Source of the DNA: an uncultured Planctomycetaceae bacterium
Lineage (GTDB): Bacteria > Planctomycetota > Planctomycetia > Gemmatales > Gemmataceae
Length of the DNA: 40,704 bases
Direction of reading: 5' to 3'
Assembly: GCA_903960945.1 (NCBI GenBank)
Contig: CAJCCR010000307.1
Location: forward strand, 1-40,704
In this document: piece after piece, positions 1-40,704 of the stretch
Position numbering within the stretch: the stretch's first letter is position 1
Layout of the letters: each line of letters begins with the position of its first letter
Made by a program: the position numbers and the translations under genes
The notes under the pieces: generated by a model
Database searches by the model: none
What the model saw: the letters and a program-made list of their open reading frames with translations, nothing else
Told to the model about the DNA's origin: nothing

Positions 1-99
1 CATGGCTTTCCAGAGTCGCATCCAGCCCACTTTGTTGGCCATACGAAAGCTATAAAAGATTGCGCGCCATCCGCCTGCAGTTTTTGGTATTTTCAACAT
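1..99 (-). CDS. FdhF/YdeP-type molybdopterin oxidoreductase, N-terminal fragment
   Basis: Seen: an open minus-strand frame of 33 codons starts with ATG at 99-97 and runs off the left edge. It contains the stretch GGWRAIFYSFRMANKVGW followed by MRLWKAM. Known: FdhF/YdeP-family (formate dehydrogenase alpha-like) proteins begin with a GGW(G/R)A segment and continue to a cysteine-containing region and the molybdopterin domains. Inference: this is the 5' end of such a gene, probably encoding a cytoplasmic molybdenum-dependent oxidoreductase of unknown substrate. It is divergent from the next gene. Only 33 residues are visible, so neither the Mo-binding domains nor catalytic residues can be checked. 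Confidence 0.55.
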   Translation of the reverse strand, partial: MLKIPKTAGGWRAIFYSFRMANKVGWMRLWKAM

Positions 100-217
100 A
101 AATCAACTCTTAACCCATAGAACAACAATAGAGAATAGCGTAATTTTGCAATGAGAAAGCACAAAATGCAAGGCTATAAGGGTGTTCTTGATTGACTTCA
201 ACTTCACGGGCAAACAC

Positions 218-925
218 ATGCGAATTTTTCTTGGCCTTGATGACACCGATATTTTGGGAAGCCCGGGCACCAATCAAATAGCCATGGCACTTGCAGTCAA
301 GTTGAAAGAAATCAGAATCGAAACAACGATGATTTTAAGGCATCAGCTTTGGTATGATTCCTGCGTACCTTACACTTCTAAAAATGGCTCTGCATCAATG
401 CAACTTGAATGCAAAGTCCCAATTGATTTTCAAACCCTTGCAGGTTTCTGCAAAGATTTTCTTTTGAGTCATTTTGTTGAAGGGAGCGACCCTGGCCTTT
501 GCCTTGCTACTGAAGATCAGGCAAAATCTCTGATTTCACATGGATGGCGCACCACAGGGGAATGGGTCAATCCATCAGAGGCAATTGAAAAAGCCAAGGT
601 TTCCGGGTGTTTATTATGGTCTATTGCAGGTCGAGATCATGGAATCGTGGGGGCTTTAGCTGCGGTAGGCTTGGCTGCAAGTGGAGAGCAGGGAAGAGTG
701 GTGTTTCATCAGAATGGCTACGGCGAAATACGTGGCCTTATCAGCGTAGAAAAGTTGCTTGAATTTGGCGTCTTGGTGATCGAAGAATCTTCGCAAATGC
801 TGGTTTCGAATGGTGCTGTGGATTTGGTGAAGAAACTAAGGCCTAATATCCGGAAGCAAAAAGTAGTGCTTTATGTCGAAAAGGGGCAGGAGATTAACTC
901 TTGGGTGGCTTTAAAGCGTAATTAA
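218..925 (+). CDS. TiaS-like N-terminal-domain protein (tRNA-Ile2 agmatinylcytidine synthetase homologue, short)
   Basis: Seen: the N-terminus MRIFLGLDDTD followed by a GSPGTNQ loop matches the opening of the archaeal TiaS/COG1571 kinase-like domain, where the DDTD acidic motif lies a few residues from the start. At 235 residues it is much shorter than archaeal TiaS (about 420), and I see no zinc-ribbon cysteine pairs at the C-terminus. Start choice: the frame is open from a GTG at 182, but the ATG at 218 puts the DDTD motif right at the N-terminus as in the family. The ribosome site is weak for both. Function is uncertain: without the OB and zinc-ribbon parts that hold tRNA, agmatidine synthesis cannot be assumed, and bacteria normally use TilS lysidine chemistry. 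The gene is divergent from the oxidoreductase fragment on its left. Confidence 0.6.
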   Translation: MRIFLGLDDTDILGSPGTNQIAMALAVKLKEIRIETTMILRHQLWYDSCVPYTSKNGSASMQLECKVPIDFQTLAGFCKDFLLSHFVEGSDPGLCLATEDQAKSLISHGWRTTGEWVNPSEAIEKAKVSGCLLWSIAGRDHGIVGALAAVGLAASGEQGRVVFHQNGYGEIRGLISVEKLLEFGVLVIEESSQMLVSNGAVDLVKKLRPNIRKQKVVLYVEKGQEINSWVALKRN

Positions 926-960
926 TTAGAAAATTAACAAAAAGAGGATTATTTCTAGGT

Positions 961-989
961 TTGACTAGGGCTTTTAGACGAATTAAGAT
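961..989 (+). promoter_or_regulatory. Predicted sigma70-type promoter for the first DUF1501 gene
   Basis: TTGACT at 961-966 (5 of 6 matches to the -35 consensus) is followed by a 17-base spacer and TAAGAT at 984-989 (4 of 6). Transcription would start near 996 and give a leader of about 38 bases containing the GGAG ribosome site before the ATG at 1034. Identified by eye only. Confidence 0.45.
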
Positions 990-1033
990 ATAAGCTTAAG
1001 TAAGTAGTTACCTGCCTGATATCGGAGCAAGCC

Positions 1034-2431
1034 ATGGATCAATCAGAACTTAAAAAATGTATCGGGCCTCAATCCCGCAGACAGTTCATAAAAATAGGGA
1101 CCGCGGGCCTGGGCGGGATGCTTCTAAACAACCTCCACTCCGCAAGAGCCCAAGAAAAAAATCTAGGCAAGCAAACCCCTGATACGCAAGTAATATTCAT
1201 TTGGCTTCCTGGCGGCCCACCGCACATGGAAACCTATGACATGAAGCCCGATGCACCCTCTGATTACAAGGGCGATTTTAAACCCATTCGCTCAACAGTT
1301 CCCGGTTTGGATGTTTGTGAACTTTTGCCCCTTCATGCCCAAACTGCAAAACGCTTCAGCATCATCCGCTCGATCGCGCATAATTTTTCTGATCATGGTG
1401 GCGGGCACAAAAAGTTCCTCACCGGCCGTGATCCCGTTTCCCCCGTCGGATTTGTCAACGATTACCCCATGGTTGGTTCGATGTTCGCCAAGGTTCGCGA
1501 AAACTTCATTTCAAAAATCCCCAACTACATTGCGGGGATGGATGGGGGCAGGCAGGGTATCGACACTTTCAGCTTTGGTTCGGCTTATCTAGATCGCAGT
1601 AGCCATCCTTTTATGGTGCCAGGCGATCCGAGCAGCCCGACATTTAAAATCCAGAATCTGGGAATCGAAGAAAAAAAACTGGTGCAGGTGAAAGAGCGAA
1701 TGGATTTGCTAGCCAGCATCGATGGGAACAATACCTCGCCAGAAATGAAAGCTATTCGTGCCCGTGCAATGCAACTGCTTTCTGAAGATACCACCCAGAC
1801 TGCATTTGATTTAAACAAGGAGCCCGATTCCGTACGCCAGAAGTACGGTATGCATACTTATGGTCAGCGCTGCCTGCTTGCACGAAGGCTTGTTGAAGCA
1901 GGTTCTAGTTTTGTAACCATGGTGCTGGAAAGCCCGAATATGCCTGGCAAGCAATGGCCTAAGGGTGTGCTTTATAACTGGGATTCGCATGCAGTGAATG
2001 GGCATATTTTTGATGATGCACGCTGGCGTTTCCCCATGTATGACCAAGCTATCACCTCGTTGATCAATGATCTTTACGACCGGGGCCTTGATAAAAAAGT
2101 TCTCCTGATTGTGACTGGTGAATTTGGCCGTACCCCTAGGATCAGCTATTCCGTTGGCACTCAAACAGGAGTGAAACAACCAGGTCGCGACCATTGGCCA
2201 CAAGCGATGTCTGTGCTTGTATCTGGTGGTGGATTAAAAATGGGTCAGATTGTAGGCTCTACCAACCAAAAGGGTGAACATCCCAAGGATAGGCCACTTA
2301 GCCCCAATGACCTTTGGGCCACCATGTTCAATCATCTTGGAGTTGATTACAAAAACATTGCATTCAATGATCACTCGGGCAGACCAATGCCATTACTAAC
2401 AGGTGGCGATCCGATTTCTGAGTTGATCTAA
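1034..2431 (+). CDS. DUF1501 family protein, Tat-exported
   Basis: Seen: a 465-residue protein with a twin-arginine leader (SRRQFIKIG near residues 14-22, then a glycine-rich hydrophobic stretch ending near an ARA cleavage-type site). The body has the DUF1501 signatures: an IWLPGGPPHMETYDMKP block near residue 55, a central SDHGGGHKKFLTGRD block, and a C-terminal GEFGRTP ... GRDHWP ... SGGGLKMGQIVGSTN region. Known: DUF1501 belongs to the alkaline-phosphatase/sulfatase-like superfamily and is greatly expanded in Planctomycetes, often paired with DUF1549/DUF1553 cytochrome proteins; no such partner is present here. Start: ATG with GGAG eight bases upstream. It converges on a second DUF1501 gene with a shared terminator between them. 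Substrate unknown. Confidence 0.9.
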   Translation: MDQSELKKCIGPQSRRQFIKIGTAGLGGMLLNNLHSARAQEKNLGKQTPDTQVIFIWLPGGPPHMETYDMKPDAPSDYKGDFKPIRSTVPGLDVCELLPLHAQTAKRFSIIRSIAHNFSDHGGGHKKFLTGRDPVSPVGFVNDYPMVGSMFAKVRENFISKIPNYIAGMDGGRQGIDTFSFGSAYLDRSSHPFMVPGDPSSPTFKIQNLGIEEKKLVQVKERMDLLASIDGNNTSPEMKAIRARAMQLLSEDTTQTAFDLNKEPDSVRQKYGMHTYGQRCLLARRLVEAGSSFVTMVLESPNMPGKQWPKGVLYNWDSHAVNGHIFDDARWRFPMYDQAITSLINDLYDRGLDKKVLLIVTGEFGRTPRISYSVGTQTGVKQPGRDHWPQAMSVLVSGGGLKMGQIVGSTNQKGEHPKDRPLSPNDLWATMFNHLGVDYKNIAFNDHSGRPMPLLTGGDPISELI

Positions 2432-2460
2432 CTTCGTTGAAGCATGGTTCTTAAACAAGA

Positions 2461-2490
2461 AAAGCCAGCCATTTAAAGGGCTGGCTTTTT
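2461..2490. terminator. Bidirectional intrinsic terminator between convergent DUF1501 genes
   Basis: Arms AAAAGCCAGCC (2461-2471) and GGCTGGCTTTT (2480-2490) pair perfectly over 11 bases around an 8-base loop. The right side continues into T residues on the plus strand and the left side gives a U-tract on the minus strand. The hairpin lies 30 bases after one stop and 18 bases after the other, so it can serve both genes. Confidence 0.85.
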
Positions 2491-2507
2491 GCTTTGATAG
2501 TTAGAGT

Positions 2508-3893
2508 TTAAAACAACTCGTGAATTGGTTCGGGATCATCCAACACAGGAGTGGGCCTGCCACTTGGATCAAGCAGATGAAGCTTAGGATCAATGCCAAG
2601 AACCTGATAAATGGTTGCATGAATATTGCTTGGGGTAACAGGTCGGCTGTTTGGAGCGGTGCCTAACTTATCGGTAGAACCAATAATACGGCCACCTTTA
2701 ATGCCACCACCGCCCATAAGACAAAACATCGAATTACCCCAGTGGTCACGGCCTGGAGTGCCTTTGCTACCTGCAGGGCCACCGTTGCCACCATCATTCA
2801 TTTTTGGGGTTCTACCAAACTCCCCACAAAGCACTACAAGTGTGGAATCGAGTAAGCCTCGTTCTTCAAGATCGATGAAAAGGGTGCTGACCAAGGCGTC
2901 AACCTTAGGCAGATAAGTTTCATAACCAGCTTTAAGATCCCAGTGGTGATCCCAGCCACCAAGATGAACGGTAACAAAGGTAGACCCAGCCTCGACCAAC
3001 CTGCGTGCAAGGAGGGTACTTTGGCCGTAAGTGTTTCTTCCGTAGCGATCACGCAGTTTTGGATCTTCGCGCGAAATATCAAATGCCTGCCTTGCAGAAG
3101 CGCCGCTAACAAACTCAAAGGCCTGCTTGTTAAAGCGATCCATGGCGTCCAAGGTTTTGGAAGTATCAAGAGTCCTGTTCATTGCATCAAAACTGGAACT
3201 AAGACTTTTACGATCTTCAAGGCGATCAATGGAAAGGCCAGTTGCAAGGTGAAGGTTTTTAACTTGGAAGTTAGCAGCATTAGGGTCACCACCTGAAGCA
3301 AACGGATCATGCTGAACACCTAGCATATGGCCACCAAAATAGCCTGGATTTAGGCCAATACTGGCAGCATAAGGCAAGCCGACATAGCCTGGCATACCGG
3401 ATTTCCTAGCCCCGACTTCTCGATTAGTGATGGCACCAATCCCAGGGAACTTCTGCATGTTATTCGCACCACTTACTCCCATATCCTTGGCGGTAAGCAT
3501 ACGATGCCCGCCAGCGAAGTGATCGCCAGTATTATGGTAAAGCGAGCGAACCATGGAAAACTTATCCGTGACCATGGCTTGTTTGGGATAAAGTTCAGTA
3601 ACATCAAAGCCTGGAACTTTAGAATGAATAGGCTTCCACAAGCCGCGATATTCTACCGGGGCATCAGGCTTCATGTCGTACATATCCATGTGACCGGGGC
3701 CACCATCGAGCCAGATTAGAATCACTGAAGTATCTTTTGAGGCGAGACCCTCAGCCTTGGATGCGGCTTTGGCTTTGTAAAGATCAGAAAGGCCAGCGGA
3801 AGCCATGCCTGCGATACCAAGTTGAATGAAGCTACGACGGTTGACACCATCACAATAACCTTTTTGGGATTTTCCAGCATCGACTCGAAACAT
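2508..3893 (-). CDS. DUF1501 family protein, Tat-exported (second copy)
   Basis: Seen: after an N-terminal arm come NRRSFIQLGIAG and a hydrophobic segment, a twin-arginine leader. The body shares the DUF1501 landmarks with its convergent neighbour: LIWLDGGPGHMDMYDMKP, a HFAGGHRMLTAKD block, LGGWDHH, then CGEFGRTP, GRDHWGNSMFCLMGGGGIKGG and a C-terminal P(I/E)HELF tail. The frame is open from 3947, but the ATG at 3893 has GGAG eight bases upstream and places the Tat motif about 18 residues in, so I use it (461 residues). It and the 1034-2431 protein differ enough to be old paralogues rather than a recent duplication. Likely periplasmic; substrate unknown. Confidence 0.9.
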   Translation of the reverse strand: MFRVDAGKSQKGYCDGVNRRSFIQLGIAGMASAGLSDLYKAKAASKAEGLASKDTSVILIWLDGGPGHMDMYDMKPDAPVEYRGLWKPIHSKVPGFDVTELYPKQAMVTDKFSMVRSLYHNTGDHFAGGHRMLTAKDMGVSGANNMQKFPGIGAITNREVGARKSGMPGYVGLPYAASIGLNPGYFGGHMLGVQHDPFASGGDPNAANFQVKNLHLATGLSIDRLEDRKSLSSSFDAMNRTLDTSKTLDAMDRFNKQAFEFVSGASARQAFDISREDPKLRDRYGRNTYGQSTLLARRLVEAGSTFVTVHLGGWDHHWDLKAGYETYLPKVDALVSTLFIDLEERGLLDSTLVVLCGEFGRTPKMNDGGNGGPAGSKGTPGRDHWGNSMFCLMGGGGIKGGRIIGSTDKLGTAPNSRPVTPSNIHATIYQVLGIDPKLHLLDPSGRPTPVLDDPEPIHELF

Positions 3894-4104
3894 GGCGGGA
3901 CTCCGTTCTGGGGAGTAATCAGGTAAGCAATAAAGGAAGGATACCATTAGAAATCGGCAAACAACAGAACAAAAAATGGTAAAAGCGAGAAAGTTTATTT
4001 ATCTAGTTCCACCAAATCAAACACAACCGTAATGGCAATAAACACTTAAGGCTATAGCCCCCATTTTAACAACTGGATTTTCGAAACTTTTTGAGTGTTT
4101 TTAA

Positions 4105-4139
4105 GATAGCTTCACGAAAAAATAGTTTCAAGAAACTAT
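4105..4139. promoter_or_regulatory. Operator-like tandem palindrome upstream of purF
   Basis: ATAGTTTC-AA-GAAACTAT at 4122-4139 is a perfect inverted repeat (8-base arms, 2-base spacer). An imperfect direct copy, GATAGCTTCACGAAA at 4105-4119, precedes the matching AATAGTTTCAAGAAA (4121-4135) with a 16-base start-to-start period. The array ends 25 bases before the predicted purF -35 box, suiting a dimeric regulator. The regulator is not identified, and it does not resemble the E. coli PurR box. Confidence 0.4.
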
Positions 4140-4163
4140 CAAAAATAATGATATCGAATTCTT

Positions 4164-4192
4164 TTGAGTGCCCGCACTTCGTAATCTAGAAT
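4164..4192 (+). promoter_or_regulatory. Predicted sigma70-type promoter for purF
   Basis: TTGAGT at 4164-4169 (4 of 6), a 17-base spacer and TAGAAT at 4187-4192 (5 of 6). Predicted start near 4199, giving a leader of about 60 bases before the purF ATG. Confidence 0.5.
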
Positions 4193-4258
4193 AAGGAAAC
4201 ATGATTGGTGCAGTCATGAACTTACAACTCCGATTGGCAAGCAGGCCTAAAGAATTCT

Positions 4259-5842
4259 ATGGACGAACTTCAACACGAGTGTGGCATAGCAGCGATCTAT
4301 CATCTCCCAGAATTACCGACTTCAAAATTGGTGCCTCTTGCGGGGCCTGATCAGGTCTCCAGGTTAATGCCTAGGATGTTGCTGGATTTGCAAAATCGGG
4401 GGCAGTTGGCAGCAGGCATGAGCACCTTCCACCCGCGCAGGCAAAAAATACTTGATACCCACAGACAAATCGGCACTGTTATCGAAGCCTTTAGATTAAG
4501 CCATCAAGATCGATACGAAGCTTTGATGAAAGAATATGCGGGCATGGCTGCGATTGGCCACACCCGTTATGCAACCTGCGGCGCCAACGATAAAAGTTAC
4601 GCACAGCCTTTCGAAAGGCATCATGGTTGCAGATGGAAATGGTTTAGCTTTGCCTTCAACGGCCAACTTGCTAACTACACTCAACTCCGCGAAGAACTTT
4701 TAAGCCAGACCGATTATCACCTCACCCGCGATACAGACACCGAGGTAATCATGCATTACCTCAGCCATGAATTAAGCAATCATGTTGATAAAGCCCCCGA
4801 CCTCGTTGAAGTTTTCTCGAAACTTTGCAGCAAGTTTGATGGCGCCTACAACATTGTGTTTTTAAATGCGATGGGCGACATGGTAGTGCTGCGAGACCCC
4901 AACGGGTTTAGGCCATTATGCGTGGCACAAGATGGCCCGATGTTTGCAGCGGCAAGTGAAAGCGTAGCATTGCTTAACCTTGGGTTTAAAGATGTGCGCT
5001 CGCTTCCCCCTGGCGAAATGATTGTAATTCAGGATGGAAAAATGCGGCAAGCAAGGTTTGCCCCAAAGCGCACAACCACCCATTGTTTCTTCGAATGGAT
5101 ATACTTCGCCAATGTTGCAAGTAATCTTGATGACCGCAGCGTTTACCTTGCACGGGCATCGCTAGGGCAAAGCCTTGCAGCACAGGAGCGACTTTTAAAC
5201 ATCGTTCCTTTGGACAAGGATACTGTGATAGTTCCCGTACCTGACACAGGCAAGGCTGCTGCAGATGCGATGGCCCATGAACTTGGCCTTGCTTCGGTGG
5301 AAGGGTTGATGCGCAATCGCTATGTGGGTCGTACTTTCATCGAAGGGCAAAATCGGGCAGAAAGAGTTCAGCTTAAATACACCCCGTTGAAAGAAGTCAT
5401 CGCAGGAAAAAGAGTACTGCTAATTGAAGATACCATCGTAAGAAGCACCACCATGAAGGTATTGCTTGCAGACATGAAAACCCGCGGTCAAGCCAAAGAG
5501 ATTCATGTTCGAGTAGCGTGTCCGCCCATTATTGCCCCATGCTTTTATGGGATCGACATGTCAACCGTAAAAGAATTGTTTGCGCCTAGGTTCTTAAAAG
5601 GCAACCCTATCAGCACCCAGATACAAGATGAAATGGCAAAAGAACTCGGTGCAGACAGTTTAAGATATCTCCCTTATGAGGATATATCTAGAAGTATAGG
5701 GCTTGATGAATCCCAACTCTGCCAAGCCTGCATCAACGGAAAATACCCTACCAAAACAGGGGAACAGCTATACCAACTCTCCGTCAACCAGAAGTCTGCA
5801 GGTGCTGGGGGTAGAACCTACGAACTACCTTCAAAGTCTTGA
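4259..5842 (+). CDS. purF: Amidophosphoribosyltransferase
   Basis: Role: the first step of purine synthesis, making phosphoribosylamine from PRPP and glutamine in the cytoplasm. Seen: an N-terminal class II glutamine amidotransferase domain with Cys8 in ECGIAAIYH. The seven residues before it look like a short propeptide, as in B. subtilis-type enzymes. GHTRYAT, FNGQL and RDTDTEV glutamine-site motifs follow. The phosphoribosyltransferase domain has a PRPP loop [13 protein letters not shown] near residues 386-398. Cysteines in [15 protein letters not shown] and the C-terminal [11 protein letters not shown] match the four ligands of the 4Fe-4S cluster in B. subtilis-type PurF. At 527 residues it is about 50 longer than usual, with an insertion after the N-terminal strand and a tail. 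The usual LQHRGQE is LQNRGQL. The ribosome site is weak (AAAG). A promoter and palindrome array lie upstream. Confidence 0.93.
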
Positions 5843-5860
5843 TATTCCCAGATTCTAGCG

Positions 5861-5889
5861 TTCCCAAAAAGGAAAACGCCTGTTAGAAT
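5861..5889 (+). promoter_or_regulatory. Predicted promoter for smpB
   Basis: TTCCCA at 5861-5866 (4 of 6), a 17-base spacer, and TAGAAT at 5884-5889 (5 of 6) preceded by TG in the extended -10 position. The start would fall at about 5896, which leaves almost no leader for the in-frame ATG at 5901 and supports the ATG at 5931 as the smpB start. Confidence 0.45.
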
Positions 5890-5930
5890 ACTGTTTTGCA
5901 ATGGTTCAAATTAGGGGCTTTGGGAATTCC

Positions 5931-6416
5931 ATGGTGGACAGCAAGAAATCAGAAGGCCCCGAGTACATCAACATCTGCCAAAATCGCAAGGCTTCGTTCC
6001 AATACGAATTGGAAGAGCGCTTGGAATGTGGCATCATGCTTAAGGGTAGCGAAGTTAAAAGCCTGAGAACTGGGCAGGCCAATTTGGAAGGCGCTTACGC
6101 CCGTATTTTAAATGGCGAAATCTGGCTTTACGGTTGCGATATCCCAGAATATACGATGGCCAACCAGTTAAATCATGAACCCAAGCGAGCGCGTAAACTT
6201 CTTTTACACAAGAACGAAATCGCCAAGTTTGCAGAAAAATCCGAGCAGCGTGGCTTAACTTTAATCCCCACCAAGATGTACTTCAAAGAAGGCAAAGCCA
6301 AGGTTGAAATTGCGATAGGCAAGGGCAAAAAGCTTCAGGATAAGCGACAGGCCCAAAAGAAAAACGAAGCCAAGCGTGACATCGGTAGGGAAATGTCGAA
6401 AAGGCGGAAACTTTAA
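5931..6416 (+). CDS. smpB: SsrA-binding protein SmpB
   Basis: Role: binds tmRNA and delivers it to stalled ribosomes in trans-translation. Seen: the SmpB core YINICQNRKASFQYE, then the diagnostic GIMLKGSEVKSLR, NLEGAYARI, LIPTKMYFKEGKAKVEIAIGKGKK, and the basic tail DKRQAQKKNEAKRDIGREM. Length (161 residues from this start) is normal. The frame opens at ATG 5901, but that ATG lies only about five bases after the predicted transcription start and has no ribosome site; ATG 5931 follows GGGG and GGG tracts. The next gene begins 12 bases after the stop, so the glycosyltransferase may be co-transcribed. Confidence 0.95.
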   Translation: MVDSKKSEGPEYINICQNRKASFQYELEERLECGIMLKGSEVKSLRTGQANLEGAYARILNGEIWLYGCDIPEYTMANQLNHEPKRARKLLLHKNEIAKFAEKSEQRGLTLIPTKMYFKEGKAKVEIAIGKGKKLQDKRQAQKKNEAKRDIGREMSKRRKL

Positions 6417-6428
6417 AACCCAATCGCC

Positions 6429-7454
6429 ATGGAGGGCTTTTTGGAAATCGTTGCACTGGTGGAATCTGAAGACCATGTCTGCACTCGCTATCGCTTAAGT
6501 GCCTACAAAGAGCATTTCGCTAAATCAGGCTACTCATTGCGGTATCTCACCTGGCCAAAAACCTTATTCGGCTTATTAAGCCTAGCATCAAAACTTCAAA
6601 ACAAAACCGTGATATTACAACGTAAGTTGCCTCCTACATGGCTTACATGGCTTATCAGGCGAAGTTGCAAGCATTTGATATTCGACTTCGATGATGCCAT
6701 TTTCTTACGCGACTCCTACTCAAAAAAGGGCATGGACGACCGCTCTAAACTTGCAAGATTTATAGCAATATCGAAAGCCACAGACGCCATGGTTGCAGGC
6801 AATCGATTCTTGGCAGACGCCTCTGCCGAACATACCAGCGCCTCAAAGATTTTTGTAATTCCAACAGTAATTGAAACTTCTAAATATCAACTTACTCCAT
6901 CTGCCAACTTAATCGATTCCCTCGAAATGGTCTGGATAGGATCAAAAAGCACGCTACAGTCGCTTGAAATCATTCGCCCCATTCTGGAAGAACTGGGCAA
7001 AACCTTTCCCAACCTATCTCTTAAAATCATTTGCGATTCTTTTCCAACCTTTGATCATCTCAAAGTTTCTCCTGTTCAATGGCAGGAAAGCAATGAGGTT
7101 GCAGAAATCCGAAGCGCAAATCTCGGAATCTGCTTTATGCCTGATGATCGATGGAGCCGAGGAAAGTGTGGCTTGAAACTTTTGCAATACATGGCTGCTG
7201 GCCTGCCCGTGATCGCCAATCCTGTTGGGGTTCATAGCGAAATAATAAGACATGGATACAACGGATTTCTTGCAAACACTTACGAAGATTGGTCGAACGC
7301 AATAGCGCTTATTTACAAAAATAAAGAGCAGCAAAAACTTATGGGAGGACGAGGCCGAGAAATCGTTGACTCGCTCTACAGTGTCCATTCAAATGCAGAA
7401 CACTGGATCGCCGTATTGAATAATCTTGATCAGCAAAAACTTCAGGCGGGGTAG
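6429..7454 (+). CDS. Glycosyltransferase family 4-like protein
   Basis: Seen: 341 residues with no signal peptide. The C-terminal half carries the GT-B/GT4 hallmark CGLKLLQYMAAGLPVIANPVG followed by GYNGFLA about 25 residues later, and an EMVWIG(S)K strand starting the second Rossmann domain. The N-terminal domain includes HLIFDFDDAIF, typical of this GT4-like subgroup. Known: GT4 enzymes transfer sugar from nucleotide-sugars to lipid or polysaccharide acceptors. Context: it is followed after 4 bases by a double WaaP/Kdo-kinase-like gene, which suggests a role in outer-membrane glycolipid or surface polysaccharide assembly (inference). Donor and acceptor cannot be read from the sequence. Confidence 0.85.
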   Translation: MEGFLEIVALVESEDHVCTRYRLSAYKEHFAKSGYSLRYLTWPKTLFGLLSLASKLQNKTVILQRKLPPTWLTWLIRRSCKHLIFDFDDAIFLRDSYSKKGMDDRSKLARFIAISKATDAMVAGNRFLADASAEHTSASKIFVIPTVIETSKYQLTPSANLIDSLEMVWIGSKSTLQSLEIIRPILEELGKTFPNLSLKIICDSFPTFDHLKVSPVQWQESNEVAEIRSANLGICFMPDDRWSRGKCGLKLLQYMAAGLPVIANPVGVHSEIIRHGYNGFLANTYEDWSNAIALIYKNKEQQKLMGGRGREIVDSLYSVHSNAEHWIAVLNNLDQQKLQAG

Positions 7455-7458
7455 GGTG

Positions 7459-9186
7459 ATGACGAAATCAACCGCTGACGCAATGGCTCAAGTGAAATGG
7501 ATTCTTGCCCCAGAAGTTGCAGATTCCAAAACCATAAGGGAAGCATTGTTTTGTGAAGGTGTACTTCGTTTCCCACAATGGCTTGATGCAAATTTAGTTA
7601 ATACCATCAAAAGTGGAGTGCACAGATCTGTTTACCAAATCTCACTTCCCGGGTTTGATATCCATTTAAAACACAATCGCATCTCAGGACCAAGAGCTTT
7701 TATCAGAGAATGCTTCCGCGCAACCAAGGCGAAGAATGAATTCCTAATTGCATTGAATTTATTATCTCTGGGGATTCCTACTATTGCGCCCCTAGCTTTT
7801 GGCACATCAGCAGGTTTTTTGCCTGATAGTTTCATCATCACGCATACACTTGAAAACGCCATTCCTTTAAACGATTACTGGGAATCATTGCATTCCCAAA
7901 GCTGGGAAGAGTCATGGGATCATAGGCACCAACTAACCAAAGCACTTGCGACTTTTCTTGCTGCAATGCACCGGAAAGGGATCGTTCATACTGATTTACA
8001 CCCTGGCAATCTGATGGTGGAAATCAAAGAACAAAAGCCATCAAGAATCATCATGCTGGATTTGCACCCTGTGAAAATTCATAGCGCAGCAGTGCCTTGG
8101 GAAATCAGGTTGGAAAATCTTGCCATGCTTGATAGATGGGCAGCTTTACATGCAAGCCTCGCCGATCGGATGCGCCTTTGGGACTATTACATCAAAGAAG
8201 TAAGCGAATTTGAAGGGGCTAACGCCTTTGCTTTTCATGATAAATACTGGCTAAAAAAACAGGTGTTCATCATGAAGGCGTTGGAATCAAATGCCAACTT
8301 GAAACTTTGGTCCAGTTTCGACCTGCGCTGCATGGGCAATAACCGCAGATTTAAAAAGTTCAAGCAGAACACAATTAAAGGCCATCATGTTTCAGACTTG
8401 GGCAAAGCTTGCTTAATCGATCTTGTCAATCTCCGAACAGAATCTGGAAATACCCAAAACTTAAAGATCCTCAAAAAATCAAAAAGCTCTGAAGTGATTG
8501 CCTTAACAATTAAAGATGGCGCAATCGAAAGAAAGATCATCTACAAAAAAATATTTGCAACCAAAATGATTGATCCCATTCTTTCCCTTTTCAGGCCAGA
8601 TGGCACTTCCAAATCTTGGACCATGGGCCATGCGCTTATCACCAGACAATTACCAACACCTAGGCCTCTTGCAATGTGGCACACGCATTCTGCTGGTTTA
8701 AAGGTAGACGGGGTGATAATCACGGAAGAAATACCAGATGCAACGGATCTGCCCAAGTATCTTTTAAAAATCGACCAACTTGATGAACCCAAAAAAACTG
8801 AGTCGCTACAAACACTTGTAAACAAAGTTGCACACTTAATAAGAAAAATGCATGATCTTTCGGTTTCGCATCGCGACTTAAAATCTCCCAACCTCATGGT
8901 TTCTGAGAATGGGGGCGATATAAAAATATGGCTGGTAGATCTAGTAGGGGTACGCACTCACACCTACCTTTCTGATGAAAAGAAAGCGCAGAACCTAGCC
9001 CGATTAAACTCGAGCTTTGTTAATTCCAAGCAAATCAGCAACACAGAGAAGTTGCGCTTTTTAAGGCAATACTTAAGATGGGGGACCGAAGGGCCTTTTG
9101 CATGGAAAACATGGTGGCGCAAAATAGGCAAACTCACAGGCTTAAAGATAGCTAAAAACCAGCGTTCAGGCAGACCACTTGCCTAA
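7459..9186 (+). CDS. Tandem WaaP/Kdo-kinase-like protein (two kinase domains in one chain)
   Basis: Seen: 575 residues with two protein-kinase-fold catalytic loops. Domain 1 has HTDLHPGN with His177, Asp179 and Asn184, then IIMLDLHPVKI as the metal-binding strand. Domain 2 has HRDLKSPN with His471 and Asp473, then IWLVDLVGVRTH. Both have the DL(H/V) form seen in lipopolysaccharide core kinases (WaaP, InaA, KdkA) instead of DFG. Known: such kinases phosphorylate heptose or Kdo of LPS core on the cytoplasmic face. Inference: with the preceding glycosyltransferase it may modify a glycolipid. The frame is open from 7426, but ATG 7459 sits behind a GGCGGGG/AGGG-rich ribosome site and follows the upstream stop by 4 bases. 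Both active sites look intact; the substrate is unknown. Confidence 0.8.
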   Translation: MTKSTADAMAQVKWILAPEVADSKTIREALFCEGVLRFPQWLDANLVNTIKSGVHRSVYQISLPGFDIHLKHNRISGPRAFIRECFRATKAKNEFLIALNLLSLGIPTIAPLAFGTSAGFLPDSFIITHTLENAIPLNDYWESLHSQSWEESWDHRHQLTKALATFLAAMHRKGIVHTDLHPGNLMVEIKEQKPSRIIMLDLHPVKIHSAAVPWEIRLENLAMLDRWAALHASLADRMRLWDYYIKEVSEFEGANAFAFHDKYWLKKQVFIMKALESNANLKLWSSFDLRCMGNNRRFKKFKQNTIKGHHVSDLGKACLIDLVNLRTESGNTQNLKILKKSKSSEVIALTIKDGAIERKIIYKKIFATKMIDPILSLFRPDGTSKSWTMGHALITRQLPTPRPLAMWHTHSAGLKVDGVIITEEIPDATDLPKYLLKIDQLDEPKKTESLQTLVNKVAHLIRKMHDLSVSHRDLKSPNLMVSENGGDIKIWLVDLVGVRTHTYLSDEKKAQNLARLNSSFVNSKQISNTEKLRFLRQYLRWGTEGPFAWKTWWRKIGKLTGLKIAKNQRSGRPLA

Positions 9187-9261
9187 CTTTTACCCACCGA
9201 CTAGCCTTGCTTTAAACTCAATTCCTGCATATGCTTCCTGCCCGTTGAGAGAGATTTTCTT

Positions 9262-10179
9262 TTGCGAAAAGGGTTCGAAAAGTTGATTTTTGCAAGGTTG
9301 TTAAGCATACTCCTGATGTTCATCGTGATTTCCAGTGGTTGCTCCACCTTTAATTTCAATCCCAATCAACCAGTGGGAAAAGAAAACAGTGAAGCAAACC
9401 AATTGGCCGCTCCAATTTTGCCAGGCAAATTCTTGATCCGAGTTGCTCCCTATGTATTTCTCAGCGACTTTGAAATCCAAAAAGATCTTCCTCTTTTTGA
9501 TGAACTCGCCAAGCTTAGGGATCAAGTTTATAGCGATTTAAAACTGCCTGAATCCTCAACCATGATTCAAGTTTATTTATTCGAAGATCGCGAAAAGTAC
9601 GACAAATTCATGGTTTCAAAATACCCCAAGCTACCCTCTCGAAGGGCCTTCTTTGTCGCCCAAACTCGGGGCGTTGGCAGGTCCGAAGACTTACTTATTT
9701 ACACCTATTGGGGAGAACGCGTTCAACAGGATTTAAGGCATGAACTTACACATGCTCTTCTTCATAGTGTTTTGAAAGATGTTCCATTATGGCTCGACGA
9801 AGGCCTTGCAGAATACTACGAATTATCCCCAGACAAAAAAGGAATCAACCGCCAGCATGTTGAACATTTAAGAAAAGATCTTAACAATGATTTCAGACCC
9901 GATTTAATCAGGCTTGAACTCATGGACGAAGTGGGAAAAATGAATCGTGCCGAGTATCGCGAATCGTGGGCTTGGGTGCATTACTTCTTGCATTCAACTC
10001 CAGAAAACAAGAAGGTGCTGCTGGCTTTCATGCAAACCCTTAGGGAAAACCCCAGCCCAGGAAGCTTGCGCGAAAAACTTATTGAGGTCATTCAGCTTCC
10101 GGAATCCGAACTACAAAACCACATCATGAAACTAAATCTACCTTCTGCGGAAAAAGTTCGCATCCCTGCTGGTTCCTAA
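9262..10179 (+). CDS. Lipoprotein with gluzincin-type zinc metallopeptidase domain
   Basis: Seen: a basic N-terminus, a hydrophobic segment and the lipobox VISSGC near residue 27, so a lipoprotein with an acylated cysteine. The catalytic region is DLRHELTHALLH with HExxH at residues 160-164, and WLDEGLAEYYE follows about 18 residues later, giving the third ligand Glu, as in the peptidase MA-like/DUF1570 families common in Planctomycetes. The start codon is TTG at 9262 with GAGAG upstream; no ATG lies in frame until inside the hydrophobic stretch. Substrate unknown. It follows the kinase gene by 75 bases. Confidence 0.8.
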   Translation: MRKGFEKLIFARLLSILLMFIVISSGCSTFNFNPNQPVGKENSEANQLAAPILPGKFLIRVAPYVFLSDFEIQKDLPLFDELAKLRDQVYSDLKLPESSTMIQVYLFEDREKYDKFMVSKYPKLPSRRAFFVAQTRGVGRSEDLLIYTYWGERVQQDLRHELTHALLHSVLKDVPLWLDEGLAEYYELSPDKKGINRQHVEHLRKDLNNDFRPDLIRLELMDEVGKMNRAEYRESWAWVHYFLHSTPENKKVLLAFMQTLRENPSPGSLREKLIEVIQLPESELQNHIMKLNLPSAEKVRIPAGS

Positions 10180-10253
10180 TTCCCTAGGCCAATATTGCCC
10201 ACTTTCTGTAAAATATTGCATATCATAGGATCCAAGAAGGGCACCTTTTCATT

Positions 10254-10928
10254 ATGCCTCGCTTCCTTATCACCGCTGGTGCAACATCTGTTGCTATTGA
10301 TACCGCACGCAAAATCACAAACCTAGCCAAAGGCGTTACAGGGCACACTCTTGCGCTTGAAGCTGCAAAACGAGGCCATCAGGTTTGCCTCTTAACAAGC
10401 AACCCAAACCTGGCAAACAACCAGCAAAACATTGAAACAATTCTTTTTGATTCCTTCGATGATCTACTTTTTCTACTTGAAAAAGAAACTTGCAAAAACA
10501 TTTACGATACCATCATTATGACCGCAGCAGTAAGCGATTACAGTTGTGCGGGTATATTCCAGACGCCGGATTTCAACACCCCGATTGCAACATCGGGCAA
10601 TGAAAAATTATCAGGGACTCATCAGGAATTATGGCTAAAGCTAAAACCTCTGCCTAAACTGATCGACCAAATCAGAACCATCTGGAATTTCAAAGGCACC
10701 CTAGTTAAGTTTAAACTGGAATCCAATATTGATGAGCAAAAACTAATTCAAATTGCAGAGCAATCAAGGGCCCATTCCAACGCCAACCTGATGGTTGCAA
10801 ACCGTGTAGAAGATGCAGCTATCAAAGCGTGGATCGGGCCTATTAATTCAAAATACCAATGCGTTACTCGGGAAGATCTACCCACAAGCCTTATCGATGC
10901 AATCGAGAAAATTTGGGAAGCACAATAA
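10254..10928 (+). CDS. Phosphopantothenate-cysteine ligase-like protein (CoaB domain, stand-alone)
   Basis: Role by homology: joins 4'-phosphopantothenate with cysteine in coenzyme A synthesis. Seen: LITAGATSVAIDTARKITN at the N-terminus corresponds to the CoaB nucleotide-binding opening (ITAGGTxxxIDxVRxIxN), followed by GHTLALEAAKRGHQV, the MTAAVSDY motif near residue 87 and NANLMVANRV, equivalent to the DLIVANxV motif. At 224 residues it is a CoaB domain alone. The next gene, coaC, starts inside this stop codon (TAATG), so the two are translationally coupled. Oddities: the substrate loop is divergent (GATSVAID for GGTREPID) and there is no fused decarboxylase. I call it CoaB-like rather than assign the symbol. 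Confidence 0.8.
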   Translation: MPRFLITAGATSVAIDTARKITNLAKGVTGHTLALEAAKRGHQVCLLTSNPNLANNQQNIETILFDSFDDLLFLLEKETCKNIYDTIIMTAAVSDYSCAGIFQTPDFNTPIATSGNEKLSGTHQELWLKLKPLPKLIDQIRTIWNFKGTLVKFKLESNIDEQKLIQIAEQSRAHSNANLMVANRVEDAAIKAWIGPINSKYQCVTREDLPTSLIDAIEKIWEAQ

Positions 10929-11557
10929 TGGCAAAAATCCTTCTGGGAGTCACAGGCTCTGTTGCAGCAATCAAAATGGAAGAACTTGCAACCCGGTTGA
11001 CCAATGAAAAACACGAACTCAAAATCGTAATGACCAACCATTCAAAGTATTTTGTTTCACCTGAAAAGCTTGAAGCAATTTGCGGAAGAGATTCCGTTTT
11101 TACCGATGCCAGCGAATGGCCAAATCAACTCTATTCCCGCGAAGACAATGTATTGCATATCGAACTAAGAAAATGGGCAGGGCTATTCATCATTGCGCCT
11201 TTGGATGCCAACACTCTTGGAAAAATGGCACTGGGATTGGCGGATAATTGCCTGACTTCCATCTGGCGGGCCCGCGACATTGCAACACCCGTAATTTTGG
11301 CACCCGCAATGAACACCCTGATGTGGCAAAAACCTGCAACCTTAAGGCATTTGACACTCATTGCGGAAGAAAATGGCTTGCTGAACATTGCCCCTAGTAA
11401 TCCGGATCATGCCTGCGAAATCATTAATCTCTCTGCTAAAAAACTAAGGGTTCTGCAGCCCGAAGAAAAGCTTCTGGCGTGTGGCGACCTTGGGGTTGGC
11501 GCAATGTCTTCCATCGAAAAAATTGTCGAAGCATCAAAGCAATTACTTTCTTTATGA
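10928..11557 (+). CDS. coaC: Phosphopantothenoylcysteine decarboxylase (stand-alone, HAL3-like)
   Basis: Role: FMN-dependent decarboxylation of phosphopantothenoylcysteine to 4'-phosphopantetheine. Seen: GVTGSVAAIK flavin-binding start; catalytic His77 in LHIELRKWAG; IIAPLDANTLGKMALGLAD; substrate clamp PAMN at 126-129 within APAMNTLMW; and active-site Cys185 in LACGDLGVGAM. At 209 residues it is a complete single-domain enzyme. The frame is open further upstream, but the ATG overlapping the coaB stop by one base has GGGAAG upstream and starts exactly at the conserved MAKILLGVTG. The motifs resemble plant/animal PPCDC (HAL3) more than the E. coli Dfp N-terminal domain (see findings). Confidence 0.9.
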   Translation: MAKILLGVTGSVAAIKMEELATRLTNEKHELKIVMTNHSKYFVSPEKLEAICGRDSVFTDASEWPNQLYSREDNVLHIELRKWAGLFIIAPLDANTLGKMALGLADNCLTSIWRARDIATPVILAPAMNTLMWQKPATLRHLTLIAEENGLLNIAPSNPDHACEIINLSAKKLRVLQPEEKLLACGDLGVGAMSSIEKIVEASKQLLSL

Positions 11558-11669
11558 GATATCCTCTACTCATTCATCATTTTTTAATGATCACTTTCAT
11601 GTTTTCTGTTTAAATAATATTCAGACGGAATAAAAACCTAAACGAATTCTCTCTGAACCGAGGTACTTC

Positions 11670-12614
11670 ATGCGTAAACTTGCACCATTACTTATATTGC
11701 TACTTACCTCTGTAGCATTCGCTCAGGATAAAACACTCTCATCAGGGTTGATGTTTTCAGCAAACACGAAGGTGGAAAAAGTCTGGACAGGCGGGGAATT
11801 CACCGAAGGCCCAGCTTATGGAAAGGATCAATGCATTTACTTCTCTGATATCGGAAATCGAATCATGAAGTTTGATCCTGCAACCAAGGTAACCACTGAA
11901 TTCCGCAATCCAGGGGGAAGATCAAACGGACTAGATTTTGATTCCATGGGCAGGCTTGTTGCTGCTGAAGGTGCAAACATCGGAGGGAATCGAAGAATCA
12001 CTAGAACTGAAAAAGACGGAAAAATCACCATCATTGCAGACAACTTTGAAGGTAAAAAATTCAATAGCCCCAATGATCTCGTAATCGATTCAAAAAACCG
12101 CATCTACTTTACCGACCCGCGCTATGTTGGCAAAGAACCACGCGAACTTGATCACGAAAGCGTGTTCATGATCTCTAGCACAGGAAAAGTTTCTATCGCA
12201 ACCAAAGAATGCAAGAAACCCAACGGCATCGTTATTTCCCCCAATGGAAAAACAATCTACATCGCAGAGAACGACCCCCAAGGAAACAAACAATTGGTGT
12301 GCTTCAACATTGCAGAGGATGGCACACTTGACACAAAAAAAGTCCTTCATGATTTTGGAAAATCCCGGGGCATAGATGGAATGTGTGTGGATGAAAAAGG
12401 TAATATTTTTGCTACAGCAGGCACAGGGAACGAAACGGGGATTTATGTATTCAACCCAGCGGGCAAAATTATCGATTTTGTAAATACCGCTGAAACCTCA
12501 TCGAATTGCATTTTCGGAGGCAAGGACCGAAATATCCTCTATATTACCGCGGGGGTTTCACTCTACCGTATTCAAGTTAATACCAAGGGATACCACCTTT
12601 GCTGGCCTGATTAA
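11670..12614 (+). CDS. SMP-30/gluconolactonase-like secreted beta-propeller
   Basis: Seen: an N-terminal signal peptide (basic start, LLILLLTSVAFAQ) then a six-bladed-propeller-type sequence of about 295 residues with EGPAYGKDQCIYFSDI, SNGLDFDSMGRL, FNSPNDLVIDSKNRIYFTDP, KKPNGIVISPNGKTIYIAE and GIDGMCVDEKGNIFAT, all typical SMP-30/LRE blade motifs including the metal-site Glu (EGP) and Asn-Asp pair. Known: the family hydrolyses sugar lactones or related esters. The natural substrate is not readable. The ribosome site is GAGG seven bases before the ATG. The next gene follows after 43 bases in the same direction. Confidence 0.9.
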   Translation: MRKLAPLLILLLTSVAFAQDKTLSSGLMFSANTKVEKVWTGGEFTEGPAYGKDQCIYFSDIGNRIMKFDPATKVTTEFRNPGGRSNGLDFDSMGRLVAAEGANIGGNRRITRTEKDGKITIIADNFEGKKFNSPNDLVIDSKNRIYFTDPRYVGKEPRELDHESVFMISSTGKVSIATKECKKPNGIVISPNGKTIYIAENDPQGNKQLVCFNIAEDGTLDTKKVLHDFGKSRGIDGMCVDEKGNIFATAGTGNETGIYVFNPAGKIIDFVNTAETSSNCIFGGKDRNILYITAGVSLYRIQVNTKGYHLCWPD

Positions 12615-12657
12615 GTATTGTTTATGATTCTATGTTCTGATTTCTGGAGGCTTTTAG

Positions 12658-13581
12658 ATGATTCGCTTAAGTAGTTTGATAGGTATCATTTTGTTTTTTG
12701 GAACAATCTTCACACCCATAAACGCTAAAGGTGCGGATGCCCCAATAAAATTGACGCCTATGCCAATCAACACTGAAATGGATGAAGACGACCCACTTTT
12801 AGTGCCTTCATTAAGCACGATTTATCCTCCACGGTTTTATTTCTCCCGCAAGAATGAAAAAGGGAAGTATTCTATTTACTACTCCAAGTTCTTAAAAAAA
12901 ACTAATAAGTGGGGAACCCCTGAAACTATTGGTGCTTATGTAGAAACCGAGTCTGATGATCGTAGCTGCTTTCTTACCGATGAAGGTAAATTCCCGCAAA
13001 CTATCATATACGCTACAAAAAAAGACAAACTAAATAACAACTTCGATTTATTCCGATCTTTTAGAGATCAACCAGGCAAAGACATGGAAGACCGCGCCTT
13101 CAACCCGGGCAAACCTCTTCTTGCTCTAGATACTGAAGCTGATGAAATGCATCCTTGGCTTACCAAGGATCAATCTACCCTTTACTTCAGTAGAAAAACC
13201 AAAGATGGCTGGCAACAAATGGTTGCAAAGCGTGTCAAAGGCAGTGGAACCGAAGGCAACTTTGATGCCCCAGAACCACTTAAGGATCTACCGATTGGTT
13301 TTCACCACGCCACCATTACCCCATTGGGAAACCTGATGTTCCTTGAAGGATTATCGGAAGATGGGCGCTCTGAAATTTTCTCTTGCACCAAAACCATAAG
13401 CGGTGGTTGGTCAAAACCAATTGCTGTTTCTAATCTTAAAGATTTAACAGGTAAAATCGGCACAAAATCGCCTTCGCTAAGCAGAGATGGCTTAAAGTTA
13501 TATTTTGCTTCCGACAGGGCAGGGGGGCAGGGCGGGCTTGATATTTACAGCGCAACGGTTTTAGAACTTAAGTTGAAATAA
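12658..13581 (+). CDS. Secreted PD40 (WD40-like) beta-propeller protein
   Basis: Seen: a signal peptide (hydrophobic residues about 6-22, ending in NAKGAD), then a 280-residue domain with repeated blade motifs: PPRFYFSRKNEKGKYSIYYS, MHPWLTKDQSTLYFSRKTKDGW, and SPSLSRDGLKLYFASDRAGG followed by a GGLDIY closing motif. These are PD40 repeats as in TolB-like and OmpA-associated propellers. No enzymatic residues are recognisable; a binding or scaffold role is likely. It has a strong ribosome site (GGAGG eight bases upstream) and is probably co-transcribed with the SMP-30 gene. It converges on the next gene with a 9-base gap. Confidence 0.8.
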   Translation: MIRLSSLIGIILFFGTIFTPINAKGADAPIKLTPMPINTEMDEDDPLLVPSLSTIYPPRFYFSRKNEKGKYSIYYSKFLKKTNKWGTPETIGAYVETESDDRSCFLTDEGKFPQTIIYATKKDKLNNNFDLFRSFRDQPGKDMEDRAFNPGKPLLALDTEADEMHPWLTKDQSTLYFSRKTKDGWQQMVAKRVKGSGTEGNFDAPEPLKDLPIGFHHATITPLGNLMFLEGLSEDGRSEIFSCTKTISGGWSKPIAVSNLKDLTGKIGTKSPSLSRDGLKLYFASDRAGGQGGLDIYSATVLELKLK

Positions 13582-13601
13582 AGCCTATGATCAGGGCTTT
13601 A
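13579..13601. terminator. Short hairpin at convergent gene ends
   Basis: TAAAGCC (13579-13585) pairs with GGCTTTA (13595-13601) around a 9-base loop, overlapping both stop codons. The stem is only 7 bp and the T-tract is short, so it may be a weak bidirectional terminator or chance. Confidence 0.3.
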
Positions 13602-14745
13602 ATGGAACCAATCCCAGAGATTCTTTTACTTCAAGAATCATCTGGGAATCTTTGGTTTCAAGTTGAGCCAAAAACTTTTCAATCTGCGCATCCTTAGGCG
13701 CGGTCAGTGCATAGCGAAGAAATGCCCGCTTCATTACAGGAGCGGTGTACCCCTTGGTTCCATAAATATTTAGTATCTCTTGGGTAAAACCCCAGTACTT
13801 CATTTTCCGTAATTCTTCAATTGCAAGATCCGCAAGTTCCCCTTGCTTCAATGCAATATTCAATGCTTTGAAAATCTCAGCCTTGTCTGATTTATCTTGC
13901 ATTATTTCATTGGCAACTTTGATAGACCGAATACATGAAAGCCTAGTTTGCAATGGCGTATCATCAGCCTTTAAAAAGCCATCAAGCGCCTTCCAACCCT
14001 TGTCGGGATGCAACCGTATCAAGGCGACCATTGCCCCATCAAAAGTCGCCTGCGCTCTAGAATCCTGCAACTTAAGCATCTCAAGCAAAAAACTAATATC
14101 TGCATCGCGACCGCAACCGCCTAAAAGAAAAGCATACAGACCTAGTCGCTCTTCAGGCACCTTGGGGTCGAGAATCCAACTTTTTAAAAGAGCTGGATTC
14201 ATTTTTTTTGAAAACTCAACAAGTGTAGAATCAGAAGCTTTAGCGAATTCTAAAAAGGCATCAGAGGCTATTTCTCTGGAAGGGGATTGCAAAAAAGGAA
14301 GGTAAAAATCAAGTAGAGCAGGGCCCCTTAAACTTGTCGCCCCAAGTGCCCCTGCTGCATAATTAGACACTTCTTTTGATGGAATAGAAACTCCACGAAA
14401 TACATCTAGCTGCCCTTTGGAGTTGTCCGCAAACAGCAAAATTCCATTGTAAGCATTGGCATCAAAAGGCAAATATTGCTTGATGGAAATAGAAGGCTGT
14501 AGCTGAAAATCGGATGGCAATATGAAGCTTTTTTGAACTGCGATTTCAGTTTTCCCTGTCCCATCAAGTTCAAGGGTTGACTTTATGATGATGCCGAAAA
14601 GGACAATCTTGGAATTTGATTTTAACGCTTGCTCCCGAAGCGAAAGCGACTGCCCATAGCCGGCACAAATACTGCAGGCAATAGTTGCCCCCGCAGAAAT
14701 TGCGGTAAGCAATACAACAACAAAAAAGAGCAGAGCAGTTCGCAA
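13591..14745 (-). CDS. Secreted CxxC protein, paralogue of the gene upstream (unknown function)
   Basis: Seen: a hydrophobic signal segment (residues about 3-21), then CSICAGYGQSL at the mature N-terminus, a beta-rich region of about 120 residues, and a helical C-terminal half that looks like HEAT-type repeats (GLYAFLLGGCG, DADISFLLEMLK, ELADLAIEELRKMKYWG). It matches the 14790-15953 product along its length: CxxC-(x)3-GQ(S/T)L, VLFG, DxxRGV, LGxCG, DLAIE(E/D)LRK and AFLRYAL/AVLRYAL. Start: I use TTG 14745, with GGAAGGA eight bases upstream, instead of a TTG at 14784 with no ribosome site. The domain is not one I recognise. It is probably co-transcribed with its paralogue (44-base gap). Confidence 0.75.
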   Translation of the reverse strand: MRTALLFFVVVLLTAISAGATIACSICAGYGQSLSLREQALKSNSKIVLFGIIIKSTLELDGTGKTEIAVQKSFILPSDFQLQPSISIKQYLPFDANAYNGILLFADNSKGQLDVFRGVSIPSKEVSNYAAGALGATSLRGPALLDFYLPFLQSPSREIASDAFLEFAKASDSTLVEFSKKMNPALLKSWILDPKVPEERLGLYAFLLGGCGRDADISFLLEMLKLQDSRAQATFDGAMVALIRLHPDKGWKALDGFLKADDTPLQTRLSCIRSIKVANEIMQDKSDKAEIFKALNIALKQGELADLAIEELRKMKYWGFTQEILNIYGTKGYTAPVMKRAFLRYALTAPKDAQIEKFLAQLETKDSQMILEVKESLGLVPLKP

Positions 14746-14789
14746 TAAAATCGTCCTTCCTTGGACTAAGTAATTAACAAGCAAAAAAA

Positions 14790-15953
14790 TTATTTCGCAG
14801 GCGGAGCTGGTTGCTCTAATTTCAATAATTCCTCAGCATCCATAACCCCTTGGGCATCCGCAAGCCTTTGCTTTTTAATAAAATCATCGGCAGCGGTGCT
14901 TCCTTTGCAAGACAATGCGTAGCGCAGCACGGCTCTACGAACAATTGGAATTTTCTTATAGGCATCTTTTTCTTGCAAGCCCAGAACCTTGTCTGCCTGA
15001 TCCCAGACTTTCCATTTCCGCAGGTCTTCAATTGCCAGGTCGGAGATGTCTTCTTGATCCAGCAACAAAACAATAGCTTCAATAAGTTTTTGCTTGGGAA
15101 TTAGATCTGGAGCAAACTCCAGAAAAAATCTCACTGCCCGCAAGCCAGCATAACGAAACAAAAACTCTTTCTTGGGATTCTTCATTACAGCAAGAAGATA
15201 CTCCCAACCCTCTTTGGGGTTGAGCATTGCATAGGCAGCAAACACACCATCGATGCCGCTTGCAGATTGTTTTTCGGGATCTTCCAGCAACTGTTTAAGA
15301 ATTTGGGCATCTTCGGGCTTGCCACAATGCCCAAGAATCGAAGCATACAAACCCATTTTAAAGGATGGGGTAGCGGAATTTTTAAGCCAAGAAATCACTT
15401 TGTCTCGGGAAAAGAGTTTTGCTGCCAGTTCAAATTCTTTGTAGCCCGCATTCCCAAACTCTTTATAAGCATCGTTTGAAATTTCAGTATCTGTGTTTTC
15501 CAGATAGTTAAAATAAAATCCAAGCTTTTTTGGAAGGGTACTATCTTTAAGAGCTAAGGCCCCTTGAAGGTAAGCAACAATCTCACTTTCTGGGGGAACT
15601 GCAACGCCTCGATAGGGGTCGAGTTTATCCTTATAAACTTCACAAAACAGGAGAAACTTATATTTCCCGTCTTTGTCTGGCGGAACATAACGGGGAAGGG
15701 TCAGCGTTTTTTTACCACCACGAATGGCATGATCTTTGATAACTTTTTCGACTTCAAAATCGGTACTTCCATCGGCACCATCAGCATTGCCAATCTTGGC
15801 GTTTTTCAAAGTACCAAAAAGAACCATACTAGCTTGATTGACTTCCCCTACAAGGGTTTGGCCCTGCATGGTGCAAAATGGACAGGATAAAAGCCTGCCC
15901 GTTACTGCGATAAAACTAAAAAGCAAAACGAACACCAAGTTCTTAAGGTTCAT
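14790..15953 (-). CDS. Secreted CPFC-motif protein with helical repeats (unknown function)
   Basis: Seen: a signal segment (MNLKNLVFVLLFSFIAV), then CPFCTMQGQTL at the mature N-terminus, a VLFGTLKNA strand, a DPYRGVAVP motif, and a helical C-terminal half. The CPFC could coordinate metal or be redox-active; no thioredoxin fold is evident. Length 387 residues. Start: ATG 15953 has CGGAG five to nine bases upstream, while the longer frame from 15989 has no such site. It follows the YcgQ-like gene by 53 bases on the same strand and precedes its paralogue, so all may share a transcript. I do not recognise a named family. Confidence 0.78.
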   Translation of the reverse strand: MNLKNLVFVLLFSFIAVTGRLLSCPFCTMQGQTLVGEVNQASMVLFGTLKNAKIGNADGADGSTDFEVEKVIKDHAIRGGKKTLTLPRYVPPDKDGKYKFLLFCEVYKDKLDPYRGVAVPPESEIVAYLQGALALKDSTLPKKLGFYFNYLENTDTEISNDAYKEFGNAGYKEFELAAKLFSRDKVISWLKNSATPSFKMGLYASILGHCGKPEDAQILKQLLEDPEKQSASGIDGVFAAYAMLNPKEGWEYLLAVMKNPKKEFLFRYAGLRAVRFFLEFAPDLIPKQKLIEAIVLLLDQEDISDLAIEDLRKWKVWDQADKVLGLQEKDAYKKIPIVRRAVLRYALSCKGSTAADDFIKKQRLADAQGVMDAEELLKLEQPAPPAK

Positions 15954-16006
15954 AAAAACTCCGAAAGTGCAAAAATTTCTACTATGCAACCAAATCTGAT
16001 CGCAAA

Positions 16007-17071
16007 CTAATTAGCGTAGGGGTTGGAATCTTGCGGTACAACTTTGACCAGATCATCGTTAAGTTTATGCTCTGTATCTGGGAATAAAACCAAGGCAGTC
16101 ATGTATTGTTCATTGTCTTTTCGTTTGAGAAAATGCACTCGCCCTGTCACTTGAACCCATTTGTTTGCATACTTTTTCCAAGCAAGCTTTTCAGGGGAGT
16201 TTGGGTCAACCATCATCACCGCATTAAGGGGCACCGCATCGGCAGCACAGCAATTAATTTTAAAACGGATGAGTGAAAAACGCTTTTCTTCTTCTCCCAC
16301 ATACTTACCTATCAATCTTACCGTTTTGCCTTCATAGTGGTTTCTACTTTCTTGCGTCATGGAGGCCATTTCCAATTGCAAAAAACCAACATTAAAGTCA
16401 ATTCCTTTTTCTGCTACAGAACCGACCTCACCAAATTGCGAAAGGTCTACGCCCTTAACATTGCTGAATACTTCATTGGGAACATTGAGAAAAAATAAAA
16501 CGATTGGAAGCAATAATACAATGAATCGAACTGGTGCAGATCCATGGCTATGATCGTGACCACAATCCTCATGGCCTGAAGATTCAACCTTATGTTCGTG
16601 GTTACAATCGGGGCCATGCACATGGTTATGATCATGCCCATGTTCGTGTTCATGTTCATGTTCCTGACCGTGGTTGCAATCGGGGCCATGCACATGGTTG
16701 TGATCATGGTTGTGTTCATGTTCATGCGTGAGTTCATGTTCGTGTTCATGACCGTGGCTACAATCGGGGCCATGCACATGCTTAGTATTTGATTTTAATT
16801 TTCCCGATTCGAGCCAAAGAGCGATTATTCGGACCGAAACAAATCCCAAAAGAATAATGCTGCCTGTCAAAACCCAGAAATGAAACTTGGGATGCAGGAT
16901 GATCGACAATTTCCTGCCATAGGAAATTATTTGCCCATCACCACCATAGATGGGAAAGGGCCACCAAAGCATGATGCAAACATAGGCGATTGAAAGTGAA
17001 ATACCAATGCCGATCAATTGCTCGATGTAATATTCGGTCGCATTATCGTGGTGGTGATGTTCATTAGCCAC
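16007..17071 (-). CDS. YcgQ-like DUF1980/TIGR03943 membrane protein with His-rich metal-binding insert
   Basis: Seen: HHHH at residues 5-8; two membrane segments (about 17-37 and 64-87); a His-rich insert (98-177, 28 histidines) with HVHGPDC repeated at 98, 126 and 150; a third membrane segment (181-197); and an extracytoplasmic C-terminal domain with the conserved INCCAADA motif (Cys274-Cys275), which identifies the DUF1980 family. Known: these proteins pair with UPF0718 permeases, as B. subtilis YcgQ with YcgR, and that partner ends 4 bases upstream. Inference: the insert binds zinc, nickel or another transition metal and feeds or senses the permease. The insert is encoded by imperfect DNA repeats and is probably variable between strains. 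Ribosome site weak, consistent with coupling. Confidence 0.85.
16601..16780. repeat. Imperfect tandem repeats encoding the His-rich insert
   Basis: The core ACAATCGGGGCCATGCACAT, or GCAATCGGGG in the middle copy, recurs with copies starting near 16601, 16673 and 16757 (spacings 72 and 84 bases). Between the copies lie runs of CATG/TTCATG triplets that encode His-Glu and His-Asp pairs on the minus strand. Copy-number change by slippage would alter the number of metal-binding histidines without a frameshift when in multiples of three. Confidence 0.85.
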
Positions 17072-17075
17072 AGGT

Positions 17076-18131
17076 TCACCTTGAGGTTGAAGTTATAGAA
17101 TCTGTTTTGGGAAAGAAGAACTTTGGTCCAAAGTTTTCCCAAAGGCCATGCAAAAGCATGGTGTAAACAAAAACCTGAATTACCACTGATATAATTATAG
17201 TCCAAATTAGTCTGGGCTTAAACACCCTTGTGTACATCATGTAAAGTTTAAGATCGAGCATGGGGCCAAGTACAAGGAAACCAGCTTTAGCTGCAGGCCT
17301 TAAAGTGACAAAGCTTGCGGCAACAAAGGCATCGGCTTCGCTACATAAGCAAAGGACAACTGAAAGGGCCATCATTAAAAGCACGGCAAGAATAATATGG
17401 GAACGGGAAAGTTCAGAAATCGCATCGTGAGTTAGCCAAATGCGGGTAAAAGCAGCAAGAAGCGCCCCAATGGTAAGGAAAACAGTGATATCGATGAAGT
17501 CGTGGAGTGCGGTTTCCGAAATTCTGGAAGCACGGGCAAACCAGTTCATGCTGCCTTTGTTATCAACCTCTTCACCCTCAACGACATCAAGCGACAATTT
17601 ACTTTTAGCGGGGGGTTTTGCCAAAGGAAGAAGAAGGTCATCACCATATTTTTGATGAAGACGATCAACAATCAGACTGGTTCCAACCGCAACAAGATAA
17701 GCCATACCTGTACGGGCTAAGACCATAGCAATCCCACCCATTTGAAAAGCAAGAGTTCCGTTTTCGGTGGCATTCTCCATGCCATCAAAAGCAACATAAG
17801 TACTAAGTAAAACTAGGGGATTAATGATTGGGCCCGCAAGAAGATAAGCAATACAACAACTTAAAGGCAAGCCTTTGCGTAACAGCCTGCGCATTACCGG
17901 AATAATGCCACACTCGCACATGGGAAAAATCAACCCCAGAAGACCACCAATTAAAATCGCAAAGAATCTGTTTCGAGGAAGAAGCCTTGCGATCAATTTT
18001 TGAGGCAGCAACTCTTCAAGAAGTCCTGCAAGCAAAGATCCAATAACAATGAAGGGCAAAGCTTCATAAAAGATACTGGTAAAAATCAGAATGAAGTCTT
18101 TGATTTTATCGAGCGCTTGAGAACTATCCAC
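17076..18131 (-). CDS. UPF0718/DUF318 permease (YcgR/ArsP family)
   Basis: Seen: 351 residues with about eight membrane segments, interrupted by a hydrophilic cytoplasmic loop near residues 165-210. The family signature [20 protein letters not shown] lies near residues 70-90, with [16 protein letters not shown] after it, and a second half-motif [12 protein letters not shown] near residue 265. Known: this family includes ArsP (export of organoarsenicals through the conserved cysteines) and YcgR-type permeases paired with DUF1980 proteins. Inference: with the His-rich partner starting 4 bases downstream, a transition-metal role is more likely here than arsenic. No arsR or ars genes are nearby. 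The direction of transport cannot be judged. Confidence 0.88.
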
Positions 18132-18253
18132 AGTTTCTTTTATCCCGTGTATAAAAATTAATATGGCAGGAAACTTTTCCCAACCATTGTCGTATCTATT
18201 GTCAATTAGATCGGTGCAGGAATCAAGGAGTTGATTGAATTAATATCAAATTA

Positions 18254-19219
18254 TTAAGAGGCAGACTTTAATTTCCCGATGATCATCGAGCAAAAAAACA
18301 GCCCAACGCCCAGCATTACGATCGTACCTGAAACCCCAAACTTAATGCCTGAACGAACTTGCAACTCCCAACTGGCACCCAACCCTGCAAGGCACACAAA
18401 AACACTCAATAGAACCGTAATCCAGAAAACTTCACGCAAATTTCTTCCAAGGTTGAAAGCTGTTGCTGCGGGAACAATCAATAGGGCATTGATCAAAAGC
18501 ACACCCACATACCTTAAGCAAAGATTCACAATCAACGCTAACAAAATCACAAACAGGTAATAGAGAAGATTGATGGGGTAACGCCTTGACAATGCTAGGC
18601 TGCTATTGAAACTACTAAAGACCATACGGTTATAAAAAAAGAACAAGAAAACCCATGTAAAAACAGCCAACCCAGCCATGTATAAAATCTCGGATGCACT
18701 TACAAACAGCGGGTCGCCGAATAGAAAATCTTCCAAACTAAAAACGCTACGATCATTGATAATATTTTTAAGCATGGCAGCGAAGCCCAGAGAAAAAGCA
18801 AAAAAAACACCAATCACGGTGTCGCTAGCCAACCCGGTTTGGCCCCGGACATAGGCGATACCAGCGCCTACCGCGACACCAAAAAAAACCATAATAGGAG
18901 TGACCCATTCCCAGAATTCTTCCTTAGGTCGGGCACCAAGAATAAACAGTTCAAAAATAACATAGCCCAAACTTACACCAGCAAACGCACAATGAGCCAA
19001 GGCGTCGCTAAAAAAAGCCATCCTACTACCAACGACCATGGAACCGACTGCACCACAAGTTAAACTAACAAGCGCAAGCGCAAGCATCGCCCTAAGATTG
19101 AACACTTGATTAAAGAAAGACCCTTCAGAAAAATTAGCTGCGAAGGAATTAAGAATCTGGTCAAGCCAATGCACACCTGCACTACCAAAGAATGGACTAA
19201 GAAGCAATTCAACAGGCAT
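18254..19219 (-). CDS. ABC-3 family zinc/manganese ABC transporter permease (ZnuB/MntB-like)
   Basis: Seen: 321 residues with about eight membrane segments. Family motifs are AFFSDALAHCAFAGVSLGY near residues 68-86, ASDTVIGVFFAFSLGFA, and LRYVGVLLINALLIVPAATAFNLGRNL near residues 235-260. Known: ABC-3 permeases form the channel of zinc, manganese or iron importers with a ZnuA-type binding protein and a ZnuC ATPase. Neither is visible in this window; the neighbour upstream is an aminotransferase ending 30 bases before this start. Together with the YcgR/YcgQ pair downstream, this suggests a metal-homeostasis neighbourhood (inference). The start has little ribosome site, so translation may be coupled to the upstream gene. 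Confidence 0.88.
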   Translation of the reverse strand: MPVELLLSPFFGSAGVHWLDQILNSFAANFSEGSFFNQVFNLRAMLALALVSLTCGAVGSMVVGSRMAFFSDALAHCAFAGVSLGYVIFELFILGARPKEEFWEWVTPIMVFFGVAVGAGIAYVRGQTGLASDTVIGVFFAFSLGFAAMLKNIINDRSVFSLEDFLFGDPLFVSASEILYMAGLAVFTWVFLFFFYNRMVFSSFNSSLALSRRYPINLLYYLFVILLALIVNLCLRYVGVLLINALLIVPAATAFNLGRNLREVFWITVLLSVFVCLAGLGASWELQVRSGIKFGVSGTIVMLGVGLFFCSMIIGKLKSAS

Positions 19220-19249
19220 GAGAAAATTCCATGGAGGTCGTGAACTAAA

Positions 19250-20674
19250 TTAATGCCCGCCCGCAATGGCGGCGCCGTGATCAACATTATTTTTAACCAA
19301 CGGCGCAAGAAGCTTATGCAACAATTTCATCGAGGAAGCAGCCTCTGCCAGCGAAAGAGTAAGCGGGGGAGAAATCCTGATGACTTTCCGAGCTAACGGC
19401 CCAAGAATATGAATTCCATCGCCGTTGGTATCACCGCGGTAACAAGCTTCAACCATGGCGCAAGCCCATGCATGGGAATTTTTCCCGCCCCAATCCGCCA
19501 TCTCAACACCCCACACCATACCACCTTTTTCGCCACGAACATTCGCAACAAAAGGCAGATCAATTTTCAGAGCAATCAAGCCTTCTTCAATAATGGCAGA
19601 AACTTTGCGAGAATGCTCGAGGACTTTACCGTTTTCAAATTCCTCAAGGGTTGCAATTACCGCAGCACAACAAAGAGGATTGGCACTCCAAGTATCCGAT
19701 GCTTCACCATAATCCAAACAATCAAACAAATCTTTTCGACCTACCACAGCAGCAACGGGAACACCATTGCCCAAGCCTTTACCCAGAACAACAATATCGG
19801 GTTCAATGCCATAGCTTTCGTAGGCAAAGTTTTGACTAGTGCGACCAAAATTCGCCTGCACTTCATCAAGAATAAAGACAATATCCTTCTCTCTGCAAAA
19901 ACGAACGAGCATCTGAAGATATTCTTTTGGGGGATGATAAGAACCGCCACCACCCAAATAAGGCTCGGTGATTAACACGCCCAACTTGCGTCCATATTGA
20001 TGCCAAAGGGAATCTAATTCTTTTTGGTAATGCGCAAAATCAAAGGGATTATCCCGCATTGAAAGATCATTACATTCACACATCGGAAATGAAATAAATT
20101 TAACCCTGGGGTCGCGTTCCTTATCATTTTCGGTACCGGTGATGGCGTTGGACAAACCTTTTTTACCATGAAACCCATAGCGGGTTGCAATGATCATATC
20201 GCGATTTTTATCCTTTGCCATCGCTGCCCACAAAGCCTTTTGAATTCCTTCTGAACCCGAAGCTGCCCAAAGAACCTGCTGCATTCTGAAACCAACAGGG
20301 TGAACCCGCATCAAGGCAAGCAATTTTTCACTAGCTTGAATTTCAATTGGAGTTGCGGCATTGTATGCGGTCATGGTGACAGCAGGAAAATAATCATCAG
20401 AGTCCTTCGCGGCACCAAGATTGCTCCAGCCCATCAATTCAAAAAACCTTTTGGTCCATCGAACAGGGTTATGCCCAAGATTTGCCACGAGTACACCGGA
20501 AGTGAAGTCGTAAAGTTTTCTTCCTTCAGGAGTCCAATGAAATGAACCAGCACTTTTCGCTAAAATCGCCTGACTTGGGGTAAAGGTACGCAAAGATTTT
20601 GGTTCAATATCCACCAAGTGATCGCGAATTTCATTCGAGCTGTTTTCACCCGGATGATGAATTGGTTTAATCAT
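19250..20674 (-). CDS. Class III pyridoxal-phosphate aminotransferase
   Basis: Seen: 474 residues with fold-type I class III motifs: SGVLVANLGHNP, AASGSEGIQKALWAA (cofactor phosphate-binding), ATRYGFHGKKGLS, LITEPYLGGGGSY, FILDEVQANFGRT (pyridine-ring Asp) and VLGKGLGNGVPVAAVV with the Schiff-base lysine at about Lys299. Known: the class includes 4-aminobutyrate, ornithine, acetylornithine and beta-alanine aminotransferases; the substrate is not evident here. Start: the frame opens at a TTG two codons earlier, but ATG 20674 has AAAGGA eight bases upstream. A promoter with an overlapping palindrome lies at 20708-20736. The downstream gene is the ZnuB-type permease, 30 bases away. Confidence 0.88.
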   Translation of the reverse strand: MIKPIHHPGENSSNEIRDHLVDIEPKSLRTFTPSQAILAKSAGSFHWTPEGRKLYDFTSGVLVANLGHNPVRWTKRFFELMGWSNLGAAKDSDDYFPAVTMTAYNAATPIEIQASEKLLALMRVHPVGFRMQQVLWAASGSEGIQKALWAAMAKDKNRDMIIATRYGFHGKKGLSNAITGTENDKERDPRVKFISFPMCECNDLSMRDNPFDFAHYQKELDSLWHQYGRKLGVLITEPYLGGGGSYHPPKEYLQMLVRFCREKDIVFILDEVQANFGRTSQNFAYESYGIEPDIVVLGKGLGNGVPVAAVVGRKDLFDCLDYGEASDTWSANPLCCAAVIATLEEFENGKVLEHSRKVSAIIEEGLIALKIDLPFVANVRGEKGGMVWGVEMADWGGKNSHAWACAMVEACYRGDTNGDGIHILGPLARKVIRISPPLTLSLAEAASSMKLLHKLLAPLVKNNVDHGAAIAGGH

Positions 20675-20707
20675 GAACAATTTCCTTTAGAAGCACTTAA
20701 TATAGTT

Positions 20708-20736
20708 ATTACAGAATAGCTGTAATTCCTTGGCAA
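20708..20736 (-). promoter_or_regulatory. Predicted promoter of the aminotransferase with overlapping palindrome
   Basis: On the minus strand TTGCCA (20736-20731, 5 of 6) is followed by 17 bases and TGTAAT (20713-20708, 5 of 6). An inverted repeat ATTACAG-5-CTGTAAT (20708-20726) covers the -10 box and half of the spacer, where a bound repressor would block RNA polymerase. Predicted start near 20701, giving a leader of about 27 bases. Confidence 0.5.
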
Positions 20737-20766
20737 GTATAGATGTAAACAATACACCATTAAGGC

Positions 20767-22080
20767 TTAAACTTTCGAAGCATGCAGAATCAAATGCTCG
20801 GATTTACCAGGCCGATATAACACCAATCCACCATCAGGGCCATTTACCAAAACTTGGGCTCCCGGATTTCCCGAAACATGCTCAGACAAAATCGCCTCCA
20901 TCGCTTGAACAATCGCAACCGTATTTCTATCAGCACTAAGATCATTGTAAGAAAGTTCTTTCATTGATTGCAATCTATCATCTCGATTAAGAGCAGAGTC
21001 TGCAAACTCAACAAAAGCCACCTCTTCAAAAAACCGATGAATGACTTCTAACCCATAACCACGCTGACTGCGTTTACCCCAAGGTTCTAAAAAAGAACCA
21101 TTGTAATGATAATTGGGAGTGTTCTTAAGTTCATTGGGAGTAAGATCTTCAATCGCCATTTCGACTCCGCGTTTTCGTTGATGAGCATTCCAAATAGCAT
21201 TATCAAAACGAAATTGAACCTCTTGCTCCACATACCCAGGAAAATTATCAGGCATCACCCAACTAGTATGAATATCAAAAGTAGCTTCACGATTATCTGG
21301 GTGCCTATAGGTGATTTGAAGCTGGCAAGAATCCCAAGTTGGCCCATCTGCATTTCCGACCAAACCCCTCTGGCCTGTTGCATTGATACGGATCAACTCC
21401 CAACCGGGTTGAACGCTTGTAGGCCCAAATGTAAAATCAATTAACTTGATATAGTGGACCGCAACGTAGGTACCCGGATTCCTCCCGACTATCCATTCTG
21501 CAAATTGTTTTCCACTGATTGATTTGGGTTCGAGCAAAGAGCAGTAGCCATTATTAACATGCCGAAAAACAGAATCCGCATAGTGAGTGCGCAATTTCTT
21601 ATGATCGGGGTCGGCAAGCTTGTGATAAACAACTTTGGCCAGAACTTTCTTTCGATCAGCAATCTCTTGAAGTTGCTCCAATTCTTTAAGCGTTAGAACT
21701 GATGGCTTTTCGATTAAGACATGCTTGCCCGCAAGTAGAGCCATTTTAGCAGCTTCGAAATGCCGGTCATCAGGCGTTGCAACACAGACCACATCAACAT
21801 TGGATGCGAGCAGTTTTTGGATAGCATCATCACCATGGCAATTTTCAAAAGGCGGAATAAGGTGATTCAACTGCTGGAGGTAATTTTGCCCCCTGGTTCC
21901 GGTTCGGGTTGCAGCCGCTGTCCAACAAATATCGACAGGCCCGGTAGCAGGGGAGTAAAGAGGCGAGTTCGCCAACTCCAAAAAAACAGGCTTGTAGGTT
22001 TCATCAAAAATCATCCCGAGGCCGATCATGCCAACGCGTAAAACTTTGTGATCTTCGTTAGGATTTTTGTTTGGATTCAT
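20767..22080 (-). CDS. Gfo/Idh/MocA family oxidoreductase
   Basis: Seen: 437 residues; an N-terminal Rossmann fold with RVGMIGLGMI near residues 15-24, DVVCVATPDDRHFEAAKMALLAGKHVLIEKPSVLTLKEL near residues 95-133 with the family's EKP motif, then an alpha/beta substrate domain. The first binding loop is GLGMIF, and a cofactor of NAD(H) or NADP(H) is expected. Known: members oxidise or epimerise sugars and inositols; substrate unreadable. The ATG at 22080 has AGGA about 12 bases upstream. It has no leader peptide, so it is cytoplasmic, unlike many planctomycete relatives with Tat signals. A promoter and a perfect palindrome lie upstream. Confidence 0.88.
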   Translation of the reverse strand: MNPNKNPNEDHKVLRVGMIGLGMIFDETYKPVFLELANSPLYSPATGPVDICWTAAATRTGTRGQNYLQQLNHLIPPFENCHGDDAIQKLLASNVDVVCVATPDDRHFEAAKMALLAGKHVLIEKPSVLTLKELEQLQEIADRKKVLAKVVYHKLADPDHKKLRTHYADSVFRHVNNGYCSLLEPKSISGKQFAEWIVGRNPGTYVAVHYIKLIDFTFGPTSVQPGWELIRINATGQRGLVGNADGPTWDSCQLQITYRHPDNREATFDIHTSWVMPDNFPGYVEQEVQFRFDNAIWNAHQRKRGVEMAIEDLTPNELKNTPNYHYNGSFLEPWGKRSQRGYGLEVIHRFFEEVAFVEFADSALNRDDRLQSMKELSYNDLSADRNTVAIVQAMEAILSEHVSGNPGAQVLVNGPDGGLVLYRPGKSEHLILHASKV

Positions 22081-22130
22081 GTCGGGCTGATCCTAAGGAA
22101 TGCAGAAAAAAACAGTAGAGATCAGTCCAC

Positions 22131-22159
22131 AATATACCCACAAGAGTAGCCTAGGCCAA
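22131..22159 (-). promoter_or_regulatory. Predicted promoter of the Gfo/Idh/MocA gene
   Basis: On the minus strand TTGGCC (22159-22154, 4 of 6), a 17-base spacer, then TATATT (22136-22131, 5 of 6). Predicted start near 22124, giving a leader of about 43 bases. The perfect palindrome at 22160-22175 abuts the -35 box on its upstream side. Confidence 0.45.
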
Positions 22160-22175
22160 CAAGAATATATTCTTG
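22160..22175. promoter_or_regulatory. Perfect 16-bp palindrome abutting a -35 box
   Basis: CAAGAATATATTCTTG equals its own reverse complement. It lies immediately upstream of the predicted -35 of the Gfo/Idh/MocA promoter, a classic position for an activator or repressor dimer. No regulator gene is adjacent. Confidence 0.4.
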
Positions 22176-22237
22176 GTGATATCGCATAAAAAGACTGAAA
22201 ACAAAGGGCGGGAGGGCCAAAAAGGCTTTATAGCTTA

Positions 22238-22333
22238 AATGAAACATAACAGCCGTTATCGGACGTTGCTATTATAAGAACCCGGCAAATCCCGCCTTCC
22301 TGCAGCGTCCGATAACGGATCTTATGTTTCATT
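22238..22333. repeat. 96-bp imperfect inverted repeat (MITE-like or structured element)
   Basis: Two 32-base arms (22238-22269 and 22302-22333) pair with four non-Watson-Crick positions (three consecutive, one G-U type). The outer part is AATGAAACATAA and the inner part CCGTTATCGGACG. The 32-base centre is unpaired internally but contains TCCCGCC (22290-22296), which can alternatively pair with GGCGGGA at 22207-22213. It lies between the accA stop and the Gfo/Idh/MocA promoter. It is not followed by a T-tract on either strand, so it is not a normal terminator. I see no convincing target-site duplication and no coding capacity. Confidence 0.75.
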
Positions 22334-22382
22334 CGTGGTATATCTTCAAATTGATTTATAAATCAGATCGGAACGAAAGATA

Positions 22383-23378
22383 TCACGCAGAGCCAACAGA
22401 TTGCTCTTGTGAATTACCTTCCAACAAGACACCCATGTTGCGGAATTTTTGGTACCGCTTTTCAAGCAACTCATCAACGGGAAGTTGAAGTAACTCTCCA
22501 AGATATCGAAGCAAATATGACTTCAATGTGTTCGACATTTCTTTGGGGTCTCGATGCGCACCACCCAATGGTTCAGGAATAACTGCATCCACTATCCCCA
22601 ACTTTGACAACTCTTTCGAGGTCAACTTTAAAGCATCAGCCGCGATTGGTTTGGTAATCTCGGTGGCAGCTTTCCAAAGAATACCTGCACACCCTTCCGG
22701 ACTGATCACTGAGTAATACGAAAACTCAAGCATACAAACCTTGTCGCCAACCCCAATCCCCAACGCACCGCCCGAACCACCTTCCCCAATGACCACACAT
22801 ATTACCGGAATCTTGAGGCATGACATTTCAAGAATGTTGGCAGCGATCAGCGAAGACTGACCCCGCTCTTCCGCACCTATACCAGGGAAAGCCCCGGGAG
22901 TATCAATAAGGCAAATGATCGGCAGACCAAACTTTTCTGCCAACTTCATATTCTTCAAAGCTTTTCTATAACCTTCGGGATGAGCACAACCATACATGCA
23001 TTCTCTTCGCTCTTGCAAGGTATGGCCTTTTTGATGACCAACCAACAAAACGCGATGCTCTCCAATTCTTGCGAATCCGGTTCGAAGCGCACGATCATCA
23101 CCAAAGGCACGGTCGCCATGCAATTCAACAAAGTCATCAAAAATCATTTCTACATAATCCATCATCTGAGGTCTGTCAGGATGGCGGGATACTAAAACCG
23201 TCTCCCAGGAAGTCAGATTCCCAAATTTTACTTTTTTAAGGCTGGCAACTTCCTTGCGAATACGACGGATCTCTTCACTGTTTGCAATATCTGAACCTTC
23301 CTTCACTTCCAATGACGAAAGAAGATCCTCCAGCGCGTATATTTCTTTTTCAAATGGTAATCTAGCTTGCGAACTCAT
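22383..23378 (-). CDS. accA: Acetyl-CoA carboxylase carboxyltransferase subunit alpha
   Basis: Role: with AccD it transfers the carboxyl group from carboxybiotin to acetyl-CoA, the committed step of fatty-acid synthesis. Seen: 331 residues, close to the usual 315-325. An N-terminal helical region with the FEKEIYALED opening is followed by RPQMMDYVEMIFDDFVELHGDRAFGDDRA, GHQKGHTLQERRECMYGCAHPEGYRKALK, LIDTPGAFPGIGAEERGQ (carboxybiotin/CoA site), GEGGSGGALGIGVGDKV and EFSYYSVISPEGCAGILWK. The ribosome site GAGGGG precedes the ATG by three to eight bases. It is divergent from the GT87 gene. No accD is in the window, so the subunit genes are unlinked here. Confidence 0.96.
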   Translation of the reverse strand: MSSQARLPFEKEIYALEDLLSSLEVKEGSDIANSEEIRRIRKEVASLKKVKFGNLTSWETVLVSRHPDRPQMMDYVEMIFDDFVELHGDRAFGDDRALRTGFARIGEHRVLLVGHQKGHTLQERRECMYGCAHPEGYRKALKNMKLAEKFGLPIICLIDTPGAFPGIGAEERGQSSLIAANILEMSCLKIPVICVVIGEGGSGGALGIGVGDKVCMLEFSYYSVISPEGCAGILWKAATEITKPIAADALKLTSKELSKLGIVDAVIPEPLGGAHRDPKEMSNTLKSYLLRYLGELLQLPVDELLEKRYQKFRNMGVLLEGNSQEQSVGSA

Positions 23379-23498
23379 TGACCCCTCAAAAAATCATTAT
23401 GACTGATTCCGTCCAAACCATTAGCTGTTTATATACTATCAAGTCAAAAACATCAAACAACTTATACCATTCATTCTATTGCTAGATTTTTCAATTTA

Positions 23499-23514
23499 TT
23501 GTATTTGAATACAA
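23499..23514. promoter_or_regulatory. Near-palindrome just upstream of the GT87 gene
   Basis: TTGTATT-TG-AATACAA (7-base perfect arms) ends 9 bases before the ATG at 23524, overlapping the expected ribosome-binding region. It could be an operator or a small hairpin influencing initiation. In this AT-rich 145-base divergent spacer chance cannot be excluded. Confidence 0.3.
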
Positions 23515-23523
23515 GATCAAAAT

Positions 23524-24864
23524 ATGACTTCCTCAAGGAAGCCCCCAATAAACCGGATGGTTTGGATGTCAACTATTATACCGACCCATTCGAATCACAA
23601 TACTGTGCCTTTAAAAAGAAGAATCGTACTTTTTTCCATCAGTATGATTCTGCTTATCGCTGCAGCATCCCCCATATTTCTTCGCACCAACTCCGAGTTC
23701 GACCTCGTTTTCAAAACTTACGCCAAGCTTTTACTCCAAGGCGAAGATATTTATCATGAAGGTTCCGTCTTCATGTATCCACCTTGGATGGCTTTTATTT
23801 GCATCCCATTCAACTCGCTACCCCAATGGCTCTCCAGACTAAGCTGGGGAACCATCAATATTTTTTTCTTTTATCTGGCCATCGATAGTGCTTGGAAAAT
23901 CAGTAAGTCTGTTTTTGCATCAAACGAAAAATTCGGTTGGATCGCTTTTATCATAGGCTTAATTTGCGTTACGACCTACTTTCTCAACTGCCTTTCCCAC
24001 CAGCAATTCGATGTAATCATTGCTGGCACAATCCTGTTCGGATGCCTGCAACTATCAAAAGCCAAAGACATTAATGGTGGCATATTATTAGGAGTAGCTG
24101 CAGCCTGCAAACTGACTCCACTTTTATTTCTTCCTTATCTGATCTACAGATTCCGGTGGAAAGCTACTCTGGCATTTGTAGTGGGCTTCTTGTTTTGCAA
24201 CTTCATACCAGACCTTATTCTTGGCCTTCCGCCTGAAGGAAAACCTAGACCGCTAATTTTCGTCGAGCGGTTTTTAGCCCCAATGACCAAACCAGACTTT
24301 GTACCAGGAACATGGGGTAGCGAAATCATTTATAATCAATCGCTGGCAGGTACAGGAAAAAGATTCACTCAAACCCACATCGAAATAAAAGAAGGTAAAT
24401 ACTCTGTCATCATTGAGCCTGATAACACACAATCCACGAAAGTAAAACCTATCCTCATGGGTCTTACACTCTTTGGCACTGCAATGACTTTATTTTGCTG
24501 GGGATGGCCGGGAAATCCTAGCAACTTAAACACCACAGGATCGCCACAATTTGCACTTGAAGCTTCGATGATCCTTTGCGCAATGCTTTTGCTTTCTCCC
24601 ATGTCGAGCAAAGCACATTTCGGAATTTTGATCCTGCCTGCTTTTTGCCTTGCAAGAGTGCTGGAGTCCAGGCAAAAAGCTCTCGCTATTTTCTTTCTCG
24701 CCATACCACTCTTGATGGGGATTCTGCTAAACAAAGATCTTAGCGGCGCCAACATCTACACATTGCTACTGTGGGTTGCCGGGGTGACTTGGTCAACCAT
24801 TTCATTATTCCTAGGCATTGCAATTCTTCGATATTTCGCCAAGCAGCAACAGCCAAAAAGCTAA
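23524..24864 (+). CDS. GT87/DUF2029 family membrane glycosyltransferase
   Basis: Seen: up to 446 residues with about ten membrane segments. Family landmarks are an acidic residue after the first membrane helix (EFDLVFKTYAKLLLQGEDIYHEG), then FMYPPWMAFICIPFNSLP, GGILLGVAAACKLTPLLFLPYLIYRFRWK near residue 190, and SPMSSKAHFGILILPAFCLA near the C-terminus. Known: GT87 (PimE/AceA-type) enzymes are polyprenyl-phosphate-mannose-dependent transferases acting on the outer face of the membrane. Start uncertain: ATG 23524 lacks a clear ribosome site, and in-frame ATGs lie at 23557 and 23566; the first 30 residues are hydrophilic and may not be translated. Acceptor unknown. It converges on the ferredoxin reductase gene with an 8-base gap. 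Confidence 0.82.
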   Translation: MTSSRKPPINRMVWMSTIIPTHSNHNTVPLKRRIVLFSISMILLIAAASPIFLRTNSEFDLVFKTYAKLLLQGEDIYHEGSVFMYPPWMAFICIPFNSLPQWLSRLSWGTINIFFFYLAIDSAWKISKSVFASNEKFGWIAFIIGLICVTTYFLNCLSHQQFDVIIAGTILFGCLQLSKAKDINGGILLGVAAACKLTPLLFLPYLIYRFRWKATLAFVVGFLFCNFIPDLILGLPPEGKPRPLIFVERFLAPMTKPDFVPGTWGSEIIYNQSLAGTGKRFTQTHIEIKEGKYSVIIEPDNTQSTKVKPILMGLTLFGTAMTLFCWGWPGNPSNLNTTGSPQFALEASMILCAMLLLSPMSSKAHFGILILPAFCLARVLESRQKALAIFFLAIPLLMGILLNKDLSGANIYTLLLWVAGVTWSTISLFLGIAILRYFAKQQQPKS

Positions 24865-24872
24865 CTTCTGGA

Positions 24873-25817
24873 TTAAGACCAATACTCTTCGAAATGAATA
24901 TTGCCTGGGGCATGACCGTGGCCTAAATCTGCGTTAAAACCGCGGGATTCTAAAAGCTCGATTATCCCTTCGGGCTGGGGGTAAGTTCGCACACCTGTTT
25001 CCAGATGTTTGAACGGGGCCCCAATCATTGCAGGATTACCACACAAATAAACATGAGTCTTTGCGGGATTAAGTTTTGAACCGAGTATCGATTCAAGTTC
25101 GCCAGACCTGACTAAATCTTGCAAATAACGCTTCTTGGATGGGTCGCCTTCGCGGGTTGTAAGTTGAATGTATTTGTAATTGGGAGCTTTCTTCATTACT
25201 GCATCATGAACTTCGCGATACCCAAGATCTTTACCTAGGCGCACACAGCAAGCAGAAAGAATCTTTCCCTGGTGATTATTTCGTAGCATCTCAAGTGCCA
25301 TGTAGTTATGAGGAGCTTCACCTGTTCCGGTTGAAAAAAAGATCACATCATCATCAGGCTTTACATGAGAAAGATTGTAATGCCCGGTAATTTTTTCACC
25401 CATGAAAAGCCTTGAACCGACTTCGAGATTAAACAGCCTTGGCGTCAGCGCAGGCGCAATTTCTCGCCCGGTTTCCCGAACCAAAACAATATAAAACTCG
25501 TTCCAATCATTTTCTTCGGCCTTGATGTATGAACCATCAGGCGCAAGAATTGAACTGGAAAGAGAATAGGCCCGCCTTGCAAGTTTCGTCACCTCTTCTT
25601 CAGGAATGGATTCTTCTTGGCAACCAGGATATCTACCTTCCCAGTAACCCAAACCAAGTAAAGTATACTGACCCGCACGATGCGGCCTTATGGCCTTATC
25701 CGGTTTCACCCGAACAATCATCAGGTCAGAATGAGCTTTTTTTAATTCAACAACTGTAGCGTTGTACTTGGTATTCCTAAGTTCTTCTATCTGTTCAACA
25801 GGCAAGTTAATGGCCAT
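24873..25817 (-). CDS. Ferredoxin-NADP reductase-like FAD enzyme
   Basis: Role: electron transfer between NADP(H) and ferredoxin or flavodoxin in the cytoplasm. Seen: 314 residues with an N-terminal FAD-binding barrel (HRAGQYTLLGLG near residues 45-57, then RRAYSLSSS, the FAD motif RxYS), FMGEKITGHYNL, the NADP-binding STGTGEAPHNYMALEML, VYLCGNPAMIG, and a C-terminal IHFEEYW in which the aromatic pair is typical of bacterial Fpr. It is longer than E. coli Fpr (248), with an insertion around residues 57-75 and the loop SILAPDGSYIKAEENDW. It starts 21 bases after the isomerase-like gene's stop, so the two are probably one operon. Ribosome site: GGAAAGAGA before the ATG. Confidence 0.87.
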   Translation of the reverse strand: MAINLPVEQIEELRNTKYNATVVELKKAHSDLMIVRVKPDKAIRPHRAGQYTLLGLGYWEGRYPGCQEESIPEEEVTKLARRAYSLSSSILAPDGSYIKAEENDWNEFYIVLVRETGREIAPALTPRLFNLEVGSRLFMGEKITGHYNLSHVKPDDDVIFFSTGTGEAPHNYMALEMLRNNHQGKILSACCVRLGKDLGYREVHDAVMKKAPNYKYIQLTTREGDPSKKRYLQDLVRSGELESILGSKLNPAKTHVYLCGNPAMIGAPFKHLETGVRTYPQPEGIIELLESRGFNADLGHGHAPGNIHFEEYWS

Positions 25818-25838
25818 ATTCTCTTTCCAAATGGTTTA

Positions 25839-26726
25839 TCAAGAAATCTTTTTTACCGCGGTGTTAAAGATATCAATGCACGCCTTAAGATCTGGGGATG
25901 GGTCTTGAGGATTGGCTTCATATTCGATGCTAATCATGCCATTGAATCCTACATCACTCAAGGCCTTAAGCACAGAATCTACATCCAGAACACCCTTGCC
26001 AAAAACCACATCGGTGTGTTTTTTATTGTCGTGATCTTTAAGGTGCATTCCAAAGTTTCGTTTGCCCATGGTTCGAACTTCAGTTGCTGGATCAAGATTT
26101 TTTCCCAATTGGGCAGACCGGATAAGGTGACCGGTATCTAAACATGAGCCAATTAATGGATGATGATCTTTCACCCCAGCCATGATTAATTCAGCACTAT
26201 ACCAGCGATGAAGTTGCCCCTTGCCTGCAGGACCATGCGGGTGAATTGCGACAGCAATTTTATATTCAGCACAAAGCTTGTCGAGGCTTTCGAAACTATC
26301 TGGATCAGGGTCTGCGCTAATCGCGGTAAGGCCAATAGCCTTGCCAAAATCAAACATTTTCTTGTTGGCGTCATGATCTTTGGTGAATTTTTGCACGCCA
26401 AACGCCACTGGCTTAACACCATATTCATTGCAAAGATTTAAGATAGCTTTGAGTTGCTCTGGGGTGCTGGTTGCAGGAATGTGCTTTTGATAAAACTCAG
26501 CTTGAGTAACGCCAAGCTCCTTCATTTTTTTCAAAGCAGTTTCGAGATCAAAGTTTCTGTAGGTGTAGGTTTGAACGCCCAAGATAATTTTCGGGGTGGG
26601 CTGTTTTTTACCCAAGAACTCTTGCGCCTTTAAAATTGAAGTCGTAGCAAGGCTGGTTCCAAGCAAAGCCAGTGATGCCTGCTTAACAAATATTCTACGC
26701 GAATTCTTACTTACACAATCGCTCAT
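25839..26726 (-). CDS. Tat-exported sugar phosphate isomerase/epimerase-like TIM barrel protein
   Basis: Seen: a twin-arginine leader (NSRRIFVKQASLALLGTSLA, about residues 8-27), then an AP-endonuclease-2-type TIM barrel: IILGVQTYTYR, ALKKMKELGVTQAEFYQ, VAIHPHGPAG, GSCLDTGHLIRSA, GMHLKDHD and FNGMISIEYEANPQDP. The metal ligands expected for the family (Glu, Asp-x-x-His, His, Glu) are visible in these motifs. Start: ATG 26726 with GGAG six bases upstream; the GTG four codons earlier overlaps that site. The preceding gene ends in a strong terminator, so this starts its own transcript. Substrate unknown; such exported isomerase-like proteins are abundant in Planctomycetes. Confidence 0.87.
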   Translation of the reverse strand: MSDCVSKNSRRIFVKQASLALLGTSLATTSILKAQEFLGKKQPTPKIILGVQTYTYRNFDLETALKKMKELGVTQAEFYQKHIPATSTPEQLKAILNLCNEYGVKPVAFGVQKFTKDHDANKKMFDFGKAIGLTAISADPDPDSFESLDKLCAEYKIAVAIHPHGPAGKGQLHRWYSAELIMAGVKDHHPLIGSCLDTGHLIRSAQLGKNLDPATEVRTMGKRNFGMHLKDHDNKKHTDVVFGKGVLDVDSVLKALSDVGFNGMISIEYEANPQDPSPDLKACIDIFNTAVKKIS

Positions 26727-26742
26727 GGCAATCTCCACAAAG

Positions 26743-26790
26743 ATGGAAAAAACAAAATCTCTAGCCTATGTTAAACATAGTCTAGAGATT
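26743..26790 (-). terminator. Strong intrinsic terminator of the VIT-VWA gene
   Basis: CTATGTT/AACATAG and AATCTCTAG/CTAGAGATT form a 35-base hairpin (26756-26790) with one internal mismatch and a single central base. On the minus strand the stem is followed directly by TTTTGTTTTTT. It sits about 60 bases after the stop at 26848 and directly before the isomerase-like gene's ribosome site, separating the two transcripts. Confidence 0.85.
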
Positions 26791-26847
26791 AAGGCCATGA
26801 AAATTTCGATAACAAGCAAAAGTTCTGTTCTTTACTTTTAGAGCCTG

Positions 26848-29235
26848 TTATTTGTTTGGAACAAACATCTGCTCAATTTCCTGATCAGAAATCGTGTTTT
26901 TGCCTTCCTGGGTATCAATTACCAAGGCAGTATTTCCGGGGGTTACCCAAATCAAATAGTTGCCCAGACCAAATAGTTTTCTTAACTGGGGCTGTTTTTC
27001 TAATAATCGGAAATACGCATCGCTTTGAGCCTGAATAACCATTGTGGGCATTGTCTTAAGAAAACCCTCGTCAATCCAAACCCCGCCCACCTCGATCATG
27101 CTACGCCCCGATATCTGTTTAATTGCAGTTTCAGAAACAGTAGTCTGATCTCTAAAATTTTGGTTTTGAACCGAAAGATCAACCCCCATTTTTCCTCCTT
27201 GAACAGCGTTCTGATCCCTCCTTCGCAAAGCATCCTTTGCACGATCGAGATCACCCTTTGCATCCATAGCTTTTTTCAATTGCTCTGCACCGGGTGCCCT
27301 TGCAACTCCAGCAAACTCCGAAGCCTTTTCAGCAGCAGTCGCCCTGCCCTCTGCAAATTGGCCCGGTCTGCTTTGATTTTCAAGAGCAAATTCAAGAACT
27401 TTCCGATTTCCATCACCACCCGATGAAGGTAGCAAGCCAAACGGAACAGGAAGCTTGGGCGTGGGATAACCAGGAACCGGCCTATGAATTGGGTATGCAA
27501 CATGATCGGGAACAACTAAATAACTTGTGTAGGGAGTGGTTATCCCATATTTCTTTGCAAGCTTGGTAACCTCGTCCACAAGTTCGCCTTTCTCACCATT
27601 GGCACGAATCTGGTCGAGTAGAAATCCAACTTTCCTTCGTGCCCACAATTGCTCGACAAAGCTTTTGGAATCTGAAGTCTTTTCGGGAAAATTATACTCA
27701 TAGACAAATTCTTTCTTTTCATTGGCAAGATCACCCCTCAATTTAATTGCTGAACCGCCCTTCCCTTTATATTTCCCAAACACCATTAGTTGGCTGCCCT
27801 CAAAAATGTCAGGCAAGTTGGTCGGATAGATATCTAGAGCTTGTATGTCGGGCGAAAAAGCCAGGGAGAGGTTTACAAGAACTGGGTTACTGATTTTCGA
27901 AACCATGGCACTGGATTTGATCTCGATATCTTCTGCAGGGCGAACATAAGTGGTCGCAGCTTTTGTTTTTTCCGCAAGCATATCAAGCATGGTCGCATTA
28001 ACATCATCGCCCACACCAAAAGTAAATATCCGAGTATTGGGTTTGATCTTGGCAAGAACATCACGGGTAATTTTTTCAGGATTAGTTTCACCAATGGTGG
28101 GCATTCCATCGGTAAAGAAAACAATTACAAACGGCCTAGATGCATCATTGCCTCGAATTTCTAGTGCAGCAAGTAAGGCATCTCGGATCGCAGTTCCCCC
28201 AGTAGAATCTAATCCCTCGATCCATTTTCTTCCTGTGTTCTTAAACTCCTCGCTGGCAGGCACAAACTCATCCCGAAACAGGCTGACAGCAGTGGCGAAA
28301 TTAAGCATCGAAAAACGATCGTTTTCACCAAGGCTATTGATGCAGTATTTCAGAGCTTTTTTAGCCTGCTCCATTTTCGGACCACGCATACTGCCCGAGG
28401 TGTCCATTACAAAAACAAAATCACGGGGCATCGGCTTTAACTTGTTTCCCTTCATCGAAGGATTGATCATCAATGAAAAATACCCGTCTTCGGTTGCTAT
28501 GGGGCGGTGAGTGAGCATACTCATGCCAACGGCTTTGTCGGAAAAAGAATAAAAAAGCTGAAAATCTTTGTCCCCAACTAGGCTGGCTTTGTTCAAACTG
28601 AGTGAAACTTCTTTATCGGATTTACGCTGCGTATTAATGTCATGGGTGGGACTGTAAGTATTTGCAATACCATGTTGGGACTTGATAGTTCCAGAAAGTG
28701 AAAAATCCTGAGCGACCTGATTGGACCGCATTTCACCTTTTAACGGAAAAATAAACTCCATAATGTCACCCTCCTTGGGGACGACAGAAGTATAAGAAAC
28801 CGAAACACGCTGATTCCCCCGGGCAGGCACTGGAAAAACCCTCATTTTTATAAGGTTATTTTCCATATATTCGAGCAATCCTGGATCTTGGATTCTTCGC
28901 ACGATGCTTGTGTAAATTTCACGGGCTTTATCAGCTTCCAACAATTCACCTTTGGTTTCTTTGCCATCCACCCACATGGTGAATTTGTTCACAGAAGCAC
29001 CTTTAGGAACAGGAAAAATATAGGTGGCTTCCAAAGGCCTATCACTGTGGTTGTAAAAAACCTGCTCAACCATGGTTTCCGCAATCTGATCTTCAATTTT
29101 AAAATCAACAATTTGTTTGATGAGAATCAGTGGTGCAATTTTTTTGTCTTCTGGAATCAAAAGGCCCCTTGCCAATAAGACAGAGGGATTTATCAGAACG
29201 GCTAAGCCAAGAATGATTGCAAATTTGTTTAACAT
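26848..29235 (-). CDS. Secreted VIT and von Willebrand factor A domain protein
   Basis: Seen: a signal peptide (MLNKFAIILGLAVLINPSVLLARG); a VIT domain (about residues 30-160, with TMVEQVFYNHSDRPLEATYIFPVPKGA and KGELLEADKAREIY); and a VWA domain (about 270-440) opening with FVFVMDTSGSMRGP, whose DxSxS (Asp278, Ser280, Ser282) forms the MIDAS metal site, with FFTDGMPTIGE completing it. A C-terminal region (about 590-795) has a low-complexity basic stretch and a compact terminal domain. Known: VIT-VWA proteins resemble inter-alpha-trypsin-inhibitor heavy chains and include sortase targets, but no LPxTG-type or PEP-type sorting signal or C-terminal membrane helix is present, so it is probably free in the periplasm or exported. 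Ligand unknown. Confidence 0.88.
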   Translation of the reverse strand: MLNKFAIILGLAVLINPSVLLARGLLIPEDKKIAPLILIKQIVDFKIEDQIAETMVEQVFYNHSDRPLEATYIFPVPKGASVNKFTMWVDGKETKGELLEADKAREIYTSIVRRIQDPGLLEYMENNLIKMRVFPVPARGNQRVSVSYTSVVPKEGDIMEFIFPLKGEMRSNQVAQDFSLSGTIKSQHGIANTYSPTHDINTQRKSDKEVSLSLNKASLVGDKDFQLFYSFSDKAVGMSMLTHRPIATEDGYFSLMINPSMKGNKLKPMPRDFVFVMDTSGSMRGPKMEQAKKALKYCINSLGENDRFSMLNFATAVSLFRDEFVPASEEFKNTGRKWIEGLDSTGGTAIRDALLAALEIRGNDASRPFVIVFFTDGMPTIGETNPEKITRDVLAKIKPNTRIFTFGVGDDVNATMLDMLAEKTKAATTYVRPAEDIEIKSSAMVSKISNPVLVNLSLAFSPDIQALDIYPTNLPDIFEGSQLMVFGKYKGKGGSAIKLRGDLANEKKEFVYEYNFPEKTSDSKSFVEQLWARRKVGFLLDQIRANGEKGELVDEVTKLAKKYGITTPYTSYLVVPDHVAYPIHRPVPGYPTPKLPVPFGLLPSSGGDGNRKVLEFALENQSRPGQFAEGRATAAEKASEFAGVARAPGAEQLKKAMDAKGDLDRAKDALRRRDQNAVQGGKMGVDLSVQNQNFRDQTTVSETAIKQISGRSMIEVGGVWIDEGFLKTMPTMVIQAQSDAYFRLLEKQPQLRKLFGLGNYLIWVTPGNTALVIDTQEGKNTISDQEIEQMFVPNK

Positions 29236-29491
29236 GATACACCCATGAAATTGAATTAGTATTGGTTCTAAAATTAAGACGAATTAAGACATCGGAGAGA
29301 TTGAAAAAAACAAAGGACCACGGTCTTCCCAGCCCTCCCATCTTCCGAAAGCTAGGCAATATGGCTAGACCTTTAGCGATGCATTAGTGGTGGGGCTAAA
29401 CTTGTAGCGGTTAAACCACTTTTAAAGCTAAGGTATACGGCCAATAAAAGCGATTAGATAGAAAGATATCCCAGTATGAGGTTTTCTTACA

Positions 29492-30262
29492 ATGCTTAGC
29501 CGTCGAAACATTCTCTCCCTTGGGCTAACCGCAATTTGTTCACAATTTTCTTTTGGCATGCCTGCTAAAAAAAGATTGCTGATACTTATAGAAGGTGCGG
29601 GCGATTTTCAAGCCGTTGCAAGGGTTCTGGAAAAATCTCTTGATCTCCTACCGCCAAACACTGAATTACAGCGATTCCATTGGTCTCATGGATACTTAAG
29701 AATCGTTGCAGACCAAACAGATTTACCGCACATTTCTGATAATGGCGAAAAACTCGCCAGTTCTATTCGGATGATTCAAAAACGCAACCCAGATGCTGAA
29801 ATCAACATTCTAGCGCACAGTGCAGGTACTTCCGTTGCACTTGCGGGCGTTTCCCTGCTTAATGAAAACAGCATCGAAAGGGTAATCCTACTCGCCCCCT
29901 CGGTATCCAAGGATTACCCAATCATTCCAGCAATTGCCGCAGTTAAAGATAGTGTCCATGTTTTTTACAGCCATGAAGACACCTTTATTCTTGGGCCTAT
30001 TTTAAAATTCACGAAAACTGCTGATCTTAGAAAATGCCAAAATGCAGCAGGTAGATATGGCTTTAAACCTGTAACAAGAAACCGCGAAGAAGAATTATTG
30101 GTGGCAACAAAACTAAAGCAATATGCCTGGAAGCCGGAAGATGTTTCGATTGGGAATAATGGTGGGCACTATGGTGCCTATGGTCAACCTTATATGGATA
30201 AAAAAGTAATACCCCTACTTTTTAACAATCAACCCACAAGAATCACCAGTGCTATGCCTTAG
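29492..30262 (+). CDS. Secreted small alpha/beta-hydrolase-like protein
   Basis: Seen: MLSRRNILSLGLTAICSQFSFG, a short leader with twin arginines and a weak hydrophobic core, then an alpha/beta-hydrolase-like region: RLLILIEGAGDF as the first strand, INILAHSAGTSVALAGVS as the nucleophile elbow (AHSAG, Ser about 113), VILLAPSVSKDY as the following strand, VFYSHEDTF as the probable acid strand (Asp), and NNGGHYGAYG near the C-terminus as the likely catalytic His. The elbow has Ala in place of the first Gly of GxSxG. Ribosome site: GAGG ten bases upstream. Its stop codon overlaps that of the convergent anti-sigma gene. Substrate unknown. Confidence 0.72.
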   Translation: MLSRRNILSLGLTAICSQFSFGMPAKKRLLILIEGAGDFQAVARVLEKSLDLLPPNTELQRFHWSHGYLRIVADQTDLPHISDNGEKLASSIRMIQKRNPDAEINILAHSAGTSVALAGVSLLNENSIERVILLAPSVSKDYPIIPAIAAVKDSVHVFYSHEDTFILGPILKFTKTADLRKCQNAAGRYGFKPVTRNREEELLVATKLKQYAWKPEDVSIGNNGGHYGAYGQPYMDKKVIPLLFNNQPTRITSAMP

Positions 30263-31563
30263 TTTTCTGTTCTTAAAACTACAAGCACTTTAATACCGGA
30301 CTGATTACTGGATTTAATAGTTTCGAGATATTGCTTTACTTCAGCGCTATTGACCAGATTTTGTGTTGCAGTGAAAGACACCGCCAACGCTGGACTCTTA
30401 TTCTTTTTCAATGATTGCAAAGAGCCTCCTTTGGCTGGTTCAATTGATTCGATGGCAGGTTTAGCAGTGGCGTTTAGTGAAGAACCACCCTGCTCTGTTG
30501 GCTCAAAGCCCAAAACAGATTTCATGGTTTTACGGTCATTTAAAGATAATTTTGAGACTACTAAAGCCTCCCAGAAAGAACTAGCCGGGGTAGCTTTAGC
30601 AACATCCTTGGCAAGCGTGAGCTTTTCTTGCCCCAGTAACTGAGCTAAATCGTTAACATTAGCGTTATCAAGGTAAATCATGTAATTAACTGGTGACTTA
30701 TCATTTTTGTTTTTTAATCGCATGAGAGTGCTTACATCCGAATAAACATAATACCCCATCTTGTTTAGATTCATTTTAAGTTGAGCAAACGCAGCAGTTT
30801 TATCCTTGCAAGAAAGCTCTATTTTCAAGCGAGCATCATGGCTGATAACTTTTGAAAGAACCCTGCCAGTTACTTCACCATCAACATCTTTTTTGCGCAG
30901 AACCCATGGTAAAGGCGCATCTACCTTAATCAAATTAAAAGTTTCATTTGCAGGCGCTGCAAGCAATTCTTTACCTTTTGAAGTAATATCAGAAGATTTG
31001 TTTTGCCCTAAAAGGGGGCGCATCTTTGCAGATTTATCATTTTCTTTATTTTGTTCAGGAGGTACAGGAAGCAAATTTTGCTTCTCTTGCATTGCAATTT
31101 GTTCAGCCTTCTTGATGGATTCTGCATTATCTGCTTGCGCATTCTTGTCGTTTTCAACATTTTGGTTTGAGGAACGAGCCAACTGCCCTTTTGCTTGCTC
31201 GTTTTCCTGCATAGCTAGAAAGGCATTAACAGCGTAGAAAGATATAAAAGTGGTAACAGCAAGAATCGCAGCCACCGCAACTAGCGAGAACCAAGGCTTC
31301 ATCATTAGATCATCGCGCTTGTTTAAATGAGCAATTCGAGACAAAGGCTTGACCTTAATATTACAAAGGATTTTTTGTGTTAGTTCATAACTGCATTCCA
31401 TTGGAACCTGATTGCGAATCATCAAGGCATCTTGCTTCAATAAACGCAGCAATTCTCGAAATTCGGCTGAATTTTGCAACAATTCATTTACTTCATTCTG
31501 CATGCTTGAAGGAAGTTCGCCATCAACAAATGCAGTCAGTAACTTCAGTTCGTGTTTTTTCAT
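30259..31563 (-). CDS. Membrane anti-sigma factor-like protein
   Basis: Seen: the N-terminus MKKHELKLLTAFVDGELPSSMQNEVNELL resembles the anti-sigma domain opening (L-x-A-F-V/L-DGEL), but the zinc-binding HxxxCxxC is absent. A single membrane segment lies near residues 90-113 (FSLVAVAAILAVTTFISFYAV). The periplasmic part has a polar, Gln/Lys/Asn-rich linker (about 117-195) and a C-terminal sensor-like domain. Context: its ATG overlaps the stop of the ECF sigma gene (ATGA), the normal sigma/anti-sigma arrangement, so I infer that it sequesters that sigma at the membrane. The C-terminal domain is not recognised. The 3' end overlaps the convergent hydrolase gene by 4 bases. Confidence 0.78.
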   Translation of the reverse strand: MKKHELKLLTAFVDGELPSSMQNEVNELLQNSAEFRELLRLLKQDALMIRNQVPMECSYELTQKILCNIKVKPLSRIAHLNKRDDLMMKPWFSLVAVAAILAVTTFISFYAVNAFLAMQENEQAKGQLARSSNQNVENDKNAQADNAESIKKAEQIAMQEKQNLLPVPPEQNKENDKSAKMRPLLGQNKSSDITSKGKELLAAPANETFNLIKVDAPLPWVLRKKDVDGEVTGRVLSKVISHDARLKIELSCKDKTAAFAQLKMNLNKMGYYVYSDVSTLMRLKNKNDKSPVNYMIYLDNANVNDLAQLLGQEKLTLAKDVAKATPASSFWEALVVSKLSLNDRKTMKSVLGFEPTEQGGSSLNATAKPAIESIEPAKGGSLQSLKKNKSPALAVSFTATQNLVNSAEVKQYLETIKSSNQSGIKVLVVLRTEN

Positions 31564-32135
31564 AAATCAGCTCTTTCCTTGTCTATCTTTTCCAAGATCG
31601 CCCTTAATTCTAGTCTGGCCCTATGCAAACGGCTTCTTACCGTTCCCACCGGCACACCAAGCGACAAAGCAATCTCTTCGTAGGAAAAACCTTCTATTTC
31701 CTTTAACACCAACCCTGCCCTATGATCCAGCGAAAGCAACCCTAGGGCCTTTTCCATTAAGGTTTTACCCTCTTCATCCTCCATGTTTTTCATGGGGCTC
31801 GCGTCATCTGAGGGCAAAGTTATCTCACCCTGGCTATCGGTCTGACTATTTAAGGATAAGGCAGGCTTGCGTTTGCGTCTTTGACTAATCGCAAGGTTGT
31901 AAGTAATCCTAAAAAGCCAAGTATAAAATTTTGAGGTCCCCCGAAAACTACCCAACCCTTTAAAAGCCTGCGAAAAAGTATCCTGAGCCACATCTTCGGC
32001 ATCTTCAACACTGTTCAAAAGCCGATACGCCAAGCTGTAAACCTTTGTATTGTAACGCCTTACGATGACATCAAAGGCCGAAGTATTACCTTCAAGCACC
32101 AGTCGAATCAGAGTGTGGTCATCTAAGGAATTCAC
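31560..32135 (-). CDS. ECF-type RNA polymerase sigma factor (RpoE-like)
   Basis: Seen: 191 residues; sigma region 2 (about 20-92) with YRLLNSVEDAEDVAQDTFSQAF and FYTWLFRITYNLAIS; sigma region 4 (about 128-180) with LSLDHRAGLVLKEIEGFSYEEIALSLGVPVGTVRSRLHRAR, a complete helix-turn-helix for -35 recognition. Regions 1.1 and 3 are missing, as in group 4 sigma factors. The start is a GTG at 32135, with AGGG five bases upstream. Overlap of its stop with the anti-sigma ATG implies translational coupling. A promoter of the ECF class lies directly upstream, so it is probably autoregulated. The regulon is unknown; no second copy of that promoter was seen in this window. Confidence 0.95.
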   Translation of the reverse strand: MNSLDDHTLIRLVLEGNTSAFDVIVRRYNTKVYSLAYRLLNSVEDAEDVAQDTFSQAFKGLGSFRGTSKFYTWLFRITYNLAISQRRKRKPALSLNSQTDSQGEITLPSDDASPMKNMEDEEGKTLMEKALGLLSLDHRAGLVLKEIEGFSYEEIALSLGVPVGTVRSRLHRARLELRAILEKIDKERADL

Positions 32136-32150
32136 TTTAACCCTAGTTAG

Positions 32151-32178
32151 TTAGACGCAATTTGTTGCAAAAGGTTCC
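32151..32178 (-). promoter_or_regulatory. ECF-type promoter upstream of the sigma factor
   Basis: On the minus strand GGAACC (32178-32173), a 16-base spacer, then GTCTAA (32156-32151), matching the sigmaE/ECF consensus GGAAC-16-GTC/TCTAA. Predicted start near 32145, giving a leader of only about ten bases before the GTG. This is the expected autoregulatory arrangement. Confidence 0.65.
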
Positions 32179-32330
32179 ATTAATTAGGCTTTTATCCAAG
32201 TTTTCTTAGGGTTTCCGATAAGCTCAACTAATCTCATCTTTTTGAAGATTTAAACGGCATCAGCCGTGGCGGTCTCGTCCATTTTGCCAATTGTTAACCC
32301 TGAATTGGGAATTACCCCACAGGTTTCTCT

Positions 32331-32336
32331 TATAAT
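32331..32336 (+). promoter_or_regulatory. Perfect -10 box upstream of uvrA
   Basis: TATAAT at 32331-32336 matches the consensus fully, but no -35 sits at the right spacing; TTGGGA at 32305 would need a 20-base spacer. If used, transcription starts near 32343, leaving only about 8 bases before the ATG at 32351 and favouring a downstream uvrA start. A short ACGGC-ATCA-GCCGT hairpin lies at 32254-32267. Confidence 0.35.
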
Positions 32337-32395
32337 CAATTCTATCTGCAATGCGACAACCGAACTACGGTAAACATCCAAGGTTAATGGGAATT

Positions 32396-35300
32396 ATGAA
32401 AGCTGAAGATACTCAATCGATTGTGGTTCGAGGGGCACGAGAACACAACCTCCGCGATATCAGTTTGGTTCTCCCAAGAAACCAATTAATCGTATTTACG
32501 GGGGTTAGTGGATCGGGCAAAAGTTCGCTTGCGTTTGACACCCTATACGCTGAAGGTCAAAGGCGTTATGTAGAATCTTTATCGAGCTATGCGAGGCAAT
32601 TTCTGGGCCAACTCCAGAAACCTGATGTCGATTTTCTTTCGGGCTTATCACCCACGATCAGCATTCAACAAAAATCCGCTGGCAGAAATCCCAGAAGTAC
32701 TGTTGGCACTATTACAGAGATTCATGATTACCTTCGGGTTCTTTTTGCCAGGATTGGACTTGGCCATTGCCCTGATTGTGGCAACCCCATCACGGCTCAA
32801 TCCAGAGAACAAATTCTAGCGCAAATTTTAGTCCTGCCTAAAGGCACTAAATTTCTAGTTCTTGCTCCCTTGATTCGAGGCCAAAAAGGAGAATACAAAG
32901 ATCTTTTCGAAGATCTTCAACGCAAAGGTTTTGTTCGTGCCAGAGCTGATAAGAAAGTCTTTCGGTTGGGGGAAGACATCAAGCTTGATCGCAAAATCAA
33001 GCACGATATCGAAGTGGTTATTGACAGGCTGAAAATTGATGACGATTTGCGTTCCAGGCTCGCAGAAGCGGTTGAACAAGCGCTTCAACAATCCAAAGGC
33101 TCTCTTATTGTTGCTATCGAAAAAGACGATGGCACTTACGACGACATTTTGCTTTCTTCGCATTACGCTTGTTTGCAATGCAATAAAAGTGTGGAGCCCC
33201 CTTCCCCGCAGTTATTCAGCTTTAATAGTCCGCATGGCATGTGCATGCAATGTGATGGCCTAGGTATTTCCTATAGTTTTGATCCAGATTTGATGGTGCC
33301 TGATCCTTCCCTGAGCTTTAGTCAGGGCGCGATCGCTATTCTCGGAAAAATTCAAGCCATGGGCCGCTGGCGCAGACACATCTATGCAGGGGTCGCCAAC
33401 ACCCTTGGCATCGACCCCAAAGCTGCTTGGAAAGATTTACCTAAACAGCATCAGGATTGGCTTCTCTTTGGTAGCGGCGATACTCATATCGTTTACGAAT
33501 GGAAGATGCGTGGCGGTGGGGTTTGGAAGCATGGTGGCATCTGGGAGGGAGTTGTGCCCCAGCTACAGGCAAGCTTTAAGAAAACTGCTGCAGGGCCCAG
33601 AAAGTATCAACTCGAAAAATACATGCGCGTGATGAAATGCTCTGCCTGCCATGGCCAACGCTTAAACCCTCAGGCACGCTTTGTTAAAATTGCAGGCAAG
33701 TCGCTTGTAGATCTTTGTTCTCTTCCTGTTTCAGAACTGGCTGAATGGCTTGATCCAATCAATGGCGTCCTCGCAAAAAAAATCTCTCCCATTCACGCTC
33801 TCATTGCTGATGAAGTGCTGAAAGAACTTCGTGGAAGGGTTGGTTTTCTTTTAAATCTCGGGCTTCATTATCTTTCACTTGAACGCTCTGCACCTACGCT
33901 TTCTGGCGGCGAGGCTCAGCGCATTAGATTAGCAGGCCAAATTGGCTGCGGCCTTGTGGGCGTTCTTTATATCCTTGATGAACCCAGCATTGGATTGCAT
34001 CCCAGAGACAACGAACGACTCATCGAAAGCCTGAAACGACTCCGCGATTTTGGGAATACAGTTATCGTGGTCGAGCATGATGAAGATACCATGCGGGCTG
34101 CTGATTTTATTGTCGACTTCGGCCCGGGGCCTGGTATCCGTGGTGGCGAAATCGTAGCAACAGGTTCCTATGATGAAATTGTCGCAAACAAAAACAGCCT
34201 CACTGGCAAATATCTTTCTGGCAAAATCACCATCGATGGCCCGCCCAACAGGCGTAGCGGAAACTCTAAAGTCATCACTGTCACTGGCGCAAAGCATCAC
34301 AACCTTAAAAACATTAATGCGGAATTTCCTCTTGGAAAGTTCATTTGCATTACAGGGGCTAGCGGCTCTGGCAAAAGCTCTTTGGTTAACGATATTCTTA
34401 GGCGCGGGCTTTCTGTTCTTCTAAACAAGGCTACAAGTTCAGATCCCGATGCAGAAGCTCAGGAAGATTCTGAAGAAGTGGTTCATGCATCAAAGATGCC
34501 CCCGGGCGAGCATGATTCCATCAAAGGCTACCAGCACATTGATAAAGTAATCAACATTGATCAAACCGCAATTGGTAGAACTCCACGTTCAAATCCTGCT
34601 ACTTACATCAAAGTGTTTGACGAAATAAGAGCACTTTTCGCAGAGTTACCAGAAGCTAAGATTCGTGGGTACCAGAAAGGTCGCTTTAGTTTCAACAGGC
34701 CGGGCGGCAGATGCGAAGCCTGCGAAGGAAATGGTAGCAACCGTCTTGAAATGGATTTCCTCGCTGATGTCTGGGTCCCCTGCCCTGTTTGCGAAAGCAA
34801 ACGGTTCAATAGGGAAACTCTGCAAGTGCGCTTCAAAGAAAAGAACATCCAAGAAGTGCTGGAAATGGACATCCAACAGGCGGTAGAACACTTCCAAAAT
34901 ATTCCAAAAATTCACAGCATGCTTAAAACCCTGCACGATGTCGGGCTTGATTACATGAAGCTTGGACAACCTGCACCCACCCTTTCAGGCGGTGAGGCCC
35001 AGAGAATCAAACTTGCCAAGGAACTTTGCAAAAGATCCACAGGCAAAACACTTTATCTTCTTGATGAACCTACCACAGGGCTTCATTTTGAAGACATTCG
35101 AAAACTCTTGCAGGTGCTTCACGGATTTGTTGATGCAGGCAACACAGTCCTAGTCATCGAGCATAATCTTGATGTTATCAAGACGGCTGATTGGATTATC
35201 GACTTGGGACCTGAAGGTGGGAAAGGCGGAGGCGAAATCCTATTTGCAGGAACCCCCGACGAGTTACAAAAATGCAAAAAATCTCATACTGGAAGTGCTT

Positions 35301-38300
35301 TAAAGGATCACCTTCACCCTAAATCCAAAGGACTCAAGGCAGGAAAATCCGACCTGAAGAAAAAAGGCGCACAGCAACCTTTGAAGTTCATTGAGGTCGC
35401 TGGCGCGCAACAGCACAACCTTAAAAATGTCAGTGTTTCTATTCCAAGAGATAAGATGACGGTTTGCTCAGGCCCCAGCGGGTCTGGCAAAAGCTCTCTC
35501 GCTATGGATACCATTTACGCTGAGGGGCAGCGTAGATACATCGAATCGCTTTCTGCATACGCCAGGCAATTTCTTGGTCAAATGCAAAAGCCCAGAGTTG
35601 AGCATGTTACAGGGCTATCTCCTGCGATTGCTATCGAACAAAAAAACAACAGCAAGAGCCCCCGCTCTACCATAGGGACCATTACTGAAATTCATGATTA
35701 TCTTCGTATTCTCTTTTGCAGACTGGGTGAGCCCCATTGCCCCAAATGCAACATCCCTGTTGGCACCCAGACATCCGATGAAATTATTGCCAAGATAGAA
35801 TCGATGCAAGAGGGTTCAAAGATTTACCTGATGGCGCCCATCGAGAGAAAAGGTCAGGATTCTTTCGAAGATATTTTCAACGAAATCCGAAGTGCGGGTT
35901 ATCTACGGGTCCGAATTGATGGCAAGCTTTACACCCTTGAAAACCTACCTGAAATCGACCATCGTAGAAAACATAATGTTGAAGTCGTAGTGGATAGGTT
36001 GGTTATTAAATCAGGGATGCGAACCAGAATTTGCGATGCGGTGGAATCGGGTTTGGACTTAGGCAAAGGCATGCTTCATATTGCACATGTTGATGATCAA
36101 TTTGCAGAAGAAAATTGGAAGATCGACAAGTACAGCCAACATTTTTCCTGTAACAAATGCAACAGGGGCTTTGAGCCGCTTAACCCCCATCATTTCTCTT
36201 TTAACAGCCCTTTGGGCTGGTGCCCGGTTTGCGAAGGCCTTGGGAAACAACAGGGCGCAAACCCTGCCCTGCTTGTACGAAATCCATCCCTTACTTTACG
36301 CAAAGGGGCTCTGTCTGCATGGCCAGACCTTGAAGCAAATGATGGCTTCCTACCTTTTGCGCAGGCCATAGCCACTGCAGGTGGATTCAATCTTGATACC
36401 CCTTTTGATCAGCTTACACCAACACAGCAACGATTCGTGTTTCATGGTTCCAATGAAGACTGGCTTGAAGCTACGGTTCCTTCTTCACCCAAAAACAATT
36501 CCAAGGTACTTTTCCAATACAAAGGGCTCTTCCCCGCACTTGAAGAAGCCTCTAGAGTTAGCGCCTTTTATCGTGCCAAACTCGATAGCCTTGTCAGTGA
36601 TGTAGCTTGTGGAACTTGCAGGGGTTCCAGACTTCGTGATGATGCTTCGGCATGCAAATTACATTTCGGTAAAGGGTTGCCATCACTAACAATTGGCGAA
36701 TTAGAATCGTCAACATTAAGATTAGGATTAAGCTATTTCAAAGGGCTGACACTTAATGCTTCCCAGAAAAAAATTGCAGGCGAATTGGTTCGTGAAATCG
36801 TGGGTAGGTTACAGTTACTAGTCGATGTCGGGCTTGATTATGTGACTTTAGATCGATCGGGGCCTACGCTTTCGGGGGGAGAATCGCAAAGAATTCGCCT
36901 CGCCAGCCAGGTAGGAAGCGGACTCACCGGGGTTCTTTATGTTCTTGATGAACCCACGATTGGATTACATCCCCGCGATAATCAACGACTTTTAAAAGCT
37001 TTGCAAAAACTTCGCGATCTGGGCAACACCTTGATCATGGTAGAGCATGATCGGGAAGTAATTGGTTCTGCAGATTATCTTCTCGACTTCGGCCCTGGTG
37101 CGGGGAGCATGGGTGGCGCTATTACCGCAAGCGGAACACCAGCACAGGTACTTAAATCTACTGCTTCCCTTACTGGTCAATACTTATCAGGAAAAAAAGC
37201 CATTCCTGTTCCAACCAAGAGAAGGTTATCTTCTAATAAGGCCGGTATATACCAACCTTCCGGAACACTTTGCATTCGTGGGGCTAGGCAAAACAATCTG
37301 AAAAACATCGATGTCTGGATACCGCTTGGTGCGTTAATTTCTGTTACAGGTGTCAGCGGTTCCGGAAAAAGTTCGCTCATCAATGAAGTTCTTTATCAAA
37401 CTCTTGCCCGCAGATTGCACCGGGCTAAAACGCCTGCAACTGCCCATGATGATATTTTGGGGCTGGAAAATGTTGATAAAGTGATCAATGTCGATCAGGA
37501 TCCACTTGGGAATTCACCCCAATCAAACCCAGCTACTTATACTGGTGTTTTCGATCACCTGCGCGAATTATTCAGCAAGCTTCCTGAATCTAAAATCAGG
37601 GGCTATCAACCTCGTAGATTCAGCTTTAATAAACCGGGTGGCAGATGCGATGCTTGCGAAGGAAATGGGCAAAAATGCATCGAAATGCACTTCCTACCAG
37701 ATGTTTGGCTCGAATGCGACATCTGCAAAGGCAAGCGCTACAACCCAGAAACCTTAGCTGTATTGTACAAGGGAAAATCAATCGCAGATGTGCTGGAAAT
37801 GCGCATTAGCGATGCTGTTGCATTGTTCGAAAACCAACCTAAAATCCGACAAATACTTCAGACCCTGGATGATGTTGGTTTGGGTTACATGGCACTTGGC
37901 CAATCTGCCCCCACACTTTCAGGTGGAGAAGCACAGCGCGTTAAACTTGCTGCAGAACTTGCACGGCCCAATACGGGCAAAACAATTTACATTCTCGATG
38001 AACCCACCACCGGGCTTCATTTCGACGATGTTAGAAAACTTCTGGAAGTACTTCACCGCTTGGTGGATTTAGGCAATACCGTGGTCGTGGTTGAACATAA
38101 TCTTGATGTGATTAAAAGTTCGGATTGGATCATTGATCTTGGTCCAGAGGCTGGCCCGGAAGGTGGCATGGTCGTTGCTCAAGGTACGCCCGAAGCCATT
38201 GTTACTGCTACTTGGGAAAAGCTTAATCTTTCTGATATGCCAATAAAACCTTATGGATTATCTCACACCGCAATAGCATTGCTACCCGTTCTAAATGCCG

Positions 38301-39340
38301 GGCCAAGAATTGAGCGAATCCCCCATAATCCATTAAAAGAACTTTCCGCCAAGGAAAAATCCATCAACATCAAGGATCTTGGCGGTGATGTCAAAATGCC
38401 TTGGGAAGCCGATGGCAAAAATTGGCACACGATCAATCGTATTACACTCGATGGCAAACCTTGTAGATGGGAAGGCAAGGCGCTGGAGTTTCTAGATAAA
38501 CTACTGCAAACAAAAAAAGCTCTTGCCCCAGCAGATTGGACGGAACGAAGTGTTGTTGAGTTTACCGCCACGGGAAAACCCGCAACATGGTTTTGCCATG
38601 CCCTTACCGGGCACGAATGGCTTTTACGACTGGTGTTCAGGGTCCCCAAAAACTCTTTTAATGAAAATGAATTAAACTCCAGTCTAGATATTCCAACTTT
38701 AAACAACACCGAAGGCCTTGAAATATATGGCAATGAATCCAGAGTTCGGGTTGGGAACTTGAAAAAATCTCCTTGGCAGCAAATCACCATCTTGGTGCAT
38801 CGCCTTTCAGAAATACAGAGCGATGAATTTAAAAGCTTTATTGATACAGCAACATCGGCACACCTCGATCACATTAAGCGTTTATCGCTAAAACCTGAAG
38901 ATTTGATGCCCTGGAAACTTCATGGAGACAAATGGCATCTCGGCGAAAAGGGATTCCCAATTGGTAAAAAGCTTTACTGGGATAGAAATATTTTGAAGGA
39001 CATTCTCGATTGCGCAGGCAAATCAGGTAAAAGCCTCGAAATACAATGGGACAATAGAGACTGCGTTACCTTCCGAGTAAAAGGTGTTACTCATAGTTGG
39101 ATGATGGTCAAAACCAAAGGAAACGAATTTTTAGAAGTAAGACTTTCCGGACCAAGCGGGAAAGTTAATCTAGATATGGCAAAAGGAATTGGCTTTGAGC
39201 AAGAATTAATCGAGCATCGCAATGAAATGGATGTCATAGTTTTAAAATTCCGCAAGCCTGAAGACTTCACCTTGCCAAAACTTAGTGAATTCTTCAAAGA
39301 GCATCTGGGGCATTTTATCAAGATGAAATCTGAAAATTAA
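32396..39340 (+). CDS. uvrA: Tandem-fused UvrA (two complete UvrA copies plus C-terminal extension)
   Basis: Role: damage recognition in nucleotide excision repair with UvrB. Seen: about 2314 residues. Copy 1 (about 8-945) has Walker A with Lys42 and Lys660 and LSGGE signatures at 502 and 863; copy 2 (about 995-1940) has Walker A with Lys1032 and Lys1658 and signatures at 1492 and 1841. All four ATP sites keep DEP(S/T)xGLH Walker B motifs. Each copy has its paired CxxC zinc modules, including SFNSPxGxCxxC and GGRCxACEGNG. The remaining 370 residues form an extension with two repeats starting PWEADGKNWH (2002) and PWKLHGDKWH (2172). Start: ATGs at 32351, 32387 and 32396 are in frame; 32396 fits the -10 position and yields a normal UvrA N-terminus. 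Known: fused giant UvrA proteins occur in Planctomycetes. No uvrB or uvrC is in the window. Confidence 0.95.
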   Translation: MKAEDTQSIVVRGAREHNLRDISLVLPRNQLIVFTGVSGSGKSSLAFDTLYAEGQRRYVESLSSYARQFLGQLQKPDVDFLSGLSPTISIQQKSAGRNPRSTVGTITEIHDYLRVLFARIGLGHCPDCGNPITAQSREQILAQILVLPKGTKFLVLAPLIRGQKGEYKDLFEDLQRKGFVRARADKKVFRLGEDIKLDRKIKHDIEVVIDRLKIDDDLRSRLAEAVEQALQQSKGSLIVAIEKDDGTYDDILLSSHYACLQCNKSVEPPSPQLFSFNSPHGMCMQCDGLGISYSFDPDLMVPDPSLSFSQGAIAILGKIQAMGRWRRHIYAGVANTLGIDPKAAWKDLPKQHQDWLLFGSGDTHIVYEWKMRGGGVWKHGGIWEGVVPQLQASFKKTAAGPRKYQLEKYMRVMKCSACHGQRLNPQARFVKIAGKSLVDLCSLPVSELAEWLDPINGVLAKKISPIHALIADEVLKELRGRVGFLLNLGLHYLSLERSAPTLSGGEAQRIRLAGQIGCGLVGVLYILDEPSIGLHPRDNERLIESLKRLRDFGNTVIVVEHDEDTMRAADFIVDFGPGPGIRGGEIVATGSYDEIVANKNSLTGKYLSGKITIDGPPNRRSGNSKVITVTGAKHHNLKNINAEFPLGKFICITGASGSGKSSLVNDILRRGLSVLLNKATSSDPDAEAQEDSEEVVHASKMPPGEHDSIKGYQHIDKVINIDQTAIGRTPRSNPATYIKVFDEIRALFAELPEAKIRGYQKGRFSFNRPGGRCEACEGNGSNRLEMDFLADVWVPCPVCESKRFNRETLQVRFKEKNIQEVLEMDIQQAVEHFQNIPKIHSMLKTLHDVGLDYMKLGQPAPTLSGGEAQRIKLAKELCKRSTGKTLYLLDEPTTGLHFEDIRKLLQVLHGFVDAGNTVLVIEHNLDVIKTADWIIDLGPEGGKGGGEILFAGTPDELQKCKKSHTGSALKDHLHPKSKGLKAGKSDLKKKGAQQPLKFIEVAGAQQHNLKNVSVSIPRDKMTVCSGPSGSGKSSLAMDTIYAEGQRRYIESLSAYARQFLGQMQKPRVEHVTGLSPAIAIEQKNNSKSPRSTIGTITEIHDYLRILFCRLGEPHCPKCNIPVGTQTSDEIIAKIESMQEGSKIYLMAPIERKGQDSFEDIFNEIRSAGYLRVRIDGKLYTLENLPEIDHRRKHNVEVVVDRLVIKSGMRTRICDAVESGLDLGKGMLHIAHVDDQFAEENWKIDKYSQHFSCNKCNRGFEPLNPHHFSFNSPLGWCPVCEGLGKQQGANPALLVRNPSLTLRKGALSAWPDLEANDGFLPFAQAIATAGGFNLDTPFDQLTPTQQRFVFHGSNEDWLEATVPSSPKNNSKVLFQYKGLFPALEEASRVSAFYRAKLDSLVSDVACGTCRGSRLRDDASACKLHFGKGLPSLTIGELESSTLRLGLSYFKGLTLNASQKKIAGELVREIVGRLQLLVDVGLDYVTLDRSGPTLSGGESQRIRLASQVGSGLTGVLYVLDEPTIGLHPRDNQRLLKALQKLRDLGNTLIMVEHDREVIGSADYLLDFGPGAGSMGGAITASGTPAQVLKSTASLTGQYLSGKKAIPVPTKRRLSSNKAGIYQPSGTLCIRGARQNNLKNIDVWIPLGALISVTGVSGSGKSSLINEVLYQTLARRLHRAKTPATAHDDILGLENVDKVINVDQDPLGNSPQSNPATYTGVFDHLRELFSKLPESKIRGYQPRRFSFNKPGGRCDACEGNGQKCIEMHFLPDVWLECDICKGKRYNPETLAVLYKGKSIADVLEMRISDAVALFENQPKIRQILQTLDDVGLGYMALGQSAPTLSGGEAQRVKLAAELARPNTGKTIYILDEPTTGLHFDDVRKLLEVLHRLVDLGNTVVVVEHNLDVIKSSDWIIDLGPEAGPEGGMVVAQGTPEAIVTATWEKLNLSDMPIKPYGLSHTAIALLPVLNAGPRIERIPHNPLKELSAKEKSINIKDLGGDVKMPWEADGKNWHTINRITLDGKPCRWEGKALEFLDKLLQTKKALAPADWTERSVVEFTATGKPATWFCHALTGHEWLLRLVFRVPKNSFNENELNSSLDIPTLNNTEGLEIYGNESRVRVGNLKKSPWQQITILVHRLSEIQSDEFKSFIDTATSAHLDHIKRLSLKPEDLMPWKLHGDKWHLGEKGFPIGKKLYWDRNILKDILDCAGKSGKSLEIQWDNRDCVTFRVKGVTHSWMMVKTKGNEFLEVRLSGPSGKVNLDMAKGIGFEQELIEHRNEMDVIVLKFRKPEDFTLPKLSEFFKEHLGHFIKMKSEN

Positions 39341-39407
39341 TTACATGAACCTACAGCAATTTCTTACTACACTCTATTGGTCATAGCTATTTAAATGGGG
39401 GATTAAG

Positions 39408-40187
39408 ATGAGCAGGATTCTTTCGATACTTGTTACATTATTTTTGGCAACTTACTCTTCTGCGCATTATCACATTTTAATTCCAGAAAAAACCAGCTAT
39501 CAAAAAGATGACACTCTAGTCCTAAACTTCAAATTTGGACATCCCTTTGAATGTGAATTACAAGATGCTCTAAAACCTGAAAAAGTAATCATCATCAATC
39601 CCAAAGGCCAATCAATCGATATCACCGATCGATTCAAACTCGCTAAAGAAAAAATAGCAGACAAAGAAACCCTTTATTTCAAAGGTGATTTCAAAATGGA
39701 ACAAAGGGGCGACTACATTGTTATTGCAAAATCACAACCAGTTTGGATGACAACAGAAAAAATATATATTCAAGACATTATCAAGGTTGTAGTGCATGTT
39801 CAAACTCAAAATAATTGGGATGCAGAGCCAAGAACCGAATTTGAGCTTATGCCACTTTCGAGACCATATGGCATTTTACCAGGCATGGTTGCTCGATTTC
39901 AAATAAATGAACAGGCAAGAAAAAAACTAGGGCCACCGAATGGCTGGATGTTTGAAATAGAAAAATGGAATCCAGTCCCTCCAAAAAATCTTCCTCCAGA
40001 TGAACTCGTTACTTTTACCACAAAAGCAGAAGATGCTGGAGTTGTAACATTTTCTGCGCCAGAATCCGGCTGGTGGGGTATTACTACAGAAGGTAAAGAA
40101 ACAGAAATAATGAAAAACAATACGACAAAAGTCATTAAGCAACGAAGCACCTTTTGGTATTTTGTCAATCCGTTACCTAACCCCTAA
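39408..40187 (+). CDS. Secreted DUF4198-type protein, probable cobalt/nickel uptake accessory
   Basis: Seen: a signal peptide (ILSILVTLFLATYSSAH, cleavage before or near the first His), then AHYHILIPEKTSYQKDDTLVLNFKFGHPFECE, the metal-ligand-rich opening of DUF4198 (CbiK/NikK-like) proteins, and a second Ig-like half with VVTFSAPESGWWGITTE. Known: DUF4198 proteins are extracytoplasmic partners of CbiM/NikM energy-coupling transporters. The next gene encodes a CbiM-like permease 9 bases later, which supports the assignment. Ribosome site GGGGGA. Mature N-terminal histidines may bind Co or Ni (inference). Confidence 0.8.
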   Translation: MSRILSILVTLFLATYSSAHYHILIPEKTSYQKDDTLVLNFKFGHPFECELQDALKPEKVIIINPKGQSIDITDRFKLAKEKIADKETLYFKGDFKMEQRGDYIVIAKSQPVWMTTEKIYIQDIIKVVVHVQTQNNWDAEPRTEFELMPLSRPYGILPGMVARFQINEQARKKLGPPNGWMFEIEKWNPVPPKNLPPDELVTFTTKAEDAGVVTFSAPESGWWGITTEGKETEIMKNNTTKVIKQRSTFWYFVNPLPNP

Positions 40188-40196
40188 CCAATACTA

Positions 40197-40704
40197 ATGT
40201 ATTTTTTCGAACCTATCTTTGGCGTACACTTGCCCGATGGATTAATCCAAGGGCCTGGAATAATTACGGGATGGTGCATCGCACTCCTTTTACTGCTTTT
40301 GGGAAGCAGAAACCTCTCGAACGACGAAATTCCAAAAATATCTTTACTGACCGCAGTGTTTTTTCTAACGAGCTTATTTCCGATCCAAGTCCCGGGCGGC
40401 CCCAAAACCCACCTCCTTCTTAACGGTCTTATCGGCGTAATACTAGGGCAGCGCGCTGTTCTTGCTATCGCCCCAGCTTTGTTTTTGCAATCGTTACTTT
40501 TCGCCCATGGCGGCTTTCTCTCCCTCGGGCTCAATATTTGCATCATGACCATCCCTGCCTTATTGATAAACCCATTTGCAAAAATCATTCAAAATCCGCT
40601 CATCCAAGGCAAACCTTACGCCCAATTAACCATTTGTTTTTTCTTAACCAGTGCTAGTATTTTTGCAGTCACTGCAGGAATTCTTATGCTCGCTTGGCAA
40701 TTCA
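40197..40704 (+). CDS. CbiM-like energy-coupling permease, truncated by the window end
   Basis: Seen: a frame open from ATG 40197 to the right edge (169 codons). It begins MYFFEPIFGVHLPDGLIQGP, containing the HLPDG metal-site motif near the N-terminus, and has VPGGPKTHLLLNGLIGVILGQRA and LFLQSLLFAHGGFLSLGLNI, corresponding to the CbiM (H)LxGG and QxLLFxxGGxxxLGxN motifs. About five membrane segments are visible. Known: CbiM is the S component of Co2+/Ni2+ ECF importers, normally with CbiQ and CbiO downstream (outside this window). The N-terminal His is at residue 11 rather than residue 2, which is unusual for CbiM. The C-terminus is missing. Confidence 0.78.
   Translation, partial: MYFFEPIFGVHLPDGLIQGPGIITGWCIALLLLLLGSRNLSNDEIPKISLLTAVFFLTSLFPIQVPGGPKTHLLLNGLIGVILGQRAVLAIAPALFLQSLLFAHGGFLSLGLNICIMTIPALLINPFAKIIQNPLIQGKPYAQLTICFFLTSASIFAVTAGILMLAWQF

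Follow-up and report, generated by a model that had tools for sequence, protein, structure and literature searches.

A tandem pair of predicted NTR-HEAT envelope proteins as candidate partners of metal transport in Planctomycetia

What might two adjacent proteins with a cysteine pair at their predicted mature N-termini do downstream of a putative metal permease? The question is raised by a DNA stretch of 40,704 nucleotides from an uncultured bacterium of the Gemmataceae; this whole stretch is referred to here as the window. Its minus strand encodes, in order of transcription, a class-III aminotransferase, an ABC-3 permease, YcgR, YcgQ and two proteins that we call A and B, as judged from open reading frames (ORFs) and Pfam. 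Over their whole length A and B matched no described Pfam or NCBIfam family, and no sequence relative was found in the PDB below E 0.47. A preliminary description of this DNA had suggested that the pair serves an extracytoplasmic metal-binding or thiol function.

The operon and its N-terminal cysteine pair

Gene A (14790..15953, minus strand) encodes a predicted signal peptide, a CPFC motif, an NTR-like domain and a HEAT-like domain, as read from the ORF and an AlphaFold2 model. Its paralogue B (13591..14745, minus) carries CSIC in place of CPFC, followed by NTR-like and HEAT-like parts defined by alignment to A. The open frames are somewhat longer, 14790-15989(-) for A and 13591-14784(-) for B. 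If A starts at its ATG at 15953, 53 bases separate it from the stop of YcgQ (16007). For B, a TTG at 14745 leaves a gap of 44 bases to A; this start codon is uncertain because there is no ATG nearby. The two proteins share 28% identity over 385 residues (BLASTP, E 1e-50), and a search of the window's own genome found no third copy. ORFs, BLASTP and Pfam thus confirm what the preliminary description had reported, tandem paralogues on the same strand as YcgR/YcgQ and downstream of them with gaps of 53 and 44 bases. The motifs that it had claimed, an N-terminal CxxC-x3-GQ stretch and DLAIE(D/E)LRK, are also present: A has CPFCTMQGQTL and DLAIEDLRK, B has CSICAGYGQSL and DLAIEELRK.

Both genes directly upstream of A are of recognizable type, the UPF0718/ArsP_1 and DUF1980 (TIGR03943) pair known as YcgR/YcgQ. 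The YcgQ-like membrane protein (16007..17071, minus) has a His-rich linker and a DUF1980_C OB-type domain with an invariant CC; it matches PF21537 above the cut-off (E 3.5e-8) and TIGR03943 at E 1.4e-16, under that model's cut-off. The YcgR-like permease (17076..18131, minus) matches PF03773 at E 1.3e-48. Farther upstream lie a lone ABC-3 permease of the ZnuB type (18254..19219, minus; PF00950, E 5.4e-47), a member of the conserved block that keeps its place in relatives, and the class-III aminotransferase (19250..20680, minus; PF00202), a neighbour conserved by synteny. The order accA, GFO/IDH oxidoreductase, aminotransferase and ABC-3 permease (18254-23378 in the window) recurs upstream of YcgR-YcgQ-A-B in many Gemmatales.

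Is the cysteine pair a lasting feature of the family? In A it lies at 15873..15884 (minus), at the predicted mature N-terminus; in B, located by sequence and alignment, it lies at 14665..14676 (minus). A hydrophobic leader, found by computation, precedes it in both. Among 153 collected homologous ORFs, a set that leaves out loci L072 and L074-L077 but not a small number of fragments and of frames that overlap (L089 and L101 among them), both cysteines are kept in 145. The first is present in those 145 and the second in 150, which is every one of the 150 ORFs that cover the region. The eight exceptions are three fragments and five paralogues that keep the second cysteine alone (two at L101, and one each at L103, L068 and L069). 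CPFC is the commonest form, with 101 cases. In a 52-member alignment just five columns are invariant, two of them the CxxC cysteines. This alignment leaves out L072 and L074-L077 (near-identical, same genus), the long L066 frame and three motif-less ORFs (the L061 fragment, L068 and L069); because of those three exclusions, 145 of 153 is the fairer count. Conservation of the pair exceeds chance. Loss of the CxxC among homologues, which the preliminary description had named as grounds for abandoning its proposal, is not what we find.

Little else of this kind is conserved. The family has no conserved histidine column, and the next-best cysteines are kept in 115 and 82 of the 153 ORFs. Two cysteines alone cannot complete a tetrahedral zinc site and there is no other conserved ligand, so any such site would seem to be completed by a partner, by a dimer or by the N-terminal amine. 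In 122 of 145 sequences the residue ahead of the first cysteine is Ala, which fits cleavage just before Cys, with a cysteine as the putative mature N-terminus. We set aside two other readings of the motif. As a lipoprotein signal, the first cysteine fits the strict lipobox in only 11 of 145 sequences and the second is left unexplained; the window's A has LLS before Cys, where lipidation is possible under a looser rule. As a thioredoxin-type oxidoreductase, the protein appears to have the wrong fold, with the CxxC at the start of the chain, ahead of the predicted OB-type domain.

A predicted TIMP-like fold joined to HEAT-like repeats

In the AlphaFold2 model of A, at pLDDT 85.4 and pTM 0.80, residues 43-119 form a beta domain of five strands and helices occupy 125-376, in keeping with the beta-rich half and HEAT-like helical half of the preliminary description. 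Foldseek with the whole model returned HEAT/alphaRep and TIMP/NTR structures, together with adaptor matches. The helical part (14826..15581, minus), which includes DLAIEDLRK, is modelled as tandem antiparallel helix pairs of the kind that define HEAT repeats, and Pfam HEAT_2 is matched, with E no higher than 0.1, by 12 of the 52 members.

The beta domain (15594..15884, minus) was also modelled alone, at pLDDT 74.1. Its Foldseek ranks 1-24 are all TIMP/NTR-family chains, among them agrin NtA and the complement C3 C-terminal domain; TIMP-1 and NTR chains reach probability 1.00, as does the best match, 3ma2_B, with E 3.3e-3, and no E-value is at or below 0.001. VIA-align gave almost wholly TIMP, NTR and C345C structures, led by 7tlh_D with rmsd 3.4 over 89 aligned residues and Z 7.7, a value that, taken alone, could still reflect a common arrangement. 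At a limit of E 0.1, the Pfam TIMP and NTR models matched none of the 52 members. From these models we predict an NTR/N-TIMP-like OB fold for the beta half. The CxxC end itself is poorly modelled, with blocks at pLDDT 38-64 in full-length A and residues 1-11 under 50 in the domain alone.

The animal TIMP/NTR proteins share with A and B the predicted fold of the N-terminal domain and cysteines at the predicted mature N-terminus. In contrast to them, A and B are bacterial, are fused to a HEAT domain, have CxxC instead of CxC, lack further conserved cysteines in the domain and have no sequence match in Pfam or the PDB. A literature search found nothing relevant on NTR/TIMP-like proteins of bacteria or planctomycetes. 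In TIMPs the mature N-terminal cysteine is described as binding zinc with both its amine and its carbonyl group (PMC3779175). Because of this precedent a metal role for the N-terminal CxxC is chemically plausible, as an analogy and not as a demonstration.

Two gene neighbourhoods

How far does the association with metal genes extend? The family is found in 34 of 41 close genomes and, with the 52-row profile, in 208 of 248 sampled Planctomycetia genomes, including all 72 of the Gemmatales (families f1, the Gemmataceae, and f2). In a sample of the phylum 37 of 292 genomes match, 34 of them Planctomycetia; the three matches outside the class, in family f68, are partial and cover mainly the helical half. 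This unnamed family therefore spans most Planctomycetia and occurs almost nowhere else in the phylum sample.

We read the gene context at 100 loci, the window included; the counts rest on HMMs that were themselves derived from clusters at 40 of these loci and so are not an independent test. In 28 of 52 Gemmatales loci, representing 20 of 37 genera, A/B genes are no more than 6 kb away from YcgR and/or YcgQ and share their strand; the usual order is ABC-3, YcgR, YcgQ, A, B. The remaining 24 loci (17 genera) stand beside neither of the contexts described here. One further Gemmatales genus (g19) places YcgQ and A on one contig, outside the 20 counted; for genome G024 the loci read are those on contigs C604 and C198, and its YcgQ and A found together are on C187. 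At the Gemmatales loci L047, L049, L051, L055, L056, L090, L091 and L097, A/B are followed, on their own strand, by a gene for an M17 aminopeptidase.

Outside the Gemmatales the neighbours are different. The preliminary description had held that co-occurrence with UPF0718/DUF1980 genes would support a shared pathway. This holds for the 20 Gemmatales genera; elsewhere the companions are an ABC ATPase, a permease of the MacB/LolE type and DUF3299 proteins. In families f4, f6, f9, f11-f16, f18 and f19, 38 of 43 loci (35 of 40 genera) have DUF3299 and/or the MacB-type permease at a distance of 6 kb or less, none lies beside YcgR/YcgQ, and five loci in five genera show neither context. All five loci of f5, from both its genera, also show neither. 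In all these groups taken together, some of the loci that lack both contexts are on short contigs. No genus among the 100 loci shows both contexts. A YcgQ match (E 5.1e-21 or better) is present in all 72 Gemmatales and both f5 genomes; in 15 other genomes the profile matches weakly, over its middle part, with a best E of 3.9e-10. A midpoint-rooted tree of 149 sequences separates Gemmatales plus f5 (80) from the rest (69) with support 1.0. The two contexts thus correspond to the two halves of the tree, and one change of partner suffices. The MacB-DUF3299 unit does not require A/B, since f3 and f8 carry the ATPase, permease and DUF3299 without them (five loci, L145-L149).

PF11736 (DUF3299) is over its cut-off in 110 of 248 genomes, a figure that includes a separate Gemmatales protein. 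This protein has about 420-490 residues and ends in a DUF3299-like OB domain (L138-L144, L150 and L151, the L151 frame being longer). By eye, its N-terminal part is TPR-like and a W(F/Y)CE motif occurs in L138, L140 and L141. We considered these matches as a transporter context and rejected them: in the nine loci read they come from this other, longer protein, which is encoded apart from the ATPase/MacB pair, and for that reason they are not counted.

Are the two units related? YcgQ and the DUF3299 proteins alike combine a hydrophobic N-terminal part with an OB-type domain in which a CC motif is invariant; in 16 YcgQ sequences C281, C282 and D285 are invariant. With hhalign, YcgQ matches the second DUF3299-like gene at probability 91.5 (E 8.4e-7), the first at 61.7 (E 7.7e-5) and the combined set at 81.6 (E 1.1e-5), in an alignment that spans the CC motif. 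These comparisons support a remote homology of YcgQ and DUF3299. We found no sequence link between A/B and either of them.

The DUF3299 proteins lead to described zinc operons. In the PDB, the profile of the planctomycete DUF3299 proteins finds 4hsp_A (E 1.7e-6), which is PA4066 from the Zur-regulated operon PA4063-PA4066 (PMC8561739), and zrgE of a zinc-induced Vibrio operon is a DUF3299 gene (PMC9817125). Both PA4063-PA4066 and zrgABCDE are reported to respond to zinc (PMC8561739, PMC9817125, PMC9820375). ZrgABCDE of Vibrio and PA4063-PA4066 of Pseudomonas aeruginosa share with our second context a MacB-type permease, an ATPase, an adjoining DUF3299 and extra envelope-protein genes. The planctomycete loci differ in having two DUF3299 genes, in the added A/B genes and in lacking the zinc-binding protein ZrgA: PF10986 (DUF2796) is over its cut-off in 0 of 248 genomes, with 10 weak matches below it. 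We conclude that the MacB/DUF3299 neighbourhood is a second zinc-associated context.

A role in envelope metal handling

The reading of A and B that these data support best is that they are exported NTR-HEAT proteins of the envelope, extracytoplasmic partners of a transport unit for a metal, probably zinc, with the CxxC as a candidate ligand; we give it an even chance of being right. In the transport unit a permease would be paired with an OB-domain protein that is anchored in the membrane and has a CC motif; this protein would be YcgQ in Gemmatales and DUF3299 elsewhere. Signal peptidase would cut the leader so that the first CxxC cysteine becomes residue one or two of the mature chain. The N-terminal CxxC on its TIMP-like OB domain would then bind Zn(II) or a similar ion and hand it to, or take it from, the CC-containing OB protein, and the HEAT half would serve for docking, either to the transporter or to the other member of the A/B pair. 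In the second context A/B may take the place of ZrgA. Several observations weigh against this reading: the genera that show neither context, the units of f3 and f8 that have no A/B, the few conserved ligands, the poor model at the CxxC, the ZnuA and ABC-3 genes elsewhere in the window's own genome, the failure of the scans to find a Zur box and the cobalt-pyochelin interpretation of PA4063-PA4066 (PMC11481552). The extracytoplasmic, metal-related role put forward in the preliminary description gains partial support, as the best-supported reading of a family with no described counterpart in Pfam or NCBIfam. By the two grounds that the description had named for its refutation the outcome is divided: the CxxC is conserved, but the adjacency to YcgR/YcgQ is confined to Gemmatales.

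Might the CxxC be structural instead? The motif could form a disulfide and so anchor the N-terminal end of the NTR domain, A and B being scaffold or assembly proteins of an envelope transporter that bind no metal themselves. N-terminal cysteines of NTR/TIMP domains are described as disulfide-bonded (PMC3779175), HEAT repeats are typical protein-binding scaffolds, and A/B have no other conserved metal ligands. Against this, the association with metal genes is seen in each of two distinct contexts, and because only the CxxC cysteines are near-invariant, any disulfide would lie within the pair and not, as in TIMPs, reach to the core. We regard this alternative as rather doubtful, and two further ones as distinctly improbable. 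By the first of these, A and B would regulate an envelope metallopeptidase as TIMPs do, the mature N-terminal cysteine chelating its active-site zinc. The predicted fold, the cysteine at or beside the predicted mature N-terminus and the M17 gene after B in many Gemmatales loci are consistent with this, but enzymes of the M17 type usually reside in the cytoplasm, transporter genes are much more constant as neighbours, and a cluster-based look at some loci outside Gemmatales found no metallopeptidase as a common neighbour. By the second, the MacB-type unit exports a metallophore, a lipoprotein or another molecule with the help of A/B and is tied to metal through regulation only. Its ATPase and permease are indeed nearest to the LolD and LolCE/ADOP/MacB models, below every cut-off, and PA4064-PA4065 is described as a MacB exporter (PMC11481552). 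The ABC-3/YcgR/YcgQ context of Gemmatales is left unexplained, however, and V. cholerae zrg mutants are reported to be impaired under zinc limitation (PMC9820375).

The metal-partner reading touches on systems whose own roles are debated. Which way Zrg-type operons transport is a matter of dispute: the zrg phenotype stands against the interpretation of PA4063-PA4066 as a cobalt-pyochelin exporter and not a zinc importer (PMC9820375, PMC11481552). According to these two papers ZrgE/DUF3299 has no known function. We found no published function for YcgQ/DUF1980, nothing useful on UPF0718, DUF1980 or TIGR03943 in connection with zinc, and no description of an A/B-like addition to the YcgR/YcgQ pair. 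A partner family found across the class now joins the two contexts, with one type of CC-OB protein, one NTR-HEAT partner and two permeases, and makes the link testable. Bacterial metal transport would also gain a component with a predicted TIMP-like fold and, at its N-terminus, a conserved pair of cysteines. More broadly, and as a speculation that we think is more likely wrong than right, a TIMP-like NTR domain that chelates zinc with its mature N-terminal CxxC may act as a carrier in the envelope for two unrelated permeases, YcgR and the MacB-type, by docking on the remotely related CC-OB proteins YcgQ and DUF3299, so that YcgRQ and Zrg would share the logic of a metal relay. The recurrence of A, B and their relatives beside zinc-type transport genes suggests that they belong to a part of bacterial metal handling outside the cytoplasm that has not been described so far. 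The exported zinc protein ZepA, from cyanobacteria and other bacteria, resembles A/B in having zinc-related gene surroundings and planctomycete members (PMC10957091). We set aside its identity with A/B, since ZepA, compared by its description alone, has PEP-CTERM and a different architecture.

Regulatory sites and other zinc genes were also surveyed. Simple scans with three Zur consensus sequences (up to two mismatches), and a count of exact palindromes, revealed no convincing Zur-box-like or shared palindrome upstream of the operon genes or in 20 ZnuA loci. The window's own genome has ZnuA and ABC-3 genes together on contigs C10 and C436, apart from the lone ABC-3 permease of the window, so zinc import need not depend on the A/B operon. 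Elsewhere in the window, two overlapping ORFs at 10254-11557 resemble by eye the halves of CoaBC, and a 586-residue protein at 7426-9186 has kinase-like stretches that match the Kdo/WaaP lipopolysaccharide kinase family.
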